Source of the DNA: an uncultured Ignavibacteria bacterium
Lineage (GTDB): Bacteria; Bacteroidota; Ignavibacteria; Tepidaquicellales; OLB5
Direction of reading: 5' to 3'
Assembly: GCA_937873695.1 (NCBI GenBank)
Contig: CALMYL010000004.1
Span: 1-64,000, forward strand
Length of the DNA: 64,000 nt
The position numbers and the translations under genes are program-made. Under the pieces are notes generated by a model. It was not told where the DNA came from. It did not search any database and saw only the letters and a list, made by a program, of their open reading frames with translations. Shown here piece after piece: positions 1 through 64,000 of the stretch. How positions within the stretch are numbered: the stretch's first letter is position 1; every line of letters begins with the position of its first letter.

Positions 1-365
1 TCCACCCTCCCGCCTGCGGCGGGATGCTCTAACCACTTATTGTTTAAATAAGTGGGCCAGGGAGGATTTGAACCTCCCACCCTCCCGCCTTCGGCGGGAT
101 GCTCTAACCAGCTTATTGTTTAAATAAGTTAGCGGGGATTTGATTCTTCCACCCTCCCGCCTGCGGCGGGATGCTCTAACCACTTATTGTCTAGATAAGT
201 TAGCGGGGATTTGATTCGTCCACCCTCCCGCCTGCGGCGCTATGCTCTAACCACTTATTGTCTAGATAAGTTAGCGGGGATTTGATCCATCCACCCTCCC
301 GCCTGCGGCGGGATGCTCTAACCACTTATTGTTTAAATAAGTGGGCCAGGGAGGATTTGAACCTC
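1..365. repeat. tandem array of five tRNA-like units
   Basis: Five units begin with the string ccaccctcccgcc at 2, 77, 149, 220 and 291 (one has ggcgct instead of ggcggg), and the intact tRNA continues the phase with ccacccc at 366. Spacing is 75, 72, 71, 71 and 75 bp, about one tRNA length. Read on the minus strand each unit holds the 3' part of a tRNA D-arm (TGGTTAGAGCA), a GC hairpin CCCGCC-GCA-GGCGGG where the anticodon arm should be, and a T-arm. The acceptor 5' strand and D-stem 5' strand are replaced by a hairpin CTTATTTAAACAATAAG or its TCTAGA variant. Two units carry the same T-arm and acceptor end as the intact tRNA; three carry a different one (ATCAAATCCCCGCTAA). The array runs off the left edge. 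Confidence 0.85.
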
Positions 366-415
366 CCACCCCGCGCTTATAAGGCGCGTGCTCTAACCAC
401 CTGAGCTACTGGCCC
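342..415 (-). tRNA. tRNA-Ile with anticodon UAU
   Basis: A complete cloverleaf can be drawn on the minus strand. The acceptor GGGCCAG pairs with CTGGCCC. The D-stem is GCTC/GAGC. The anticodon stem CGCGC/GCGCG encloses the seven-base loop CTTATAA, so positions 34-36 are TAT. The variable loop is GGGTG, the T-stem GGAGG/CCTCC with loop TTCAAAT, and the discriminator is A; CCA is not encoded. Anticodon UAU would read AUA isoleucine codons. Most bacteria read AUA with a lysidine-modified CAU tRNA, so this identity is unusual. The gene ends exactly where the tRNA-like array begins, and its 5' part also occurs in the repeat at 842-1045. Confidence 0.88.
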
Positions 416-606
416 AGTAGTTCAGAAGGAAACAACCTGTATTTAAAGACTCTTTATATACAGCCTGTTTTATAGAGCAATTTGATGCGCCTGATGATTG
501 GCGGGTGATCTACTTAAAGATTGACCCTAAAAACTATTTAAAGAACGAAATCTATTTTACTATCTTCGAGAAATCTTCTGATTCCCCGATGCTTAATCTT
601 TTTTTC
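403..606. repeat. 204-bp direct repeat, copy A
   Basis: This stretch matches 842-1045 at a constant offset of 439 bp with only a handful of substitutions. It contains the first bases of the tRNA (5' end at 415), about 120 bp of spacer, and the last codons of the GIY-YIG gene. The homology stops inside the coding region at 606. The two copies flank the intact GIY-YIG gene, so a tRNA plus nuclease-gene unit appears to have been duplicated and then partly deleted. Confidence 0.9.
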
Positions 607-789
607 TAAAGCCAAAGCGGATCTTCTTTCCGGAAGTTCTGTACTCCAAACAAGAACCCAATCCTTAGCCTTACCTGTATACTTATTTTTATTTGAAACG
701 TGACCTTTTAGTCTATCTTCAATATTTGAAGTCTCACCAGCATAGAATCTGTTAAGCTTCTTACTGTAAATTATATAAACATAATGCAT
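538..789 (-). CDS. small GIY-YIG nuclease-like protein (UPF0213/COG2827 type)
   Basis: The protein has 83 residues and consists of one GIY-YIG domain. The GIY strand appears as YVYIIYS (residues 3-9) and the YIG strand as FYAGET, followed by the R of the family helix (ERRS/DRLKGH) and a C-terminal basic helix around EKKIKHRG. The length is normal for these stand-alone domains, which are related to URI endonucleases and whose cellular role is unknown. The ATG at 789 lies seven bases from the truncated end of a degenerate tRNA. The downstream part is duplicated at 977-1045. Its position between direct repeats and next to a tRNA suggests a mobile or recombination-prone unit. Nuclease activity is inferred from the family only. 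Confidence 0.75.
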   Translation of the reverse strand: MHYVYIIYSKKLNRFYAGETSNIEDRLKGHVSNKNKYTGKAKDWVLVWSTELPERRSALALEKKIKHRGIRRFLEDSKIDFVL

Positions 790-795
790 ATTTTA

Positions 796-854
796 TGAAC
801 CTCCCACCCTCCCGCCTGCGGCGGGATGCCAATCTACCTAAGAGCTACTGGCCC
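796..854 (-). pseudogene. degenerate tRNA remnant
   Basis: Read on the minus strand this begins with GGGCCAGTAGCTC, identical to the 5' end of the intact tRNA at 342-415. It then degenerates in the D-arm and carries the same GC hairpin (CCCGCC-GCA-GGCGGG) as the array units in place of the anticodon arm. It ends abruptly inside the T-loop (GGAGGTTCA). The acceptor 3' strand is missing, so it cannot fold as a tRNA. The start codon of the GIY-YIG gene follows almost at once. Confidence 0.75.
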
Positions 855-1045
855 AGTAGTTCAGAAGGAAACAACCTGTATTTAAGGACTCTTTATATAC
901 AGTCTGTTTTATAGAGCAATTTGTTGCACCTGATGATTGGCGGGTGATCTACTTAAAGATTGACCCTAAAAACTATTTAAAGAACGAAATCTATTATACT
1001 ATCTTCGAGAAATCTTCTGATTCCCCGATTCTTAATCTTTTTTTC
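842..1045. repeat. 204-bp direct repeat, copy B
   Basis: Second copy of the sequence at 403-606. It carries the 5' end of a tRNA copy (854) and the 3' end of a GIY-YIG gene copy, with scattered point differences such as aag/agg, gatgcg/gttgca and tttta/ttata. It lies directly downstream of fusA. Confidence 0.9.
977..1045 (-). pseudogene. 3' fragment of a second GIY-YIG gene
   Basis: On the minus strand this encodes a tail KKIKNRGIRRFLEDSIIDF that aligns with the last residues of the intact GIY-YIG protein (KKIKHRGIRRFLEDSKIDF), with a few replacements. Everything upstream of the KKK run is absent, because the direct repeat ends at 1045. It is a truncated copy without a start. Confidence 0.75.
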
Positions 1046-1105
1046 AAACCTGCTAACTTCATCTAATCTAAAAACAGAGACCCTTCACTTCGTTCAGGAT
1101 TTGAA

Positions 1106-3202
1106 TTAAGCTCCGACTGTTTCTTTACCTTTGTACTTCTCTATTATCTGTTCGGCAATTGATTTAGGCACTTCTTCATAATGTGAAGTTTCCATATTAT
1201 ATAAAGCTCTGCCCTGCGTCATTGAGCGCATTGATGTTGCGTAACCAAACATTTCCGAAAGCGGAACCATTGCGCGGATAACCTGCGCGTCAGCGCGCTG
1301 GTTCATACCTTCAATTTTTCCCCTGCGAGAGCTCAGGTCACCCATTATATCACCCATGTATTCATCGGGAGTTATAACTTCAACCTTCATAATAGGCTCA
1401 AGAATAACCGGACCTGCTTTTAAAGCGCCCGCTTTAAACGCCATAGAACCTGCAATCTTAAATGCCATTTCAGATGAGTCAACATCATGGAATGAACCAT
1501 CAAACAATGTGGCCTTAACATCTTCAACGGGGTAACCGGCAAGAACACCATTTTTCATGGCTTCTTCAATTCCATGCTCTACCGGTTTTATAAATTCCTT
1601 CGGAATTGCACCGCCGACGATCTTATTTTCGAATATAAATCCTTTGCCTTTTTCATTCGGTTCAATTGTGATCCAGACATGACCAAACTGACCTTTACCG
1701 CCGGATTGCCTGATGAATTTGCCTTCCTGCTCAACTTTCTTGGTAATGGTCTCTTTGTAAGCAACCTGCGGTTTACCTATATTAGCTTCTACCTTAAATT
1801 CACGTTTCAAACGGTCAACAATAATCTCAAGGTGAAGCTCACCCATACCGGCTAGAATTGTCTGACCGGTTTCTTCATTGGTTGATATGCGAAGGGTAGG
1901 ATCCTCGTCTGCAAGCTTTCCAAGTGATTCCGACAATCTATCCTGATCAGCCTTGGTTTTAGGCTCAATAGCAATAGAAATAACCGGGTCAGGGAATGTC
2001 ATCCTTTCAAGTATGATAGGATCGCCTTCATCGCATAACGTATCGCCTGTTTTGGTATTTTTTAAACCGATAGCTGCAGCAATATCACCTGCGTATACTT
2101 CTTCAATATCCTCGCGGTGATTGGCATGCATCTGAAGGAGCCTTCCGACTCTTTCTTTTTTTCCCGAAACAGGATTATAGGTATATGAACCTGATTTCAA
2201 TACCCCAGAGTAAACCCTGAAGAATGTCAGTTTACCTACAAAAGGATCGGTCATAATTTTGAATGCAAGAGATGAAAACTTCTCATCATCCGATACATTC
2301 CTTGTAATATGATCATCGGTATGAATATGGTGACCCCATACCTCACCGATATCCTTTGGTGTAGGCATATAATCAATAACAGAATCAAGAAGAGTCTGCA
2401 CACCCTTGTTCTTAAATGATGAACCGCAAAGAACCGGGATGATCTTTACCTTTAATGTAGCTTCTCTTAATACTCTCTTGATCTCGGCTTCGGTAATTTC
2501 CTGGCCGTCTAAAAACTTATTCAATAATGTATCGTCAACTTCACTTACTGATTCAAGAAGTTTAAGACGGTACTCATTAGCTTTTTCAACAAGTGATGCA
2601 GGGATCTCCTGTTCTTCCCAGGTCTGCCCCAGTGTATCAGCATTATAGATAAGAGCTTTCATCCTGATAAGATCGATCTGCCCAACGAACATTTCGCCCT
2701 GCCCTATAGGCAGCTGCAACGGAACAACGTTTGCTTTCAGTCTTTCTTTCATCATATCAAGCACATGATAAAAATCAGCGCCGGTTCTGTCCATCTTGTT
2801 TACAAACGCAAGCCTTGGAACGCCGTATTTATCAGCCTGTCTCCAAACGGTTTCAGACTGCGGCTCAACACCGCCAACAGCGCAGAACAACGCCACCGCG
2901 CCATCAAGCACGCGTAATGAACGCTCAACCTCAGCGGTAAAATCTACGTGTCCGGGTGTATCAATAATATTGATCCTGTGATCTTTCCAGAAACATGTTG
3001 TAGCGGCGCTGGTAATTGTGATACCGCGCTCTTTTTCCTGTTCCATCCAGTCCATCGTAGCTGCACCTTCATGAACTTCGCCCATTCTGTGCAAACGTCC
3101 GGTGTAGTACAGTATCCTCTCTGTGGTCGTGGTCTTTCCGGCATCAATGTGAGCCATAATACCGATATTTCTTGTCTTATCTAATGTTACTTTTCTGGCC
3201 AT
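1106..3202 (-). CDS. fusA: elongation factor G
   Basis: At 698 residues this is a full-length translational GTPase that drives ribosome translocation. The G1 loop AHIDAGKTT (residues 17-25), the G3 motif DTPGHVDF (about 81-88) and the G4 motif NKMD (about 135) are all present, followed by the domain II-V segments typical of EF-G, including GELHLE and the domain IV HDVDSSE region. It is the last gene of the rpsL-rpsG-fusA operon, 105 bp after rpsG. A hairpin with a U-run lies between rpsG and fusA and may set its relative level. No tuf or rpsJ follows; the tRNA/GIY-YIG repeat region does. Confidence 0.98.
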
Positions 3203-3256
3203 TAAAACTTATATGCTTTCTATTATTTTTTTATCTTAAAGAACTTTGAAACAAAT

Positions 3257-3288
3257 TAAAAAAGAATCCATTCTTAACGGATCCTTCA
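3257..3288 (-). terminator. hairpin with U-run between rpsG and fusA
   Basis: On the minus strand AAGGATCC pairs with GGATTCTT around a nine-base loop and is followed by a run of T. It lies inside the str operon, so it would act as a partial terminator or attenuator, or mark a processing site, rather than as an operon end. Confidence 0.5.
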
Positions 3289-3307
3289 CTGCTCTGAAAA
3301 CCATTTA

Positions 3308-3775
3308 TTACCACCTGAAATGCGCGAAAGCTTTATTAGCTTCAGCCATACGGTGAACGTCTTCTTTTTTCTTCACGGCGCTGCCTTCGTTGTTGGCAGC
3401 TGACATAAGCTCGCCTGCGAGTTTTTCAGCCATTGATTTGCCGGCTTTAGCCCTTGCGTAAGTAAGTATCCATTTTATTGCGAGCGCTTTTCTGCGTTCG
3501 GGCCTTACTTCCGTAGGCACCTGGTAGTTTGAACCACCCACTCTTCTTGAGCGTACTTCAAGTGAAGGCTCAACATTGTGAATAGCCTTTTTGAATATTT
3601 CAACAGGCTCAGCGTTCAGCTTTTCTTTTATGATCTCAAATGCATCGTAAACAACTCTTTCAGCTTTCTGCTTAAGGCCGTCATACATTATACAATTTAT
3701 GAATCTGCCGACAAGTACATCTGAATATATCCTGTCAGTACCTCTTTGTCTTTTATTTGCTGTTCTTTTTCTCAA
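3308..3775 (-). CDS. rpsG: 30S ribosomal protein S7
   Basis: The protein has 155 residues, the normal length for S7, which nucleates assembly of the 30S head and contacts the E and P sites. The N-terminus MRKRTANKR, the segment VGGSNYQVPTEV and the C-terminal HRMAEANKAFAHFRW are characteristic of the family. It sits between rpsL (53 bp upstream) and fusA in the conserved str operon order. Confidence 0.98.
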   Translation of the reverse strand: MRKRTANKRQRGTDRIYSDVLVGRFINCIMYDGLKQKAERVVYDAFEIIKEKLNAEPVEIFKKAIHNVEPSLEVRSRRVGGSNYQVPTEVRPERRKALAIKWILTYARAKAGKSMAEKLAGELMSAANNEGSAVKKKEDVHRMAEANKAFAHFRW

Positions 3776-3828
3776 ATCGCTTTATATATATAATTTATTT
3801 TTATTCCAGTTTGAATTTTGGATCAGGA

Positions 3829-4212
3829 CTACTTGCCGCCCGATTTAGCTTTCTTGGCGCCGTATTTTGAACGCGCCTGTTTCCTGTCAGCAACTCCGCT
3901 TGAATCAACCGCACCTCTTACAATGTGGTATCTTACACCCGGAAGATCTTTTACTCTGCCTCCGCGGATAAGAACAATTGAATGCTCCTGAAGGTTATGA
4001 CCTTCACCCGGAATGTATGCGGTAACTTCCATACCGTTACTTAAGCGTACCCTTGCAACTTTTCTTAAAGCTGAATTAGGTTTCTTTGGTGTTGTTGTAT
4101 ATACTCTTGTACATACTCCTCTTTTTTGAGGCGATGATTCAAGAGCCGGTGATTTGCTTTTGAACTTTAAAACTTTTCTTCCTTTGCGGACGAGCTGATT
4201 AATTGTTGGCAC
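3829..4212 (-). CDS. rpsL: 30S ribosomal protein S12
   Basis: The 127-residue S12 lies at the decoding centre. The [10 protein letters not shown] loop and the [11 protein letters not shown] loop are intact. Both carry lysine at the positions where streptomycin resistance mutations arise (the K43 and K88 equivalents), so the protein is of the unmutated type. The Asp of KDLPG is the residue methylthiolated by RimO in bacteria that have it. It is the first gene of the operon, about 120 bp downstream of a TAnnTTTG-type promoter element. Confidence 0.98.
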
Positions 4213-4331
4213 GTAATATTCCTACCTTAGTCTTAATTTACTAAATAAATTTCTGCGCTCATTTATCCCGGCCTAAACATAACTTGCCTTTGCCGGTGAT
4301 GTTGGATGAGCGGCATTATTATTAGAAACTA

Positions 4332-4339
4332 CAAAATTA
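4332..4339 (-). promoter_or_regulatory. -7 element of the str operon
   Basis: The plus-strand string caaaatta is the reverse complement of TAATTTTG, which fits the Bacteroidota/Ignavibacteriota -7 consensus TAnnTTTG. It lies 120 bp upstream of rpsL and implies a leader of roughly 110 nt. No clear TTTG -33 element accompanies it. Confidence 0.45.
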
Positions 4340-4492
4340 GCGATTTTTTACGAAATAGTCAAGTTAGGGAATGATGGGATTAATAGTAATAGCCTTATTT
4401 AACTAATTAATACAGGTATTCAGCGGATTTTCATCAAATCCGCACAAATCCCGCAAAAAATGCTCTATTCATGGCAATAATACGATACCTTA

Positions 4493-4969
4493 CTAATAAA
4501 ATTGAACATCACCGTAATACCGGCAATATTCTCCTCCCTCCGGAAAGCGTTTTGAACGAATAATGAACCTGAAAACTCCGCTGAATATGAAATGTTCACT
4601 GGCGGTAAACTTTACAGCATATACTCCAACGTTCAGAACCTGGTCTCTGATAAATACCGAAGTATCCCCGTTTGTTTTCAAATACATCAGGCTGATGGTA
4701 TCCTGTTCAGGCAACTGGAATCTTAAATTCACAGTATCATTTGCAGGATTGGGATAAGCAGGATTAAACCTGAACAGCGTATTTGAATTACTGCACCAGT
4801 CAGTCGTATCACCCCCAAGCACATTGCCGAATATATCGGTGTGCGTTATTGTTGGATCAATAATGAGCACACTGCCGCTGCCTGGTTTGTTTATATCATC
4901 ATCGGTGCAAGATGCAATAAACAGCGAAATGAGAATTAAGGGTACCAAGGTTAATTTTAAGAATTTCAT
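4493..4969 (-). CDS. lipoprotein with a degenerate T9SS-like beta domain
   Basis: The 158-residue protein starts with a lipoprotein signal whose lipobox is IASC (Cys at about 21), followed by an acidic DDD stretch. From about residue 70 it contains AYPNPANDTVNLRFQLPEQ, which resembles the start of the 'YPNPFNP' C-terminal sorting and FlgD-like beta fold found in type IX cargo of these bacteria. The rest of the fold is atypical and the protein ends in a Cys/Tyr-rich tail. It starts two bases after the stop of the gene at 4972-5907, so the two are co-transcribed. Its function is unknown. Confidence 0.7.
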   Translation of the reverse strand: MKFLKLTLVPLILISLFIASCTDDDINKPGSGSVLIIDPTITHTDIFGNVLGGDTTDWCSNSNTLFRFNPAYPNPANDTVNLRFQLPEQDTISLMYLKTNGDTSVFIRDQVLNVGVYAVKFTASEHFIFSGVFRFIIRSKRFPEGGEYCRYYGDVQFY

Positions 4970-4971
4970 TT

Positions 4972-5907
4972 TTATTGATTTAATTTAAGAAAGTACTCAA
5001 TTTCACTGGATAATCTTGTATCAGGATGCTTTTTTTTAAGTTCTCCCAATTCAATCAAAACTGATTGTTTCGTTCCCTCATTCTTAATAAACGCGTCATT
5101 GTAGTGCCATATGTGAGATCTGCTTAAGTAATCATCAGGAAAACTATCCATAAACATATACAACTCTCCTGCTATTTTATCGAAGTCATTTTGCGGATAA
5201 AAATAACTCAGGCTGATGAATCTGCTAAAGGCTTCTTTATAATATCGGCTTTGAGTTACTTCAGGAAGTAACTGTAAAAAAGCCGCCTTCTTTTTATTGG
5301 CTTTCTCGATATCGTAATCCTGCATATCATAAATTTCCTGCAGCCTGCTCAAAACCAATGCCTCCGATTCATGAGGTAAAACAACATTAAAGTAGATGTA
5401 GTTTGATCGAATTACATTCTTTGAATCAGGCTCATACTTTTTTATACATAAAGAATAAGAATCAGGCTCAAAAATATTCCATAACCCAAATACGGTCTTC
5501 TCATTCATTGCACTTTCGTTCCCATAAACGCTTCTCAACTCAAAATAAAATGTCTTCTTTTCTCCGGGCAGAAAAATGCTGTACGTTCTTTTGCCAAAAC
5601 ATCCAATTAGACCTTTATACTCCATACCGCCGCCCGATCCCTTATTGATAATAACATTCGGAAGCAGTTCACCTTCATAAAGATCTGCAATAGAATCAAC
5701 TTTATTACTTTCATTAACTACTCTCACCGTAAGCCAAACAGGCTCACCATAGAAATAGTAATTAGTATCAAGGCTTATATAAATTTTGATATATGACTCA
5801 GTAATTACAGAACATTCCTCAGATATTGGATGTTTATCAAACATAACGGGTTCACAGTAGATGAGTGAATGAATGGCTAAAAATATTTTTAATACTAAGG
5901 CTTTCAT
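4972..5907 (-). CDS. secreted protein of unknown function
   Basis: A 311-residue protein with a short hydrophobic N-terminus (about 1-18) consistent with export. The first half is rich in beta strands and aromatic residues (SLDTNYYFYGEPVWLTVRVVNES), as in an Ig-like or 'alternative macroglobulin-like' module. The second half is helical with repeated Tyr/Phe and could be TPR-like. No catalytic motif was recognised. It forms a two-gene unit with the lipoprotein gene at 4493-4969. A divergent promoter for the HtrA-type gene lies about 60 bp upstream. Confidence 0.65.
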   Translation of the reverse strand: MKALVLKIFLAIHSLIYCEPVMFDKHPISEECSVITESYIKIYISLDTNYYFYGEPVWLTVRVVNESNKVDSIADLYEGELLPNVIINKGSGGGMEYKGLIGCFGKRTYSIFLPGEKKTFYFELRSVYGNESAMNEKTVFGLWNIFEPDSYSLCIKKYEPDSKNVIRSNYIYFNVVLPHESEALVLSRLQEIYDMQDYDIEKANKKKAAFLQLLPEVTQSRYYKEAFSRFISLSYFYPQNDFDKIAGELYMFMDSFPDDYLSRSHIWHYNDAFIKNEGTKQSVLIELGELKKKHPDTRLSSEIEYFLKLNQ

Positions 5908-5970
5908 GGTATTTACACTGTAAATATAATAAATATTTAGCGCATTATAAATGTTGAATTAATTTTATTG

Positions 5971-6000
5971 TTTGTAAATCAACAATTTTCATTATATTTG
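5971..6000 (+). promoter_or_regulatory. promoter of the HtrA-TPR gene
   Basis: A TTTG (5971-5974) and a perfect TAnnTTTG (tatatttg, 5993-6000) are separated by 18 bp. This is the clearest -33/-7 pair of the Bacteroidota type in the window. The start codon follows 21 bp downstream, with GGAGG in between. Confidence 0.7.
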
Positions 6001-6021
6001 CTTAATTGTTAACGGAGGCAA

Positions 6022-7155
6022 ATGCTGCTTAAACATCTCTACATACTTCCCCTTTTGTTTATCCTGGTTTGCGTAAGAACGCTCAGCCAGCAGATTTCAT
6101 CTGATGAATTGACCCCTGATAAGATATTCGAGAAGGTAGATAACTCAATTGTCGTAATAATTGCTTATGATAATTTAGGTAATATGTTCCAGGGCTCAGG
6201 CGTTGTTATAAGCGACGGGATAATTGTAACGAATCACCATGTTTGCAAAGATGCCAGCCGGATAGAGATAAAACACTACGCCAAAGAGATCAAGAATGTT
6301 GAAATATTAAAATCCGATGAAGTAAAGGATTTACTTTTTCTTAAAACCGATGACTTTACTCTTACTCCCATAACATATGGTAACAGCGAAAATTTAAGAT
6401 CCGGGCAAAGGATATATGCGGTAGGTTCGCCGGAAGGCTATGAAAACTCCATTTCAGAAGGTATCGTAAGTGGCTTCAGAACAAATGAGAATAACGTTAA
6501 GCTTGTTCAGATGACCTGCCCCATTACAGACGGCTCTTCAGGAGGTGCGGTTCTGAATGCCCGTGGTGAGCTTATCGGCCTTAGCGTCAGCGGGCAGCAC
6601 GAAGGAGCGCTTTATTTTGCCATCCCCGTAAATGATATACTGGCAATGATAGGGATGGAAAACTCATACGCTGAATTCACCGACCCTGTGAAATACTACG
6701 AAATTGGCACCCAGGCAAATGAGAATAAAAATTACAGGGATGCCGAAGTGTATTTTTCCAAATACATTGAAAAATTCTCAGGCGATGCCACAGCTTATTA
6801 CAAACGCGGTTATGCAAGGTTTAAGCTAAAGGAATACAAACAGGCAATAAAAGATTTTTCAACAGTTCTTGAAAAAAGCGAAACTTCAGAGTCCTTTTTT
6901 TACCGTGGAAATTGCTACTATTCACTAAAAGATTATAAAAACGCTCTGACAGATTATACCAAAGCTCTGGTACAGGAGCCCGATAATTACGATATTTACT
7001 ACAATCGCGGCTATGCAAATTTCAGGCTGAAAAATTACATTGAAGCAGCAAGTGACTGGAATAAAGCAATTGAATTGAACCCTGAATACGAAAGCGAGCT
7101 ATCAGTAAAAATAAAGATCGCGCAGGATGAATCTAATATCAAAAAGACAAAATAA
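6022..7155 (+). CDS. HtrA/trypsin-like serine protease with C-terminal TPR repeats
   Basis: The 377-residue protein has a signal peptide (about 1-22) and a trypsin-fold protease domain (about 32-215). The catalytic triad can be placed: His73 in VTNHHV, Asp103 in KDLLFLK, and Ser173 in GSSGG. Residues about 225-370 form at least three or four TPRs, with AYYKRGYARFKLKEYKQAIKDF and its copies. DegP/HtrA proteins normally carry PDZ domains here; none is visible. The TPRs could select substrates or partners in the periplasm. A good Shine-Dalgarno (GGAGG) and a strong promoter precede it. Its stop overlaps the start of a 34-residue ORF. Confidence 0.85.
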   Translation: MLLKHLYILPLLFILVCVRTLSQQISSDELTPDKIFEKVDNSIVVIIAYDNLGNMFQGSGVVISDGIIVTNHHVCKDASRIEIKHYAKEIKNVEILKSDEVKDLLFLKTDDFTLTPITYGNSENLRSGQRIYAVGSPEGYENSISEGIVSGFRTNENNVKLVQMTCPITDGSSGGAVLNARGELIGLSVSGQHEGALYFAIPVNDILAMIGMENSYAEFTDPVKYYEIGTQANENKNYRDAEVYFSKYIEKFSGDATAYYKRGYARFKLKEYKQAIKDFSTVLEKSETSESFFYRGNCYYSLKDYKNALTDYTKALVQEPDNYDIYYNRGYANFRLKNYIEAASDWNKAIELNPEYESELSVKIKIAQDESNIKKTK

Positions 7156-7259
7156 TGTTCCCTAACAGACTAAGAAGCTCAAACCAATTCTATATTCTGT
7201 TCGGTATATTGATACTTACTGTTATTTTAGTAGGATTATATATAGGATTTCTGAAGTGA
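7155..7259 (+). CDS. 34-residue single-pass membrane peptide
   Basis: The start overlaps the stop of the protease gene (TAATG), which suggests translational coupling. The predicted peptide is MFPNRLRSSNQFYILFGILI and continues as one hydrophobic helix to GFLK at the end. A short basic or polar N-terminus plus one membrane span is the whole protein. A similar 26-residue ORF lies at 10372. Function is unknown; a small accessory subunit of the protease is one possibility. Confidence 0.45.
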   Translation: MFPNRLRSSNQFYILFGILILTVILVGLYIGFLK

Positions 7260-7334
7260 TCCGATCCTGTATATTCATTATTAGATATATAAAATGACCC
7301 TCCCTAGGAATTCTAACCAATTCACGCAACAACC

Positions 7335-7622
7335 ATGCAATTCATATATTTCATAAGGCCGCATAAGGAAAATTTCGCCGAAACTATGACCGAAGAAGAA
7401 GGCAATATTATGGGTACGCATTTTATGTACCTGCAGGAATTGCTTAAAGCGGGAAAGTTAATTTTGGCAGGACCCGAAACAACCGGGAAATTCGGTATTT
7501 CTATAATAGAAACCGAATCGGAAGATGAAGCAAGGGAAATCATGTTGAATGACCCTGCGGTGAAATCTGGCATTGTATCACCCGAATTGTACCCATACCG
7601 CGTTAGCCTGATAAGGAAGTAA
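7335..7622 (+). CDS. YciI-like protein
   Basis: The 95-residue protein matches the YCII-related family in length and pattern: a hydrophobic first strand (FIYFIRP), HFMYLQELLKAGKLILAGP in the middle, and EAREIMLNDPAVKSGIV near the end. These are small ferredoxin-like-fold cytoplasmic proteins; some act as dehalogenase-like or monooxygenase-like enzymes, and most are uncharacterised. It stands alone, converging on msrB with a shared hairpin terminator between them. Confidence 0.8.
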   Translation: MQFIYFIRPHKENFAETMTEEEGNIMGTHFMYLQELLKAGKLILAGPETTGKFGISIIETESEDEAREIMLNDPAVKSGIVSPELYPYRVSLIRK

Positions 7623-7680
7623 TTTTGGAATGCACTGACTGTGTTAGTGCAGGTATCAATGCAGTTGATTCACTTGAAAC
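7623..7680. repeat. dispersed double-hairpin repeat, copy A
   Basis: The stretch contains GCACTGACTGTGTTAGTGC followed by ATCAATGCAGTTGAT, two adjacent hairpins. Related sequence occurs at 47001-47068 and 47746-47801. Confidence 0.6.
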
Positions 7681-7737
7681 TTCTCTAAAGCCCTTCACAC
7701 AGAAAATAGTATTCATAAAGCAAAGCCAACAATAAAA

Positions 7738-7764
7738 AAGCACAGTTAAAATTCCACTGTGCTT
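7738..7764. terminator. bidirectional terminator between yciI-like gene and msrB
   Basis: AAGCACAGT and ACTGTGCTT form a nine-base stem around a short loop. An A-run precedes it and a T-run follows it, so it can end transcription from both converging genes. Confidence 0.8.
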
Positions 7765-7816
7765 AAATTTTTAATTCGAGATAACCGATTACATACCACT
7801 CCTACTCAACAACAAG

Positions 7817-8338
7817 CTACTCATCTTTCTTCTTAAAATCCAGCGCTGCTGAATTCATACAGTATCTCAGGCGGGTTGGATTCGGGCCGTCATCAAATAC
7901 ATGTCCTAAATGCGCGCCGCAATTTGAGCATACTACCTCAGTCCGTTTCATGCCCAATGTTTCGTCAGTTTCTTCCTTCACATTTTCATCTTTAATTGGC
8001 TTAAAAAAGCTGGGCCATCCTGTTCCGGACTCAAATTTGGTATCACTGCTGAAGAGCTCCTGACCGCATACTATGCAGGCATACTTACCTTCATCGTGGT
8101 TATCCCAATACTTGTTATTGAACGGGCGTTCAGTCCCCTTTTCCTGTGTTACTTTGTACTGCTCATCTGTGAGCTTTTCTTTTAATTCTTCTTTACTCAT
8201 GACAGGTTTAAATTCTCCGCAAATGTTTGTGGAATCAGTTTGTTTTGTTAATAGCTGCTCATGTATTGCCACCCTGCCGGGCTTATCACCACAGCCGGTT
8301 AGCATAAAAATTGATAATATTGCTGCTAATATACTCAT
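7817..8338 (-). CDS. msrB: peptide methionine-R-sulfoxide reductase, lipoprotein form
   Basis: The enzyme reduces methionine-R-sulfoxide in proteins. The zinc-binding pairs CIVC and CSNC, the GTGWPSF core, and the catalytic Cys in RYCMNSAAL are all present. The ATG at 8338 gives the N-terminus [19 protein letters not shown], a lipoprotein signal with lipobox LTGC, so the protein is probably tethered in the periplasm or outer membrane. A longer reading frame from a TTG at 8374 was not used because it overlaps the TAnnTTTG promoter element at 8372-8379. It lacks the MsrA domain that is often fused to MsrB. Confidence 0.92.
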
Positions 8339-8371
8339 TTTCTTATTTTTTGTTAGATTCCTAAATACAAA

Positions 8372-8379
8372 CAAATATA
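8372..8379 (-). promoter_or_regulatory. -7 element of msrB
   Basis: Plus-strand caaatata is the complement of TATATTTG, a perfect TAnnTTTG match, 34 bp upstream of the chosen ATG. It decides against the upstream TTG start. Confidence 0.55.
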
Positions 8380-8420
8380 CGCAGGAATTTGTTTCATGGA
8401 TTTCGGTTTGGAATAAAATA

Positions 8421-8825
8421 CTAATGCATTTTCAATCCGCCTACTGCTAAAATCAACCCTAATGCGAGAAATATAGCTACTGCAACTGTACCTATTATAA
8501 CCAGTACCGTGCCAATCAAATGACTCTCCAGTATCTCAATCTTTAACCTGGCAACATCTTTCAAAGGTACTGATCTTTCTATGTTCACATCTTCATAATA
8601 CACTATTACATTGCTTACGCCTTTATATTTAAGCCTCAGCTTAGCTTCTTTTTCTTTCACATCTATTATAGTACCATCCTTAAGGTATAGCTGTGATATC
8701 CTGTAAGTTTTTTCAACGGGTACTTTATCGCTTTCAACATATTCAATTTTGCTTGTAACACAGCCGGCAAAACTCAAAAGTACAATAAATACTACTACCC
8801 TGAAGATCAATGTGCTTTTTATCAT
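8421..8825 (-). CDS. membrane-anchored lipoprotein, paralogue of the next gene
   Basis: The 134-residue protein has a lipoprotein signal with lipobox FAGC (Cys about 22). Then come [10 protein letters not shown], a beta-rich core around [20 protein letters not shown] and [16 protein letters not shown], and one C-terminal membrane helix (about 105-130). The core looks like a small SH3-like barrel. It is a tandem duplicate of 8878-9288, with about half the positions shared. No known function. Confidence 0.7.
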
Positions 8826-8877
8826 AAATAGATTTAAGATAGGATTTAACTAAAGCAATCGTGAATAAGTATTACAC

Positions 8878-9288
8878 TTACCCCATTTTCATTCCCTTGA
8901 AATGCGAAGCGATCCAGAATAAAATCAGGAAAAACAGTATAACAGAACTTACTATGATAAGTACATTAACAACTGTGTTACTTTCAAGTACTTCGATCTT
9001 TAACCTTGAAATATCCTTAAGCAAGATAGTTTTTTCGATATTCACTTCTTCGTAATATACTATTACATTATCATTGCCTTTATATCTGAGTTTAAACTCC
9101 GGTTCTTTATCTTTAAGTATTATCACAGTCCCGTCATTCATAAAAACCTCTGAAATACGGTAAGTTTTGCCTTTGGGGAACTCACTGCTTTCAACATATT
9201 CAATTTTACTCGTTACACAGCCCATAAATGCTGCGAGTACCAGCAGAACAATAACTCTAAAGAAAATTATATTTTTGGACATAAACAT
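8878..9288 (-). CDS. membrane-anchored lipoprotein, paralogue of 8421-8825
   Basis: It shares lipobox, [11 protein letters not shown], the DGT core and the C-terminal membrane helix with its neighbour. The chosen ATG at 9288 overlaps the stop of the upstream gene (TAATG on the minus strand); an ATG at 9282 (MSKNIIFF) is equally possible. The overlap places it in one operon with the propeller lipoprotein at 9288-10301. No enzyme motif is visible. Confidence 0.7.
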   Translation of the reverse strand: MFMSKNIIFFRVIVLLVLAAFMGCVTSKIEYVESSEFPKGKTYRISEVFMNDGTVIILKDKEPEFKLRYKGNDNVIVYYEEVNIEKTILLKDISRLKIEVLESNTVVNVLIIVSSVILFFLILFWIASHFKGMKMG

Positions 9289-10301
9289 TATTGCCAAACA
9301 GCATCATAAACTGAATCAGCAAGTAGCGTATTTGAATTTGTATTCAAGTCATACATCCAAAGTTTTGCGGGATTTGACCCTTCGATAGATCTGTATAAAA
9401 TCCTCATTCCTTCCTTTGACCACTTAATATTATAAGGACTAATTCCCGGTATATTTGAAATACTTGTAATATCGGAACCGTCCTGATCCATTAGGAATAG
9501 TTCATAATTATTTCCAATAAAGTTGACGAAACATATCTTACTCCCACTTGGAGACCATGCCGGAAAGTAACCATTTGCCAGCACAGTAATATTACTGTTA
9601 GCGGTATCAACAACACATATTTTCCCAACCTGTTCATTAAAACCGTAATCATGATAAATAATCCTGCTTCCGTCCGGAGACCAATCAAGTACAACTCCAG
9701 CTCTGCTATTAATGCTGTCCTTTATCAATTTCTTATATGTACCCGATGTATTTGAAATAAGAAGTTTTGCTGTAAATTGATGATATGAATGTTCAAAATA
9801 TGCTATCAATTTACCATTTGGTGAGAACTTAGCATTTTTGAAAGAGTTATATGGAATTTCAGATATCTGAGCCATATCTGTACCATCGGTATTCGTAACA
9901 TACAAACGATAACCCCAATATTCAGAAATAAAAAATATCTTACGGGCATCAGGTGAAAGATTATAGTAGAAGATATTATTTTGTCCTAACGAAATTTCTG
10001 CCATATTGCGGCCATTATAATCTGCTAAGTAAATTTTATCAACAGAATAATCTCTACTTGATAGCAGGATCTTATTTCTGTATGAATAAGTGCTCACTGC
10101 CAATGAATCATTAAACAATTTAAGGTCAGTCCCACTACTTTTAATTGTATAAGTCGAGTAATTACTATTCTGAATATCACGCTTAACAAGGTAAATATCA
10201 AAATCCGGAGCAGTAGTTATATTGTTAACAGTATCATCGCCGCATGAATTGAATGAAATCAGGCAGATCAAAAGCAGGGTTAAAGATAAAAGGATCTTCA
10301 T
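9288..10301 (-). CDS. TolB-like beta-propeller lipoprotein
   Basis: The chosen start gives MKILLSLTLLLICLISFNSC, a lipoprotein signal with lipobox FNSC; the longer GTG start at 10325 would place a hydrophilic stretch before it. The rest is a series of WD40-like (PD40) blades with signatures such as LSPDARKIFFIS, FSPNGKLIAYF, WSPDGSRIIYH and WSPSGSKICFV. These fold into a propeller of about six blades, as in TolB, and usually bind proteins or glycans at the envelope. It leads the operon with the two small lipoprotein genes. Confidence 0.8.
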   Translation of the reverse strand: MKILLSLTLLLICLISFNSCGDDTVNNITTAPDFDIYLVKRDIQNSNYSTYTIKSSGTDLKLFNDSLAVSTYSYRNKILLSSRDYSVDKIYLADYNGRNMAEISLGQNNIFYYNLSPDARKIFFISEYWGYRLYVTNTDGTDMAQISEIPYNSFKNAKFSPNGKLIAYFEHSYHQFTAKLLISNTSGTYKKLIKDSINSRAGVVLDWSPDGSRIIYHDYGFNEQVGKICVVDTANSNITVLANGYFPAWSPSGSKICFVNFIGNNYELFLMDQDGSDITSISNIPGISPYNIKWSKEGMRILYRSIEGSNPAKLWMYDLNTNSNTLLADSVYDAVWQ

Positions 10302-10371
10302 ATGTTTTGTAATTTGGGTTACCACAAATTAATAAATTTTAATTGATAAAACGAGATATTATATTTAGCAT

Positions 10372-10452
10372 ATGTCTCCAACTGAACAAAAGATAATAAT
10401 ACTCATTGCGATTCTGATCTTTATTGTAATTCTTTTTAGAGTAATGTTTTGA
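10372..10452 (+). CDS. 26-residue single-pass membrane peptide
   Basis: The short ORF MSPTEQKIIILIAILIFIVI continues to a basic LFRVMF end. It is one membrane helix with a polar start, similar in build to the ORF at 7155. A near-match to the -7 element (tatattta) lies just upstream. It is divergent from the propeller lipoprotein operon. Coding status is not proved. Confidence 0.35.
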   Translation: MSPTEQKIIILIAILIFIVILFRVMF

Positions 10453-10543
10453 TATCCTGAAAGTTAATCTATTGTTAATTTCATGTTAACGTTCTTAACT
10501 TAATGATTTCGTTGAATGGGAAAATTATTAAAAATATTACTTA

Positions 10544-10551
10544 TATTTGTA
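10544..10551 (+). promoter_or_regulatory. -7 element of the tautomerase-like gene
   Basis: tatatttg is a perfect TAnnTTTG, 50 bp upstream of the ATG at 10602. A weak TTG lies about 30 bp further upstream. Confidence 0.5.
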
Positions 10552-10601
10552 AAGTTACATAATTAAGATGATTGCTGAACTGAAATAAAACCGTAATAAT
10601 A

Positions 10602-10985
10602 ATGCCTGTGATCTGTATTAAAACTCTGCCTCTTAACCGCCCTATAAAAATAAATGAAGTTTTGAGGAAACTGAACTTGAAAGTATCTGAAGATACGGGT
10701 ATTGAAGCAAACCAGATTTGGTCTTATTGGCAGTTCATAGAGCGGCACTTATATGCTGTGGGAGATTCTACCGCAGCGGCAATTCAGCCAACCAGCCACT
10801 CGCCTATAATAGAAATTACCGGTTTTGAGGGAAAATCACACGCAATGATTGAGCTGCTAATGCGAAGTATTGCAGGAGTCATATCGCAGGTTCTGGAAAT
10901 TGAGATAACGAATATTTTTATAACATATAATGAAGTAAGATCCGGAAGAGTGTTTGATGGCGGTGAAGTTGTAAGAGAGAAATAA
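10602..10985 (+). CDS. tautomerase-superfamily protein
   Basis: The 127-residue protein begins MPVICIKTLP, so a catalytic N-terminal proline would be exposed after Met removal. The second half (IIEITGFEGKSHAMIELLMR, then LEIEITNIFITYNEVRSGRVF and a GG near the end) has the beta-alpha-beta layout of the 4-oxalocrotonate tautomerase/CHMI superfamily, but without a proline at the start of the second unit. The substrate is unknown. It stands alone. The family assignment rests on pattern only. Confidence 0.6.
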   Translation: MPVICIKTLPLNRPIKINEVLRKLNLKVSEDTGIEANQIWSYWQFIERHLYAVGDSTAAAIQPTSHSPIIEITGFEGKSHAMIELLMRSIAGVISQVLEIEITNIFITYNEVRSGRVFDGGEVVREK

Positions 10986-11204
10986 CCGCAGAACAGCAAT
11001 TCAGCCGGCAGTTTAGAACGAGGTCACACTAAATTATCTACATACTGAGTAAACTAATCAAAATTTCTTTTAATAAACTGAATTATTCAATTTTCAGCAG
11101 GCCGAAATTCCTAATTTACACAGAGGCTGCTGATTGCTGTATACCGCAGCGCCTCACTGCCTTACAAGGATCTTTAACTCCATTTTTTAATCAATATAAT
11201 ATAA

Positions 11205-12548
11205 ATGAAAAGCATCAAATCAGCTAAAAAGACATTTGTACTTGATACAAATGTCATTCTGCATGACTCAACCTGCATAAACCAGTTCAAAGAGCATGAT
11301 ATTGTAATTCCTATAACAGTCATTGAAGAGCTTGACCACTTCAAACGCGGCAGCCAGGTGATTAACCTGAATGCGCGTGAATTCGCAAGGACACTTGACA
11401 GCCTTACAGGCTCTGCCCTCTTCAATGGCGGTGTGCCGCTTGGCAAAGGCAGAGGCAAAGTATCAATTGCGCTAAGCCGCGGATTAAGTGACGAGATACG
11501 CGAAATATTCAAAGAAGACACCCCTGACCACAGGATCCTCAGCGCAGCGCTTGATATAAAAAAGAAAAAGAACAATGATTCCGTTGTGCTCATAAGCAAA
11601 GATGTTAACCTTAGAATGAAGGCTAAAGCAGTTGGCGTACAGGCGGAAGATTATACTACCGATAAAATTACCAATGTTGAAGAGCTTTACAGCGGCAAAG
11701 AAACCATCGAGAACTTCAGCCATGAAATAATAGAAAAACTTTACCAGCCGCCATTTGAAGTCCCTATAAAAACTACATTAAAGAAATCAAAGACTGAGCA
11801 GGTTCCCAATAAGTATTTGGTGTTAAGGAATGAAAGTCACTCAGTACTAGCGGCCATTGACCATAAGAACCAAATTCTGCGTAAAGTTGATAAGAATCCG
11901 GTTTACGGAATCAAGCCCCGCAACGCGGAGCAGACCTTTGCAATTGACGCACTCACGAACTTAAACCTGCCATTAGTTACATTAACCGGCAAAGCAGGCA
12001 CGGGTAAGACACTCCTCGCACTTGCTTCGGCATTGAATGTAAAAAAGAATTACCGCCAGATATATATTGCAAGACCCGTTGTTCCGTTAAGTAACAAGGA
12101 TATTGGTTACCTGCCGGGCGATGTGGAGTCAAAACTCGCTCCCTACATGCAGCCCTTATGGGATAACTTAAAGGTTATACAGGACCAGTATTCCGAAACC
12201 GAAAAGCAGCACCAGCAGATAACGCAGATGGTAAAGGACCAGAAGCTTGTAATTGAACCATTGAGCTACATAAGAGGCAGAAGTCTTCAGCGGATATTTT
12301 TTATTGTTGATGAAGCGCAGAATCTCACTCCCCATGAAGTAAAAACCATCATCACAAGGGTCGGTGAAGGCGCTAAAATTGTATTTACAGGTGATGTTTA
12401 CCAGATAGATCATCCATACCTTGATTCACAATCGAACGGTTTAACATATTTGATTGAGCATTTTAAAGGGCAGGATCTCTACGCACACGTTAACCTGATA
12501 AAGGGCGAGCGCTCTGAGCTAGCCGAGCTTGCAAGTAATTTGCTGTAG
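11205..12548 (+). CDS. PhoH-family ATPase with N-terminal PIN domain
   Basis: The 447-residue protein has a PIN ribonuclease-like domain (about 1-150), with the acidic residues in FVLDTNVILHD and in VIEELDHFKRG. It is followed by a PhoH P-loop domain (about 235-447) with TGKAGTGKT (Walker A), IVDEAQNLTPHE (Walker B) and FTGDVYQID. This PhoH2/YlaK-like architecture couples RNA unwinding with RNA cleavage in characterised members. It is monocistronic, and the 200 bp upstream hold no recognisable element. Confidence 0.92.
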   Translation: MKSIKSAKKTFVLDTNVILHDSTCINQFKEHDIVIPITVIEELDHFKRGSQVINLNAREFARTLDSLTGSALFNGGVPLGKGRGKVSIALSRGLSDEIREIFKEDTPDHRILSAALDIKKKKNNDSVVLISKDVNLRMKAKAVGVQAEDYTTDKITNVEELYSGKETIENFSHEIIEKLYQPPFEVPIKTTLKKSKTEQVPNKYLVLRNESHSVLAAIDHKNQILRKVDKNPVYGIKPRNAEQTFAIDALTNLNLPLVTLTGKAGTGKTLLALASALNVKKNYRQIYIARPVVPLSNKDIGYLPGDVESKLAPYMQPLWDNLKVIQDQYSETEKQHQQITQMVKDQKLVIEPLSYIRGRSLQRIFFIVDEAQNLTPHEVKTIITRVGEGAKIVFTGDVYQIDHPYLDSQSNGLTYLIEHFKGQDLYAHVNLIKGERSELAELASNLL

Positions 12549-12600
12549 ATCTGCCTACTGTTTTTAAGTATTTTGTATTATATTTTTACGGGAGGTTTCA

Positions 12601-14718
12601 ATGAAAATGAAATATTGCCTTATTTTCACATTTTTTCTTCAATTTACCTTATTTTCCCAGGTTAATTGGCAGGTAAAAAATCCGACACCACAAACTGACC
12701 TTAGATCAGTTTACTTTTTTAATACAAATACCGGTATTGTTTGTGGCGCAGGCGGTTTAATTTACAAAACCACCAACGCAGGCTATTCCTGGATACAAAA
12801 AACATCCCCTGTAACAAGAAAATTAAACTCAATTTGGTTTTACAGTGCAACCAGCGGTGTTGCAGTTGGCGATACCGGAACAGTCATTTATACAACAGAT
12901 GCAGGTGAAAGCTGGATCCTGCAATCACCCGTTACAAATTATGATCTAAGAAAATTGTTCTTTTATGATAATTCCAATGTAATAGTAGTTTGCAGTGGTG
13001 GCAGGATACTCAAAAGTTCAGATTCCGGCAATTCGTGGAGCCTGATAAACCTGAATGTAAGTGACCTTTTTGAAATAGATAAATCTCTGAACACATTATA
13101 TATTGGCTCAACAAATTCCAAATTTCTGAAATCGACCGATGTTGGCACAAGCTGGCAGGTTGTTACGCCGGGAGTATCAAACAGCTATATATACCAGGTG
13201 CATTTTGTATCAAGTGATACGGCCTTTATGTATACAAATAATTACGTTTACTATAAAACCACAAACAGTGGTGCCTCGTGGAATCAGATCAGCGGTTTAT
13301 ATGCTCCCCAATATGCTATTTATTCAGATACGAAATTCGGTATCGGTGTCTCAAATTCGGGAGCAACTTATAAAACAACAAATGGTGGCAATTACTGGCA
13401 GGAAATTGGTCCTTCAAATCTGCAGGGTTCATATGTTTATACTTTGTTTATTCTGGATACAAATAATCTTTACGGAGCTGGATATGGCGGCAGGGTTATT
13501 CATCATGGAAACGGGTTTAGTAACATATGGGATATCATAGGTGGTTCCACGAATGATTGTAAGGATATTTCATTTATCAATGAGCAAAAGGGTTTTATTG
13601 CAGCAGAAGAAGAGCAGTTTTGGACTACAACCGATGGTGGTAATAAGTGGAATATACAGGGGTTATGTAATAACAATTACCATGAGTCACCCAGAACTTT
13701 CATACGTTCAGTTTATTGTAAGGATTCTTTAACGGTTTTCAGAACAAGAGGTGATGGATATGCCGGGTTTGGACACACAGGAAAAATTGAAGTATCCTCA
13801 AACGGTGGAATTACCTGGGGAGTAAGCCTCTCACAGACCTATGCTGAATTTTATAAAATTGGCGGAGCAGGAAATAGTGTTCTTTGTTGTGCGGGCAAAA
13901 TAATCAGAAATGACGGCAGTGGCTGGTATGATTATCTGAGTGCTTCACAAACTAATCTTACAGATTTTCATTTTGTAAATGAAAATACCGGTATAATTAT
14001 TGGTTACCAATACACTTCCCAACCCCGAAAGATATATTCGACATCTAATAATGGAGCAAATTGGAATGAACAGTCAGTTGGAAGATATCTGAACTGTGTT
14101 TATCTAAAAAATTCAGGGATAGGTTTGATAGGCTGCGATACAGGACGAGTACTTAGAACGACTGATTTTGGTGCAAACTGGACATTATACACAACTTCAA
14201 CTTCCAGGGATATAAATAGTATATATATGCTGAGCGATAATACGGTTTGGGCTGTTGGCGATAATGGTGCAATGCTTTATAGTATAAACAGTGGTTTGAA
14301 CTGGACTAATGCAGCTGCATACACTTCAAATCGTCTTAATAAGATCAAGTTTTTTGACCAGTATACAGGATTTGCCTTAGGGTATAACGGCACAGTCCTG
14401 AAAACTACAGATGGCGGGTTAACATTTGTTCATATTGGTTCAAATGAATCTCCATCAGAGTTCCATGCTGAACAAAATTACCCAAACCCGTTCAATCCTG
14501 TAACTAAAATTGAATTTTCTATTCCTGTAAATGGAAATGTAAAAATTGAAATCTTTGATGCTGCAGGAAAACAAATAGAAATCTTAACAGATAAAGAATT
14601 CAATGCGGGATTTCATTCAATTGAATGGGTTGGCTCGAATTTTTCCAGTGGGGTTTACTTCTATAGAATAAGTTCAAAACAGTTTACTGAAACAAAAAAG
14701 ATGATACTATTGAAATAA
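12601..14718 (+). CDS. secreted Ycf48-like propeller with T9SS C-terminal domain
   Basis: The 705-residue protein has a signal peptide (about 1-20) and two runs of Ycf48/BNR-type blades, recognisable by GDTGTVIYTTDAGESW, STSNNGANW and KTTDGGLTF. It ends in the type IX sorting domain NYPNPFNPVTKIEFSIP...GVYFYRI...KKMILLK. It would be carried across the outer membrane and anchored or released by the type IX system. A GGGAGG ribosome site lies nine bases upstream. Paralogues in this window are at 47805 and, more loosely, 59570. Confidence 0.85.
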   Translation: MKMKYCLIFTFFLQFTLFSQVNWQVKNPTPQTDLRSVYFFNTNTGIVCGAGGLIYKTTNAGYSWIQKTSPVTRKLNSIWFYSATSGVAVGDTGTVIYTTDAGESWILQSPVTNYDLRKLFFYDNSNVIVVCSGGRILKSSDSGNSWSLINLNVSDLFEIDKSLNTLYIGSTNSKFLKSTDVGTSWQVVTPGVSNSYIYQVHFVSSDTAFMYTNNYVYYKTTNSGASWNQISGLYAPQYAIYSDTKFGIGVSNSGATYKTTNGGNYWQEIGPSNLQGSYVYTLFILDTNNLYGAGYGGRVIHHGNGFSNIWDIIGGSTNDCKDISFINEQKGFIAAEEEQFWTTTDGGNKWNIQGLCNNNYHESPRTFIRSVYCKDSLTVFRTRGDGYAGFGHTGKIEVSSNGGITWGVSLSQTYAEFYKIGGAGNSVLCCAGKIIRNDGSGWYDYLSASQTNLTDFHFVNENTGIIIGYQYTSQPRKIYSTSNNGANWNEQSVGRYLNCVYLKNSGIGLIGCDTGRVLRTTDFGANWTLYTTSTSRDINSIYMLSDNTVWAVGDNGAMLYSINSGLNWTNAAAYTSNRLNKIKFFDQYTGFALGYNGTVLKTTDGGLTFVHIGSNESPSEFHAEQNYPNPFNPVTKIEFSIPVNGNVKIEIFDAAGKQIEILTDKEFNAGFHSIEWVGSNFSSGVYFYRISSKQFTETKKMILLK

Positions 14719-14722
14719 AGTT

Positions 14723-14760
14723 TAAACCTATAGGGATTTTAATATCTGCGAGGTTTTTTT
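14723..14760 (+). terminator. terminator after the T9SS propeller gene
   Basis: AAACCT pairs with AGGTTT across a long loop and runs into seven T. The stem is short, so the call is moderate. Confidence 0.5.
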
Positions 14761-14815
14761 GTCATATTCTCTTCCCTCCGTTAGTATTCTTTTATACAAA
14801 CCAGCAATTAACCTC

Positions 14816-15002
14816 GTTCCCAGGTTCCCACTTGGGAACGCAATTTTCTTTTATTGCGAAACAGAGTTTCGCTCATTGTTCCTGTCCCAAACAGGTCCGC
14901 CTAGGCGGATTGGGACAGAGGGGAAAATCATGCCCCTCCCCTTTGGGGAGGGGATGGGGTGGGGTCTTATTACCATTTTAATCCACGCCCTGAAGGGCGT
15001 GG
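14816..15002. repeat. cluster of intergenic palindromes
   Basis: The 367 bp between the converging genes hold no supportable ORF. They contain GTTCCCA...TGGGAAC (14816-14839), a GTCCCAA...TTGGGAC stem with TCCGCCTAGGCGGA inside it, CCCTCCCC...GGGGAGGGG followed by atggggtgggg, and CCACGCCCTGAAGGGCGTGG (14982-15002). Similar building blocks recur near 30061, 33300 and 55280. Confidence 0.7.
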
Positions 15003-15085
15003 CTACTCAGAAAAACAAATTCATTGTTTTATAACAGTACCAAACCGGAATTTGGGACAGAGGGGAAGAATAGTTACTATGAAAA

Positions 15086-17134
15086 CTACTTCAGCTTCTC
15101 TAAATTCTGTTTCGCAAGCTCATTTGCCGGATCAATTTCAAGCGCTTTGCGGTAGCTATCTTTAGCCTTCGGAATATCATTCATCCTTTCATAACATGTA
15201 CCTATATTATTATATGCAGAAGAGAACTTTACATCAGTTTTTGCCGCAACTAAAAAATTATCAATTGCCTCTTTGTATTTTTCCTGGTCCATATAACACA
15301 TACCAATATTATTGTAATACCCCGCGGATTTATCTGGTATAAGTTTTATCAGCTGGTTCAGCTCATCTATTGCCTTATCATAATTTTTAGCCTGGTAATT
15401 TTTGTATGATGATTCTTCAAGCACCCTCACTTTTTCCATCTTTTCATCTTTGATGATCGGCGGCATTTTGTTACCCAAACTATCGGGTATCATCTGCTGC
15501 TGCGACATTGCCTTTAGTTCCGCCAGCATTTGAGAGGCATTTTGGTAATTTGGAGCGAAAGTTGAGAGCTTTTCAAGCCACTTCAGCGTGTTTGGTATAT
15601 CGCCCTTCCTGTTATACATCTGCGCAAAAGTGTATTGCGGCTCCGGCGAAAGGGTATCAAGCCAGTATGCTTTATCAATGTAATAGTATGCGGAATCAAA
15701 GTTGCCCTTAACCATAAATATTTTGCCTATATTGTTATGCCCTATCAGAGATTCCTTGCGAAGGTCCAGCGCTTTTCTGTAATACACTTCGGCTACATCA
15801 AAATTACCCTTGTTGGCGTAAATATTGCCAATATTAATATAAGTCACAACTCCCGGTCTGCCTTCGGCAGACATGAACAGAATATCATTGGTCTTCCACT
15901 CTGCATTCCTTGTGAAGGTCATGTAAACAAATATTATCAGCACAACTGCGCTTAAACCCATCACAATATTATATGTCTTTTTTGTGAAGTATTTAAATAA
16001 CACAGCCGCTGCAATTATACTAACAAACATAGAAGGTATATAAAGGAAGCGGTCAGCCATAAAATTCATTGTGGGAACAATATTCATAACCGGCAGAAGG
16101 GTCACAAAAAATATTATTATGGCATAAGATATATACGGCGCCCTTTTTATGAAGTATAGTGCAGCCCCTGACATTACAAGTATAAAGAATACTGCAAACA
16201 AAGCTCTGAACTCCATGATGCTTGATATATCCGGCATATAACCGCTATAGTGATACAGCATGCCGTAAGGCGCTATGGATAGCCTGAAATATAACGGAAC
16301 GGTCTGCAGCATTGTAAAAATTGTAGTGGCTGTATCCTTATCAAAGAAGTAATAATAGGTCATTCTTGGCACCACTGTCCGCAGGGCGTACCACCTTAGG
16401 AGCATAAACAATCCTGATATTACAATAAGCGAACCATAAATTACATATCTCTTTTTAAGCAGTTCTTTGAATTCATTCCTGTTGATAATCATATCATATA
16501 AAATGATAACAGCAGGCAGGGTTATTGCCATTTCTTTGGAAAACAAAGAGAAGAGATAGAAGAAAAGTGTTAATACAAGATTTTTATTTGAAGGCTCTTT
16601 GCTGTACTTTAAATAATAAATGAACGCCGCAAAAAAGAATGTACATGCCAGCCCGTCCGTCCTGCCGCTTACCCATGCAACAACTTCTGTGTGAATTGGA
16701 TGCACCGCGAATATAAGTGCCGCTATTAGTATAATGTAATCCTTGTAGGGTGATTTGAATTTTTCGAACATCAGCAATAGCAGCGCGTAAAAAAGCAGCA
16801 CATTTATAATGTGCATTATAACATTGGTTAAATGGTAGCCAAAGGGGTTGAATTCCCATATAGCGTAATCGATGGCATAAGTTGATGATACAACCGGTCT
16901 GTAATAAGCGCCAATTACCTTATGAAAACCCATTTCTCCCGTGAAGAATTTCGGGATATTGGACAGCTCCATAATTGTAGGGTCTGCCTGCACTACTGAT
17001 TCATCATCAAACACAAAATCATTGTACAGCGAATTTGCGTACACAGCAAAAGTAATTACCGCAAGGATAATGTAAACTATATTTTTTTTGAGAAGCGGTT
17101 TATCTTCTTTTTTTACAGGTTGTTTCTTTGCCAT
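15086..17134 (-). CDS. polytopic membrane protein with C-terminal TPRs (TMTC-like)
   Basis: The 682-residue protein has about ten membrane helices in residues 20-430, then at least five TPR units to the end (AEVYYRKALDLRKESLIGHNNIG and copies, ending AKDSYRKALEIDPANELAKQ). The first loop contains NDFVFDDE, an acidic pair in the position of the catalytic site of GT-C glycosyltransferases. Membrane-plus-TPR proteins of this layout resemble the TMTC family of protein O-mannosyltransferases. A glycosyltransferase role is inferred, not shown. It lies 32 bp after the lamin-tail protein gene and is probably co-transcribed, which could suit glycosylation of an exported protein. Confidence 0.7.
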   Translation of the reverse strand: MAKKQPVKKEDKPLLKKNIVYIILAVITFAVYANSLYNDFVFDDESVVQADPTIMELSNIPKFFTGEMGFHKVIGAYYRPVVSSTYAIDYAIWEFNPFGYHLTNVIMHIINVLLFYALLLLMFEKFKSPYKDYIILIAALIFAVHPIHTEVVAWVSGRTDGLACTFFFAAFIYYLKYSKEPSNKNLVLTLFFYLFSLFSKEMAITLPAVIILYDMIINRNEFKELLKKRYVIYGSLIVISGLFMLLRWYALRTVVPRMTYYYFFDKDTATTIFTMLQTVPLYFRLSIAPYGMLYHYSGYMPDISSIMEFRALFAVFFILVMSGAALYFIKRAPYISYAIIIFFVTLLPVMNIVPTMNFMADRFLYIPSMFVSIIAAAVLFKYFTKKTYNIVMGLSAVVLIIFVYMTFTRNAEWKTNDILFMSAEGRPGVVTYINIGNIYANKGNFDVAEVYYRKALDLRKESLIGHNNIGKIFMVKGNFDSAYYYIDKAYWLDTLSPEPQYTFAQMYNRKGDIPNTLKWLEKLSTFAPNYQNASQMLAELKAMSQQQMIPDSLGNKMPPIIKDEKMEKVRVLEESSYKNYQAKNYDKAIDELNQLIKLIPDKSAGYYNNIGMCYMDQEKYKEAIDNFLVAAKTDVKFSSAYNNIGTCYERMNDIPKAKDSYRKALEIDPANELAKQNLEKLK

Positions 17135-17166
17135 TTAAATTAATACATTCAAAAATTTATTTGTGA

Positions 17167-20100
17167 CTACAGCTTCGCGCCAACAACCAATGTAGATTTG
17201 ATAGTTTCAACTACTCCGTTCTGGTCATTAAGCGCTTCAAGAAATATAATATAAATGCCCAGCCTTAGCTTCCTGTTCTCATCATCCAGTCCGTTGTATA
17301 CGATCTGTCCTTCGGGTCCCGAAGCCTGGTTATTGAGTATAGTCTTTATCAGCCTGCCCTTTACATCGTAAATTTTCATTCTTACCTGTGAAACGGCATT
17401 TTTAAGCTTGTAGCTAATAATAGTAAAATCCTCATAGCCGTCGCCATCTGGTGAAAACGGATTAGGTGAAACTGTAATTTCACCTGTGGTTATGTTCTGA
17501 TTCGTGAAGATACTGTTCTTTAATCCGGGCGAGCCGCCATTGGGATATGTGCAGCTGCTCCAGCTTTTGCCATCATTGCCGTTCAATGCGGGATTGATCT
17601 TTTCCAGTGACCGGCCGGAACCCGGAAGATTTGGATTATACCAGTTATCACTGTAGTAAACACTATCAATCATAGTTCTGAATACATCCGCAATTTTAAC
17701 CAGGTCAGCATCGTTATTTAACCCAAGTGAACCTGCAATGAATACTTTTTGTGTGCTGTCCGGTGCCCTCAAATATGGAAACGCATTATAAATATTAGTA
17801 TCAGCCGCAATAACCGCATACATACCGGGTTTAATTATGGCTGAACATGTATCTGCGATATTTTTAGAGCCGCCTGTTTCTGATAGCAGCCATCCGACAA
17901 TATTTACATTTTGTGAAGTAGGATTATAAAGCTCAATATATTCAGGCTGTCCGCTCAGCGGCGCTGCCATGATCTCGTTTACAATGAGGTCATTTCTCTG
18001 GTAATGCACGGCAGCGGAAATTGAGTTTATTATCGTCGGTGTTGATCTTTCGCATGCAATTGAGCTAGTCCAGTTGCTTGAATCATTTGAAACTCCGTTA
18101 ATATTTATCCGCTCAAGCGATGAATTATCACCGCCCCAGTCAGGCAGGTAATCAACCCTGTCAGAAACAGCGCCGCTTATTTTATATACAATGACCGCAT
18201 CACCTGTGTTATTCAGCGAGGGCAGTGAAGAATTAATAATTACTTTAGATGAATCAATTGCGGGATGATTGGCAAAAATAGCACCGCTTTGACTTATTAC
18301 TGCATAGTTCTGCGGATCAAGAAAGTAATCGTTTGAAGTAATAACAATTTGCGTAAGACTATTATCTGAAACTTTCCAGTTCTTTAAATTTACAATTGAA
18401 TCTGAATTATTATAAATTTCTATCCACTCGCACTCACCTGCCGGGAAGTCATACAATATCTCATTAATGATAACCCTTCCCGCTGTTGAGCCTCCTGAAA
18501 CTTCAATTGACGCCGTATATTTATTATTGCTGGTATCTTCATCAGCTCCGTAATTCACAACAGCAATATACTGGCGCAAGCCTGCACTGTCTAATATCTG
18601 TGAGTAAGTTACGTTAACTGAATCACCTGCGTTTAACACGCCGGTGGAATTAATTGTTGTTTTCAGTTCATTCGGTGTTGGGATACTATCTTTATTGTAA
18701 TCATCATAGAATGCTACTGAATATGTTGGCGCGCTCAAGAGTCCCCTGTTCTTAACCTGCGCAATAATTCCAAGTGTATCGCCAATTGCAGGGATCGTGC
18801 GGCTGAAAGTTATCTTATTCAGCGCAAGATCGTTGGGTTTAGGGGTCAGACTGTTAAGTTTATTTGGCGTCGCCCCGGCAAATGAAACGCATGTTCCCCA
18901 GTTTGTTTGCAGATTTGTTGGAGCTGTTACCGAAATTCTTTCAAGTGACTTATTATTTGAGCTTCCGCCCCATGAAGAAGTGAAAGTAATGCTGTCAATT
19001 ACAATCCCGGTTGAATTGAACAACACCAGATTATCACCGGTGTTATTCAATGCGCTCCATCCGGTGGATTGCAGGTAAATTCCCGGATTATTGGGATAGA
19101 ACAGCTTTACCGCTGCGGAATCTTCACACACAACAGCATATCCGCCTGCGGGAATATTTACAGCCTGCGTTGTAATTATATGCTGCGTAGATGTAGCATC
19201 TTTCCATTTCCAGTTGGCAAGATTTACAGGATTTGATGTTTTATTATATATTTCAAACCATTCTTTACCCGTTCCCGTAGTTGGAGCGTACATTATCTCA
19301 TCTATTACCAGTGAGTCAAATCCGCCGCCGGCTATGACTGTTACTGTGCCGGTTCTTTTGTTGTTTGATGTATCTTCATCAGATGCGTAATTCACCACTG
19401 CGATAAATTGCCTAACGCCAAGTGAATCCATAACCTTTGATGTATTGAAATTAACTGAATCACCCGCATTAAGCGGAGCTGATGAATTTACAGTGTTAAT
19501 GAGTTCATTGGGGGTCGGGTTACCGTCATCATTATAGTCATCATAAAATGAAACGCTGTATGAGTTTGCCGAAAGCAATCCCCTGTTTTTAACATTTGCG
19601 TTGATTTGCAGGTTAGTACCTATAAGCGGGTTATTGCTGCTGAATGAAAGTATGTTCAATGCCAGATCGTTATTTAAAGGAGAAAGGCTATTCCTCTGAT
19701 TTGGTGTAGCGCCAAGCGTTGCTACCGAGGTGCCCCAGTTGGTCTGCTGATTTGTGGGGGCTACCGAGCTTATTCTTTCCATCGATCTGTTCCCGGAACC
19801 GCCGCCCCAGGAATTGGTAAACTGAATTGAATCAACCGCAACATTTGAAGCATTAAAAATTATCAGGTTCTCTGTTCCTGTATTATTCAGTGAGCTCCAC
19901 CCGTTTGTCGGCTGAAGCAGTATTCCCGTGAATCCCGGGAATGCCGTTCTGAAAGCTGCTGAATCCTGGCAAACAACCGCATAGCCGTTTGCAGGAAGAT
20001 CAATATTCTGCGTTGTAAATGTTCTGAGCGTAGCTGTCGCATCCTTCCATTTCCAGTTTGCCATATTGAAAGGTGAAGCTGTATTATTGTAAAGCTCAAA

Positions 20101-20229
20101 CCATTCATTGGCAGCGGGAGTCGGCGCATACATTATTTCGTTTAGAGCCACATCACCCGGATTTTGTGCCTGCGCTAAGTTACATAAAATCAATAAAAGC
20201 CCTGAAACCAGTAGGAATTTAAATTTCAT
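17167..20229 (-). CDS. secreted protein with four lamin-tail domains and a FlgD-like end
   Basis: After a signal peptide (about 1-21) the 1020-residue protein carries lamin-tail domains that begin at VALNEIMYAPTP, LVIDEIMYAPTT, VIINEILYDFPA and LIVNEIMAAPLS. The first two are each followed by a CARDB-like module (NDLALN...VKNRGLLSA...FYDDY), making a tandem repeat of nearly 300 residues. The C-terminus, SPNPFSPDGDGYEDFTI with a KGRLI and a GxYI segment, is a FlgD-like or gliding-type beta domain rather than the common NYPNPFNP form. Lamin-tail domains in bacterial secreted proteins are often linked to envelope or extracellular nucleases and adhesins; no catalytic domain is present here. Confidence 0.85.
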   Translation of the reverse strand: MKFKFLLVSGLLLILCNLAQAQNPGDVALNEIMYAPTPAANEWFELYNNTASPFNMANWKWKDATATLRTFTTQNIDLPANGYAVVCQDSAAFRTAFPGFTGILLQPTNGWSSLNNTGTENLIIFNASNVAVDSIQFTNSWGGGSGNRSMERISSVAPTNQQTNWGTSVATLGATPNQRNSLSPLNNDLALNILSFSSNNPLIGTNLQINANVKNRGLLSANSYSVSFYDDYNDDGNPTPNELINTVNSSAPLNAGDSVNFNTSKVMDSLGVRQFIAVVNYASDEDTSNNKRTGTVTVIAGGGFDSLVIDEIMYAPTTGTGKEWFEIYNKTSNPVNLANWKWKDATSTQHIITTQAVNIPAGGYAVVCEDSAAVKLFYPNNPGIYLQSTGWSALNNTGDNLVLFNSTGIVIDSITFTSSWGGSSNNKSLERISVTAPTNLQTNWGTCVSFAGATPNKLNSLTPKPNDLALNKITFSRTIPAIGDTLGIIAQVKNRGLLSAPTYSVAFYDDYNKDSIPTPNELKTTINSTGVLNAGDSVNVTYSQILDSAGLRQYIAVVNYGADEDTSNNKYTASIEVSGGSTAGRVIINEILYDFPAGECEWIEIYNNSDSIVNLKNWKVSDNSLTQIVITSNDYFLDPQNYAVISQSGAIFANHPAIDSSKVIINSSLPSLNNTGDAVIVYKISGAVSDRVDYLPDWGGDNSSLERININGVSNDSSNWTSSIACERSTPTIINSISAAVHYQRNDLIVNEIMAAPLSGQPEYIELYNPTSQNVNIVGWLLSETGGSKNIADTCSAIIKPGMYAVIAADTNIYNAFPYLRAPDSTQKVFIAGSLGLNNDADLVKIADVFRTMIDSVYYSDNWYNPNLPGSGRSLEKINPALNGNDGKSWSSCTYPNGGSPGLKNSIFTNQNITTGEITVSPNPFSPDGDGYEDFTIISYKLKNAVSQVRMKIYDVKGRLIKTILNNQASGPEGQIVYNGLDDENRKLRLGIYIIFLEALNDQNGVVETIKSTLVVGAKL

Positions 20230-20251
20230 ATTATTGCTAAAAATGATAAAA

Positions 20252-20259
20252 TATATTTG
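20252..20259 (+). promoter_or_regulatory. -7 element of the gene at 20305
   Basis: tatatttg is a perfect TAnnTTTG, 45 bp before the ATG and in the divergent space with the lamin-tail gene. Confidence 0.5.
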
Positions 20260-20304
20260 TAAATTTACAGAAATAAATGCTGTATTACAACGAAAATTAA
20301 ACTA

Positions 20305-20748
20305 ATGAGAAATATCAAGATCGGCCTGGCTTTAACAATAATTTTATTCCTGCAGGGATGCGGAAATATTCACACAACGCCCGATGGTGCGGTTGTGGCA
20401 TTCATTGTTGCTGCTGAGCAGCGTGATATGACCAAGGCGTGGAATATACTCAGCCCGGAACTGCAGGCATATTACAACGGGCAGGGAGAAAAGATGCGCA
20501 AATCAGGCAAAGGCGCGCTTGAAAATGAAATTGCGAAGATCACAAAATTCCGCACTGTAAAAAAAGATTATAAGATAGAGAAAGACAACACTGACCATAC
20601 ACTGATCAATATAATTACTATCGGCGGACCCGTGCACAAAGTGGAAACCGTGCAGATCGATGGAGATTACAAGATAAAGGATGCCGCTTCGCTGAAGAAC
20701 CTTCTTGACGGAATAACCAGGGAAAGAACTGAAAAAGATGTTTATTAA
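20305..20748 (+). CDS. NTF2-like (DUF4878-type) lipoprotein
   Basis: The 147-residue protein has a lipoprotein signal with lipobox LQGC (Cys at about 19). The remainder fits the small NTF2-like fold of DUF4878/lumazine-binding proteins: a helix with PDGAVVAFIVAAEQRDMTKAWNILS and beta strands ending in VETVQIDGDYKIKD. These proteins are envelope-anchored and of unknown ligand. It is monocistronic, divergent from the lamin-tail gene. Confidence 0.65.
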   Translation: MRNIKIGLALTIILFLQGCGNIHTTPDGAVVAFIVAAEQRDMTKAWNILSPELQAYYNGQGEKMRKSGKGALENEIAKITKFRTVKKDYKIEKDNTDHTLINIITIGGPVHKVETVQIDGDYKIKDAASLKNLLDGITRERTEKDVY

Positions 20749-20848
20749 GATTAACTTAAGTGCCGACTAAATGCCTAAGCAAATTTGATTAAATTAAAAT
20801 AGTTTTCAACTAAAACATACAACTCAGTTTGTTACAAAACTACGTTAA

Positions 20849-20904
20849 CCCCGGCTTTTAAGCCGGGGATATTGAGATTCTAAACTGAAATGGGGCTTTA
20901 GCCC
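20849..20904. repeat. two palindromes in a 335-bp gene-free stretch
   Basis: CCCCGGCTTTTAAGCCGGGG (20849-20868) and GGGGCTTTAGCCC (20892-20904) sit in the space 20749-21083. A lone TAnnTTTG (taccttt g, about 20989) is followed by no convincing gene. The palindromes resemble those at 63599-63654. Confidence 0.65.
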
Positions 20905-21083
20905 TGACTCAACCATGATAAATCAATGTTTTGAGATAGACTAGAAATACGGGCTTAATGTATCTTGTATAGAGAATTTTACTTTAGACTACCTTTGTAT
21001 TACAAAATATAATAGCACAAGTTAAAACAGATCTTATGAAACATTTTGGATTTTTCATATAATTCTCCATTTTGTTTAAAGTG

Positions 21084-21983
21084 TTATGGAAATGTTAGTT
21101 GTTTTTTATTCGTCCCGTCTTTATTCATGATCCACAACCTACCGTTATCGGGGCTCGAATCACAAAAAACTATACTTTCGCCATCAGGTGAATAATCAGC
21201 CGAATAGCCCTGTGTATCTGTTAGTTTAGTTAATCCCGAACCATTAGTTTGAATAGTATATATTTGGTAGTTCAAACTATTTTCATGCTGCTGTGTAAAT
21301 ATAATTTTTTGCCCGTCCGGCGAATATCGCGGATACCAATCCCAGTTAACATTATTTGTTAATCTAAGTGGAATTTGACCAGCTGAATCCATTATTACAA
21401 TTTCCCACCCACCAGAATTTTGAAAACCTCTTAGATGGACAATAAACTTTCCATCCATTGACCAGTTTGATATTCTCCATTCTCCAGTACCATGCTGACT
21501 TATATCTCTTCTTATTGAAGTATCTGGTTTAACTTTCCAAATCACTATAGAACCAGTAGGATCATTATAATCTGAATCGTATGATATCCATTCTCCATCA
21601 GGGCTCCAAGATGGGAAATAGTTGCTACCTCCGTTAGTAAGCTGAGTTAAACTATCGCCGTTAATTTTAATTTTGTATATTTGTCCGCTGTGAAAAGTAA
21701 TCCAATTCCCATCCGGTGAAAAATCGGGTGATCCGCAATATCCGGGAAATAGCTGTCTTTTATTAGTTCCGTTAGTATCTATTAAAAAAATTCCGGTTGT
21801 TGAACCTGAACTATCAATATGAAAATAAGCAATTGTATGCCCATCAGGTGACCATGAGGGCTCGAAGTCTATTGTACTTGCGCCTGAAGGTGGCGGAGGA
21901 GGATCATTTGGTTTTACAATATCATCATCCTTGCAAGAATTGAAAAGTACTAAAAAAAAGATCAATGATAATAATTTTATCAT
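21084..21983 (-). CDS. TolB-like beta-propeller lipoprotein
   Basis: The 299-residue protein starts with a lipoprotein signal (lipobox FNSC, Cys at about 17) followed by an acidic and proline-rich linker. It then has about five to six PD40/WD40-like blades: WSPDGHTIAYF, FSPDGNWITFH, WSPDGEWISYD, YSPDGQKIIFT and YSPDGESIVFC. It is a second member of the class found at 9288-10301. Such proteins are surface or periplasmic binding modules. No partner gene adjoins it. Confidence 0.8.
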   Translation of the reverse strand: MIKLLSLIFFLVLFNSCKDDDIVKPNDPPPPPSGASTIDFEPSWSPDGHTIAYFHIDSSGSTTGIFLIDTNGTNKRQLFPGYCGSPDFSPDGNWITFHSGQIYKIKINGDSLTQLTNGGSNYFPSWSPDGEWISYDSDYNDPTGSIVIWKVKPDTSIRRDISQHGTGEWRISNWSMDGKFIVHLRGFQNSGGWEIVIMDSAGQIPLRLTNNVNWDWYPRYSPDGQKIIFTQQHENSLNYQIYTIQTNGSGLTKLTDTQGYSADYSPDGESIVFCDSSPDNGRLWIMNKDGTNKKQLTFP

Positions 21984-22117
21984 GGTTTTCTTTATAATAT
22001 TTTGAAAATAGTTAAAATAAACGGATTTTGAGATGTTCGGCTCAAGGTACTATTATCGCAGGATTTTAGCATACTTCAATTCCCTTTCTAAAGAAAATGT
22101 GAAATTTCAGTAATATA

Positions 22118-22125
22118 CAAATATA
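22118..22125 (-). promoter_or_regulatory. -7 element of the propeller lipoprotein gene
   Basis: Plus-strand caaatata is the complement of TATATTTG. It lies 135 bp upstream of the ATG at 21983. The rest of the 354-bp gap 21984-22337 holds only the terminator of the next gene. Confidence 0.4.
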
Positions 22126-22286
22126 ATATCAAATTGAAATTGAAACAATGATTTATATCATTAAATTTGATGATAGAAATACGGCACTATGGAAACTTTC
22201 CAATTTCCGGTACCATACCAACTGTACAGTTTATATCTAACGATCAATCGTCTTGCAGTGTCTTCTGAAAGATACCATGTATATAA

Positions 22287-22316
22287 AAAAAGCCGCATAA
22301 ATTTTATGCGGCTTTT
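22287..22316 (-). terminator. terminator of the GWxTD gene
   Basis: AAAAGCCGCATAA and TTATGCGGCTTTT form a long stem, with an A-run on the plus strand that gives a U-run on the minus transcript. It lies just downstream of the stop at 22338. Confidence 0.85.
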
Positions 22317-22337
22317 GAAGTATCTTTTTAACTCTTA

Positions 22338-23624
22338 TCAGTTATTTTCAAACCTGAAAGTATCCCATATCGGCGAGATCAGCCTGTAATCTCCAAACCC
22401 GGTATTATCCACAAAAACAAATTGTTTGTTATCGTTGTAGTAATCCCATACTTCATATGGTTTTGAATCCATCTCATACGGATGCCTTTCGATGTTGTTC
22501 GGCTCACCGAATATTATATATACCATTCCCATATCAGTACGCCAGCCGGGTGAATATACATTCCCGAAAAATTTATTAGCCGCGTTAACACGCCTGTAAT
22601 ACTCTTGCATTACTTCGTTTCTTTTTGTATTAGGCGAAGGATCTTTCTTTTTCCAGAAATCAAGCAAACGTTTTTGTTTTTCCTGGTCGGTCTTCCCGTC
22701 ACGGATGTAATCCATCTCATCAGACTTGGCAATGTACTGAAGCTGCTCCACAAGAATATCAATATCTTTCATTGGCAGCGGAAAGTCGATGGCGACATTA
22801 TCAAAATAGGAATCAGTTGTATAATCGTAATTGCTGCTTGCGGCTTTTATTTCTATGGTATACTTTCCGTAACCCAGATCTGATGTAGGAACTGCCATAA
22901 ACACCTGGTTCTGGAATGCAAGCCCGCTGGTAACATCTATAGTTTCACTCTTTGTATATACTTCTTTCTTTTCCGGGTCAAGTATCCTGCAGTTCACATC
23001 AATTTTTTCATCATCATTATTCTTGTATATGTAATAGAAGAGGTAGAACGTATCAATTGCCGCTACATTTCTGCCTACATCCGGCGTAATTGTCTTTTTC
23101 CCGTCATTGGATGACAGCCTTGATACTATCATAACATCGCTGATACTGAGCGGCGCGGTGGAATAATCCTCAACTTTGATGGTTCTTTCCTTCTCAGTCT
23201 TATTTTTGGTACCCTGTTCATACACCGATACATACACGTCATATTCCCCCGGCGGAAGAAACATATTGCGAGTTAAGATCTGGGAGTTCTGAGACAAATA
23301 TTCCTGTCCGGTCTGTTGTGTAGTGACCTCCTCCTTGGAAACATTGTTATAAATAATGTTTCCTGATTTATCCTTAACGTCAATATTCAGATCAAATTTT
23401 GATATGAACGTGTTCTTGACGGTTTTGGATTTAACAAACTCCATGTTCTTTAGCGGAATTTCTACATATATATCCACACGCGAGCGTGTACCTTCGGTGG
23501 AATAAAAATTCAATATATCCAAATTAAAAAGTTCCGGTTTTGGCAGGAATTCCTGTGATAACGAGGGGCTGAGATGTATACTGAGAAGAAAGACTCCTAG
23601 TATTATAGTAAATAATTTTCTCAT
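22338..23624 (-). CDS. GWxTD domain-containing secreted protein
   Basis: The 428-residue protein has a signal peptide (about 1-24), beta-rich domains in the first 270 residues, and a C-terminal GWxTD domain. The signature is SPGWRTDMGMVYIIFGEP (about 350-370), followed by the conserved PYEVWDYY and the FVDNTGFGDYRL tail. GWxTD proteins are common in Bacteroidota, Ignavibacteriota and Acidobacteriota; their role is not known. It has its own terminator and no operon partner. Confidence 0.88.
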   Translation of the reverse strand: MRKLFTIILGVFLLSIHLSPSLSQEFLPKPELFNLDILNFYSTEGTRSRVDIYVEIPLKNMEFVKSKTVKNTFISKFDLNIDVKDKSGNIIYNNVSKEEVTTQQTGQEYLSQNSQILTRNMFLPPGEYDVYVSVYEQGTKNKTEKERTIKVEDYSTAPLSISDVMIVSRLSSNDGKKTITPDVGRNVAAIDTFYLFYYIYKNNDDEKIDVNCRILDPEKKEVYTKSETIDVTSGLAFQNQVFMAVPTSDLGYGKYTIEIKAASSNYDYTTDSYFDNVAIDFPLPMKDIDILVEQLQYIAKSDEMDYIRDGKTDQEKQKRLLDFWKKKDPSPNTKRNEVMQEYYRRVNAANKFFGNVYSPGWRTDMGMVYIIFGEPNNIERHPYEMDSKPYEVWDYYNDNKQFVFVDNTGFGDYRLISPIWDTFRFENN

Positions 23625-23800
23625 GATACTCTGTTTTTGAATGAGATAGATTAATTTCCCTTAAATTAATACATAAAAAAGGGAAATTCAAATGAAAAAC
23701 CAGAAATTATTAATTCTATGAATATTAACAAAATATCCGGTTTTCAGGTTCTGGTACTAAATTAGACAGATCAGCCAACAGATCGTGACGATTCTAAAAC

Positions 23801-24295
23801 TTAAAACTTAATATACTTGTACCCCTGGTACTGCAGGTCTGTCAGCCTTGGATATGCACCAACGTAAATGACCGCTACACCCGGAAGCAGGTCACTCTCA
23901 GTCCACTTATTCATTTCCATTGTAACGATACACAGCTCAACGCTTACACCCTGCCCTATGAGTTTGGCAACCTGGTCTTTGTTCGGATTCGGCTCATTGC
24001 TGCCGGTAGCTTTTTTATATGCTTCATCATTCAGCAAAAATTTACCCGCTGCGGAATGAATCACCACGTTTAATTTATAGTTTTCTTTCGGCACCCCAAG
24101 AAACTCATAACGGCTGAACTGCATCTCGGGGTAAAGCAGACCGGCACCTATTCCCTGCTCCATATTATCTGTGGATACTTCCCATACAACCTTAATATCA
24201 GTGGTGTTGGAAAGCTTATCAATAACTGTATGCTGTGCAAATACATTCAACGAAAATAAAAAGAACAGAACCGGTAGAATACTCTTTGTATACAT
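23801..24295 (-). CDS. exported DsrE/DsrF-like protein
   Basis: Starting at 24295 gives MYTKSILPVLFFLFSLNVFAQ, a clean signal peptide. The longer frame to 24361 would overlap ychF and bury the signal. The mature part has the DsrE fold pattern: VVWEVSTDN, then LNVVIHSAAGKFLL, the helix DQVAKLIGQGVSVELCIVTM with one conserved-position Cys, and a final VGAYPRLTDLQYQGYKYIKF. DsrE-like proteins carry sulfur or act in redox roles. A periplasmic copy of unknown partner is common in this group. Confidence 0.75.
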   Translation of the reverse strand: MYTKSILPVLFFLFSLNVFAQHTVIDKLSNTTDIKVVWEVSTDNMEQGIGAGLLYPEMQFSRYEFLGVPKENYKLNVVIHSAAGKFLLNDEAYKKATGSNEPNPNKDQVAKLIGQGVSVELCIVTMEMNKWTESDLLPGVAVIYVGAYPRLTDLQYQGYKYIKF

Positions 24296-24326
24296 ATATA
24301 TAGAATTAAATTTATTAATTATACTA

Positions 24327-25439
24327 TTAAACATTAAACCTGAAATATACAACATCTCCATCCTTCACTTCGTAATCTTTGCCCTCAACGCGCATCAGGC
24401 CTTTTTCCTTCACGGCATGCTCGCTGCCGTGGGCTATAAGGTCATCATAACTCATTATTTCAGCGCGGATGAAGCCATGCTCAAAATCGGTGTGAATAAT
24501 ACCCGCCGCCTGCGGCGCCTTTGTGCCCTGCACAAAGGTCCATGCATGCACTTCCTTTTCACCCGCGGTAAAGAATGTTTTAAGTCCAAGCAAATGATAA
24601 GCCGTGTGAATAAGCTTGTCAAGTCCCGCTTCTTCTATTCCCAGCTCAGTCAAAAACTCAGCCTTTTCTTCAGCTTCAAGCTGTGAGAGTTCCGATTCTA
24701 TTTCCACAGAAAGCACTATTGCTTCCTCGCCTTCTTTTTCTGCAATTTCCTGTACAATTTTTGAATACTCATTGCCGCCAATATTCTTATCATCAACATT
24801 GGCAACATACAGTACGTGTTTATCGGTCAATAAATTAAGCTCATGCAAATGTTTGTAATCATCGGGGGAGTGAGTTTTTTTGTATTCATTAATATAATAC
24901 TTGGCTAACCTGCCTGACTCAAGATGCTTCTTCAGTTCCTGGTAACTTGTGTACTCATCCTTTATCTTTTTATCGCCCGTCTTCAATCCCTTTTCGGTTT
25001 TCTGTATCTTCGCCTCAAGTGTCTCGATATCCTTCAGAATAAGCTCGGTCTCGATTATTTCTATATCAGCCTTCGGGTCTACTTTGTTATTGACGTGAAT
25101 CACGTTCTCATTTTCGAAGCAGCGCACAATGTGCACAATCGCATCAACTTCCCGGATGTGCGAAAGGAACTTATTGCCAAGCCCCTCGCCTTTTGATGCA
25201 CCGGCAACGAGTCCCGCTATATCAACGAACTCAATTACCGTTTTGACAATTTTTTTGGAGTTGTAAAGTTTAACAAGCTCATCAACGCGTTTATCGGGAA
25301 TTGTTACAATACCCAAATTCGGTTCGATGGTGCAGAACGGGTAATTGGCAGCTTCTGCTGCCTGGGATGAAGTTAAGCAATTGAACAGGGTTGATTTACC
25401 AACATTTGGTAATCCTACAATACCGCATTTTAAGCCCAT
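24327..25439 (-). CDS. ychF: redox-regulated ATPase YchF (OLA1 family)
   Basis: The 370-residue protein is a full-length YchF. The P-loop GLPNVGKST (about 8-16), the switch region [20 protein letters not shown] and the C-terminal TGS-like domain ([30 protein letters not shown]) are all present. The family binds ATP in preference to GTP, associates with ribosomes and affects stress responses. It starts a unit that may extend into the DsrE-like gene 31 bp downstream. Confidence 0.96.
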
Positions 25440-25474
25440 AATATCCTTTATTTGATTTCTTTTATACTTTGTGG

Positions 25475-25710
25475 AAACCGTTAAAACGGTTTCATAAAAC
25501 TTTGCAGCAATTTATCCCACGACTGAAGTCGTGGGCTGAATAACTGAATCTTTAATACTATATGATGCTTATTGTAAATATAGTCATTATTAATTTCGAC
25601 TATAGTCGAGGGATGATTTAAAACATCAAATCAATCTCAGATTCACTTAGCCCACGGATTTATCCGTGGGTTTAAAATTTAAACAAAAACAAAAACCGTT
25701 TTAACGGTTT
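25475..25710. repeat. nested quartet of palindromes
   Basis: The gap between ychF and the next gene contains four hairpins in mirror order: AAACCGTTAAAACGGTTT (25475-25492), CCCACGACTGAAGTCGTGGG (25516-25535), CCCACGGATTTATCCGTGGG (25651-25670) and AAACCGTTTTAACGGTTT (25693-25710). The outer pair share the AAACCGTT core and the inner pair the CCCACG core. About 115 bp of AT-rich sequence lie in the middle. Confidence 0.85.
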
Positions 25711-25726
25711 TAAAAACCTTAACGTT

Positions 25727-26383
25727 TTAAAAAATTATACCCGGGTACAGCAATGAATAAAGCAAATATAACACCGCGCAGCAAACCACGGGAATCGTAA
25801 AATTATCGTCAATCGGCAGACTCAAACCGTCTGCAACAGTTGTCACAATCACAGCTATCAATACTATTATATATTCTTTGATCGTACCGAAATACTTTGG
25901 TGCAAGGAACATTATGATTATACCAACAACAAAAAATGTAATTGTGCCAACGTATGACCTGTTAGGGGCATACTGCTTTTTGCCAAACATCCTTCCCGCG
26001 AGCGCTGAGGTACTATCGGCAAAAGAGAGCATCAGCAAACCTGTTACCGCAATCAATTTTGGAAATAATATTATGCAGAATATCGCCGCGAATATCACCC
26101 ACGATGCGCCGTTTATGCGGAAGCGGTTCTTATCATACTCATGCTCACGCAGCATGTGTTTGAAGTTCTTCATGTAAAGGTCATATATAAAATTGCTTTT
26201 ATACTTCACCAGCTCAATTATGAACATCAAAGCAAGCAATATCCCCAGAACAAGCAGAACAATTTCCTTCTGAATAAATAGATACCCGATAGAAATAGAC
26301 GCCGATGAATAATGTATCATCTTGCGGTATATTTCCCCGTGAAACGGAGTAGTTGAATTAGTATTTATATATTCTTTTTGCAC
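25727..26383 (-). CDS. CTP-dependent dolichol/phytol/diacylglycerol kinase-like membrane protein
   Basis: The 218-residue protein has about six or seven membrane helices. It carries the loop motifs of the SEC59/VTE5/DGK1 branch of the CDP-diglyceride synthase superfamily: ADSTSALAGRMFGKK (about 121-135), then RSYVGTITFFVVG, and DGLSLPIDDNFTIP near the end. Family members phosphorylate polyprenols, phytol or diacylglycerol with CTP. The substrate here cannot be told. It lies between palindrome clusters with no obvious operon partner. Confidence 0.75.
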   Translation of the reverse strand: MQKEYINTNSTTPFHGEIYRKMIHYSSASISIGYLFIQKEIVLLVLGILLALMFIIELVKYKSNFIYDLYMKNFKHMLREHEYDKNRFRINGASWVIFAAIFCIILFPKLIAVTGLLMLSFADSTSALAGRMFGKKQYAPNRSYVGTITFFVVGIIIMFLAPKYFGTIKEYIIVLIAVIVTTVADGLSLPIDDNFTIPVVCCAVLYLLYSLLYPGIIF

Positions 26384-26530
26384 TGTATTATGAATTCCCG
26401 CGCAAGCGGGAATCTCAATCTTGAAAATTTCTTAATATATACACAAAAAAATATTCCGATGAATAGCTTTTATAAATTTAATATATTCTAATAATTATAT
26501 CAAAAATCTATACCAGAGATCCCCGCATGC

Positions 26531-26616
26531 GCCTGCCTGAACTGCCGTTACGGCAGGCAGGCGGGGATTGTACCCCAAAAAATAAAGCCTGCCTGAAAAT
26601 TTATTGCCAGGCAGGC
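26531..26616. terminator. paired GC-rich hairpins downstream of ftsH
   Basis: GCCTGCCTG...CTGCCG-TTA-CGGCAGGCAGGC (26531-26562) and GCCTGCCTGAAAATTTATTGCCAGGCAGGC (26587-26616) share the GCCTGCC motif. The second lies 28 bp after the ftsH stop and may end its transcript. The shared motif also suggests a repeat family. Confidence 0.55.
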
Positions 26617-26643
26617 ATTTATAAAAATTATTTACAGCTTATG

Positions 26644-28689
26644 CTAATCTTTTTTTGTATCTGTTGGTTTACCTTCATCATTTTTCAGAGCGGTATTAAT
26701 ATTTTCAGCGCTTCCGTTAACTCCGTTAGCGGCTTCTCCGTTGACTTTAAGCTTTTCAAACGGAGGCAAAGATTCACCTCTCATGATCTTATCAATTTCA
26801 TCGCTGTCAAGTATCTCCCTTTCAAGTAAAGATGCTGAAAGCCTGTGAAGAATATCCATATTTTCATTAAGCACGGTCATTGCGCGTTCCATTCCCCTGT
26901 TAACAATTTTCCTTACTTCATCATCTATTACAATAGCCGTATCTTCACTGTAATCTCTGTGCTGGGATATTTCCCTGCCAAGGAAAATCTCTTCTTCTTT
27001 TTTGCCGAATGTAAGCGGACCGAGTTTTTCGCTCATCCCCCATTCACATACCATTTTGCGCGCAAGCGCGGTAGCGCGTTCAATATCATTGCCTGCGCCT
27101 GTGGTAAGCTGGTTGAAAACAATTTTCTCAGCAGCCCTGCCGCCCATTGCGTATGCTATCATGGCTTCAAGGTATTCCTTTGAATATGTATGCTTCTCAT
27201 CAATCGGCAGGTAAGTTGTAACACCCAGTGCCCTGCCTCTTGGTATAATTGTAACTTTATGTACCGGGTCTGATTCCGGTATCATTTTCGCAACAAGCAC
27301 ATGGCCTATTTCATGATACGCTGTAGTCTTCTTTTCCTTTTCGCTTATTATCAGACTCTTGCGCTCCATACCCATCATAACTTTATCTTTGGCTTCTTCA
27401 AAATCTGCCATAGTTACAATGTTCTGGTTCTTGCGTGCCGCAAGAAGCGCAGCTTCGTTCACCAGATTCGCGATATCAGCCCCTGATAGACCGGGGGTGC
27501 CTTTTGCAAGCACTTCAAGAGAAACTGATTTATCTAATGGAATATTGCGAATGTGAACTTTGAATATTCCCTCACGGCCTTTTACATCAGGTCTATCTAC
27601 AACAACCTGCCTGTCAAACCTGCCGGGTCTTAATAGCGCCGGATCAAGTACGTCGGGTCTGTTGGTTGCAGCTATAATTATAACTCCTGCGTTCTGCTCA
27701 AAACCATCCATTTCAACCAGCAGCTGATTCAATGTCTGCTCGCGTTCATCATGTCCCCCGCCAAGTCCGGCACCGCGGTGACGGCCTACTGCGTCAATTT
27801 CATCAATAAAAATTATACATGGCGCGTTCTTCTTTCCTTTTTCAAAAAGGTCACGTACGCGTGATGCGCCTACGCCAACGAACATCTCAACAAAATCAGC
27901 GCCCGAAATACTGAAAAACGGTACGCCCGCTTCGCCTGCAACTGCACGCGCCAGCAATGTTTTACCTGTTCCCGGAGGTCCAAGCAGCAATACGCCTCTT
28001 GGTATCTTTCCGCCCAATCTCTGGAACTTGGAAGGCTCTCTTAAAAATTCAATTATTTCTTCAAGCTCATATTTCGCTTCATCAGCGCCGGCAACATCTT
28101 TAAATGTAACGCGCAGCTGATTTTCAGTAAGCATCTTGGCTTTGGATTTACCGAAGGAAAAAATCCCTTTGGAGCCTCCTGCCTGTCCCTGCATCCTGCG
28201 CATAATTATTATCCAGAATACGATAATCAATATCCATGGCAATGCGCCAATTAATGGACCTATCCAGCTTGTATCTTCTTTTTCAATTCTGAATGCTATT
28301 GCTTTCTCATTCCATGTTTTGATAACCGCGTCATCAATGTTTGTGTATGGAAGCAGAACAGAGAACTTATCTCCTGAAACCTGCCGGCTGCCTACATTAA
28401 GTGGCTCGGGTTGTTTTAAAACCCCGTGGAAAGTGAAAGTGTTATCAAGCTTTTTTACTACCGCTTCTTTGATCTTATCTTCGGCTAGAAGCTTCTGGTA
28501 CTGGTCGAAACCAATTTCAACCTCGCCGCCATCGCCTGATTTTGACCAAATCATAATAAGGAAAAAGCCGAACAATATAGCGCTCCACCCGAGTACTACT
28601 TTGAACACCCTGTTCCAGTTAAATTCTTCGTTACGCCTTCTTTTGGGAGGCTTTTGGTTTGAACCGTTATTTGAGGAATCGTCTGACAT
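26644..28689 (-). CDS. ftsH: ATP-dependent zinc metalloprotease FtsH
   Basis: At 681 residues this is a complete FtsH. It has a cytoplasmic start, two membrane helices (about 30-49 and 149-168) with a periplasmic domain between them, and the AAA+ module with GPPGTGKT (237-244). Next come the second region of homology [18 protein letters not shown] and the zinc site HEIGH in the M41 protease domain. It degrades membrane and short-lived cytoplasmic proteins. It follows hpt by 96 bp on the same strand, a common pairing; tilS, which often precedes hpt, is absent here. Confidence 0.98.
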
Positions 28690-28785
28690 CTAATATTTTT
28701 TCTTTAAACTGAATTTAATTTCTTTTGAATCTGTAAAACTACAAATAATAATATGCAATCTGTAATTTGCAATCTGCAATTTACA

Positions 28786-29364
28786 TTATGGTTCCAATAT
28801 ACAGATCTCTTTCAAATTTCTGTACTTCTGCGCGTAATCAAGTCCGTAGCCTACAACAAATTTATTTTCAATTTCAAAGCCTGTGTATTTTATATCAAAG
28901 GTTAAATTACTCAGTCCTTTTTTCATCAGCAGTGTGCAGAACTCAAGCGAGCTTGGGTTGTGCGATAAAACCAAATCCCTGATATACTTAATTGATAAAC
29001 CTGAATCAATGATATCTTCAACAATGATGATATCTCTTCCGTCTATCTGGCAGTTAAGATCTTTAAGCAGTTTCACTTCACCGGATGATATTTTGCTGTC
29101 ACCATAGCTAGAAAGCTTCAGGAAGTCAATTTCAACATCGATTGATACTTCCCTTACAAGATCACTGATAAAAATAAAAGAACCGTTTAGTACACCAATA
29201 AAGATCGGGACCTTGCCTGCATAATCACTGCTGATACTTTCTGCAAGCTCTTTTACACGCCCCTGTATCTTTTCAGACGTAATGAACGGCTTTAGATTGT
29301 TTAAGTACCCGCTGCTGTTATCCCGGCTGATACCGGACTCTGAACTTTTTTGCTGTAATTTCAA
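28786..29364 (-). CDS. hpt: hypoxanthine phosphoribosyltransferase
   Basis: The enzyme salvages hypoxanthine and guanine with PRPP. The PRPP loop IIIVEDIIDSGLSI, the upstream VLNGSFIFISDLVR segment and the DFLKLSSYGD flexible loop are clear. At 192 residues it is slightly long; the first 30 residues (KSSESGISRDNSS...) are not typical and a later start is possible, although no better ATG was found. It is upstream of ftsH on the same strand. Confidence 0.93.
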   Translation of the reverse strand: MKLQQKSSESGISRDNSSGYLNNLKPFITSEKIQGRVKELAESISSDYAGKVPIFIGVLNGSFIFISDLVREVSIDVEIDFLKLSSYGDSKISSGEVKLLKDLNCQIDGRDIIIVEDIIDSGLSIKYIRDLVLSHNPSSLEFCTLLMKKGLSNLTFDIKYTGFEIENKFVVGYGLDYAQKYRNLKEICILEP

Positions 29365-29400
29365 ATGTTAGAACAACAATTAATGATTAGCAGTTTCAAA

Positions 29401-29437
29401 AAGTGAAGATTATAATAAAAAACCCATCTTTTAAAAC
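29401..29437. repeat. decayed copy of the rpsU terminator arm
   Basis: These 37 bp match 29530-29566 with two differences, offset 129 bp. They contain only the ACCCATC half of the rpsU terminator stem plus the A-run, so they cannot fold the same hairpin. Between the copies lies an inverted repeat GTTGTTGGTG/CACCAACAAC. Confidence 0.75.
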
Positions 29438-29551
29438 AACAACTTACTTCACTAACCCCGTTGTTGGTGCTATGCCTTGCTGAGCAGGGCGAAGAAAGGT
29501 TTTCCACCAACAACAAAATCCCTGAATAAAAGTTAAGATTATAATAAAAAA

Positions 29552-29579
29552 CCCATCCTTTAAAACTGTTATGGATGGG
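29552..29579 (-). terminator. rpsU terminator
   Basis: On the minus strand CCCATCC pairs with GGATGGG and is followed directly by six T. It lies 28 bp after the rpsU stop. Confidence 0.9.
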
Positions 29580-29606
29580 AAAAATCTTTTAGCTTTAAAA
29601 CCGGTA

Positions 29607-29807
29607 TTAAGCCGCTGTTTCTTCCGCCAGAGTTCTTTTATTTCTTCTGATTGCTTTAGCCTTTTTCATGCGTTTTTTTATTGATGGCTTTACAAAAAAG
29701 CCTCTTTTGCGAACTTCTTTTAAAACGCCGGCTTTTTCATACTTCTTTTTGAATCTTTTTAAGACTTTATCTATAGATTCATTGTCCTGCAGTGTTACTT
29801 TGATCAA
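29607..29807 (-). CDS. rpsU: 30S ribosomal protein S21
   Basis: The 66-residue basic protein has the S21 pattern: VTLQDNESIDKVLKRFKKKYEKAGVLKEVRKRGFF, then a Lys/Arg-rich helix (KPSIKKRMKKAKAIRRNK). S21 helps 30S initiation. In Bacteroidota the 16S anti-SD is sequestered partly by S21 and related proteins, so it may shape start selection here. It has its own promoter and terminator. Confidence 0.96.
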   Translation of the reverse strand: MIKVTLQDNESIDKVLKRFKKKYEKAGVLKEVRKRGFFVKPSIKKRMKKAKAIRRNKRTLAEETAA

Positions 29808-29842
29808 GTTTTTATCACCCCTTTATTATGGATTTTAGCTTA

Positions 29843-29850
29843 CAAATATA
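29843..29850 (-). promoter_or_regulatory. -7 element of rpsU
   Basis: Plus-strand caaatata is the complement of TATATTTG, 36 bp upstream of the rpsU ATG. Confidence 0.6.
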
Positions 29851-29943
29851 AGAATTTTATAATTTAAAATCTATATAAGCCGTAATGAGTAATTTTTGGT
29901 TACAGAATGATTTAAAAGCAAAAATCTAACCAACTTACAAAAA

Positions 29944-30110
29944 GCGCAAGTCAGGCGAATTTCACGAATTTCGCGAATTTCAAGCCAGCTTAAAAGAGCG
30001 GAGTACCTTACCTTAATTAATCGAAGCTTTTAGAAAGAAGAAGATTCTTAGTGAATAAGCTCCCCTTCCTACTTAAGGAGGGGAAATCCCGCTTTAGCGG
30101 GATGGGGTGG
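29944..30110. repeat. repeat-rich left edge of the accessory patch
   Basis: The 528 bp between rpsU and the next gene have no supportable ORF. They contain a triple iteration of gaatttcacgaatttcgcg (about 29960-29980), TCCCCTTCCT...AAGGAGGGGA (30061-30083) and ATCCCGCTTTAGCGGGAT (30087-30103) followed by ggggtgg, the same modules as at 14890-14960. Confidence 0.6.
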
Positions 30111-30335
30111 TTTCTTGCTTATGAGTAGGAAGAGGAATGTTTTAACCTGTGTATCGTAAGGAAGGTAGTTCTGGATTGAAAAGGACTCGCGAAAAACACT
30201 CAAAAAAGGCTTAGTCTAGTACGGCTAAGAGTAAAATATATAACTTGATGCACTAATATTTTATTACTTGATTATACTTAACTTATTAGTTATTTTTTGT
30301 TTTTAATATTGCCATTAATATATTGACAAACCATT

Positions 30336-31361
30336 ATGTCAAAAACACTACTCTACTATCCTTCAATAAATATTCCTAATAAAAATTGGGCTATAAATTC
30401 GATTTTGTATGCTGATAAGATCTCAACCATTTTGCCATTTGATAACATGAATGATGACAGAATTTCTAGTATACTTAAAGAATTATACGCGGAAGGAATA
30501 TATGAACCATTTTTCATTGAAAATGAATTAAGTGAGAACAGGAAACTAAAACAGAATCTAAAGTTTTTCGAAAATGAGTTTATTAGCACTATAAAGTCAA
30601 ACGAATTCAAACAATTCAAAAGAAATTACTTACGGACAAATAACAGGAAAATGGAAGATAGTTTGATCTACAAGAATAAACTTACAGACAATGTAAAAGA
30701 CTTTTTAAAGAATGAAAATTTGCTCCAAGTATCCAGTCAAGAAGAAGTATTTGTTGACCGATTTGCTTCTGTTTATTACTTATGCAAGTTGTCACAATTT
30801 CTGTCTAGTTCAAATAATAATTATACAGTACCTTGCACAGATAATTTTGAATTTGAAGATATTTGTTTTACTCCTAATATTAAGACAAAATCAAGTTCAG
30901 CATTAAGAATAAGAATTAATGAGTGTTTGCCCTCAATTGACGAGAATACGCCAATTAAAAAAATCATAAAATTCAAAAAGAAGCGTGAATCGGATTTACT
31001 GAATTTCAATAACGAAATAACAGATGTAATAAATGACATTGCAAAACTACCTGTAGATGAGCATGATTCCCAAATAGAGAAATTCAACAATAGGATAAGG
31101 TCTGTACAACTTGAAATGAAAAAGTTATTTAAATCTGATTGGAAGACTTACCTGTATAGATCATTAAGTTCTTTACTTCATTCATTGCCCATAGTTATAG
31201 AAGCTTCAAAATATCAAGCAATCCCCTCTAGCATTAGCAGTCCGGTAATAATGATAACTTATACAACGATATCTACGCTTTTATCGAATTCAAATAGTGA
31301 CTCTAAGGATAAGACCTTAAGCTACGTACATTATGTTAATAAGAAATTTAAGACTAAATGA
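30336..31361 (+). CDS. DUF6236-like protein of unknown function
   Basis: The 341-residue protein begins LLYYPSINIPNKNWAINSIL, followed by ADKISTILP, which matches the start of the DUF6236 family as I know it (YYP, W, ILYWDK, IVP). The middle is strongly charged and helical (residues about 210-270, likely coiled coil). A small-residue hydrophobic segment (ASKYQAIPSSISSPVIMITY) lies near the end. No catalytic motif is recognised. Its last four bases overlap the start of the nucleotidyltransferase gene (ATGA), so the two are coupled. It is visibly AT-richer than flanking genes. The function is not known, and the family link is moderate. Confidence 0.6.
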   Translation: MSKTLLYYPSINIPNKNWAINSILYADKISTILPFDNMNDDRISSILKELYAEGIYEPFFIENELSENRKLKQNLKFFENEFISTIKSNEFKQFKRNYLRTNNRKMEDSLIYKNKLTDNVKDFLKNENLLQVSSQEEVFVDRFASVYYLCKLSQFLSSSNNNYTVPCTDNFEFEDICFTPNIKTKSSSALRIRINECLPSIDENTPIKKIIKFKKKRESDLLNFNNEITDVINDIAKLPVDEHDSQIEKFNNRIRSVQLEMKKLFKSDWKTYLYRSLSSLLHSLPIVIEASKYQAIPSSISSPVIMITYTTISTLLSNSNSDSKDKTLSYVHYVNKKFKTK

Positions 31362-32110
31362 AAAAGACGCTAATAATGCTTGCTGGTGGACTAAGTTCAA
31401 GATTTCAGGATTTAGGAGATAAACCCAAATGTTTATTACAATTGTACGATAAATCAATTTTACAAAGACTAGTTGAGTTTTTTCAAAAAAAGGAATACTC
31501 TGTAATATTATCATTAGGACACTTATCTGAGGAAGTTATATCATTCAAAAAGAAGTCAAATTTATATTTTGCACATAGAATTGAATCAAAACCTTTAGGG
31601 ACTGCAGGGGCGATTAAATTTGCTTCTGATGGAGTCGAAAGTGACAATTTCATAATAATAAATGCTGATACTATTAATAATTATTCTATGTTAGATGAAG
31701 CACTATTCTTCCACAATGAACGTAACCATAAAATTACACAATTAGTAACTAAACAAAGTAATCAGAACCAAGGTACTATACTTGTAGAGGATAATAAAGT
31801 TATAGGCAATCATGAATACGAAGAATCTTTTGATAAACCCAAAAACATTAAGAATTCATTTTCAAGTACCGGCGCGTATATAATAAATAAACAATATTTT
31901 GACAAAATATTTAAGCAGTATGAGAATAAAAAAACAAAAGAAGCAGGTATATCACTTGAAAAAGTTATAATAAAAGAACTTACCAAAAGGAAAGAAGTAA
32001 ATGCATTTAGAATAAAAAGTCATGTTTATGATTTAGGCACAGTTACCAGATACAGAACTTTTTTGGATAAATATGATCAAGAGGTTTTTCAAAATAAATT
32101 TTTATTATAG
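31358..32110 (+). CDS. NDP-sugar-type nucleotidyltransferase
   Basis: The 250-residue protein is a nucleotidyltransferase of the RmlA/HddC/LicC superfamily. It has the nucleotide-binding loop LAGGLSSRF (8-16), the lysine segment KPKCLL (22-27), PLGTAGAI, the metal-site NADTI in place of NGD, and the closing YDLGTVTRYRTF. Such enzymes join NTP to a sugar phosphate, phosphocholine or a phosphonate. The substrate cannot be assigned. Its length suits a single-domain enzyme without hexapeptide repeats. It overlaps the upstream gene by 4 bp and is 2 bp from the downstream dioxygenase gene. AT-rich like both. Confidence 0.85.
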   Translation: MKKTLIMLAGGLSSRFQDLGDKPKCLLQLYDKSILQRLVEFFQKKEYSVILSLGHLSEEVISFKKKSNLYFAHRIESKPLGTAGAIKFASDGVESDNFIIINADTINNYSMLDEALFFHNERNHKITQLVTKQSNQNQGTILVEDNKVIGNHEYEESFDKPKNIKNSFSSTGAYIINKQYFDKIFKQYENKKTKEAGISLEKVIIKELTKRKEVNAFRIKSHVYDLGTVTRYRTFLDKYDQEVFQNKFLL

Positions 32111-32112
32111 TT

Positions 32113-32850
32113 TTGTCATTGGCGACTAAATCACTATCCATACAGCAAATTCAGCACTTTAGGAATTCAGGCTATTTAAAACTCGAAAAAAGAATACCTA
32201 ATGTTCTAGTTAATAACTTGATAAATGAAATTAATAAGAACTTGCGTTTACGCTTATCTCCATTGCATGAACACGACAATGGGGTGATTTATAGATTAGA
32301 TAACGTATATGAACGTGGAGAAATATTCAAAAAGTTAGTCAAACATCCTTTTATTATTAATTCCCTGACATCCTTATTAGGTCCGAATATAGAATTCGCA
32401 CTTAATAGACATAATCATGCGACAGTTAATAGAATTACTAATAGAAGATTCCATAGGGACATATTGCAATGGACAAGATCAGTCATTACAGTATTAGTCT
32501 ATTTAGAAAAATCAACTTTGGAAAATGGATGTACAGAAATTATACCTTCTTCCCAATACTTACCTTATTCAGGTAAACCAAATAACGGTGGCACGTGGTT
32601 AGACGAAGACTCAAGATATGCAGATCTGATAAATCAGGCAATTCCTATTCCAATGGAAAAAGGCGGAATATTATTTTTAGATAGTCTCACTTTTCATTCT
32701 GTTGGTAAAAATATTTCCAACAATTCTAGGATGAGTATTGCATTAGGGTATCATAGTGTTGATGAACTAATCGGAGACAATCATAAGAAAACTAAAATTC
32801 TAGTCAAAGGAAAAAGAATTTACCGAGGAAATATCAAATTTGAGGAATAA
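32113..32850 (+). CDS. PhyH-family Fe(II)/2-oxoglutarate dioxygenase
   Basis: The 245-residue protein has the iron-binding facial triad of phytanoyl-CoA dioxygenases: His114 and Asp116 in RFHRD, and distal His195 in FHSVGKN, with the 2-oxoglutarate-binding Arg206 in NSRMSI. The loop LENGCTEIIPSSQYLP corresponds to the family's NGx-xxPGSH segment. It begins at a TTG two bases after the previous stop; no ATG gives the full N-terminal helix QQIQHFRNSGYLKL. PhyH enzymes hydroxylate small molecules or cleave phosphonates. With the adjacent nucleotidyltransferase it may modify an activated sugar or phosphonate; that is inference. Confidence 0.85.
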   Translation: MSLATKSLSIQQIQHFRNSGYLKLEKRIPNVLVNNLINEINKNLRLRLSPLHEHDNGVIYRLDNVYERGEIFKKLVKHPFIINSLTSLLGPNIEFALNRHNHATVNRITNRRFHRDILQWTRSVITVLVYLEKSTLENGCTEIIPSSQYLPYSGKPNNGGTWLDEDSRYADLINQAIPIPMEKGGILFLDSLTFHSVGKNISNNSRMSIALGYHSVDELIGDNHKKTKILVKGKRIYRGNIKFEE

Positions 32851-32890
32851 TAAGAAAACCCTTCTTCTATCTAAGCAATTTTCAAATCAT

Positions 32891-33106
32891 CTATTGACCT
32901 ATCCATCTCTGTTTTGCAACTATTATTTTCTGGGAATGCAGGATATCATCAATTTCTAGGGTCCTCACTTTACAGTCTTTCAGCCATTTTTAAGCCAACT
33001 GGTATTCAATTCCTTTCTGCTGCAGGTCACCCCTGAAAGTGTGTTCAGTTGCATTGCCAAGCCTGTAGTGTTTATTGATGCTTTCTATGTATTGTTCTAT
33101 TGTCAT
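32891..33106 (-). pseudogene. collapsed type ISP/IIG restriction-modification gene
   Basis: From the ATG at 33106 the minus strand reads MTIEQYIESINKHYRLGNAT and goes on to EHTFRGDLQQ, the N-terminus of fused nuclease-methylase enzymes of the LlaBIII/type ISP kind, before a stop at 32990. Shifting frame, the following bases read KWLKDCKVRTLEIDDILHSQ and KIIVAKQRW, which match the usual last residues of the same enzymes (KWLKDRKGRTLSxDDIxHYQKIVVAL). So both ends survive and roughly the whole 1000-plus-residue middle, with the methylase motifs, has been deleted. It lies beside the AT-rich cassette. Confidence 0.65.
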
Positions 33107-33216
33107 TTTAATAAGGCAATAAGCTCATATTTATTTATAAGTAAATAATATATTTATGCATATTAATTGACATATTTATATAAATCAATACATTAAAGTT
33201 TTCATACCTGAAGAGC

Positions 33217-33480
33217 CCTCAATCCCGCTTAAGCAGAAACACGGGACTGCAAAAAGCGCAGAAAACGAGAGACTCTGCGTAGACGTAAAAAATTGCAGAA
33301 ATACCCCCTCTCAATCTCCCATTGACAGGGGGAGAAGAGCCCGCCTTGGGCGGGCGAAGTAGGGGTAATTGTAATTCTGCGGTGACGGTTAACACTAATC
33401 GTTCAATAGAAATTGAGTAAAATTTTATTGTCCTCTGCTTGTTTTTGCCATCCCAAACAGGAGTTTGGGATGGAGGTATA
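33217..33480. repeat. intergenic palindromes downstream of the R-M relic
   Basis: The stretch contains CCCCCTC...GAGGGGG-type pairing at about 33303-33332, GCCCGCCTTGGGCGGGC (33339-33356) and CCCAAAC...GTTTGGG at 33454-33471. These are the same kinds of module as at 14890 and 30061. No gene is supported. Confidence 0.6.
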
Positions 33481-33493
33481 CGGGGTAGAATCT

Positions 33494-33713
33494 TTCTCAC
33501 TATGAATATTCATAATGAGAATTTTCACGTTTTTAAAGTGGTGAAATTTCAATCCATTCTCACTATGATTCTCACGGAGAAACCATTCTCAACATGAATA
33601 TATTCATAATGAGAAAATTACAAATAAGAAAAACAGGCTATAATCGCAAAAAACTATACCCAAATCCCTCAAAAAAAAATATCGCTTTCATCGTGAGAAT
33701 CATAATGCGAAAA
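33494..33713. repeat. cluster of TTCTCA...TGAGAA palindromes
   Basis: A near-perfect palindrome TTCTCACTATGAAT-ATTCATAATGAGAA occupies 33494-33521. A second with two extra central bases lies at 33586-33615 (TTCTCAACATGAAT...). Partial copies lie at 33557-33581 and, in the other orientation, 33687-33713. A different palindrome, TTTTCACG...GTGGTGAAAT, sits between the first two at 33522-33547. The space to 33925 is otherwise low-complexity (caactataaactatcaa). Confidence 0.8.
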
Positions 33714-33925
33714 AATAAGCTGCCAACTGAAACCAATATAGTATAAATCTGTTTAACTCATTAAACCATCAGCAATTTAACTAACATCTATCAACTTTAA
33801 ACTGTCAACTATAAACTATCAATTATCAACTAAAACCTAGCCAAAACTGCCTTGAAACTCACGTTAATAATAGCTAAAATTGAGATTAATCCTAAGAAAA
33901 ATTAATTAAAAATATATCATATTTA

Positions 33926-35683
33926 ATGAATAAAATGAATAAATTCAAAATGTACGGAATTTTATTAGTTATTGCCATGCTGGCTTTTTCAGCATCTAAC
34001 TGCAATAAGGCCAACAAAACCCTTGTGGATATCGGAAGCGATAAGATCACACTTGGTGAGTTTGAAAAACAGTATTTAAAGACTGTTGGTAATATTGATA
34101 CCGCAAGAAACAAGTCTATAGAGGATAAAAAACAGTTCCTGAACCTATACATAAATTTCAGGCTTAAAGTGAAAGATGCCCGCGAGCGCGGACTGCTTAA
34201 TAATCCTGATATTCAGAAGGATGTAGAAGAATATAAAAGAAATTTCGCTCCAACATACCTTGTTGATAAAGAAATAGTAAGTACTAAGGTAAAGGAGCTT
34301 TACGAAAAAAGAAAAGATGAAGTACGCGCTTCGCATATACTTATAAATCTCCCGGAAAACGCATCGCCGCAGGATTCAATTTTCGCTTACCAGAAGGCTG
34401 ATTCAGTTATTGCCAAGCTTAAAGCCGGTGAAGATTTCGGCGAAGTAGCCGTTCAGTATTCCATGGATAGAACTGTTAAAACAAACCGCGGAGACCTTTA
34501 TTACTTTACCGCCGGAATGACAGTTCCTGAATTTGAAGATGCAGTTTACGATCTGAGCGTAGGCGACTATACCAAAAAGCCTGTAAGAACAATGTTCGGG
34601 CTGCATATAATAAAACTGACAGACCGCAAACCAAGAACGGAATCAGTTAAAATTTCACATATACTTCTTCAGGATAAACGCGACAGTATCGGTAACGTAA
34701 TTGATTCACTTGCAACCTACCAGAAAGCGCTTGAAGTATATAATAAAGCTAAAAATGGAGACAGCTTTGAAGGGCTCGTTCAGCAGTACTCCGAAGACGC
34801 AGGTTCAAAAACGCAGAATGGCGACCTGGGCAACGTTGAAAGAAGAAGGCTTGCACAGCCTATAGATTCAGCCGCCTTTACAATGGGCGTTGGCGATGTT
34901 GCCGGACCGATCAGGACTCCATATGGATGGCATATCGTGAAGAAATTCGGTGAGAAAAAAGTTGGTTCGCTTGAAAAAGAATTCGAAACAATCAAGAATG
35001 AATTCAAAAAAACCAAAGCATACAAAGATGAATATGCCAAGTTTGTTGAAACATTAAAGGGAAAATACAGTTATAAGATATTACAGGAAGGCATAACATT
35101 CCTGAAAGGTAAGCTTGATACAACAAAAACTATAGCGGATTTCAATTTAGATAGCCTTTTCACTCCGCAGGATAAAGAAGTTATACTCGCATCATACGAT
35201 GGCGGACAGGTAAAAGTCGCCGATATGATAAATCACCTTAACATTAACCGTGATTTCGCGCGGATGGTGCTTAATGAACAGACATTGACAGCAATTATCA
35301 ATTCATCTGCAGAAAGTCCGATACTTAACAAAAAAGCAAAGGACTCTAACATAGAAAAAGACGATGAATATATTGCAAGCATAACCGACTATGAAAACGG
35401 ACTGCTTGTTTTCAGGATCGATCAGGATGAACTGTGGAGCAAAGTTAAAATAAACGACGCGGAGCTTTCAACATATTATGAATCTAATAAGTCCAAATAC
35501 ACCAAGACTGACTCAACCGGAAAACCGGTTATGAAAACACTGGATGAATCAAAGGCTGAAATTTCCAACGAACTGCAGCAGCTGAAGTATAAGGATTCCG
35601 AAAAGGCGTATCTTGATGCACTAAGAGCCAAATATCCTGTAACAATTCATGAAGATATTCTGGCTGAGGCTTTTAAGGATTAA
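33926..35683 (+). CDS. lipoprotein peptidyl-prolyl isomerase with two PpiC domains
   Basis: The 585-residue protein has a lipoprotein signal with Cys near residue 26 (SASNC), a SurA-like helical N-domain, and two parvulin domains. The first spans about 132-235 (RASHILI...YSMD...RGDLYYF...PEFEDA...FGLHIIKL), the second about 240-350 (ISHILLQ...YSED...NGDLGNVERRRL...YGWHIVKK). The remaining 230 residues are helical. It should assist folding of outer-membrane or exported proteins in the periplasm. It is followed 90 bp later by a second foldase gene. Confidence 0.9.
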   Translation: MNKMNKFKMYGILLVIAMLAFSASNCNKANKTLVDIGSDKITLGEFEKQYLKTVGNIDTARNKSIEDKKQFLNLYINFRLKVKDARERGLLNNPDIQKDVEEYKRNFAPTYLVDKEIVSTKVKELYEKRKDEVRASHILINLPENASPQDSIFAYQKADSVIAKLKAGEDFGEVAVQYSMDRTVKTNRGDLYYFTAGMTVPEFEDAVYDLSVGDYTKKPVRTMFGLHIIKLTDRKPRTESVKISHILLQDKRDSIGNVIDSLATYQKALEVYNKAKNGDSFEGLVQQYSEDAGSKTQNGDLGNVERRRLAQPIDSAAFTMGVGDVAGPIRTPYGWHIVKKFGEKKVGSLEKEFETIKNEFKKTKAYKDEYAKFVETLKGKYSYKILQEGITFLKGKLDTTKTIADFNLDSLFTPQDKEVILASYDGGQVKVADMINHLNINRDFARMVLNEQTLTAIINSSAESPILNKKAKDSNIEKDDEYIASITDYENGLLVFRIDQDELWSKVKINDAELSTYYESNKSKYTKTDSTGKPVMKTLDESKAEISNELQQLKYKDSEKAYLDALRAKYPVTIHEDILAEAFKD

Positions 35684-35773
35684 CACGATTTATCAGATTT
35701 CAAATTACAAATTGCATATTGCATAACAGGATAATTTGTAATATTCAGATAAAAGGATTTAAACAATAAATTA

Positions 35774-37054
35774 TTGAATAAGATAAAAATAATAATAGCA
35801 GCACTCAGCCTTCTGGTCACCTTCAGCGTTTATTCACAAGGCGAAGGTGATAAAATAATTGCCATTGTTGGCAATGATATTGTTCTGCAATCTGATCTTA
35901 ATTTTCAGTTGTATACATATATGCAGCAGAATAATATACAGGAAATCAGCAACGATATGGTTCAGCAGGTTTTCCAGAACCTTGTATCTGAAAAACTTAT
36001 GCTTGCCAAAGCCGAGCAGGATAGTATTTTCGTTTCTTCTGACGAGGTTAATAAACAGGTTGAAGGCAGAATTAAGGACATGATAGCCCAGTTCGGCTCT
36101 GAAAAGAACGTTGAAGAGGCATACGGCCTGACGATCCCTAAAATAAGGAACCTGCTTAAGGACCAGACCGAGCGTAATATAAAACTTAACCGCGTAAAGC
36201 AGGCTAAATTTGGCTACGGTATTAATGTCACCAAACCTGAAGTTACAAAGTTCTACAATGATTACAAGGATTCGCTTCCTATGGTACCTGAGACTTATGA
36301 CCTCTCGCAGATCATAAGGATACCAAAGATAACCGAGGACGCCAAATTTATGGCGCGGGAAAAGGCCGAAAAAATACTTGACAGCCTTAAAGCAGGCGGC
36401 AATTTTGATGAGCTTGCCAAACGCAATTCAGATGATTCACTTAGCGCGATACAGGGCGGTGCCCTGGGCAAGAGCAAAAAGGGTTCCTTTGTAAAGGAAT
36501 TTGAAGATGCGGCATTCCTTTTGAAGCCGGGTGAAATATCAGGAATTGTTGAATCAGAATTTGGCTACCACATTATTAAGCTGAACGATAAAACAGGTGA
36601 TTTTATTACATGCCAGCATATTCTCGTCAAGTTTCCAAGGCTAGAAGCCGCTGATTTCACAGAAATTAATTTTCTGAAGGACCTTAAAGATAAAATTAAT
36701 TCAGGACAGATAACATTCAACAAAGCAGCCATTGAGTATTCACAGGATCCTAAGTCAGCCGCTGATAGCGGCCATATTGGCAAGCTGAGTGTCAATAATC
36801 TTGACCCGCTTGAAGTTGCCGCGTTAAATCCGCTTTCTATTGGCGGTATATCTGACCCGGTTAAAGTGGGTGATGAAAGATATTACGGCTATTACATGTA
36901 CCGCGTAAATGATAAATTCCCCGAGCATAAAGCTACGCTTGAAAGCGACTACGTGCTGATTGAGCAGTACGCACAGAAGTTCAAAGAGCAGAAAATGCTT
37001 GGCGAGTGGCTGGAAGAGCTGAAAAAAACCATTTACCTGGAAATTAAACTATGA
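35774..37054 (+). CDS. SurA-like periplasmic peptidyl-prolyl isomerase
   Basis: The 426-residue protein starts at a TTG and has a signal peptide (about 1-21, ending FSVYSQ). Then comes the SurA N-terminal chaperone domain (IIAIVGNDIVLQSDL...NLVSEKLMLAKAEQD), one clear parvulin domain (about 178-275, ending FGYHIIKLND), and a second divergent one (about 278-395, QHILVKF...YSQDPKSAADSGHIGKL). SurA delivers beta-barrel proteins to the BAM complex. Together with the preceding gene it forms a foldase pair. A strong hairpin follows the stop. Confidence 0.9.
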   Translation: MNKIKIIIAALSLLVTFSVYSQGEGDKIIAIVGNDIVLQSDLNFQLYTYMQQNNIQEISNDMVQQVFQNLVSEKLMLAKAEQDSIFVSSDEVNKQVEGRIKDMIAQFGSEKNVEEAYGLTIPKIRNLLKDQTERNIKLNRVKQAKFGYGINVTKPEVTKFYNDYKDSLPMVPETYDLSQIIRIPKITEDAKFMAREKAEKILDSLKAGGNFDELAKRNSDDSLSAIQGGALGKSKKGSFVKEFEDAAFLLKPGEISGIVESEFGYHIIKLNDKTGDFITCQHILVKFPRLEAADFTEINFLKDLKDKINSGQITFNKAAIEYSQDPKSAADSGHIGKLSVNNLDPLEVAALNPLSIGGISDPVKVGDERYYGYYMYRVNDKFPEHKATLESDYVLIEQYAQKFKEQKMLGEWLEELKKTIYLEIKL

Positions 37055-37062
37055 TCTTTCCT

Positions 37063-37095
37063 GAAGGCAGTATGCTGAAAAAGCATACTGCTTTC
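37063..37095 (+). terminator. hairpin between surA-like and VWA-like genes
   Basis: GCAGTATGCT and AGCATACTGC form a perfect ten-base stem with the loop gaaaa. The following T-run is weak, so it could be a partial terminator or an mRNA-stabilising hairpin. Confidence 0.6.
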
Positions 37096-37113
37096 AAAAC
37101 TTAAATTTTTGCG

Positions 37114-39207
37114 ATGCCCGGATTTTCCTCAAGCTACTCTCCCCTGTTCCTGGTCCTCTTCATTTTAATTGCTGCTGCAGTATCATGGTACTTTTACCGG
37201 AATACAGCGCTTAGCAGCACAAAGAAATACATTCTGATGGCTTTAAAATCCATCGCTGTATTTATACTGCTTGCGTTATTTATAGAGCCGGTGCTTTCAT
37301 ATTTAACAGGCAATGATAAGCTGAGCAGGGATATTGTATTGATCGATGTTTCGCGCAGCAGTACAATTGAAAACAGAAGCGGAGAGATAATCAATATTCT
37401 GAAAGAAACCGGAATTGAAGCAGGCGATGGAAACATATTCGGGTTTTCCGGGGATGTAACAGAACTTAGTAATACTGATTCGGTTTCATTCGCCGGGTTC
37501 AATACAGATCTCGCCGCATCGCTCCGCAGCCTGAAGGAGCGGTACCCCGACGGCTCATACAGCACAGTAACCGTAATATCTGATGGTATATTTACCGATG
37601 GCGGTAATCCTTTGTATGAAGCGCAGAAGTTTGCGGCGCCGTTCGTTGTATTCCCCGTGGGCGATACTGCCGTAAAAAAGGACGTAGTGATAAAGAAAGT
37701 TGCCGCTAACGAAATGGCTTTTACCGGTACGGCTGTAAAAATTAAGGCCTATTTAAATATTTTCAGATCAGACCCTGCGGTAATAAATATTAAGCTTTTG
37801 AGGGAGGGCATTGAAATAAGATCTCAACAGGTTAATACCCTGCCTGGATTAAACAATTATGAAGCTGATTTTGATGTCACAGAAACCGCACCGGGCAAGA
37901 TCAGATACACAATCCTCGCGGAAGAGCTTCCTGATGAATTGACTTATAAAAATAACAAAAGTGATATCTATATTACTTATATTGATAATAAGGTAAACAT
38001 ACTTGTGATATCAGGCGGACCCGGTTACGATAATGAATTCACAGGTTCTGTGCTTAAGAGAATTGGCAATTACAATATTACATACAGAACACAAAAATCA
38101 GCCGGCGAGTTTTATGAGGGTCCCATTGATACCAGGCAGTTTGCGGAGCTCTCAACTCTATTTTTGCTCAACTTCCCTACAAGTGTTACATCAGCAGCGC
38201 TTGTAAGTGATATCGCGAACAATACTAAACAATTCAATGTACCGGTAATTTTCTTTGCCGGCAAGAATACTGATTACCAGAAACTGGGTTCTTTTGATGA
38301 GCTCGTTCCGTTCAGCGTATCGCGGCCAAATTCCGGTGAGAGCACTCTCAGACTGCAGCCTGTAGGCGGAATGGAAAACGGGCTTGATAAGATACAGGGA
38401 CTAGGTGCAGCCAACGAAATATTCAAAAATATTTCAGGTATTATGCCTAAGCCCGGAAGTATTACACTTGCCACCGATAGGGCAACAGGGGAACCAATTA
38501 TAATTAACCGTGTATCAGGCTTAAGCCGTTCATCGGCTTTTCTTGGCTATGGCCTGTGGCGATGGAAGCTGAACCCGGGAACTAACGCTGAAAAGACACT
38601 TGAGACAATGCTGATAGAGATGATAAATATGACGCTTCAGAAAGAAAAGCGAACCAAATTAAGGGTCTACCCTTCAAAGGATATTTTTGATTACACCGAG
38701 AAGATTAAGATCTTCGCTGAAGTTTATGATGAAAATTACCTGCTAACACGAAATGCAAAACTAACGGGCAAGGTAACCCGCAAGGACGGCACAAGTGCCG
38801 GTGAACTTAAGTTCACAGCGGTGGAAAATAAGTTTATTGCAGAGCTTCCCTCACTGCCCGCAAATGATTATTATATAGAGTGTGATGCTGAGTATAACGG
38901 TACATACTGGGCAAAGGATTATAACCGGTTTTTGAGCGATACACTGAATACAGAGTATCTTGAAACTTTGCCAAACCATGACATACTATCGCTGCTGGCA
39001 TCAAAAACCGGCGGAACGGTTTTGAATGCTGACAGCATCAGGGAGTATTCATCGGTTTTGAAAAGGATAAAAGAAGGTCTCGCACTTTCCGAAAGACCGC
39101 AGAAGTATCTGCGATTTGACCTTTGGGGCAACAAGTACTACCTGATGCTGGTAATTCTGCTGTTTTCAATTGAATGGATCTTAAGAAAGCGGAATAATAT
39201 TCCTTAG
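37114..39207 (+). CDS. membrane protein with VWA-like domain
   Basis: The 697-residue protein has two N-terminal membrane helices (about 10-28 and 38-60), then a von Willebrand A-like domain. That domain starts IVLIDVSRSSTIENR, where the MIDAS DxSxS appears as DVSRSS, and continues VTVISDGIFTDGG. A CARDB/beta section and a glutamine-amidotransferase-like section (VNILVISGGPGYDNEF) follow. The last 25 residues form a third helix, YYLMLVILLFSIEWILRKR. The architecture resembles uncharacterised BatA-like or DUF1355-type envelope proteins of Bacteroidota. Role unknown; co-transcription with the foldases is possible. Confidence 0.75.
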   Translation: MPGFSSSYSPLFLVLFILIAAAVSWYFYRNTALSSTKKYILMALKSIAVFILLALFIEPVLSYLTGNDKLSRDIVLIDVSRSSTIENRSGEIINILKETGIEAGDGNIFGFSGDVTELSNTDSVSFAGFNTDLAASLRSLKERYPDGSYSTVTVISDGIFTDGGNPLYEAQKFAAPFVVFPVGDTAVKKDVVIKKVAANEMAFTGTAVKIKAYLNIFRSDPAVINIKLLREGIEIRSQQVNTLPGLNNYEADFDVTETAPGKIRYTILAEELPDELTYKNNKSDIYITYIDNKVNILVISGGPGYDNEFTGSVLKRIGNYNITYRTQKSAGEFYEGPIDTRQFAELSTLFLLNFPTSVTSAALVSDIANNTKQFNVPVIFFAGKNTDYQKLGSFDELVPFSVSRPNSGESTLRLQPVGGMENGLDKIQGLGAANEIFKNISGIMPKPGSITLATDRATGEPIIINRVSGLSRSSAFLGYGLWRWKLNPGTNAEKTLETMLIEMINMTLQKEKRTKLRVYPSKDIFDYTEKIKIFAEVYDENYLLTRNAKLTGKVTRKDGTSAGELKFTAVENKFIAELPSLPANDYYIECDAEYNGTYWAKDYNRFLSDTLNTEYLETLPNHDILSLLASKTGGTVLNADSIREYSSVLKRIKEGLALSERPQKYLRFDLWGNKYYLMLVILLFSIEWILRKRNNIP

Positions 39208-39363
39208 TGATGAGCCGGATTTTTAAAAAATTATTTTTTGATTAATCAGGATTATATGACAAAAGTTAGTTTTAGTAAGCGGAATTATTGATTTAAATCA
39301 TAAAATTGAGTGGATAAAAATCATATACCGTAAAACTCCACTTTTTAATTTACTGTTTATAAT

Positions 39364-39371
39364 TATATTTG
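39364..39371 (+). promoter_or_regulatory. -7 element of the ferredoxin gene
   Basis: tatatttg is a perfect TAnnTTTG, 36 bp before the ATG; an aaggag ribosome site follows at about 39392. Confidence 0.6.
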
Positions 39372-39407
39372 TATAACACGTTTTATTATATAAGGAGATA
39401 TTAAACT

Positions 39408-39764
39408 ATGCCATGGGTAATTACCAAACTCTGTCTTGACTGCAAAGATACAGAATGTGCAGAAGTCTGCCCGGTTGATTGTATTTATGAGCTTCAGGCT
39501 GACGACGAGAACTTTTCAAAGAACATGCTTTACATTCACCCTGCTGAGTGTATAGATTGCGCTGCCTGCGAACCCGCTTGTCCCTGGCAGGCAATATACG
39601 AAGATTCACAGGTACCGGCCTTATTCAAGGATGATATTGAACTGAATGCTAAAATATTTGAAGTACATCCTTCGGAAGATTTCACAACAGAACCCACTCC
39701 GATCAAAAAGAATCCGACACCGGAAGATATAGCTCAGAACAAAGCTAAATGGGGTTTTGCATAA
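39408..39764 (+). CDS. FdxA-like 7Fe ferredoxin
   Basis: The 118-residue protein has the cysteine pattern of FdxA/Azotobacter ferredoxin I: C9-L-D-C12-KDTE-C17-AEV-C21-PVD-C25, then ECIDCAACEPACP (Cys 47-57 region). This can hold one [3Fe-4S] and one [4Fe-4S] cluster. The C-terminal 50 residues are an acidic extension. It is a small soluble electron carrier. It has its own promoter and terminator, so no redox partner can be named from context. Confidence 0.88.
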   Translation: MPWVITKLCLDCKDTECAEVCPVDCIYELQADDENFSKNMLYIHPAECIDCAACEPACPWQAIYEDSQVPALFKDDIELNAKIFEVHPSEDFTTEPTPIKKNPTPEDIAQNKAKWGFA

Positions 39765-39784
39765 ATAAGAATTCTGTTTGCACT

Positions 39785-39816
39785 AAAAGCCGCCTGTTAG
39801 TACAGACGGCTTTTTT
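39785..39816 (+). terminator. ferredoxin gene terminator
   Basis: AAAAGCCG.CTGT and ACAG.CGGCTTTTTT form a stem around TAGT and end in a T-run. It is placed to stop both this gene and, less well, the converging aminotransferase gene. Confidence 0.85.
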
Positions 39817-39841
39817 AAATTAAAGCAATATTCAGATAACC

Positions 39842-41023
39842 TTACAAACCAGAGATCACTTCTTCAAACCTATCACAAAACAGATCGATCTCTTCTTTGG
39901 TAATTATATATGGAGGAAGCAACCTTATGACATTTTCATTAGTACAATTTACAAGTACATTTCGTTTCATTAACTCATCAACAACGGCTTGGCCCGGAGA
40001 CGTTAGTTCCACTCCAAGCATTAAACCCATGCCGCGAACTTCTCTGATCTTGTCGGGGTATTTCTGCTTTATGGAATTAAGTTCACTAAGCAATATTTCG
40101 CCATTGGATTTGTTCTTCTGCATTAAACCGTTTTCAAGTTCATCCATTACTACGAGTCCCGATGCAGCTGCGACAGGGTTGCCGCCAAAAGTAGAACCAT
40201 GCTCACCATATGTGAATACATTTTCAACCCGCTTGTTTCCCGCAATTGCACCAAGCGGCAACCCGCCGCCGATACCTTTTGCCATAATAATAATATCGGC
40301 AGCCAAAGCAAATTGTGTGAATGCGTTAAATGTACCCGTTCTGCCAACTCCTGATTGTATTTCATCGGCGGCAATAATGAACCCGTACTTTTTCTTTAAT
40401 TCATTAAGCTTAGATATAAAATCAGCCTGCGCGGGATTAATACCGCCTTCGCCCTGCAGGCATTCAATAAACACAGCAGCGGTTGTATCATTAATTTCGG
40501 ATTCAAGTTCAGCAACGGAATTAAACTCAAGATGTTTTACATCAGACAACAGCGGGAGGAATTGTTCGCGGTATTTTTTCCGCGCTGTGAGTGAAAGCGC
40601 GCCCATGGTGCGCCCATGGAATGATCCGGTAAATGATACGAGCGTAGTTTTATCTGTACCAAGGGAATATTTACGTACAGCCTTAATGGCAGCCTCGGTG
40701 GCTTCCGTGCCTGAATTGCAGAAGAAAACTTTCTCGAACCCCGAAAGCTGTTTTATCTTTTCAGCAAGGGCTATTTGTTTTTCCTGGTAAAACAGATTTG
40801 AAATATGGATATATTTATCAACCTGGCTTTTAATGGCCTCGTTCATTTTTTTATGACCATAGCCAAGAACATTTACAGCCAGTCCGCCGAACATATCAAG
40901 AATCTTTTCGCCCGATTTAGTGTATAAAGAGCAACCTTCGCCGTGCGCTATTTCTATCTGCAGTCGTTTGTAAGTATGAAAAAAGTCATTCTCTTCCCGT
41001 GTTTTCAGGTCTGTGATATTCAT
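39842..41023 (-). CDS. acetylornithine/ornithine-type aminotransferase
   Basis: The class III PLP-dependent aminotransferase has 393 residues from the ATG at 41023, which lies 17 bp after the coaE stop. The longer frame to 41152 runs inside coaE and encodes non-homologous sequence. Visible motifs include CNSGTEATEAAIK (PLP phosphate site), SFHGRTMGALS, AADEIQSGVGRTG with the PLP-contacting Asp, the Schiff-base lysine in MAKGIGGGLP, and GSTFGGNPVA. ArgD-like enzymes act in arginine or lysine synthesis. No other arg genes adjoin it, so the exact substrate stays open. Confidence 0.88.
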   Translation of the reverse strand: MNITDLKTREENDFFHTYKRLQIEIAHGEGCSLYTKSGEKILDMFGGLAVNVLGYGHKKMNEAIKSQVDKYIHISNLFYQEKQIALAEKIKQLSGFEKVFFCNSGTEATEAAIKAVRKYSLGTDKTTLVSFTGSFHGRTMGALSLTARKKYREQFLPLLSDVKHLEFNSVAELESEINDTTAAVFIECLQGEGGINPAQADFISKLNELKKKYGFIIAADEIQSGVGRTGTFNAFTQFALAADIIIMAKGIGGGLPLGAIAGNKRVENVFTYGEHGSTFGGNPVAAASGLVVMDELENGLMQKNKSNGEILLSELNSIKQKYPDKIREVRGMGLMLGVELTSPGQAVVDELMKRNVLVNCTNENVIRLLPPYIITKEEIDLFCDRFEEVISGL

Positions 41024-41039
41024 TGTTCTATAATGAAAT

Positions 41040-41657
41040 TTATAGTGTTTTAAGTATCTTGCTGAAGGCCTTAACATTTTTTTCGAGTGCAAGGGCTGAG
41101 GAATTATTTTTAATTGCAAAATCGGCGCGTTTGGCTTTCTCTCTTTCATCAAGCTGGAGCTTCATGAGCTTCAATACATCGCGGCGTTTTACGCCGTCAC
41201 GTTTGATAATTCGTTTAATACGGGTTTCTTTGTTGGCATATATTAAGACAACGTAATCCATTCTTTTGTAACTGCCTGATTCAAACATGATGGCTGCCTC
41301 AAAAAGCACAACTTTGTCTTTAAGCTTGCTTACCATTTTATCCATTTCACGGAATACAAAAGGGTGAACTATAGAGTTCACCCTTTTAATATTTCTTTTA
41401 TCTGAAAAAATTATCCTTCTGGCATTGGTTCTTGAAAGATTTCCGTTTTCATCAAGTATTCCCTTACCAAATTCAGCCACAAGTTTCTTAATAAGCAGTC
41501 TGTTTGTTGAATAGAGCTCTTTGGCAACTCTATCAGCATAAATGACTTTATATCCCAGCTCTTCAAAGTATTTACAGGCAAGGCTCTTGCCCGAACCTAT
41601 TCCGCCGGTTATACCAATTTTAAGCTTACCGGATTTCCTCAGCTCTTTTGCAGGCAT
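41040..41657 (-). CDS. coaE: dephospho-CoA kinase
   Basis: The 205-residue enzyme performs the last step of coenzyme A synthesis. The P-loop GITGGIGSGKS (14-24), the YADRVAKEL segment that contacts the acceptor, VNSIVHPFVF and the FEAAIMFESG lid region are present. It lies 9 bp after rny and 16 bp before the aminotransferase gene, so all three are probably one transcript. Confidence 0.95.
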   Translation of the reverse strand: MPAKELRKSGKLKIGITGGIGSGKSLACKYFEELGYKVIYADRVAKELYSTNRLLIKKLVAEFGKGILDENGNLSRTNARRIIFSDKRNIKRVNSIVHPFVFREMDKMVSKLKDKVVLFEAAIMFESGSYKRMDYVVLIYANKETRIKRIIKRDGVKRRDVLKLMKLQLDEREKAKRADFAIKNNSSALALEKNVKAFSKILKTL

Positions 41658-41666
41658 ATATGCAAT

Positions 41667-43235
41667 TTATTTAGCGTAAGCTACTGAACGTCTTTCCCTG
41701 ATAACCGTAACCTTTATCTGGCCCGGGTATTCCATTTCTTCCTGGATCCTTGTTGCGATATCAACAGAAAGCTGGTCAGCAAGCGCGTCGCTTACTTTAT
41801 CATGTTCAACAATTACTCTTACTTCCCTTCCTGCCTGGATTGCGTAGGTTCTGCCTACACCTTCAAATGACTTGGCAACTTCTTCAAGCTTCTGGAGGCG
41901 TTTTACATAACCTTCCACTGATTCGCGCCTTGCGCCGGGGCGTGCCCCGCTGATAGCATCGCATGCCTGTACTATAACGGCAATGGGGGTTTCCATTTCC
42001 ATATCTTCATGATGCGCCCCGATTGCATTGCATACAACAGGATGCTCCTTATACTTTTTGGCTAATTCATAACCAAGTATAGCATGCGGTCCTTCAACTT
42101 CTCTATCTATGACCTTACCAATATCATGCAGCAGACCAGCGCGTTTAGCCATAACAGGATCAAGTCCCAGCTCAACAGCCATGATTCCGCATAGATGGGC
42201 AACTTCAATACTATGCTGCAGCAGATTCTGCCCATAACTTGTACGGTACTTCATTCTGCCAACAAGTCTAACCATTTCAGCATGCAGACCGTGGAGGCCG
42301 CACTCAATGATTGAGTTCTCACCAACACGTATAATCTCTTCTTCAAGCTCCTTGCGCACTTTATCAACAACTTCTTCTATCCTGGTTGGGTGAATACGTC
42401 CGTCTGAGATCAGTCTTTCCATTGCTATCTTCGCAACTTCACGGCGGAAAGGATCAAATCCGGATATAGTGATAGCTTCCGGGGTATCATCAACAATTAC
42501 ATCAACGCCCGTGGCTGCTTCAAATGCGCGAACATTACGGCCTTCTTTACCGATAATACGCCCTTTAAGCTCATCGCTTTGTATGTTCAGTACGCTAACA
42601 GTTGTTTCAACGGAGTGATCAGCAGCACTTCTTTGTATAGCCTGAACAATAAGATTTCGCGCAAGCTTTTTGGCTTCAAGTTTCATCTCATCGCGAATCT
42701 CTTTTAACCTTGCTGATGACTGCATCTTGGTCTCTTCAATGAGATTGTTCATCAAAATGGTTTTTGCCTCTTCAGCTGTAAGACCCGAAATATTTTCGAG
42801 CTTATTGTTCTGCTCCTGGATGAGGCTATCTAATTTTGTTTCTTTTTCTGAAACAGAATTTATTTTGTTGTTGAAGTCATTTTCAAGCCTGTTGATGCTC
42901 TTTTCTTTTTTAGCGTATTCATCAATCCTTCTGCTGATAACCTCCTCTTTTTCCTGGAGCTGTTTTTCAAACGATTTCAGTTTGTTCTTTTTGGACTGGT
43001 AATCTGAATCAAATTCCTGTTTCTTTTTATACCATTCGTCCTTAACTTCAAGCAGCTTTTCTTTTTTGATATTTAACGCTGCTTTTTCGCCGTCAGCAAG
43101 TATTCTTTTTACCTGCTCCTCTGCGCTGTTTAGTTTACCTTTTGTTACCTTGTTCTGCATGAACCAGCCAAGATAAAATGTCGCCGCGCAGAGTATGACG
43201 ATCAGCGGTACTAATACATAAATTTCCTGAAGCAT
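41667..43235 (-). CDS. rny: ribonuclease Y
   Basis: The 522-residue endonuclease has an N-terminal membrane helix (about 5-28), a long coiled coil (about 35-200) and a KH domain ([20 protein letters not shown], about 220). The HD phosphodiesterase domain carries the metal pair in [13 protein letters not shown] and [10 protein letters not shown]. RNase Y starts bulk mRNA decay at the membrane. Its location next to zapA and a structured RNA matches the usual Bacteroidota layout. Confidence 0.97.
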
Positions 43236-43315
43236 ATTTTATTTCTCCGTAATTCTAACATATGATTTTGGGTTGAAACAATTACATATTGATTAATAAA
43301 TACTGTTAATTTAAA

Positions 43316-43580
43316 TAAATAAAAAACCGCACGCGAACTAAAACCATAGCGAAAGAGTTATAGATCCCTCTTTCAACACAGTGGGTGAGTGCCGAAATGT
43401 CTTTTAACTTCCACTGATCACGGATCCAGTACCGTAAACGGTACTGTGGAACCCGAAGGTTCCGGCGATCTTACAGCAAGCTGTAAGCGAGGCCTGTAAT
43501 TGACATTGGTATCGAGCGTTCTCCCCAATTAAATAGTGTTGGATCTATTTAATTTTTGGCTACGGCCGGTCGGTGCGGTA
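43316..43580 (-). ncRNA. long structured RNA between zapA and rny, candidate 6S RNA
   Basis: The 427-bp gap has no ORF but encodes a closed RNA on the minus strand. The 5' end ACCGCAC pairs with the 3' end GTGCGGT, followed by a U-rich tail. Moving inward, CGA pairs with TCG, and GCCGTAGC with GCTATGGT. Inside are clear hairpins ATTAAATAG/CTATTTAAT, CTTACAG/CTGTAAG, GGAACC/GGTTCC, CAGTACC/GGTACTG, CAGTGG/CCACTG and GAAAGAG/CTCTTTC. The total is about 265 nt. The 6S RNA gene lies next to zapA in many bacteria, so ssrS is the best guess, although 6S is usually near 190 nt. RNase P, tmRNA and SRP RNA signatures were not found. Confidence 0.6.
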
Positions 43581-43662
43581 AACTTATGATACTTTTAAAC
43601 TATGATCAAAGAACATTGAAGATGTTTTCAATAAATAGAGTATTCTACCAGCTATATAATTA

Positions 43663-43962
43663 TTACGTATTGCTTTCTATATAATCATTTATTTCTTTAA
43701 CCTGCGAATTCAGTCCGCTGATCAATGATTTATAGTTCTGGTCAAGAACAAAGCTTGAGTTCTTTTCCCTGTAATAATTCTCTGCGATATTTAATGCAGA
43801 AACTATAGCTACCGTAAAATCAGACTGGTTTGGGATATCATTCTGCACCTTATGCATTAATGTATCAACATACTGCGCGCTTTTTTCCAAAAGCTCAACA
43901 TCATCACCCTTTAAAGTGTAATGATTATTGAATATTTTGATCCTGATATCCTTAGAGTCCAT
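43663..43962 (-). CDS. zapA: cell division protein ZapA
   Basis: The 99-residue protein has the ZapA layout: a short beta head (IRIKIFNNHYTLKGDD) and a long coiled coil, with the family's VAIVSALNIAENYYREK helix. ZapA bundles FtsZ filaments at midcell. It sits between the coiled-coil gene and the structured RNA. Confidence 0.9.
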   Translation of the reverse strand: MDSKDIRIKIFNNHYTLKGDDVELLEKSAQYVDTLMHKVQNDIPNQSDFTVAIVSALNIAENYYREKNSSFVLDQNYKSLISGLNSQVKEINDYIESNT

Positions 43963-44097
43963 ACGATTTATTGAAGTTTAAATTTTACCTTTATTAAATC
44001 CCGACCTTTTTGTGAAGCAAAAACAAATGATAATTTTTAGTCTGAAATATTTAAAAAACGCTGCTCTTTTGTGACTGCTGCTCTTAACTAGATAAAA

Positions 44098-44457
44098 CTA
44101 AAAATTATTATTGGTTTTCTGTTCGAGATGAGTATCAAGCCTGACCATAAGTTCACGAATCCTTGATTTAAGCTGCGCCTTATCTTCACCTGAAACTTTA
44201 TTTTTTCTTTCTTCCAGTATCTTGTTCTTAAGATCTGTTATTTCCTTATCCTTAACCAAAAGTTCACTGTTGCGGTTTGAAACCTTAATTTCCGCTTCGC
44301 TGAGCGAATGTTCTAATTCTTTAACCTTATCTTTGAGTAATTTGTTCTCATCTTTGGATATATTATATTTATCCACAAGAATTTTGACCTTTGAGAACAT
44401 TTTTTCAAGTTCACTTTTCAGCCCGGAATCGTTAACTTTTAGTATAGAATTATCCAT
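44098..44457 (-). CDS. coiled-coil protein preceding zapA
   Basis: The 119-residue protein is almost entirely heptad coiled coil from about residue 15 to 100 (SKVKILVDKYNISKDENKLLKDKVKELEHSLSE). It has a conserved-looking end LKSRIRELMVRLDTHLEQ. A protein of this kind regularly precedes zapA in Bacteroidota and may be a ZapB-like divisome partner. That role is inferred from position and coiled coil only. Confidence 0.65.
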   Translation of the reverse strand: MDNSILKVNDSGLKSELEKMFSKVKILVDKYNISKDENKLLKDKVKELEHSLSEAEIKVSNRNSELLVKDKEITDLKNKILEERKNKVSGEDKAQLKSRIRELMVRLDTHLEQKTNNNF

Positions 44458-44494
44458 AAATGGACCTGTTAAAATATAATTAACTGCCTGTAAT

Positions 44495-44845
44495 TTACTT
44501 CCTTAATTCAGCTTTGTGTTTCTTTTTAAGCTCTGCGATGATCTTATCCTGTATCCCGTTAACTTCTTCGCTTGTCAAAGTCCTGTCATCAGCACGGTAC
44601 TCCAGACTATAAGTATAGCTTATCTTTCCGGCTTCATTTTTTGGTTGATATATATCGTACAAAGATACTTTTTTTAATAACTTACCTGAGTTTATTGAAA
44701 GTATTGTCTGCATAATATCACCCTGTTTTATTCCGGTATCAGCCAGAATTGACAAATCCCTTAACACAGGCGGAAAATTTGAATAAGGCCGAAAAACTAC
44801 TCTGCCGTTTAAAGTATTGCTTAAACTCAATATGGTATCTGGCAT
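44495..44845 (-). CDS. pheT: FDX-ACB domain of PheT, out of frame with the rest
   Basis: The 116-residue frame holds the ferredoxin-like anticodon-binding domain that normally ends PheT: FRPYSNFPPVLRDLSILADT, then GDIMQTILSINSGKLLKKVSLYDIY and a closing SLEYRADDRTLTSEEVNGIQ. It begins with an ATG that overlaps the end of the main pheT frame by 19 bp. If translated it would give the domain as a separate peptide. A single missing base near 44845-44855 would rejoin it to pheT. Confidence 0.85.
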   Translation of the reverse strand: MPDTILSLSNTLNGRVVFRPYSNFPPVLRDLSILADTGIKQGDIMQTILSINSGKLLKKVSLYDIYQPKNEAGKISYTYSLEYRADDRTLTSEEVNGIQDKIIAELKKKHKAELRK

Positions 44846-46902
44846 ATTATCACGGGCCTTTCTATTCCAATTGAATTGAGAAATTTACCGGAGAAGCTAA
44901 TAGTGTTACAAATAATATTGTTCCGGCTTTTGTATTCTATGGAATAATCCATCAAAGCATTTTGAGCATTATAATCATATTTTTTAATATTTTCAACGCT
45001 TAATTTTCCTAACAATCCTTCAACCTCACATGCCATATCTAAAATGTTGAAATTTCGCTGTTTTTCGCTATATGACTTAACATCCCTTTCACCCGCCAGC
45101 ACCAGCAAAATGCTTTTAATTTCATTTATTTCGTTTTTTTCATTAAAGCCGAAAGAGCTTCCGGTTTCAAAAAGTTTCAGGGAATTGTTTGAATTCTCGA
45201 AATTCAGCTTAATTACTTCAAACATTCCAACATACAGGTTCCGCCTCAGTACATTCATCTTATCGCTTGATGGATTCATTAATGAAATATAGTGATCATC
45301 AAATTTCTTCTGGAAGTTTTCTTCAACCAATGTGTTAGATATTACTTCCTTGAATCCCCTGCCCACAATGTAATTCCTTACTACACGCAGCATATCATAT
45401 TCTTTGTTGGAAAAATCACGAACATCAAGAAAAAGATTGTCATATTCGGGAATTGCGATCTTATCGTAGCCGTTCAGCCTGATAACCTCCTCTATCAGAT
45501 CAATTTCACGGGTCAGGTCTTCTCTGCGTGCCTGCGGCACTTCAAAATGCAGGGTCCCGCCACTTTCAGAAACCAGGCTGATATCTATTTTTCCCAGCAA
45601 TTCTATCACTAAATCGGCGGAATACTCAACACCTGCAATACGCTTTAAGTGGGATAGCCTTAAAGGAACATTAAGTTTGTTTAACCTATTCGGATAGTTA
45701 TCTATGAATCCACTTGTAATTTTACCTCCGCCAAGCTCTGCAATCAATTCCGCAGCGCGTTTACATGCCCATTCGGTTCTATCGATATCAACACCGCGCT
45801 CAAAGCGGTATGATGAATCACTTTGCAAACCAAGATATTTTGATGAAAGCCTTGTTAACACAGGATCAAAATACGCGCTTTCTACAAACACATTTATTGT
45901 GGAGTCACTTATTTCGGAATTCTCGCCGCCCATAATACCTGCCAGTGCTACGGGTTTTTCGCCGTCGCATATCATAAGCACATCATCACGAAGAGTGCGC
46001 TCTTTGCCATCGAGAGTCTTGAATTTTTTATCATTTCCTGCGGAGCGGACAATGATCTTTTTACCGGAAATTGATTCGTAATCAAATGCATGCAGGGGTT
46101 GACCGCATTCCATCATAACATAATTTGTAACATCAACAATATTGTTGATGGGTCTTAGCCCAACAGCGCTTAAATATGATTTCAGCCATTCAGGTGATTC
46201 TTTTACTGTGATACCTTCAACCATTGAGCCGCAGTATCTTAAGCAGCCTTTTGTATTTTCAATTTCAACTGAGATCTTAGAATTAATTTCACCGCCTGAA
46301 AAATCATTTCTCAGCAGCGGCTCTTTTATTTTATTGCCTGTTAATGCGCCAAGCTCTCTTGCAACACCAATGTGTGAAAGCAGGTCACCCCTGTTTGGAG
46401 TAATACCTATTTCCAGTATCACATCATTTTGTTTCAGGTATTCAGCAAACGGCGTGCCAACCGGAAGCTCAGTATCAAGTACCATAATTCCGCTGTGGTC
46501 ATCGCCAAGCTCAAGCTCTTTTGCGGAGCATATCATACCTTCGGAGAGTTCTCCGCGAAGCTTAGCCTTTTTTATTTCAAATCCGCTATTCGGTACAATA
46601 GCGCCAACCAATGCAACGCAGACTGTCTGCCCCGCATCAACATTAGGCGCACCGCAGACAATATTCAGTATCTCGCCTGTTCCGGCATCTACCTTACAAA
46701 CGCTTAATTTATCAGCATTTGGGTGTTTGCTGCGTTCTATAACTTTGCCAATGACAAACTTATTCAGCTTTTCCTGCTGATTTTCAACACTTTCAACTTC
46801 TATTCCAAGATCAGTTAAACCCTTAACCAAGTCATCAACAGAAAGAGAAATATCAATATAATTCCGTAACCAATTCAGTGAAATTTTCATAATTTTCCCC
46901 AA
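44827..46902 (-). CDS. pheT: phenylalanyl-tRNA synthetase beta subunit, frameshifted before the last domain
   Basis: This 691-residue frame has the N-terminal tRNA-binding EMAP-like domain (about 40-150), the B3/B4 editing domain (about 210-380), the B5 domain and the catalytic-like core (DFSNKEYDMLRVVRNYIVGRGFKEVISNTLV). It stops in the sequence GIERPVIICQIPY. A normal PheT of about 800 residues would continue into the FDX-ACB domain, which is found directly afterwards in the -1 frame at 44495-44845; the two parts sum to 807. Either this is a sequencing or assembly indel, or the enzyme is made as two chains. It is led by a TAnnTTTG promoter. Confidence 0.92.
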   Translation of the reverse strand: MGKIMKISLNWLRNYIDISLSVDDLVKGLTDLGIEVESVENQQEKLNKFVIGKVIERSKHPNADKLSVCKVDAGTGEILNIVCGAPNVDAGQTVCVALVGAIVPNSGFEIKKAKLRGELSEGMICSAKELELGDDHSGIMVLDTELPVGTPFAEYLKQNDVILEIGITPNRGDLLSHIGVARELGALTGNKIKEPLLRNDFSGGEINSKISVEIENTKGCLRYCGSMVEGITVKESPEWLKSYLSAVGLRPINNIVDVTNYVMMECGQPLHAFDYESISGKKIIVRSAGNDKKFKTLDGKERTLRDDVLMICDGEKPVALAGIMGGENSEISDSTINVFVESAYFDPVLTRLSSKYLGLQSDSSYRFERGVDIDRTEWACKRAAELIAELGGGKITSGFIDNYPNRLNKLNVPLRLSHLKRIAGVEYSADLVIELLGKIDISLVSESGGTLHFEVPQARREDLTREIDLIEEVIRLNGYDKIAIPEYDNLFLDVRDFSNKEYDMLRVVRNYIVGRGFKEVISNTLVEENFQKKFDDHYISLMNPSSDKMNVLRRNLYVGMFEVIKLNFENSNNSLKLFETGSSFGFNEKNEINEIKSILLVLAGERDVKSYSEKQRNFNILDMACEVEGLLGKLSVENIKKYDYNAQNALMDYSIEYKSRNNIICNTISFSGKFLNSIGIERPVIICQIPY

Positions 46903-46939
46903 AGGGGCTCTATATTGGAGTCCTTCGGACTTTTAGGAG

Positions 46940-46947
46940 CAAATATA
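46940..46947 (-). promoter_or_regulatory. -7 element of pheT
   Basis: Plus-strand caaatata is the complement of TATATTTG, 38 bp upstream of the pheT ATG. Two small hairpins, CCCC-AAA-GGGG and GTCC-TTC-GGAC, lie between it and the start. Confidence 0.5.
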
Positions 46948-47000
46948 CTTAACAGCGATTTAAGTATAAAGGAATGAATTTGTGCGGTTTTGAAGTAATT

Positions 47001-47068
47001 TTTGGAGCACATTGACTATGCTTGCCCGGCTTTGACGCGGTCAATGCAGCATCAAAAATAGTTGATAC
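47001..47068. repeat. dispersed double-hairpin repeat, copy B
   Basis: The sequence tttggagcacattgactatg leads into gcggtcaatgcagcatcaa and agttgatac. It is a diverged copy of the elements at 7623 and 47746. It lies in the gap 46903-47179, which has no gene. Confidence 0.5.
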
Positions 47069-47179
47069 AGAAATCAGAAGATATTCGTTCCACGAAATCA
47101 GATACTTTTATGAACATCGAATCTAGCTATATTCAACATCTTTAAGAACTACCATGTCCACGATTCGTGGTACGATTGA

Positions 47180-47659
47180 TCAAAAGATAAAAGTCTGCTT
47201 CACCCTTTCAGAGCGTTTTAAATACACTATTATTGCCGCAGCTATGACCGTGCTGAAAGCAAGTTTTTGCAGCATTAAAACCGGATCATTCGATAGGTGC
47301 GCAAATAATAAATAAGATAAGCCTTCAACAACAATCTCGGCAATTAGATAAATTATCATTATTAACGGGAAATTCCTGTTGCGCTTATAAAAGAAATAGA
47401 ACACCACAAAACAAAGGAATGCAAATACAAGGCTTGAAGCAAGTTCGTAATATACAAAAACATTCAGCAAACCTGCATCAGCAGGCGGCTTCTCTTTTAT
47501 CAATACATCCTTTTCTCCCAGCAATTTGTAATACATCTGCAGGTTACCCACCCAGCTAATTGCATTTAATATTATAAATGCCTGAACAGCTATCAGCCAG
47601 CCGCCAAGCGTACGGGTGTTAATTACTTTTTTTTCTTTGATATTATTATTATTATCCAT
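47180..47659 (-). CDS. DUF2569-like four-helix membrane protein
   Basis: The 159-residue protein has about four membrane helices. It begins with the family-like LGGWLIAVQAFIILNAI and ends IVYLKRSERVKQTFIF, where the SERVK-F tail is typical of DUF2569 proteins. Function unknown. A TAnnTTTG-like element (caaagata on the plus strand, 47662) almost touches the start, so a slightly later start or a very short leader is possible. Confidence 0.65.
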   Translation of the reverse strand: MDNNNNIKEKKVINTRTLGGWLIAVQAFIILNAISWVGNLQMYYKLLGEKDVLIKEKPPADAGLLNVFVYYELASSLVFAFLCFVVFYFFYKRNRNFPLIMIIYLIAEIVVEGLSYLLFAHLSNDPVLMLQKLAFSTVIAAAIIVYLKRSERVKQTFIF

Positions 47660-47684
47660 CTACAAAGATAAATAAACTGAAAAT

Positions 47685-47713
47685 AAAAAAGGCATCTTAT
47701 TTTTAAGATGCCT
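47685..47713 (-). terminator. terminator of the T9SS propeller gene at 47805
   Basis: AGGCATCTTA and TAAGATGCCT form a ten-base stem, followed on the minus strand by a U-run. Confidence 0.85.
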
Positions 47714-47745
47714 ATTGAATTTCTTATATGAATAATTTGCTTTTC

Positions 47746-47801
47746 TGTGGATTGCATTGACTGTGTCAATGCTGCATCAACACAGTTGATGCACTCCAAA
47801 A
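47746..47801. repeat. dispersed double-hairpin repeat, copy C
   Basis: The best-formed copy has GCATTGACTGTGTCAATGC then GCATCAACACAGTTGATGC, flanked by tgtgga and ctccaaaa. It sits between the stop at 47805 and the terminator at 47713. Confidence 0.65.
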
Positions 47802-47804
47802 ACA

Positions 47805-49067
47805 CTACTTTACTAGAATCATTTTCTTTGTCTCGACTTGTTCACCAGAAATTAATTTATAATAGTAGGTTCCGCTTGCCAGATCTGCCGCGCTGAAGTT
47901 TATGCTATATTCACCGGCTTTAAGTTCATTATTCAACAATGAATTCACTTCCCTGCCCAGAGCATCATACACCGCAAGCTTTACAAAGCTGTTTTTGGGA
48001 ATAGAAAACTCAATTGTTGTATTGGGATTAAAGGGATTCGGGTAATTCTGTTTCAATTCAAACTTATCAGGTACGATATTCGAAACCGGTTCAATACCTA
48101 CCAGCAGCATTCCTTTGGATATACCGCCGTTTGAGCGTACACCGTAATATACCAGGTTATTCGCGCGGTTCTTTGCAATGTGCCTGTAGTTCCCTGCGGG
48201 TGCGGTGTAGCTTGTTTGCCATGTTACACCATTATCGGGACTCAAATAAATAGCAGTAGCCTGCCTGGTTACCACCCATTGAGTTCCAAATCCGGTAATA
48301 CCGCTCAGATTTGCAGTACCCGGCAGCGCCGCAGGCGGGTTTACCCAGTTAAGTCCACCGTTAGTTGTAATTAACAGCGCAGTGCCGCCTGTTAATCCTG
48401 TAAACGGTGAATTAAACCAAATTGCATATGAATTAACCTGTCCGGTTGTTGGCTGAGTTGTCCAGTTTACTAAAGTTAAACTTTTATATACTCTTGTATT
48501 ATTTGTACCAAACCATACTCCTGCAGAGGCATCAAAGAAGAATGAATTATTCCATCCTGCATCACTACCTGTCTGAGGGAGGTAAAAACTGGCCGAATCC
48601 CACGTTAAGCCTCCTGTTGTTGTGCCCCATAGTGACCATCTTCCTCCTACCGGATCGCCCATCATGAATCCGGCAAAGCTGTTTCCCATCTGCACAGAAT
48701 TTATGAATCCGCCTGTTTCGGTGAAAACCTGGGTCCAGTTAGCTCCGCCGTTTGATGTGCGGTAAAGGAATGATGAAGTGCCTGAACCTGCTGCAAGCGC
48801 CGTAGTGGCATCTATAGCGTAAATACTGTGAAGATCGAGTGTTGGCGGTATTGGCGCAGAACTCACGCTGACCCAGTTTGTTCCGCCGTTAGTTGTGCGG
48901 AGCACAACACCGGCATAGCCGCATATCCATGCGTTATTATCATCAACTATTGAAACAGAAGTAAGCTGTGTTGTGACACCGCTTGTCTGCTCAACCCAGC
49001 CTATCGGCTGTGAATAAATTGCTGTAATGAAAAATATTGAAAAGATCGCTGTAATTGCTAATTTCAT
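47805..49067 (-). CDS. secreted Ycf48/BNR-type propeller with T9SS C-terminal domain
   Basis: From the ATG at 49067 (MKLAITAIFSIFFITAIYSQ) the protein has 420 residues with a clean signal peptide and an AGGGGG ribosome site; the longer frame to 49184 has no export signal at its start. Blades show LRTTNGGTNWVSV, YRTSNGGANWTQV and the like. The C-terminus LKQNYPNPFNPNTTIEFSIP...SGTYYYKLISGEQVETKKMILVK is a classic type IX sorting domain. It is related to the gene at 12601. Confidence 0.85.
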   Translation of the reverse strand: MKLAITAIFSIFFITAIYSQPIGWVEQTSGVTTQLTSVSIVDDNNAWICGYAGVVLRTTNGGTNWVSVSSAPIPPTLDLHSIYAIDATTALAAGSGTSSFLYRTSNGGANWTQVFTETGGFINSVQMGNSFAGFMMGDPVGGRWSLWGTTTGGLTWDSASFYLPQTGSDAGWNNSFFFDASAGVWFGTNNTRVYKSLTLVNWTTQPTTGQVNSYAIWFNSPFTGLTGGTALLITTNGGLNWVNPPAALPGTANLSGITGFGTQWVVTRQATAIYLSPDNGVTWQTSYTAPAGNYRHIAKNRANNLVYYGVRSNGGISKGMLLVGIEPVSNIVPDKFELKQNYPNPFNPNTTIEFSIPKNSFVKLAVYDALGREVNSLLNNELKAGEYSINFSAADLASGTYYYKLISGEQVETKKMILVK

Positions 49068-49184
49068 TTTCAACCCCCTGAAGAAATTATGATTTAACTG
49101 TAAAATTAAAACCAATATATTTTCATATGTAGGATTAAGCAATACAGTCAAAACGTGATACGCATTCCGGGCTAAATATCGCAT

Positions 49185-49210
49185 AAAAAAAGACGCCCAA
49201 ATGGACGTCT
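49185..49210 (-). terminator. terminator of the gene at 49277
   Basis: AGACGTCC and GGGCGTCT pair around ATTT, and seven U follow on the minus strand. Confidence 0.85.
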
Positions 49211-49276
49211 CTAAAAAACAATTTTTGCCTTTTTACTTCTTGACTTACTCTGCGGCAGCAGAGGAAGTTTGCCATT

Positions 49277-52255
49277 TTACTTGAGCACTATCATCTTCTT
49301 CACACTAACAAAATCATCGCTTGTGAGCCTGTAGAAATACACACCACTCGCGTATGGAGTTGCATTCCACGATGCGTTATACACACCCGGATCCATTTTG
49401 CCGTTAACAAGTATAGCAACTTCCCTGCCCAGCATATCGTAGACAGCTATTTTGATATTTGAGGATTTGGGAACATCAAATTTGATCTGCGTTTCCGGGT
49501 TAAAGGGATTCGGATAATTCTGATACAGCGCGAATTTTTCGGGGATATTATTATTAATTGTTGTGATACCAATAATCTCTCCGGGTCCCCCGTTGAAACA
49601 TTTTATTCTGCCGTCACGGCATACGCCAACAAACTCATTCCACTGGTTTCCGTCAACACTGTTTAATGCTGCGACTCTATCAGCCCTGTATGTTAACGAC
49701 GAGCCGAATTCATAACTGAAAAGTATTGAACCGTTTTTACCGTTGAGTACATATACTCTGCCCGGCGCCTGTGTTGAATACAAAACTTCGGCAACAGTAT
49801 CGCTTGTAATATCACCAAGTACACCCGCATCGCGGATATATGACGCGCCGAAAGACTGAGTCCACATCTGCTGACCTGTTTTGCTATCAACGCGGAAAGC
49901 GGTTTGCGGACCTGAGCAGGTAATATCTTTAAATCCGTTCTGGTTAAGATCGTCAAGTAATTCCACTGTTCCATTATTGCTTGAGCCCATATTGACAGTC
50001 CACTCCTCGGTGCCCGAGCTGCCTGATAAAGCAATGACCGTTCCGTTAAATCCATACATGCCAACAATATCAGTATTGCCGTCCGCATTAATATCGGCAA
50101 CTTCCTTCATACTCCAAACAGCGTTAAGTGTTCCCGGTATCGGGTAGTTCCATGTTGAATTGCCGGTACCGTTAAAGCCAATGATTCCATAAGGACCGCC
50201 GTTATTTGTAAACGCAATTGCTCCGCCAACAGTGGTTGTAACAACATCATATGTAAATTCTGAGTTTACTATGTTTGTCCATAATACCTGGCCGTTTACG
50301 GCATTCAGGCAAATTGCCGAGTGCCTTCCGGGATTTGTTGCCCCTTCTCCGCTTGCGGAAATGAGCACATCTTTTCTTCCATCGCTGTTAAAATCGCGGT
50401 CAATCCTTATGCCCATTATATCACCATCGTAATTTGTATTGGGTCCTGCATATTCCCAAATAACTTTGCCCGTGCCTCCGGAAAGAACATACACTTCTTC
50501 GTTTCCGCCGCCGCAGCCAATAACAACTTCTTTGATACCATCGCCATTTAAGTCATCCATTATCTGCATCGCGTCTTCCCAGTCAACCGACCCTGTATTA
50601 TTTGTACCGAAATATGAATTGAACTTCCAAATAGTATCTGCCGGACCTGATGAATTGCCGTTATAACAAATAGTCCAGTAGTTTTCAGTCGCACATATCA
50701 TATCAGCAACACCATCACCGTTCACATCGGGAATCTGCTTTAAGCTCTTTGGCTGCGGGTCATCGGCCGTAGTAAGCGGATTATCAGGCACAACGCCTTC
50801 CCATACGATATTACCGAGTACGGGTGCTACTTCAATTCCAGTACCCGAAAGCGATATTTTTGCAGATGAATTATTAACTGCATTTGATGAAAATATTGCA
50901 GAGTCATTAAACGTACCCGCTGAATTCGGGTTGAACCATATCCTCAGCGTTCTGGTTGATTGAGGATTTATTGTAATGGGAAATTTTGCATTGATTGTAT
51001 CATACCTGTAACGCGAAGTTGAAAATGAGCATGAATTAATTGTAAGCGGCTGTATACCCTGGTTTGTAACATCGAAAGTAAAACCGTCAAGAGAGTTAAC
51101 CCGCTTACTGTTAAAATTAAAAGTTGATGCCGAAAATCCGATATAAGCTCCTGCAAATACTCCCCTTCCTGTAAGCGTTACGGTCGTGACCGGATTAGCA
51201 AGATCATTGCTTGAGATATTAAGAGCTCCTGAAGTTGAATCATAAACCAATGGAGTAAACCCTACCGTGTAATTTTTCGAGCCGCCAGGCTGAATTGTAT
51301 CGGGAACTGCTGAAGGCGTAATAGAAAATCTTGGATTAGTAAAATTGAATGCGCTTATGATGAGTTTGCCGGAACCCGGGTTACTTATAGTAAGCGGCTG
51401 ATTACCTGTTGTGCCTATTGTTACATTCCCGAAGTTAATTGAACTTACATTAGTGGTAATAATAGGACTGCCCAAACCATTGAGCGCGTACTTATATAAT
51501 GTGCGGTATTGACTGACATTATTACCTACCCTGTATGCCATAAGCCATAAATTGGCTCCATCCCAAAAGAGGCCGCGGGGGTCACAATCATTGTCCGGGT
51601 CAGGCGCTGCGAACGAGAATATTGTATCACCAACTGCCTTACGGTACCCATATATCCTTTCCTGGTCGCTCTGGAAGTTATCAGTGACATATAATATAGT
51701 ATCACCTTTAACCGCAATACCCTGTACCTGCTTTCCTCTCAGCGGAATTGAATCAACAACAGTTTTTGTATTTAGATCAAACTTATACGCGTAAGCAAAC
51801 GGGTATGAAGCGAAATCAGGATAATAAATTGCAGCCCAAAGATGATTCGGGCCATCCATAGCTATTCCCCCAATACCAATTGTTGAGCTTCCATACAGGG
51901 CTGTTATCCTTATTGTATCAACTGGATTTCCCGCTGAATTCACTTTAATTATTCTTGAAGTTGTGCCTGAAGCGTTCCTGGCGATCCAGTAACCTGTACC
52001 ATCATAAGCAAGCCCGTTATTAAAATTAAATACCGTTGAAATACTATCCCTGATAATGCCCGTTTTGGAAACTGTGTATATTTTTCCGTTGCTGCTTGAG
52101 CCTATCCTTAGAGTATCATTAATTTGAGTAATACCCCAAAAACCGTTATATACAGTAGTTGCGGGAAAATTATATGTAGAAACCAGTGTTTGAGAATTTA
52201 CACCGGCGGTTATAAAAAATAACAGAATAAAATAGTATGAGAATTTTAATTTCAT
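49277..52255 (-). CDS. large secreted FG-GAP/HYDIN-type protein with T9SS C-terminal domain
   Basis: The 992-residue protein has a signal peptide (about 1-21), an N-terminal propeller-like region (to about 270), and two HYDIN/'choice-of-anchor D'-type Ig modules (INFGNVTIGTTGNQPLTISNPGSG; FNFNSKRVNSLDGFTFDV). A set of FG-GAP/PQQ-like repeats with calcium-type DxNxDG motifs follows (DVNGDGVADMIC, DLNGDGIKEVVIG, DFNSDGRKDVLIS, DINADGNTDIVG). It ends in YQNYPNPFNPETQIKFDVP...KKMIVLK. It is probably a surface adhesin or scaffold exported by type IX secretion. Monocistronic. Confidence 0.88.
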   Translation of the reverse strand: MKLKFSYYFILLFFITAGVNSQTLVSTYNFPATTVYNGFWGITQINDTLRIGSSSNGKIYTVSKTGIIRDSISTVFNFNNGLAYDGTGYWIARNASGTTSRIIKVNSAGNPVDTIRITALYGSSTIGIGGIAMDGPNHLWAAIYYPDFASYPFAYAYKFDLNTKTVVDSIPLRGKQVQGIAVKGDTILYVTDNFQSDQERIYGYRKAVGDTIFSFAAPDPDNDCDPRGLFWDGANLWLMAYRVGNNVSQYRTLYKYALNGLGSPIITTNVSSINFGNVTIGTTGNQPLTISNPGSGKLIISAFNFTNPRFSITPSAVPDTIQPGGSKNYTVGFTPLVYDSTSGALNISSNDLANPVTTVTLTGRGVFAGAYIGFSASTFNFNSKRVNSLDGFTFDVTNQGIQPLTINSCSFSTSRYRYDTINAKFPITINPQSTRTLRIWFNPNSAGTFNDSAIFSSNAVNNSSAKISLSGTGIEVAPVLGNIVWEGVVPDNPLTTADDPQPKSLKQIPDVNGDGVADMICATENYWTICYNGNSSGPADTIWKFNSYFGTNNTGSVDWEDAMQIMDDLNGDGIKEVVIGCGGGNEEVYVLSGGTGKVIWEYAGPNTNYDGDIMGIRIDRDFNSDGRKDVLISASGEGATNPGRHSAICLNAVNGQVLWTNIVNSEFTYDVVTTTVGGAIAFTNNGGPYGIIGFNGTGNSTWNYPIPGTLNAVWSMKEVADINADGNTDIVGMYGFNGTVIALSGSSGTEEWTVNMGSSNNGTVELLDDLNQNGFKDITCSGPQTAFRVDSKTGQQMWTQSFGASYIRDAGVLGDITSDTVAEVLYSTQAPGRVYVLNGKNGSILFSYEFGSSLTYRADRVAALNSVDGNQWNEFVGVCRDGRIKCFNGGPGEIIGITTINNNIPEKFALYQNYPNPFNPETQIKFDVPKSSNIKIAVYDMLGREVAILVNGKMDPGVYNASWNATPYASGVYFYRLTSDDFVSVKKMIVLK

Positions 52256-52344
52256 TGCAGGCTCCCTTTATAATTGGTGATATGCAATTATCACAATTTT
52301 TATTTTAAAATTAAATGCAAAATTAATTTTCCTGTATGGTCAAC

Positions 52345-52377
52345 AAAAAGCCCCGCAAGTTAGCACTTACGGGGCTT
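52345..52377 (-). terminator. terminator of the Lys/Tyr-rich protein gene
   Basis: AGCCCCGTAAGTGC and the matching GCGGGGCTTTTT segment form a strong stem followed by U residues on the minus strand. Confidence 0.85.
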
Positions 52378-52400
52378 CATTAATATAAATCCTCAAAAAA

Positions 52401-52874
52401 CTAGTTTTCGCCTTCTTTTTTAGGTTCTTTTTTGATTTCCTTTGAAGGAGCGATCTTTTCTATATTCACATCATTGTTACCGCTGTTTTCAGGATCGTTT
52501 GATCTTTTGTAGTTGCGGTATTCAACGTTGCTGCTGTTTGTTTTTGGAGCTGTATATTTTCTTTTATAGCTCTTTTTCTTCTTGGAAGAATATTTTTTCT
52601 TCTTTGAGTACTTTTTCTTTTTGGAATATTTCTTTTTTCCGGTGTACTTCTTCTTTTTTGAGTACTTCTTTTTACCGCCTGAGTACTTCTTTTTTGAGCC
52701 TTTCTTTTTCTTTAAAGATTTCTTCTTTTTGGAATATTTCTTTTTGGGCTTTTTCTTCTTTGTTAATTCGGTATTAGCAGTTTGCTTGCTCTCTGCAGAA
52801 AATCCAACAACAGGCAGGCTGGCGATACCAAATATGAATACCATTGCCCATACGAGAAATGATCTTTTGGTCAT
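52401..52874 (-). CDS. exported Lys/Tyr/Ser-repeat protein
   Basis: The 157-residue protein has a signal peptide (MTKRSFLVWAMVFIFGIASL, cleavage near FSA-ES). Residues about 39-110 are then almost only Lys, Tyr, Ser and Gly in irregular KKKYS repeats. A short mixed tail (NSSNVEYRNYKRSNDPENSGN...) follows. It is extremely basic. It has a strong ribosome site (ggggggt), a good promoter and a terminator, so it is likely expressed well. It could bind nucleic acid, polyanionic polysaccharide or outer-membrane lipid. No family was recognised. Confidence 0.75.
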   Translation of the reverse strand: MTKRSFLVWAMVFIFGIASLPVVGFSAESKQTANTELTKKKKPKKKYSKKKKSLKKKKGSKKKYSGGKKKYSKKKKYTGKKKYSKKKKYSKKKKYSSKKKKSYKRKYTAPKTNSSNVEYRNYKRSNDPENSGNNDVNIEKIAPSKEIKKEPKKEGEN

Positions 52875-52916
52875 TTATTACCCCCCTTTCGAGTAATTTA
52901 AATTAGTAAATCAATG

Positions 52917-52924
52917 CAAATATA
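52917..52924 (-). promoter_or_regulatory. -7 element of the Lys/Tyr-rich protein gene
   Basis: Plus-strand caaatata is the complement of TATATTTG, 43 bp upstream of the ATG. Confidence 0.6.
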
Positions 52925-52995
52925 AGGGAATTTTAAATAATTACAACCCAATTTTTAATCTTTTATAGTTATTAAATTATAGGTATTTTGCATAA

Positions 52996-54096
52996 ATGGA
53001 TGTAAAATCACAAAAAACAGTGCTTATTGCTATGAGCGGAGGGGTAGATTCCTCTGTGGCAGCCCATTTACTTGCTGAAGATGGCTTTAATCTCATTGGA
53101 GTAACCATGAAAACCTGGGGATTTGACGATATCCCGGAAAAGGATTCAGGCTGCTGCTCGCTTGAAACGATCTATAGTGCCAGGAACACTGCGAATCTCT
53201 TAGGCTTCCCGCATTATACCATGGACTTCACTGACAAGTTCAACGAAGTAGTTATAAGCAATTTTATTGAAGAGTACCTTAAAGGGCATACACCAAATCC
53301 ATGCGTACTGTGCAACAAAGCAATAAAGTGGGGTGCCCTGCTTGAAAAAGCTGAAGAACTGGGGGCTAATTATATCGCAACAGGACATTACGCACAGGTG
53401 AAATATAATGAGAGTTTGAGCAGGTATCATATAAGCCGGGCAGTTGATCTGACAAAAGACCAGTCATACGCCCTTTGGCAGCTCTCGCAGCATTCGCTGG
53501 CTAAAACGCTTTTCCCTTTGGGTGGATTTAAAAAGACCGAAATTCGCGCTATTGCCAGAAAACTGGGATTCAAATCAGCTGATATACCCGATTCACAGGA
53601 AATATGTTTTGTGCCCAACGATGATTACAGGCAGCTTATTCAGATAAGAATGCCGGAATTAAAACATGCGATTGAAGGCGGCGATATTATTTATCATAAC
53701 AGAAAAATAGGTAAGCACAAGGGCTACATTAATTATACTATCGGGCAAAGGCGCGGTCTTGAAGTATCGCTGGGCAAGCCTGTATACGTATCGAAAATTG
53801 ACGCAGAAAATAATGTTATATATGTAGATGATGAAAAGGGTATTTATAATACTGAGTTCATTTGCAGTGAGATAAATCTGCAGAAAAACGGAATGCTTGA
53901 TCCACAAACTTCCGCCACAGTTAAAATAAGGTATAAGGATAAGGGTTCACCCGCAATAATTCAGCAGTTAAATAATAATGAAATTAAAGTTATATTTGAT
54001 GAGCCGAAAAAGGCTATTACACCGGGTCAGTCCGCGGTATTTTATGATGGCGACGACTTGATAGGCGGCGGGATAATACAAACAATTAGTAATTAG
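52996..54096 (+). CDS. mnmA: tRNA-specific 2-thiouridylase
   Basis: The 366-residue enzyme puts sulfur on U34 of Lys, Glu and Gln tRNAs. The PP-loop SGGVDSS (14-20), the catalytic Cys106 in NPCVLCNK, the tRNA-contact ATGHYAQ and the second catalytic Cys204 in DSQEICFV are present, as is the C-terminal beta-barrel with IGQRRGLEV. It is a stand-alone gene divergent from the Lys/Tyr-rich protein gene. Confidence 0.97.
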   Translation: MDVKSQKTVLIAMSGGVDSSVAAHLLAEDGFNLIGVTMKTWGFDDIPEKDSGCCSLETIYSARNTANLLGFPHYTMDFTDKFNEVVISNFIEEYLKGHTPNPCVLCNKAIKWGALLEKAEELGANYIATGHYAQVKYNESLSRYHISRAVDLTKDQSYALWQLSQHSLAKTLFPLGGFKKTEIRAIARKLGFKSADIPDSQEICFVPNDDYRQLIQIRMPELKHAIEGGDIIYHNRKIGKHKGYINYTIGQRRGLEVSLGKPVYVSKIDAENNVIYVDDEKGIYNTEFICSEINLQKNGMLDPQTSATVKIRYKDKGSPAIIQQLNNNEIKVIFDEPKKAITPGQSAVFYDGDDLIGGGIIQTISN

Positions 54097-54142
54097 CAAT
54101 TAGCAATGAACAATTAACAATGGTTGCAATATTTAGTATAAC

Positions 54143-54180
54143 AGCTCCGCTCCGAAGGAGCCCCTTTGGGGCAGGAGCGG
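54143..54180. repeat. compound palindrome downstream of mnmA
   Basis: GCTCC-GCTCCGAAGGAGC-CCC-TTT-GGGGC-AGGAGC folds into adjacent small hairpins. The CCCCTTTGGGG module resembles that upstream of pheT. It may end the mnmA transcript. Confidence 0.5.
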
Positions 54181-54261
54181 CATGTTTGCTTACCATAAAG
54201 AGCGAAGTGATAGAGGGTATTTAAAAACAATTAAAGATCAGAATTCAGCAAATCGGCTTAA

Positions 54262-55227
54262 ATGGATATATTCAGGAAATTAGAAGCAGCGGCGAAGCGG
54301 AAGAAAAAAACGATAATTCTTCCGGAATCATATGACCCAAGAGTAATTGAGGCGGCGAAAGTAATTTTAAAGAAAAAACTGGCGAAGCTGATATTGATTG
54401 ATACAGGCAGAAACATAAGATTGCCTGAGAGCGATGACCTTGATATAATTGATATAGAGTTTTCTGTGCAGTTTGCAAAAGAATACAAGAGACTGAGAAG
54501 CAAAAAGATCAAGGGATTTACTTTGGCAGATGCAGAAAAAGCGTTAAATGATCCCCTTTTGTTTGCCTGCATGCTGCTTAAAAACAAATACGCTGATGCA
54601 GTAGTTGCCGGTAGTGTTTATTCAACGGGCAATGTATTGAGAAGCGCCATGCAGACAGTTGGTTTAAGCAAAGGGAATAAAACAGTTTCATCTTTTTTCC
54701 TGATGAGCTTTCCCAAAGCTCATAAAATGGCAGGCAGAGTTTTTGCTTATGGTGATTGCGGTGTACTGCCGAATCCGGATGCGGAGCAGCTGAGCGATAT
54801 TGCCATACAAACATCACTTAACTTTAAAAAATTAACCGGCATTAAACCAAGAACTGCTTTCCTTAGTTTTTCAACAAAGGGCAGCGCAAAAGATGCATCA
54901 ACAGAGAAAGTAATTAGAGCAATGCATATCACTCGCAGGCGTATGCCGGGTTTAATTTGTGACGGCGAAATGCAGTTTGATAGTGCATTTGTGCCTGCAA
55001 TAGCCCGGAGGAAAGACCCCAATGGTAAAATTAAGGGTGATGCCAATGTGTTTATATTCCCTGACCTGAATGCGGGTAATATTGCTTATAAAATTACGGA
55101 AAGAATCGGCGGGGCTGTTGCCACGGGACCGATAGTCCAGGGACTTGCCCTTCCTGTTATGGATCTGAGCCGCGGCTGCAATACTAACGATATTGTTAAT
55201 ATGAGTATAATAGCTTCACTTTATTGA
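54262..55227 (+). CDS. pta: phosphate acetyltransferase
   Basis: The 321-residue enzyme interconverts acetyl-CoA and acetyl phosphate. The family motifs LPESYDPRV near the start, DAVVAGSVYSTGNVLRSAMQ, SFSTKGSAKDASTEKV, PGLICDGEMQFDSAFVP, FPDLNAGNIAYKI and the closing GLALPVMDLSRGCNTNDIVN are present. It is the short catalytic form without the N-terminal regulatory DRTGG domain. No ackA is in the window. Confidence 0.96.
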   Translation: MDIFRKLEAAAKRKKKTIILPESYDPRVIEAAKVILKKKLAKLILIDTGRNIRLPESDDLDIIDIEFSVQFAKEYKRLRSKKIKGFTLADAEKALNDPLLFACMLLKNKYADAVVAGSVYSTGNVLRSAMQTVGLSKGNKTVSSFFLMSFPKAHKMAGRVFAYGDCGVLPNPDAEQLSDIAIQTSLNFKKLTGIKPRTAFLSFSTKGSAKDASTEKVIRAMHITRRRMPGLICDGEMQFDSAFVPAIARRKDPNGKIKGDANVFIFPDLNAGNIAYKITERIGGAVATGPIVQGLALPVMDLSRGCNTNDIVNMSIIASLY

Positions 55228-55278
55228 AAGTCTTTAATAAAATCAGTCTAACCGAATTACAATTTTACACACCCCGTC

Positions 55279-55315
55279 ACCGCCGTGGGCGGTGCCACCC
55301 TCCCGCCAAGGCGGG
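55279..55315. repeat. paired palindromes sharing the tRNA-array hairpin
   Basis: CACCGCCGTGGGCGGTG (55279-55295) is followed by ccaccctCCCGCCAAGGCGGGA (to 55316). The string ccaccctcccgcc is identical to the opening of the tRNA-like units at 2-300. The elements lie between pta and the acetyltransferase gene. Confidence 0.8.
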
Positions 55316-55360
55316 ACAAGCTTCTCAAGAGGGGAATTAAATGACAGTCAAAATATCAAA

Positions 55361-55807
55361 ATGAAAATAATAAAAGCAACACTTGCAGAACTTGAACAGA
55401 CTGCAAAATTATTCGATGATTACCGCGTATTTTATGATCAGGAGCCGGATATTGAGGGCGCGCTGAAGTTCATAAATGAACGGATGAAGAACAATGATTC
55501 AGTAATTTTTATCGCACTTGATGAGAATAACGAAGGTATGGGTTTTGCGCAGCTATACCCAAGCTTTACATCGATTGGTATGAAAAAAATGTGGGTGTTT
55601 AACGATCTGTATGTAGATATTATACACCGCCACAAAAAAGTAGCCGAGGGTTTGATAGAGCGTTCAAAAGAACTTATCCGTGAAACCGGAGCGGCCGGCA
55701 TGGTGCTTGAAACGCAGAACGAAAATCACCCGGCACAGAAACTGTATTACAAAACCGGGTGGATTAAGGACGATATGCACGCGAATTTTTTCTGGAAAAC
55801 TGATTAG
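55361..55807 (+). CDS. GNAT-family N-acetyltransferase
   Basis: From the ATG at 55361 the protein has 148 residues and starts directly with the first strand, MKIIKATLAELEQTAKLFDD. The longer frame from 55292 translates the palindrome. The acetyl-CoA-binding strand and loop appear as VFNDLYVDIIHRHKKVAEGL (the R/Q-x-x-G-x-G/A loop is modified to RHKKVAEG), followed by METQNENHPAQKLYYKTGW. The substrate is unknown. Confidence 0.85.
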   Translation: MKIIKATLAELEQTAKLFDDYRVFYDQEPDIEGALKFINERMKNNDSVIFIALDENNEGMGFAQLYPSFTSIGMKKMWVFNDLYVDIIHRHKKVAEGLIERSKELIRETGAAGMVLETQNENHPAQKLYYKTGWIKDDMHANFFWKTD

Positions 55808-55851
55808 ATAATTCTGATCTTAAGATTAAATTTTAAGGAACTTTTCAATTA

Positions 55852-55859
55852 TACTTTTG
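55852..55859 (+). promoter_or_regulatory. -7 element of the dnaJ-like gene
   Basis: tacttttg fits TAnnTTTG and lies 15 bp before the ATG at 55875, which implies a very short leader. Confidence 0.5.
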
Positions 55860-55874
55860 CATTAATAAATTGGT

Positions 55875-56852
55875 ATGGATTATAAAGATTATTATAAAAT
55901 ATTAGGAGTATCAAAATCAGCTTCGCAGGATGAGATTAAAAAAGCGTTCCGCAAGCTGGCTATGAAGTATCACCCTGATAAAAATGCGGGCGATAAGACA
56001 GCCGAGGCTAAGTTCAAAGAAGTGAACGAAGCGAATGAGGTTATTGGAGACCCTGAAAAACGCAAAAAGTATGACGAGCTTGGCTCAAACTGGAATGCTT
56101 ACCAGCAGGGCGGCAACACCGGCGGCGGATTTGACTGGGGCAAATATCAAAAACAATACGGGCAGCAGCAGTACGGCGGTCAGGGCGGCCAGACTTACAG
56201 CACAAATTTCGGTGATTTTGGCAGCGCTTTTGGCGGAGGAGGAGGCGGTTTCAGTGATTTCTTCGAGGCATTCTTTGGCGGTGCGGGTTCGGGTTTCACC
56301 GGAGGAAAGCAGCGCTCCGGCGGCAGACGCCAGCAATTGAAAGGCGAAGATATGCAGGCTGAGCTTCCCATCAGACTTGAAGATGCATATAACGGAGCCG
56401 AAACAATTTTTGAAGTTGGCGGTCAGAAAATAAAGCTCAAGATCAAAAAGGGTGCTTATGACGGACAGACCCTTAAACTTGCAGGTAAAGGTTACACGGG
56501 TCACAACAACGGCCCAAATGGTGACCTGCTATTAACATTAAAGCTGCAAAAACATCCCCTGTATAACAGGATTGATGATGACCTGTACATGGACCTTCCG
56601 CTTGATATTTTTACCGCAGTACTTGGCGGTAAGCTTGATGTGACAACCCTGAAGGGCAAAATTAAAATTACAATTCCTCCGGAAACATCGAATGGTAAGA
56701 CTCTGCGGCTCGGCGGACTTGGTATGCCGAAGTACGGAAAGGATTCACAGCACGGAGACCTTTTTGTTAAGATAGATCTCCAGACTCCAAAAGACTTAAC
56801 GGCTGAGGAAAAGAAATTATTTGAGCAGTTAAGGGATTTGAGAAAGAAGTGA
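55875..56852 (+). CDS. CbpA-like J-domain co-chaperone
   Basis: The 325-residue protein has an N-terminal J domain with the HPD motif (YHPDKNAG, about 34). A Gly/Gln/Phe-rich linker (about 75-145) and two C-terminal substrate-binding beta domains ([38 protein letters not shown]) follow. The four CxxCxGxG zinc repeats of true DnaJ are absent, so it is a type II (CbpA-like) Hsp40 that stimulates DnaK. It has its own promoter and a shared terminator with the converging operon. Confidence 0.93.
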
Positions 56853-56878
56853 ATTGATTTAAATTATCTGAAATTACA

Positions 56879-56905
56879 AGGGGCTCATAAACTGAGCCCC
56901 TTTTT
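56879..56905. terminator. terminator between the J-domain gene and the envelope operon
   Basis: AGGGGCTCA and TGAGCCCCT form a nine-base stem around taaac, with T on the right and A upstream. It can serve the plus-strand gene and probably the converging minus-strand operon. Confidence 0.85.
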
Positions 56906-56915
56906 AATTTATTGA

Positions 56916-57653
56916 TCACGTATCTATGTGTTTCTTAATAATGAACTCTATTCGTTTGATCTTATTTGCTTTCAGTCCTTTTTCAAACAGATACATTTCA
57001 TTCTTTGCGGTTATGGCTCCTATAACACCTCCAACTAATCCAGCGGGGATTGAAGCTAAGAAGCAAAAAGCGATCAACCCAGGGAAACCGATACTTCCGT
57101 GACCCCCTGAAATTGAAAGCCCGGTGACCAGGCCAATTCCTATACCAACAAGAGAACCGATAAAATATCCTTTACCAAAAGGCGCTGAAGGTTTGAATTC
57201 CATTTTTCTTATTCCCGCAATGTTAACTGTTTTTGAGCGGTTATCTTTAACTACCCTGATCGTAGTATCAGTATCCAGAATGACCCTCACATTCAGGTAA
57301 GAGCTTTTATCATCCATATAAATATCACAATACTCCGTTGTATCAATTCTAACCGTTTCAATATTTAACTCCTCATATTTCCCTGTGGGATTTTCTTCAA
57401 CATCAGAAAGCTCAATTTCGGGGTTCAGAACAAATTTGATACCATTAACGGGAATATCATGCCTCGTAACATCTGTTTGCAGTGTTATAGTGTCTGATCC
57501 CCTGTTTACAATCTTACCTTCAGCCTGAAAACCGTTATACAGAACAATTTTACAATTCCTGCCAAGTCTGAGTGAATCACTTGAATTGTTTTGTGAGTTT
57601 GCTGTGCTAACCAGATTCAGAATAATAATACTTACTAAGAGGATGATTTTCAT
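56916..57653 (-). CDS. exported protein of unknown function, paralogue of 57676-58398
   Basis: The 245-residue protein has a signal peptide (about 1-20) and a beta-rich core that starts LRLGRNCKIVLYNGFQAEGKIVNRG and repeats the pattern with DTTEYCDIYMDDKSS. A glycine-rich membrane segment follows (GKGYFIGSLVGIGIGLVTGL), then a second hydrophobic stretch before a basic end. The core looks like two SH3/Sm-like barrels of the 'DG-x-GxV' kind also seen at 58413. It is a tandem duplicate of its neighbour, 22 bp apart, and the last gene of the operon. Confidence 0.7.
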   Translation of the reverse strand: MKIILLVSIIILNLVSTANSQNNSSDSLRLGRNCKIVLYNGFQAEGKIVNRGSDTITLQTDVTRHDIPVNGIKFVLNPEIELSDVEENPTGKYEELNIETVRIDTTEYCDIYMDDKSSYLNVRVILDTDTTIRVVKDNRSKTVNIAGIRKMEFKPSAPFGKGYFIGSLVGIGIGLVTGLSISGGHGSIGFPGLIAFCFLASIPAGLVGGVIGAITAKNEMYLFEKGLKANKIKRIEFIIKKHIDT

Positions 57654-57675
57654 ATGTTAACTGATTAATTAAGTG

Positions 57676-58398
57676 TTAAGTGTGTTTTTGTATCAAGGCT
57701 TTAATTCTTTTTACCTTCCCGGGATAAATACCTTTATTAAAAAGATAGATATCATCACGTGCAAACAATTCACCAAATAACCCGCCTATTATTCCAAAAG
57801 GTATAGAGCCTAACCCCGAATACACTATATAGTGATATACATCTGCACCACCAAGGGAAAATAAATAAATTGTAAGAAAGCTAACCCCCGCTCCGATTAT
57901 TGAGCCGATCAAATATCCTTTTCCAAATGGTGCCGAAGATTTAAATACAATCTTTCTGATCCCGGCAAGATTAATGATTTTACTTTTGTTTTCTTTTATT
58001 ACTTTCAGTGTTGTATCTGTATCGGCCACAAGAAGTACACCACTTAAAACAGATTTATCCTGGAGATAAAGATCACATTTTCCGGTTGTATCACTTTTGA
58101 CTGATTCAATAACATAATCACTGTAGTTAAGTGTATCAATTATTTCAAGATCAGTAATTTCCACATCCAAATCCATGACATATTTTACATCTTTGACCGG
58201 AATGAACAGCTTAGTTATATCCGTCTTAAGTGTTATTGTATCATTAGACCTGTTTATTATTTTACCTTCAGTCTGGAAACCGTTATACAGAACTACTTTA
58301 CACTCCCTGCCAAGCCTGAGTGAATCGGTTTGCCCTGTTGCATCAGGGATATTCAACAGCATCATAAACAATGCCGCAAGAAAAATAATTTTTTTCAT
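57676..58398 (-). CDS. exported protein of unknown function, paralogue of 56916-57653
   Basis: The 240-residue protein shares nearly the whole architecture with its neighbour: signal peptide, SLRLGRECKVVLYNGFQTEGKI, VKDVKYVMDLDVEITDLE, the SAPFGKGYLIGSIIGAGVSF membrane segment, and a basic tail ending KRIKALIQKHT. It begins 14 bp after the stop of the barrel gene at 58413 and is co-transcribed with it. The function is unknown. Confidence 0.7.
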   Translation of the reverse strand: MKKIIFLAALFMMLLNIPDATGQTDSLRLGRECKVVLYNGFQTEGKIINRSNDTITLKTDITKLFIPVKDVKYVMDLDVEITDLEIIDTLNYSDYVIESVKSDTTGKCDLYLQDKSVLSGVLLVADTDTTLKVIKENKSKIINLAGIRKIVFKSSAPFGKGYLIGSIIGAGVSFLTIYLFSLGGADVYHYIVYSGLGSIPFGIIGGLFGELFARDDIYLFNKGIYPGKVKRIKALIQKHT

Positions 58399-58412
58399 AG
58401 AGTCTCTCCCCG

Positions 58413-59267
58413 TTAATAAAGCATATATGTTATACCTGCCCTGATGGGGAAATACCCGCTTCCGAAGAACCAGAAGAATCCCTGGTACGTAGTTAAATTA
58501 TACTGCGCCTCTGCAAACGCTCCAATGCGGCTGCTTATCTTAAAACGCAGGCCACCGCCCAGCGCCATGCTGAAATTTGTGTAATCTCTATCAGGATTAA
58601 AGTACGAGTAATAGCTTGAATCGTAATAATTATAACTGGTGTGTGTATACCCATCTTCTCTAACGTGCATAATTCCAACTCCCGCAAGTCCGTACACGCT
58701 GAACTTTGTTTTAGTATTAAAATCACCGAAGATGAACTCAGCATATAAATTGTAGACATTTATATTCTGTTTCGCAGGGTCATAGCTTTGGTAACCGTAG
58801 CTGTAATAGTAATCATTAATTTCCCGCTGCATCCTGCTGAAACTTAGATCTATCCTTATGGCTTTATTTTCGCTGAACGGATAGAGTCCGGTCAGCTGCA
58901 TTGAATACCCCGGCGATTTAATATCCCTGTATCCATCGTCAAAGTCGCCGCCCTGCAGCAGCACTCCCCCGCCCAATGTAAATAATCCTTTCATTAACCT
59001 GGGTACAGTACTTTTGGATACACTGAAAATATCTTCGTAGCGGATACGGACAGTGCCTTCATCGGTCACCATGTAAACGTAAACGGAATCCTGTTTGGCA
59101 ACCCTGCCGATAATTTCTTTATCGTTATACATTGTGATGCGGTATTTGGCGCCGGTTATTATGGAATCCATAACAACTTCTTCCTGTGAAAATGAGGTGG
59201 ATGTGAATACGGTACTTATAATGAATAGTGCTGCAAGGAGGATGGAAGATAAATTATTGATAGTCAT
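58413..59267 (-). CDS. outer-membrane beta-barrel protein
   Basis: The 284-residue protein has a signal peptide (about 1-27). Next is a small N-terminal segment (YRITMYNDKEIIGRVAKQDSVYVYM...IRYEDIFSV) of the same pattern as the two downstream proteins. A C-terminal OmpA/porin-like barrel of alternating strands follows (KAIRIDLSFSRMQREI, NVYNLYAEFIFGDF, FSVYGLAGVGIMHVR, FSMALGGGLRFKISSRIGAFAEAQYNLT), ending YFPIRAGITYMLY. It heads the three-gene operon and carries the promoter. Confidence 0.8.
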   Translation of the reverse strand: MTINNLSSILLAALFIISTVFTSTSFSQEEVVMDSIITGAKYRITMYNDKEIIGRVAKQDSVYVYMVTDEGTVRIRYEDIFSVSKSTVPRLMKGLFTLGGGVLLQGGDFDDGYRDIKSPGYSMQLTGLYPFSENKAIRIDLSFSRMQREINDYYYSYGYQSYDPAKQNINVYNLYAEFIFGDFNTKTKFSVYGLAGVGIMHVREDGYTHTSYNYYDSSYYSYFNPDRDYTNFSMALGGGLRFKISSRIGAFAEAQYNLTTYQGFFWFFGSGYFPIRAGITYMLY

Positions 59268-59301
59268 AAATGATTATTAATTTACCCAATATCAGGTTAC
59301 C

Positions 59302-59309
59302 CAAATATA
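59302..59309 (-). promoter_or_regulatory. -7 element of the envelope operon
   Basis: Plus-strand caaatata is the complement of TATATTTG, 35 bp upstream of the ATG. The rest of the 302-bp gap to 59570 shows nothing else firm. Confidence 0.55.
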
Positions 59310-59569
59310 GCAGGTAAATAATGTGAAATAAACAGGAAATGGTATCTTGAAAAAAATATTTTTTTGAGGGGTTACTCAACAACAGGGGTAAAATTATAGT
59401 TCCGCTAGGTTATGGGGTAAAACACGGACATAAATGATTTTAGCATATTTTCAAGGAATTAATCAAAATTAGACAGGATTTAAGCAACCGGGTTTTATTT
59501 AAGTTTTAATAAAATAAATAATAAACTATATTTAAATAAGTTCATTCAATAAATTTATTTTATCTTGCA

Positions 59570-61195
59570 ATGAAAAAATTTATTAGTTTATCAGCATACC
59601 TTTTCATAGTTTACTCATCAACAATATTCTCACAGGGGACGGCGTTTATCAGCGAACTTGCGCCTGTACACAGGACATATTACGATATACAGTCAAACGG
59701 GAGTCCGCATTTAATACAGTTTGATACTTTGTACCCGGGAACAAATGTCCATGCTGTATTTCAATGCTCTCTAGAAAGCGATAGTCTTAATTCATCAAGA
59801 CGTGTTATATTCTGCTTTAGTACCGATAACGGAGACACCTGGACTGACTATGGTCCTCAGCCGCCAGAATATCGCTCAGGTTTCCCGGTACTTCAGATAA
59901 TGAGTGATGGCAGCGCTTTGATAGGTATGAACACAAATTATGGTTCGGGGTTAGATCGTGCTCAATGGTTTGCTGATATTGCTCCAGGTGCAGGAACATT
60001 TGTACGGCTTGATCCCGGAGCGTCAGGTTTGGGTCCACTTTGGCCAAATGGCATTACAACTGCTTCGCTTAATAATACAACCAAATTTGTTTTTGCAGCC
60101 GGAAATATGCTGAACAGAGGTTTGAGTGTAGTTAATTCCAGTTTCAGCGGATATGTTGCACAACCTGATATTTCCAATTCGTTTTCATGCGCTTTTGCAC
60201 GTGGACAAAACGGGAAAATAGGTATGGCATATATTATGGATGCCACAGTCACACCGGGAAAGGTCAGTTACCGCGAAAGTACTGATGACGGCGTAACCTG
60301 GGGAGCATCTGTATTGGTGTGGAATCCCGCTGTAAACAACAATTACGGTGCATATTTGGGAATTGATATGACGTACAACGGAAACTCACCGTGTATTGTA
60401 TTTGAAACAGTAAAATATATTTCTAACCAGCCGGATATTCATTCAACCGCAAGAATCCAGTTTTGGTCGCCAACTGTAAACTCAGGCAATCCGGTTGTAT
60501 TGGATTCATCTAACGATATGACCGGTGCAAATCCTCAGCAAGATGGATTTGCTGCTGTTTGCAGGCCCGTAATTGGCAGAGTAAGAGATACATGTTTTTT
60601 CGTAGCGTATTGTAAAGCCCGGACAGACATTCTTGACTCTAACAATTATTTTGATATTTACTTCAGGCACTCTACAAATTCAGGAAGTTTCTGGTATTCC
60701 GCTTCAAGAATAACAAACAATTCAGGTCCTATAAGAGATAACAGGTATGTTTCAATTTCAGGCAGAAACATATATGGTTATAGCATGATTTTTCATATGT
60801 TGTTCCAACAGGATTCAATACCGGGTAGCTTTGTAAATGGCGCAGAGAAGTCACTAGCCAGAATAATGTACTGTAAATTAGTTTTGCCCACCGGTGGTTT
60901 CGGTATTCAGAATATCGGCTCCGAAAATCCGGAAGCTTTCAGGCTTAAACAAAATTTCCCGAATCCGTTCAATCCAAAGACCATTATAGATTTTGATATC
61001 CCGAAGGAATCTGAAGTAGAATTAACAGTGTACAATTCACAGGGTAAAGTTATTGCGGTATTAGTTGATCAGAATCTGACGGCGGGTTCATACAGGGTTG
61101 ATTGGGATGCTGAAAAATTTTCAAGCGGAATTTACTTTTACACTATCAGAGCGGGAAATTTTTATGAGTCGAAAAAAATGGTGCTGATAAAATAA
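59570..61195 (+). CDS. secreted BNR/sialidase-fold protein with T9SS C-terminal domain
   Basis: The 541-residue protein has a signal peptide (about 1-22). A propeller contains Asp-box-like loops (FSTDNGDTWTDYG, ESTDDGVTWGASV, HSTNSGSFWYSAS). The type IX sorting domain follows: LKQNFPNPFNPKTIIDFDIP...SSGIYFYTIRAGNFYESKKMVLIK. The arginine triad of true sialidases could not be assigned. Expected at the cell surface. Monocistronic. Confidence 0.82.
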   Translation: MKKFISLSAYLFIVYSSTIFSQGTAFISELAPVHRTYYDIQSNGSPHLIQFDTLYPGTNVHAVFQCSLESDSLNSSRRVIFCFSTDNGDTWTDYGPQPPEYRSGFPVLQIMSDGSALIGMNTNYGSGLDRAQWFADIAPGAGTFVRLDPGASGLGPLWPNGITTASLNNTTKFVFAAGNMLNRGLSVVNSSFSGYVAQPDISNSFSCAFARGQNGKIGMAYIMDATVTPGKVSYRESTDDGVTWGASVLVWNPAVNNNYGAYLGIDMTYNGNSPCIVFETVKYISNQPDIHSTARIQFWSPTVNSGNPVVLDSSNDMTGANPQQDGFAAVCRPVIGRVRDTCFFVAYCKARTDILDSNNYFDIYFRHSTNSGSFWYSASRITNNSGPIRDNRYVSISGRNIYGYSMIFHMLFQQDSIPGSFVNGAEKSLARIMYCKLVLPTGGFGIQNIGSENPEAFRLKQNFPNPFNPKTIIDFDIPKESEVELTVYNSQGKVIAVLVDQNLTAGSYRVDWDAEKFSSGIYFYTIRAGNFYESKKMVLIK

Positions 61196-61275
61196 GAGTT
61201 CGGTAGATACTGCGGAACTAAACAGAACACGGATGTTACGGATTTAACAGATTTACACGGATTTAATTCATTTTA
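61196..61275. repeat. degenerate cacgga/acagattt repeat, left copy
   Basis: acacggatgttacggatttaacagatttacacggattta is an imperfect short-period repeat. A related run, gaacatggatgacactgatgaaacagatc...tcagtttaatcagtg, lies at 61700-61795 on the other side of the small membrane gene. The copies are probably related simple-sequence elements. Confidence 0.5.
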
Positions 61276-61281
61276 AAATGA

Positions 61282-61671
61282 TTAATTTTCGCTTACCCTG
61301 CCGTGTACAGTAAAGATAACAGCATGATAAAGTACCACAATTAATGGTATGACAAAAAACATCCAGTGCCCCGCAAAATTGAATAAATATGTAAACAACA
61401 CTGCAAGCGCAACTAACGCTAGAGCCAGATACAGCAGAACATTCCTTTTGGCGTAAGCCAGTACTATCATTATTGCGGCTACTATTCCCGAAGCAACAAT
61501 TGCAAATACAAGTACCCAGAGAAAATAATTAAAAATGTTATCAATACTTTCTGATACTCCATCAACCTTGAAGAAGAACGATACAACAAACTTCACTGCA
61601 AGTATGTACACCGGTATTTGCAGGTAGATGAGTATCTTTCGTAATATATGAAGTTGTTTAGATGTATTCAT
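61282..61671 (-). CDS. small four-helix membrane protein
   Basis: The 129-residue protein has four hydrophobic helices (about 12-33, 45-68, 75-96 and 98-122) with few charged residues and an amphipathic basic start. No motif places it in a family. It is flanked by simple-sequence repeats and is not in an obvious operon. Confidence 0.6.
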   Translation of the reverse strand: MNTSKQLHILRKILIYLQIPVYILAVKFVVSFFFKVDGVSESIDNIFNYFLWVLVFAIVASGIVAAIMIVLAYAKRNVLLYLALALVALAVLFTYLFNFAGHWMFFVIPLIVVLYHAVIFTVHGRVSEN

Positions 61672-61699
61672 TTGGTTTAGTGAAAATGCGTGTGTTTAA

Positions 61700-61919
61700 T
61701 AGAACATGGATGACACTGATGAAACAGATCTGCGCGGATAAGTAAGAAACTAATCCGTGAACATCAGTCAAATCAGTTTAATCAGTGTTCTGTTTATATA
61801 TTAAGCTGCACAAGCAGTCAGGCACACCCCAGTCTGCCTCTTCGATTCGACAGGCAGGCCTTCCGCTTCGCTCACTCCACGTGTCAGAGCCAGTTCTTCG
61901 ACCTCTCGAGAGCGGAATA
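61700..61919. repeat. repeat-rich intergenic stretch
   Basis: It contains the right copy of the cacgga/cagttt-type repeat (to about 61795) and a GC-rich segment with GCCTG...CAGGC pairing (tctgcctc...gacaggcagg, 61835-61860). No gene is supported. Confidence 0.5.
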
Positions 61920-63341
61920 TTAACCTGTTACTTCTTTCTTCTGCCTGTTAAAATAATAATACAACGGAATGCCTATTGCAACCAGCAGCATACCGAAAAC
62001 TGCGTTACGGACGTTGTACCAAATACTGAATCCAACGAAGAATGCCGAGAACAATACAAAGAATGCCGGCAATATCGGATAACCGAAAGCTTTGTAAGGC
62101 CGCTCAGCATTAGGCATCTTTTTGCGAAGCACAAACACGCCATATGCACCCATACCGTAGAATATCCACGAAACAAATATCAGCATATCGGTCAGCTGGT
62201 CAAATGTACCTGTCATAGTAATTAAGCTGGCCCAGATTCCCTGAATAATGATTGAAGTACCGGGGGTTTTATATTTATGGTGAACGTCTTCAAGCTTCCT
62301 GAAGAACAAACCGTCTTTTGCCATTGCGTAATAGACTCTTGCACTGACTAAAATTGTACCGTTAGTTGTACCGAAGGTAGATACCATTACAGCAATTGCT
62401 ACGAATGCGCCACCCCACTCACCCACTGAGCGCTTCATAACATCAGCCGCAAGGAAGGAAGAATCCTTCATCACATCTGCCGGAAGAACGTAGAAATAAG
62501 CCAGGTTTACCAGCAGGTAAATCAGTATTACAAATGACATTCCGAAAATCATAGCCTTTGGAATATTCCGCTGAGCGTCTTTTACTTCACCCCCAAGGTA
62601 AGTGATGTTATTCCACCCGTCATAAGCCCAAAACGCTCCGCTTAGAGCGAGGACGATTCCCCCTAACAGACTGCCCGATGGATACTGGAAAGCTGAATTA
62701 ACGAAAGGTGAGAAGTTTGCTACAGAACCGGCTCCCATAGTAAGCGCCAGTACGACTATGAATGCAATTGCTATATTTTTTAGTATGGTAAATACATTCT
62801 GCACAATGCCGCCAAATGCAACACCGAAGAAATTTACTGTTGAAAGGAACATTATCAAAGCAATGGTAAGCATCTTTAATCCAATATCTTTAAGCGGGTA
62901 CAGGTCAAGAATTACCTGCTCACCCCACTGCAGTGAAAAGCCCCAGGCTTCCCATTCCGGCGAGAGATGCGGAGTTGGAAAAAAGTACTCAAAGTACCCG
63001 CTGAATACGTATGCAATCGAGGCAATTGAACCTGTCTGAATAACGGCAAATATTGCCCAGCCATAAAGGTAAGCGGTAAAGTTGCCGTACATTTCGCGGA
63101 AGTACACATACTGTCCCCCTGCCCTTGGCAGGATGCCTGCAACTTCAGCGTTGGTTAGCGCACCTATTAAGCTGATGATACCTGCTATCAGCCAGATAGC
63201 GAGAATTATCCCCGGTGCGCCAAGCTCCCCGGACATTGATGCGGATTTCTTGAAGATACCGGAGCCGATCATTGAGCCTATTACTATAGTAACGGCTGTG
63301 AAAAGTCCTAACTTCCTTATTAAAGAATGCTTTTGTTCCAT
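61920..63341 (-). CDS. APC-superfamily amino-acid permease
   Basis: The 473-residue protein has twelve predicted membrane helices and the LAT/APC signature in helix 1, IGSMIGSGIFKKSASM (about 21-36), which is the substrate-binding unwound region. TM6 has LSGAFWAYDGWNNITYLGGEVK, also typical of the family. It probably imports or exchanges amino acids by proton coupling. Specificity cannot be told. The C-terminus is short and basic. Confidence 0.9.
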   Translation of the reverse strand: MEQKHSLIRKLGLFTAVTIVIGSMIGSGIFKKSASMSGELGAPGIILAIWLIAGIISLIGALTNAEVAGILPRAGGQYVYFREMYGNFTAYLYGWAIFAVIQTGSIASIAYVFSGYFEYFFPTPHLSPEWEAWGFSLQWGEQVILDLYPLKDIGLKMLTIALIMFLSTVNFFGVAFGGIVQNVFTILKNIAIAFIVVLALTMGAGSVANFSPFVNSAFQYPSGSLLGGIVLALSGAFWAYDGWNNITYLGGEVKDAQRNIPKAMIFGMSFVILIYLLVNLAYFYVLPADVMKDSSFLAADVMKRSVGEWGGAFVAIAVMVSTFGTTNGTILVSARVYYAMAKDGLFFRKLEDVHHKYKTPGTSIIIQGIWASLITMTGTFDQLTDMLIFVSWIFYGMGAYGVFVLRKKMPNAERPYKAFGYPILPAFFVLFSAFFVGFSIWYNVRNAVFGMLLVAIGIPLYYYFNRQKKEVTG

Positions 63342-63937
63342 ATTTTGTGCATTAATTTTAACCCCGCAAAATACAAATGTTTGAATTTAATAGCAATTTT
63401 GAAGCTACGCCACCTAAATCCTCCCCGCAAGGGAGGACTATCATTCAAATTATTCTAGCCGGGCTATGATTTTGGATATACAATATTTCATTTAAGATAT
63501 GCTAATTACTAAATTATACTTGTTACCTTACGTAGAGAAACCTTGCGTTCTTATTGACTTTTTGTATAACTAATTGGTTGCCATCGAAAAACTTCCTTCA
63601 GGGCTAAAGCCCACACGCTGGAGATTTAAAATACCCCGTCATAAATGACGGGGTTAATAGATTTGAATTTTCTATTAATTTATTCAACGGTACACGATTC
63701 TCTTTGCGAAACTTTGTGTTCTTTGAGCCTTTGTGTCTAATAGAGAATTCATTTGTGCAAACACCAGGTAGGGCAAAACTGAGCAATTTTAGGATTTTTC
63801 GCATAAGAAACCCGAAACAACAGGATAAATTTTTCCTGAAACAAAACGTTAAAATGCAGGTTCTATAATTGTATTTAAATATGCAAATGATTAATTTTAC
63901 AAAAATAAAACAATCAATATAGAAGGAAACAAGTAAA
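63342..63937. other. 596-bp gene-free stretch with two palindromes
   Basis: AGGGCTAAAGCCC (63599-63611) and ACCCCGTCATAAATGACGGGGT (63633-63654) lie close together, as in the pair at 20849-20904. A short minus-strand reading frame across this stretch looks random. The rest is AT-rich with no clear feature. Confidence 0.55.
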
Positions 63938-64000
63938 ATGGGTAATGCATTAGAAATAATCCAATTTTTTGATGAATCAGGCAAAGAGCTGGTTCACCGC
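63938..64000 (+). CDS. start of a probable SPFH/virion-core-type protein (partial)
   Basis: The last 63 bp encode MGNALEIIQFFDESGKELVH plus one more residue before the window ends. An agaagg ribosome site lies about 11 bp upstream. The opening resembles the N-terminus of YdjI-like SPFH proteins (a short helix, then xIIxFxDxxxxxLVxRxP), but only 21 residues are visible, so the call is tentative. Confidence 0.45.
   Translation, partial: MGNALEIIQFFDESGKELVHR

Follow-up and report, generated by a model that had tools for sequence, protein, structure and literature searches.

A hairpin-marked tRNA-remnant array between fusA and tuf as the probable by-product of a GIY-YIG nuclease element that invades tRNA genes

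A tandem array of tRNA-like units opens a contig of an uncultured Ignavibacteria bacterium, and we judge it to be, in good probability, the amplified by-product of a GIY-YIG nuclease element that invades tRNA genes. The DNA analysed (the window) comprises 64,000 nucleotides, and its position 1 is base 1 of the contig, here called C4. Comparison with related genomes shows that the ancestral order at this place is fusA–tRNA-Ile(TAT)–tuf, that a single-domain GIY-YIG gene entered the tRNA gene, with an intact tRNA kept or restored beside it, and that displaced tRNA parts remain, the 5′ part on the far side of the GIY-YIG gene and the 3′ parts towards tuf. The displaced halves are, on the same comparison, marked by a hairpin, a perfect palindrome of the form TCCCG..CGGGA at a former tRNA arm (usually the anticodon arm), and those on the tuf side have multiplied in tandem to a variable copy number. 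This anatomy recurs at many isotypes and in many phyla, and we therefore regard it as belonging to a class of mobile element; in our best reading, tRNA genes are the target of homing-like GIY-YIG elements, which provide a restored tRNA and leave behind halves that bear the hairpin and may amplify in tandem.

The array occupies positions 1–341 on the reverse strand (TRF: 1–342, period 71, 4.7 copies, 90% matches, score 534), and a repeat search of the window gave unit-to-unit spacings of 75, 72, 71 and 71 bp. Its units, 71–75 bp long, are 3′ parts of the adjoining tRNA-Ile(TAT) (342–415, reverse strand; found by ARAGORN, and by the Rfam tRNA model at 68.9 bits) in which the anticodon arm has been exchanged for TCCCGCC-GCA-GGCGGGA. 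This 17-nt GC hairpin reads TCCCGCCTGCGGCGGGA or TCCCGCCTTCGGCGGGA in four units: the first form in unit 5, which is clipped by the contig end (8–24), the second in unit 4 (83–99), and one or the other in unit 3 (155–171) and in unit 1, next to the tRNA (297–313). A hairpin linker rich in AT, CCACTTATTGTTTAAATAAGTGG, connects the 3′ end of the tRNA with the following unit's D-arm at 322–344, recurs at 33–55 and has variants near 110–131, 180–202 and 251–273. The initial annotation, which had placed the units in phase with an intact tRNA and noted both hairpins, is borne out on the phase and on the AT hairpin; its GC hairpin in place of the anticodon arm stands for four units but not for the remaining one (226–242, unit 2), where it has decayed to CCCGCCTGCGGCGCTA. 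Two of its other claims fail. It had every unit keeping the T-arm, but among the complete units only the fourth retains GGGAGGTTCAAATCCTCCC and the other three have decayed to GGATGGATCAAATCC and similar sequences; and it had two unit types alternating, but the order counted from the tRNA is B, B, B, A. When the units were run against the tRNA covariance model, as it had proposed, none matched even at E ≤ 1 and only the intact tRNA at 342–415 did, so their tRNA origin rests on sequence identity and not on fold. In an Rfam scan of this end of the window the tRNA alone scored above threshold; a Plastid-ycf2 match was set aside as the same tRNA-Ile read on the other strand. The hairpin 15-mer occurs 10 times in the 3.78-Mb genome (≤1 mismatch), 9 of them inside tRNA-like copies.

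The whole feature extends beyond the interval 1–365 first annotated, to about position 1054. Next to the intact tRNA lies its leader (416–537, reverse strand), probably brought or duplicated with the element: it has a duplicate copy, positions 403–609 recurring at 842–1048 with 97% identity in the repeat search, and a native leader is present in empty sites. The GIY-YIG gene follows on the strand of the tRNA (538–789, reverse strand; Pfam PF01541, E = 6e-17); it encodes 83 aa with the catalytic Tyr, Arg and Glu conserved. Sequence and alignments place the displaced 5′ part of tRNA-Ile (795–854, reverse strand) directly ahead of the start codon of this gene; the part breaks at the T-loop between GGTTCA and TAAAATATG and bears at its anticodon position (810–826) the same 17-nt hairpin as the array, TCCCGCCTGCGGCGGGA. 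A second leader copy and the C-terminal remnant of an older GIY-YIG gene (980–1054) fill 855–1054 on the reverse strand, and fusA occupies 1106–3202 (reverse strand). Leftwards, where the contig ends, the array continues elsewhere: the right end of contig C2 (18778–18916) carries two further units, 95% identical and directly beside tuf. Because C2 ends in units and tuf, and C4 past the array carries fusA (with rpsG and rpsL), the array sits in the str operon, with fusA on one side and tuf on the other, and has been split by the assembly.

GIY-YIG genes (GIY genes below) stand beside tRNA genes well beyond this site. In 39 relatives, the neighbouring tRNA is on the same strand in 50 of 50 table rows (about 44 distinct genes), and its isotype may be Ile, Met, Trp, Pro, Ala, Asp, Phe, Leu, Ser, Gly, Thr, Gln or Cys. 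A wide scan, in which a profile built from a close alignment of tRNA-type GIY proteins was run on 84,980 species genomes, yielded 80 loci in Bacteroidota, Ignavibacteriota, Fidelibacterota, candidate phyla, Lentisphaerota, Kiritimatiellota, Verrucomicrobiota, Planctomycetota, Nitrospirota and others. An intact tRNA lies within 1.5 kb in 59 of the 80, mostly within about 120 bp, a fraction that holds for the tRNA-type subfamily only, from which the profile came. The same strand is used by 58 of these 59 genes and, with the relatives added, in 108 of 109 rows, mostly within about 200 bp; the sole gene on the opposite strand lies by a tRNA-Ile(GAT) in an Acidobacteriota MAG (L239:1501–1719). Several wide-scan loci without a nearby intact tRNA sit at contig ends, and an Rfam scan of 20 loci without an ARAGORN tRNA found a tRNA or tRNA part in six.

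These genes are also accompanied by broken tRNAs. Beyond the GIY gene, on its far side, a partial copy of the same tRNA is present in 75 of 103 tRNA-adjacent loci, against 3 of 103 when tRNAs of other isotypes were used; in 28 loci no far-side remnant was detected. Polarity follows the arrangement, with 5′ parts where the GIY gene is upstream of the tRNA and 3′ parts where it is downstream, and several downstream genes stop within the D-loop of the remnant (for example, GGTTAG in L195 and L281). Of the 42 tRNAs in the array's own genome, 13 are accompanied within 700 bp by a partial copy on their own strand and none by one on the opposite strand (other-isotype control, 3 of 196); some of these remnants have no GIY gene.

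Contig ends of this genome hold comparable structures. A second array lies at the start of C22 and the end of C13 (L056:48–520 and L075), where tRNA-Cys(GCA) has three remnants of about 130 bp with two hairpins each; a GIY gene is found at the matching end of C13. At the start of C14 (L048:1–1080), a 366-bp tandem repeat comprises a whole GIY gene and a tRNA-Met 5′ remnant with the hairpin ATCCGCCGACTGGCGGAT. In an rRNA operon spacer at the start of C23 (L057:189–620), tRNA-Ile(GAT) and tRNA-Ala(TGC) are each followed by a hairpin-bearing 3′ remnant.

Residues Y5, Y16, G18, R26, H30 and E62 are invariant across 16 GIY proteins, and in a tree of 80 proteins, built from a short alignment, the tRNA-adjacent ones cluster by isotype across genera and families (clade support: Asp, 99/96; Ile, 100/99; Leu, 100/97; Ser-GCT, 100/100); those of Met, Pro and Cys are not single clades. 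Isotype labels change 19 times on this tree, against a mean of 40.8 after shuffling. A separate single clade holds 33 UPF0213-like proteins without tRNA neighbours. An Asp protein of G010 groups with one from another family, a placement that suggests transfer. With one protein, that of L131, a tblastn search against phages gave no match at E ≤ 1e-4, and the matches to PHROG homing endonucleases were weak and partial only.

Hairpins distinguish the remnants from intact tRNAs. A perfect stem of at least 7 occurs in 43 of 71 distinct remnants and in 8 of 71 intact tRNAs, with 1.1 expected after shuffling; the form [TC]CCCG..CGGG[AG] occurs in 44 of the 71 remnants and in no intact tRNA (0.36 expected). 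In alignments the hairpin stands for the anticodon arm, and in 3′ remnants of Asp and Cys for the T-arm. Derivation of the hairpins from the original anticodon stem only was considered and dropped, the outer TCCCG/CGGGA being common to unrelated tRNAs and phyla. The array's own genome contains 118 dispersed TCCCG..CGGGA palindromes (20 for the reversed pattern), and the link between hairpin and element could for that reason be indirect.

Palindromes also occur in other settings. A 21-nt double hairpin, CCCGAAGGGACTCCTTTGGAG, has 26 occurrences in the genome (≤2 mismatches), repeatedly just downstream of tRNA genes and within tRNA remnants (for example, in G000, at C11:50247–50402, C6:226442, C18:81902–81953 and C23:355–599). 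Among 36 GIY genes that are not at tRNAs, palindromes of 7 bp or longer stand at one or both ends of 17 and at both ends of 10, for a random-position rate of 0.088 per end. Palindromes of about 20 nt, such as ATTCCCGCGAAAGCGGGAAT, flank UPF0213-like GIY genes that are not near tRNAs (L134, L189, L197, L208, L215, L219 and L227); we take them to resemble the dRS3 repeat of Neisseria.

The dispersal of TCCCG..CGGGA palindromes, together with the presence of CCCGAAGGGACTCCTTTGGAG at several tRNA remnants that have no GIY gene, would fit a history of ordinary tandem duplication of a tRNA gene, in which REP- or dRS3-like palindromes later settled in neutral tRNA pseudogenes and the GIY gene is a bystander. 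We think this rather unlikely: the remnants are found across the GIY gene from the tRNA, with a polarity that fits the side of insertion, the strand bias is near-complete and the GIY clades track tRNA isotype.

The by-product reading draws further on the same site in related species. Among the relatives, fusA and tuf are both present at 28 loci and flank tRNA-Ile in every one, and this conserved site occurs both with and without a GIY gene. Four members of the same genus (G005, G012, G010 and G006) have an empty site, with neither GIY gene nor units, where tRNA and tuf are 79–114 bp apart and fusA and tRNA about 190–210 bp. Elsewhere at this site there is one unit in G009, G003 and G001, two in G011 and four in G002; the copy number within one genus is 0, 1, 2, 4 or at least 7. 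The single unit of G009, a two-contig assembly, accompanies a truncated GIY gene, and the four of G002 a full one. In another family the GIY gene lies upstream of the tRNA in G034, with two remnants downstream, and downstream of it in G028, with one remnant; the hairpin of these remnants is TGGCGCTTTCAGCGCCA or a close variant. The AT linker differs in sequence between species, as seen in G002 and G009, and keeps its pairing (TTATTTAAACAATAA; TTTTTTAAACAAAAA; TTTTTTATTAAAAAAA).

Such kept pairing, a nearly invariant GC hairpin and an array that shares the strand and phase of the tRNA are what one would look for if the array yielded a functional tRNA-like small RNA, a decoy or sponge co-transcribed with tRNA-Ile. 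We nevertheless consider this improbable, and a conserved form of the decoy that the initial annotation had offered unlikely with it: close species carry 0 to 4 units and several sister species none, T-arms decay, no unit matches the tRNA model, and pairing can also be kept by template-switch correction of quasi-palindromes. Because sister species have an empty site or one, two or four units, the array is neither a fixed RNA nor an artefact. An attachment-site array left by an integrase-type island, also proposed at first, draws on the common association of attachment sites with repeated 3′ ends of tRNAs; it has next to no chance of being right, as the ORFs at the site are GIY-YIG, fusA, rpsG, rpsL and tuf with no integrase among them, insertions on the 5′ side are as clear as those on the 3′ side, and the recurrent neighbour of such remnants is a GIY-YIG gene. 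An assembly artefact, which the position at a contig end might suggest, can effectively be dismissed given the matching C2 end beside tuf and the shared layout, with other copy numbers, in further species assembled independently, one of them in two contigs. Recombination debris was the closest of the options originally listed, but the debris is of a specific kind: tRNA parts displaced by a GIY-YIG element, with an element-associated hairpin.

The best solved-structure matches of the nuclease profile are 1zg2 and 1ywl (UPF0213) and SLX1 chains, with I-TevI unmatched at the cut-off used, and on account of these matches sequence-specific homing is not certain. In three MAGs of candidate phyla, an RNase P RNA gene holds a GIY gene, within it or at its start, on the same strand and between complementary stem sequences. 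The RNase P class A match of L254 spans 1263–1848 with the GIY gene inside (stems CCCCCACCACTTT and AAAGTGGTGGGGG); in L299 (1501–2083) and L308 (1501–2214) the gene appears to split the first RNase P RNA stem-loop, and the remainder matches at 83 and 51 bits, respectively, both below the gathering score of 100. These loci, with the palindromes at the ends of GIY genes that are not at tRNAs, suggest that the tie of such nucleases to stem-loops is a wider one. Tentatively, and with more doubt than belief, we raise the possibility that these minimal GIY-YIG nucleases are a new mobile system that would recognise nucleic-acid stem-loops over fixed sequence, insert in the loops of structured-RNA genes (tRNA arms and RNase P RNA helices) and mobilise or generate TCCCG..CGGGA palindromes. 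If so, they would be an unrecognised source of dispersed palindromic repeats.

Under the by-product reading, the nuclease would cut the tRNA gene, junctions lying mostly in or near the D, anticodon or T loops, and repair would copy in the element together with a tRNA part. The hairpin may then block re-cutting of the remnant, or its acting as a tRNA; alternatively it may be the structure that the nuclease recognises, a possibility kept alive by the resemblance of the profile to UPF0213 and the structure-selective SLX1. Repeated cutting, or recombination between tRNA copies, would drive the amplification, as for phage SegB; because the array units themselves carry no GIY gene, we draw the link from nuclease to amplification through position and analogy.

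Read in this way, the elements would be a class of very small selfish elements that live on essential tRNA genes in many bacterial phyla, and a chromosomal counterpart to SegB-driven tRNA amplification. They would account for debris that resembles tRNAs, for arrays of hairpins and for assemblies that break at tRNA genes, and they allow a test of whether common dispersed palindromes are made or moved by a GIY-YIG nuclease, and hence of their origin.

Several known systems share part of this anatomy. UPF0213/YhbQ-like GIY-YIG proteins and SLX1, a eukaryotic structure-selective enzyme, have a single GIY-YIG domain and are the best structure matches, but the UPF0213-like genes in these genomes form their separate clade and have no tRNA neighbour. 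Palindromes of the dRS3 and REP types, the latter linked to RAYT transposases, are likewise short and dispersed with TCCCG..CGGGA ends, whereas those described here sit in tRNA remnants beside GIY genes. Integrative elements that target tRNAs also restore the tRNA and leave a displaced tRNA part at the other end; the present elements have no integrase, measure about 0.3–0.5 kb, displace both 5′ and 3′ parts and leave hairpin-marked remnants. Group I introns with homing endonucleases in tRNA genes (PMC3984707) again place a selfish nuclease gene in a tRNA gene, but the present elements are not spliced out; they come with a second, intact copy of the tRNA, and the broken part is left in place. 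Among open-access papers, our searches turned up phage GIY-YIG genes located at tRNAs and numerous fungal mitochondrial ones, and no bacterial element of such build, in agreement with the initial annotation, which knew of no described family.

The nearest likeness is to SegB of phages T4 and T6, a free-standing GIY-YIG homing endonuclease at tRNA genes (PMC13096335; PMC2988022). According to PMC13096335, SegB cuts inside tRNA genes, with the motif RAWTSGAAC, and a tRNA segment depends on it for its tandem amplification. The reverse complement of that motif, GTTCSAWTY, would correspond to the T-loop, the same place where the 5′ remnant in the window breaks. Both systems have a GIY-YIG nuclease beside tRNA genes of many isotypes; the cutting of tRNA genes at a T-loop-like motif and the driving of tandem amplification of tRNA segments, known from SegB, would be shared by the present elements. 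SegB differs in being phage-borne and inserted between tRNA genes (PMC2988022, Table 1), and the available parts of these two sources describe no displaced, hairpin-bearing tRNA halves for it; the proteins reported here are of 80–90 aa and chromosomal. We place the GIY-YIG genes in tRNA-remnant loci as a probable variant of the free-standing GIY-YIG homing element.

Follow-up and report, generated by a model that had tools for sequence, protein, structure and literature searches.

HddC, the D-glycero-D-manno-heptose 1-phosphate guanosyltransferase, and mannose-1-phosphate guanylyltransferase are the closest described counterparts of the nucleotidyltransferase (NTase) considered here; they share its fold family and its N-terminal and C-terminal (DxGT) motifs and provide its best profile matches, and HddC, with 225–270 aa and no extra domain, has the same build. 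The second enzyme of the locus resembles the PhyH hydroxylases, i.e., phytanoyl-CoA hydroxylase, EctD, PrhA/SnoN and EvdO1, in Pfam family, fold, and the invariant HxD...H and Arg residues. A PhyH precedent for a nucleoside-type substrate is offered by PHYHD1/FJS, which are reported to demethylate free 2'-O-methyl nucleosides and not nucleotides (PMC12709175). In the literature searched, no description was found of a gene pair consisting of such an NTase and a PhyH enzyme, or of DUF6236, the family of the third gene at the locus; a search for PhyH together with nudix, judged by title, returned nothing on such a pair.

A three-gene cassette at a variable site

The window (the whole stretch of 64,000 nucleotides that was analyzed) carries three cassette genes on the forward strand. 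The first (30336–31361, 341 aa) was called as an open reading frame and assigned to DUF6236 by Pfam (PF19749, E 1.6e-12, 47.7 bits against a cutoff of 26.2); the match covers only the C-terminal part, residues 188–338, and the N-terminus, LYYPxIxI...ILYWDxI, aligns with that of its relatives. The second gene (31358–32110, 250 aa), which overlaps the first by ATGA, encodes a sugar-phosphate-type NTase (PF00483, NTP_transferase, E 1.7e-15, 57.7 bits against 21.2) of a subfamily marked by the motif SS[TS]G. After a 2-bp gap, and from a TTG start, follows the gene for a PhyH-family Fe(II)/2-oxoglutarate dioxygenase (32113–32850, 245 aa; PF05721, E 2e-16, 61.4 bits against 22). The three genes would be co-transcribed, with the DUF6236 gene leading the transcription unit. 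This arrangement agrees with that given in the first-pass annotation, as does the AT-richness of the cassette, the G+C content being 29.2% for the DUF6236 gene, 27.9% for the NTase gene and 32.1% for the PhyH gene, compared with 38.9% for the whole window and 39–44% for its ftsH, ppiC-like and surA-like genes. The repeat clusters placed at the flanks by the same annotation are only partly right: there is a 39-nt repeat in two copies, at 29399 and 29528, and there are inverted repeats at 33557/33686. Intergenic sequence near the cassette is common to the window and one relative. None of the three proteins scores above the cutoff of any NCBIfam model, and PADLOC-DB 2.0.0 returned zero matches for them.

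The cassette lies between what we take to be the gene for ribosomal protein S21 (rpsU, 29607..29807, reverse strand) and a gene presumably encoding a ppiC/SurA-like peptidyl-prolyl isomerase (33926..35683, forward strand). The ppiC-like gene was matched in 13 of 13 genomes of the genus, the window's own included, and both flanks are visible in 6/12 genus-mate stretches, the remaining six having a contig end or other sequence where rpsU would be seen. In three of the two-flank genus-mates (G373, G212 and G381) the flanks are ~160–175 bases apart, i.e., the site is empty, and in the other three they enclose 3.2 to 6.8 kb of other sequence. The interval (29807–33926 in the window; L149, L150, L152, L154, L156 and L158 in genus-mates) is a variable insertion site in the genus, filled among genus-mates by a type IIG restriction-modification (R-M) gene or by genes for apparently secreted proteins. 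In G274 (L155:862–7260), reading of the open reading frames upstream of the ppiC-like gene gave a trypsin-like/TPR protein, a WYL-like regulator and an AAA ATPase. The window PhyH was not found in any of the 12 genus-mates at E 1e-3, nor was the window NTase at E 1e-15; given these absences, the low G+C content and a site that is variable and in three genus-mates empty, the cassette is most simply read as an arrival there.

An R-M relic had also been proposed beside the cassette. In genus-mate G219 an intact type IIG R-M gene of 1083 aa occupies the same site (L150:935–4186), and the window retains a remnant of this gene at 32915..33106 on the reverse strand, so the relic is real. Some 1000 residues have been lost from it; what is left matches residues 1–30 of the intact enzyme at 93% and residues 1037–1066 at 77%, with one stop.

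The PhyH clade and its NTase partners

Genome contigs were scanned for PhyH relatives with two short peptides, the query being the PhyH of the window aligned with one from Cupriavidus. The scan gave 414 pattern matches and 317 relatives, the best 80 of which were retained. Two of these 80 are set apart at E 2e-55 and 1e-51 (39–40% identity), the third-ranked protein reaching only E 6e-23; they belong to a Candidatus Saccharibacteria genome (L034, the same locus as L133) and to Micromonospora sp. NBRC 107566 (L035, the same locus as L132). Further members were sought in genomes with a three-row PhyH alignment, and clade matches were obtained in 3/345 genomes of the class of Micromonospora and 2/239 of the phylum of L034 (each count including the genome of origin), and in 1/218 of the window's phylum, namely the window alone. 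The orders of G516 and G822 gave 2/35 and 1/8, all of them already found. The clade thus counted has six members, from the window genome, two Patescibacteria-group genomes (L034 and G822) and three actinobacteria (G516, G461 and Micromonospora), a size that rests on one genome-wide scan with two short peptides and the follow-up genome searches.

In a tree of 84 PhyH rows the six proteins form one side of a 100/100 branch, at which long branches meet. Residues H114, D116, H195 and R206, corresponding to the Fe(II) triad HxD...H and the 2-oxoglutarate Arg, are invariant across the clade alignment, and the clade carries the signatures NRHN and NGG. As judged from these comparisons, the clade is rare and deeply diverged. 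PhyH proteins of the Cupriavidus type were considered as cassette relatives and rejected; their neighbor genes are unrelated, and they fall in the outgroup of the 84-row tree. The G822 PhyH is split in two overlapping frames (L122:7221–7950), which reflects either a disrupted gene or a misassembly. Viral scans with three PhyH queries (window, A5 and A9) produced no confirmed match, and nothing useful came from tblastn of phages with PhyH or of plasmids with the L035 and L120 PhyH.

An NTase gene is present in the same cluster in five of the six clade loci, i.e., the window, L034/L133, L122 (G822), L120/L131 (G516) and the G461 locus (L121). In L034 the NTase gene (7139–7936) overlaps the PhyH frame, and the gap of 2 bp seen in the window is replaced by an intervening gene in L120, G461 and L122. 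The order in G516 is PhyH, RelA/SpoT-like gene, NTase, with overlaps. G461 has PhyH and the RelA/SpoT-like gene, followed by the contig end ~200 bases into the NTase, which is split over two contig ends (C40:7118–7312 and C150:6–569) with an identical overlap. In G822 the order is NTase, NUDIX, PhyH. When the six loci were compared all-against-all, opposite-strand matches of these same genes being set aside, only four genes were common to any of them: NTase, PhyH, a NUDIX gene shared by the two loci of the Patescibacteria group (L122/L133, 57%) and the RelA/SpoT-like gene in two actinobacterial loci (L121/L131, 66%). The third gene accordingly varies, being DUF6236 in the window, NUDIX in two loci and weakly RelA/SpoT-like in two. 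A HEPN/Toprim-type protein (weak Pfam match) is encoded upstream of the cassette in G461 (L121:2146–3591).

The sixth locus, in Micromonospora, has DUF5919, PhyH and HAD genes and no cassette-type NTase; a search of the whole genome for the cassette NTase retrieved ordinary ones only (best E 1.2e-9). There the PhyH gene overlaps the DUF5919 gene and the HAD phosphatase gene, and a ribose-phosphate pyrophosphokinase gene lies ~2 kb upstream. This locus possibly represents a related pathway with other partners.

As a control, a profile was built from four cassette NTases, that of L034 included, and applied to the best 80 of the 317 PhyH relatives. It matched one of the 80 loci, that of L034, which is a match by construction since the profile contains the L034 NTase. 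The informative figure is 0/78 for the outgroup PhyH loci, even at E 10, with flanks that vary from locus to locus (median locus 16.6 kb, shortest 3 kb). On this evidence from gene neighborhoods, NTase and PhyH are a conserved unit, beyond chance, and the pair is rare, horizontally spread and undescribed in the literature searched. Of the three-gene cluster first proposed, it is this pair that stands, in 5/6 clade loci versus 0/78 controls, and the set of three that does not.

In the window NTase the motifs of the family, AGG...R, PK, D104 and D225-x-G227-T228, are preserved; they have catalytic roles in this family. When 22 NTases were placed in one tree (5 from cassettes, 15 others from the same genomes and 2 from outside), the five cassette NTases form one group with support of 83/83, and do so in 86% of 200 bootstrap trees, counted after two rows had been dropped, L174 (a short G461 piece) and L168 (a short control). 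This is moderate support, with two rows on long branches, for proteins that are very divergent (17–26% identity to the window NTase). SS[TS]G is present in 5/5 cassette NTases and in 0/17 controls, some of which are cut before that position.

DUF6236 genes on phages and plasmids

None of the other five pair or clade loci contains a DUF6236 gene, and a search for the same trio found DUF6236 beside the pair nowhere else, so that the three-gene set was rejected as a unit. Ten DUF6236 loci from elsewhere (3.5–12.7 kb) contain no match to the NTase or the PhyH (0/10). They are found on Priestia, Pusillibacter and Streptomyces plasmids, the second of these beside AIPR and AAA genes; in a plasmid-borne Paracoccus prophage (L033), between apparent structural genes; on three viral contigs, with genes related to that of Paracoccus; in Klebsiella phage Mulock (L130:4620–5468), between integrase and tail fiber; and in two further genomes of the window's phylum, where 3/198 genomes have a match, the window included. 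The interval from integrase to tail fiber is a usual position for phage accessory genes. These outside loci, mostly phage- or plasmid-borne and all without NTase or PhyH, indicate that the DUF6236 gene is probably independently travelling cargo, separate from the pair. Together with the five loci that lack the gene, they speak against the pathway membership first proposed for it.

The window DUF6236 protein has no convincing membrane segment by hydropathy (best 19-residue mean 1.16), and its structure prediction was set aside (mean pLDDT 38). Viral scans with DUF6236 queries from the window, L027 and L026 gave no confirmed match, and phage tblastn with the L004 protein gave nothing useful.

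Proposed activity and relation to known systems

On balance, and with moderate confidence, we favor a module of two enzymes that spreads horizontally and whose product is an oxygenated, nucleotide-activated compound. The NTase would act on a phosphorylated small molecule, linking it to a nucleotide; the likeliest candidate is a mannose/heptose-type sugar 1-phosphate or another compound that takes its position in the enzyme. The PhyH would hydroxylate or otherwise oxidize this compound with Fe(II), O2 and 2-oxoglutarate, either before or after activation. Other genes would join the pair according to lineage (NUDIX, the weakly RelA/SpoT-like protein, or DUF6236 in the window), the last being separately travelling cargo that happens to lead the transcription unit. 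A nucleotide-linked product is the predicted common thread of the NTase, the PhyH and the partner genes. The earlier suggestion of an activated compound plus an oxygenation follows from the family identities of the two enzymes.

Scores against specific NCBIfam models are all far under the cutoffs, and a substrate can therefore not be named from them: the window NTase reaches 50.5 bits against 300 for HddC and 36.6 against 440 for mannose-1-phosphate guanylyltransferase, and the window PhyH 32.8 against 336.5 for ectoine hydroxylase and 22.8 against 500 for methylphosphonate hydroxylase. Two substrates raised in the first-pass annotation find no support and were rejected. The LicC match to the NTase, which bears on choline, is weak and partial (E 6e-4), and against the phosphonate option stand the methylphosphonate hydroxylase score and the open reading frame lists of the pair loci, in which no phosphonate gene was seen. 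The solved structures nearest to the window PhyH have the PhyH fold. The window PhyH model is middling (pLDDT 60.5, pTM 0.67), and its Foldseek ranking consequently supports the fold alone.

Among other readings, a conflict module, anti-phage or toxin-like, in which the pair makes or modifies a nucleotide-type signal or toxin, with the third gene as an interchangeable effector or guard, is unlikely in our judgment. Partner genes do vary around a fixed NTase and PhyH core, DUF6236 occupies phage-borne cargo positions (the L033 prophage and phage Mulock), and the nearest relatives of the NUDIX partner are ADP-ribose pyrophosphatases; a type IIG R-M gene also stood at the window site, either earlier than the cassette or alongside it, and its relic and the variable site are the whole of the local hint of defense. 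However, the module proteins have no PADLOC match except a weak, partial one for the RelA/SpoT-like partner (E 2.4e-5), whose similarity to that family is under the Pfam cutoff (PF04607, 20.6 bits in G516 and 20.3 in G461 against 27) and finds no match among solved structures, and the other pair loci lie outside recognizable defense islands, L133 near GT2/GH16 genes and L122, as read from its open reading frames, near heavy-metal-type domains. The bolder proposal, an undescribed mobile system built around NTase and PhyH whose product is an oxygenated small molecule linked to a nucleotide, with the changing third gene serving as its exchangeable effector or turnover enzyme in the manner of nucleotide-signal defense, we hold to be decidedly unlikely.

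Rather unlikely, too, is a surface-sugar module, in which a GDP- or UDP-activated sugar from the NTase would be hydroxylated by the PhyH for decoration of capsule or LPS. It would suit the NTase profile, whose nearest relatives among solved structures are mannose-1-phosphate guanylyltransferase and HddC-type enzymes, and the family 2 glycosyltransferase and GH16 gene ~2–3 kb upstream of the pair in L034/L133, but no glycosyltransferase adjoins the pair in the window, L120, L121 or L122, which leaves a two-gene unit without a transferase. Chance, i.e., three unrelated cargo genes meeting at a variable site, describes the DUF6236 gene well and fits the variability between rpsU and the ppiC-like gene; as an account of the whole cassette it is very improbable, given an NTase beside the clade PhyH in most of the clade loci, in distant bacteria, and in none of the controls.

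With the two-enzyme module, what looked like one odd cluster becomes a rare gene pair that recurs in deeply separated bacteria, and the three-gene reading is corrected in that DUF6236 drops out of the pathway. The pair occurs in Patescibacteria-group genomes of ~1 Mb, where any retained accessory gene is notable, and both enzyme families are assayable, so that the product could be found. A nucleotide-linked signal or toxin would, if confirmed, be new chemistry for a mobile module, and a sugar product would add a new member to the modified nucleotide sugars.

Compared with the known systems, the DUF6236 relatives differ from the window gene in being solitary, on phages, prophages and plasmids. 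The PhyH hydroxylases share only ~15–20% identity with the window PhyH over the fold, and the clade PhyH is separate from 78 other rows at 100/100; PHYHD1 (2opw), at E 0.0082, is not a close match. HddC-type enzymes have xNxG near the sugar site, whereas the cassette NTases carry SS[TS]G there, and in place of nearby heptose genes, of which there are none, the cassette NTase is paired with a PhyH gene.
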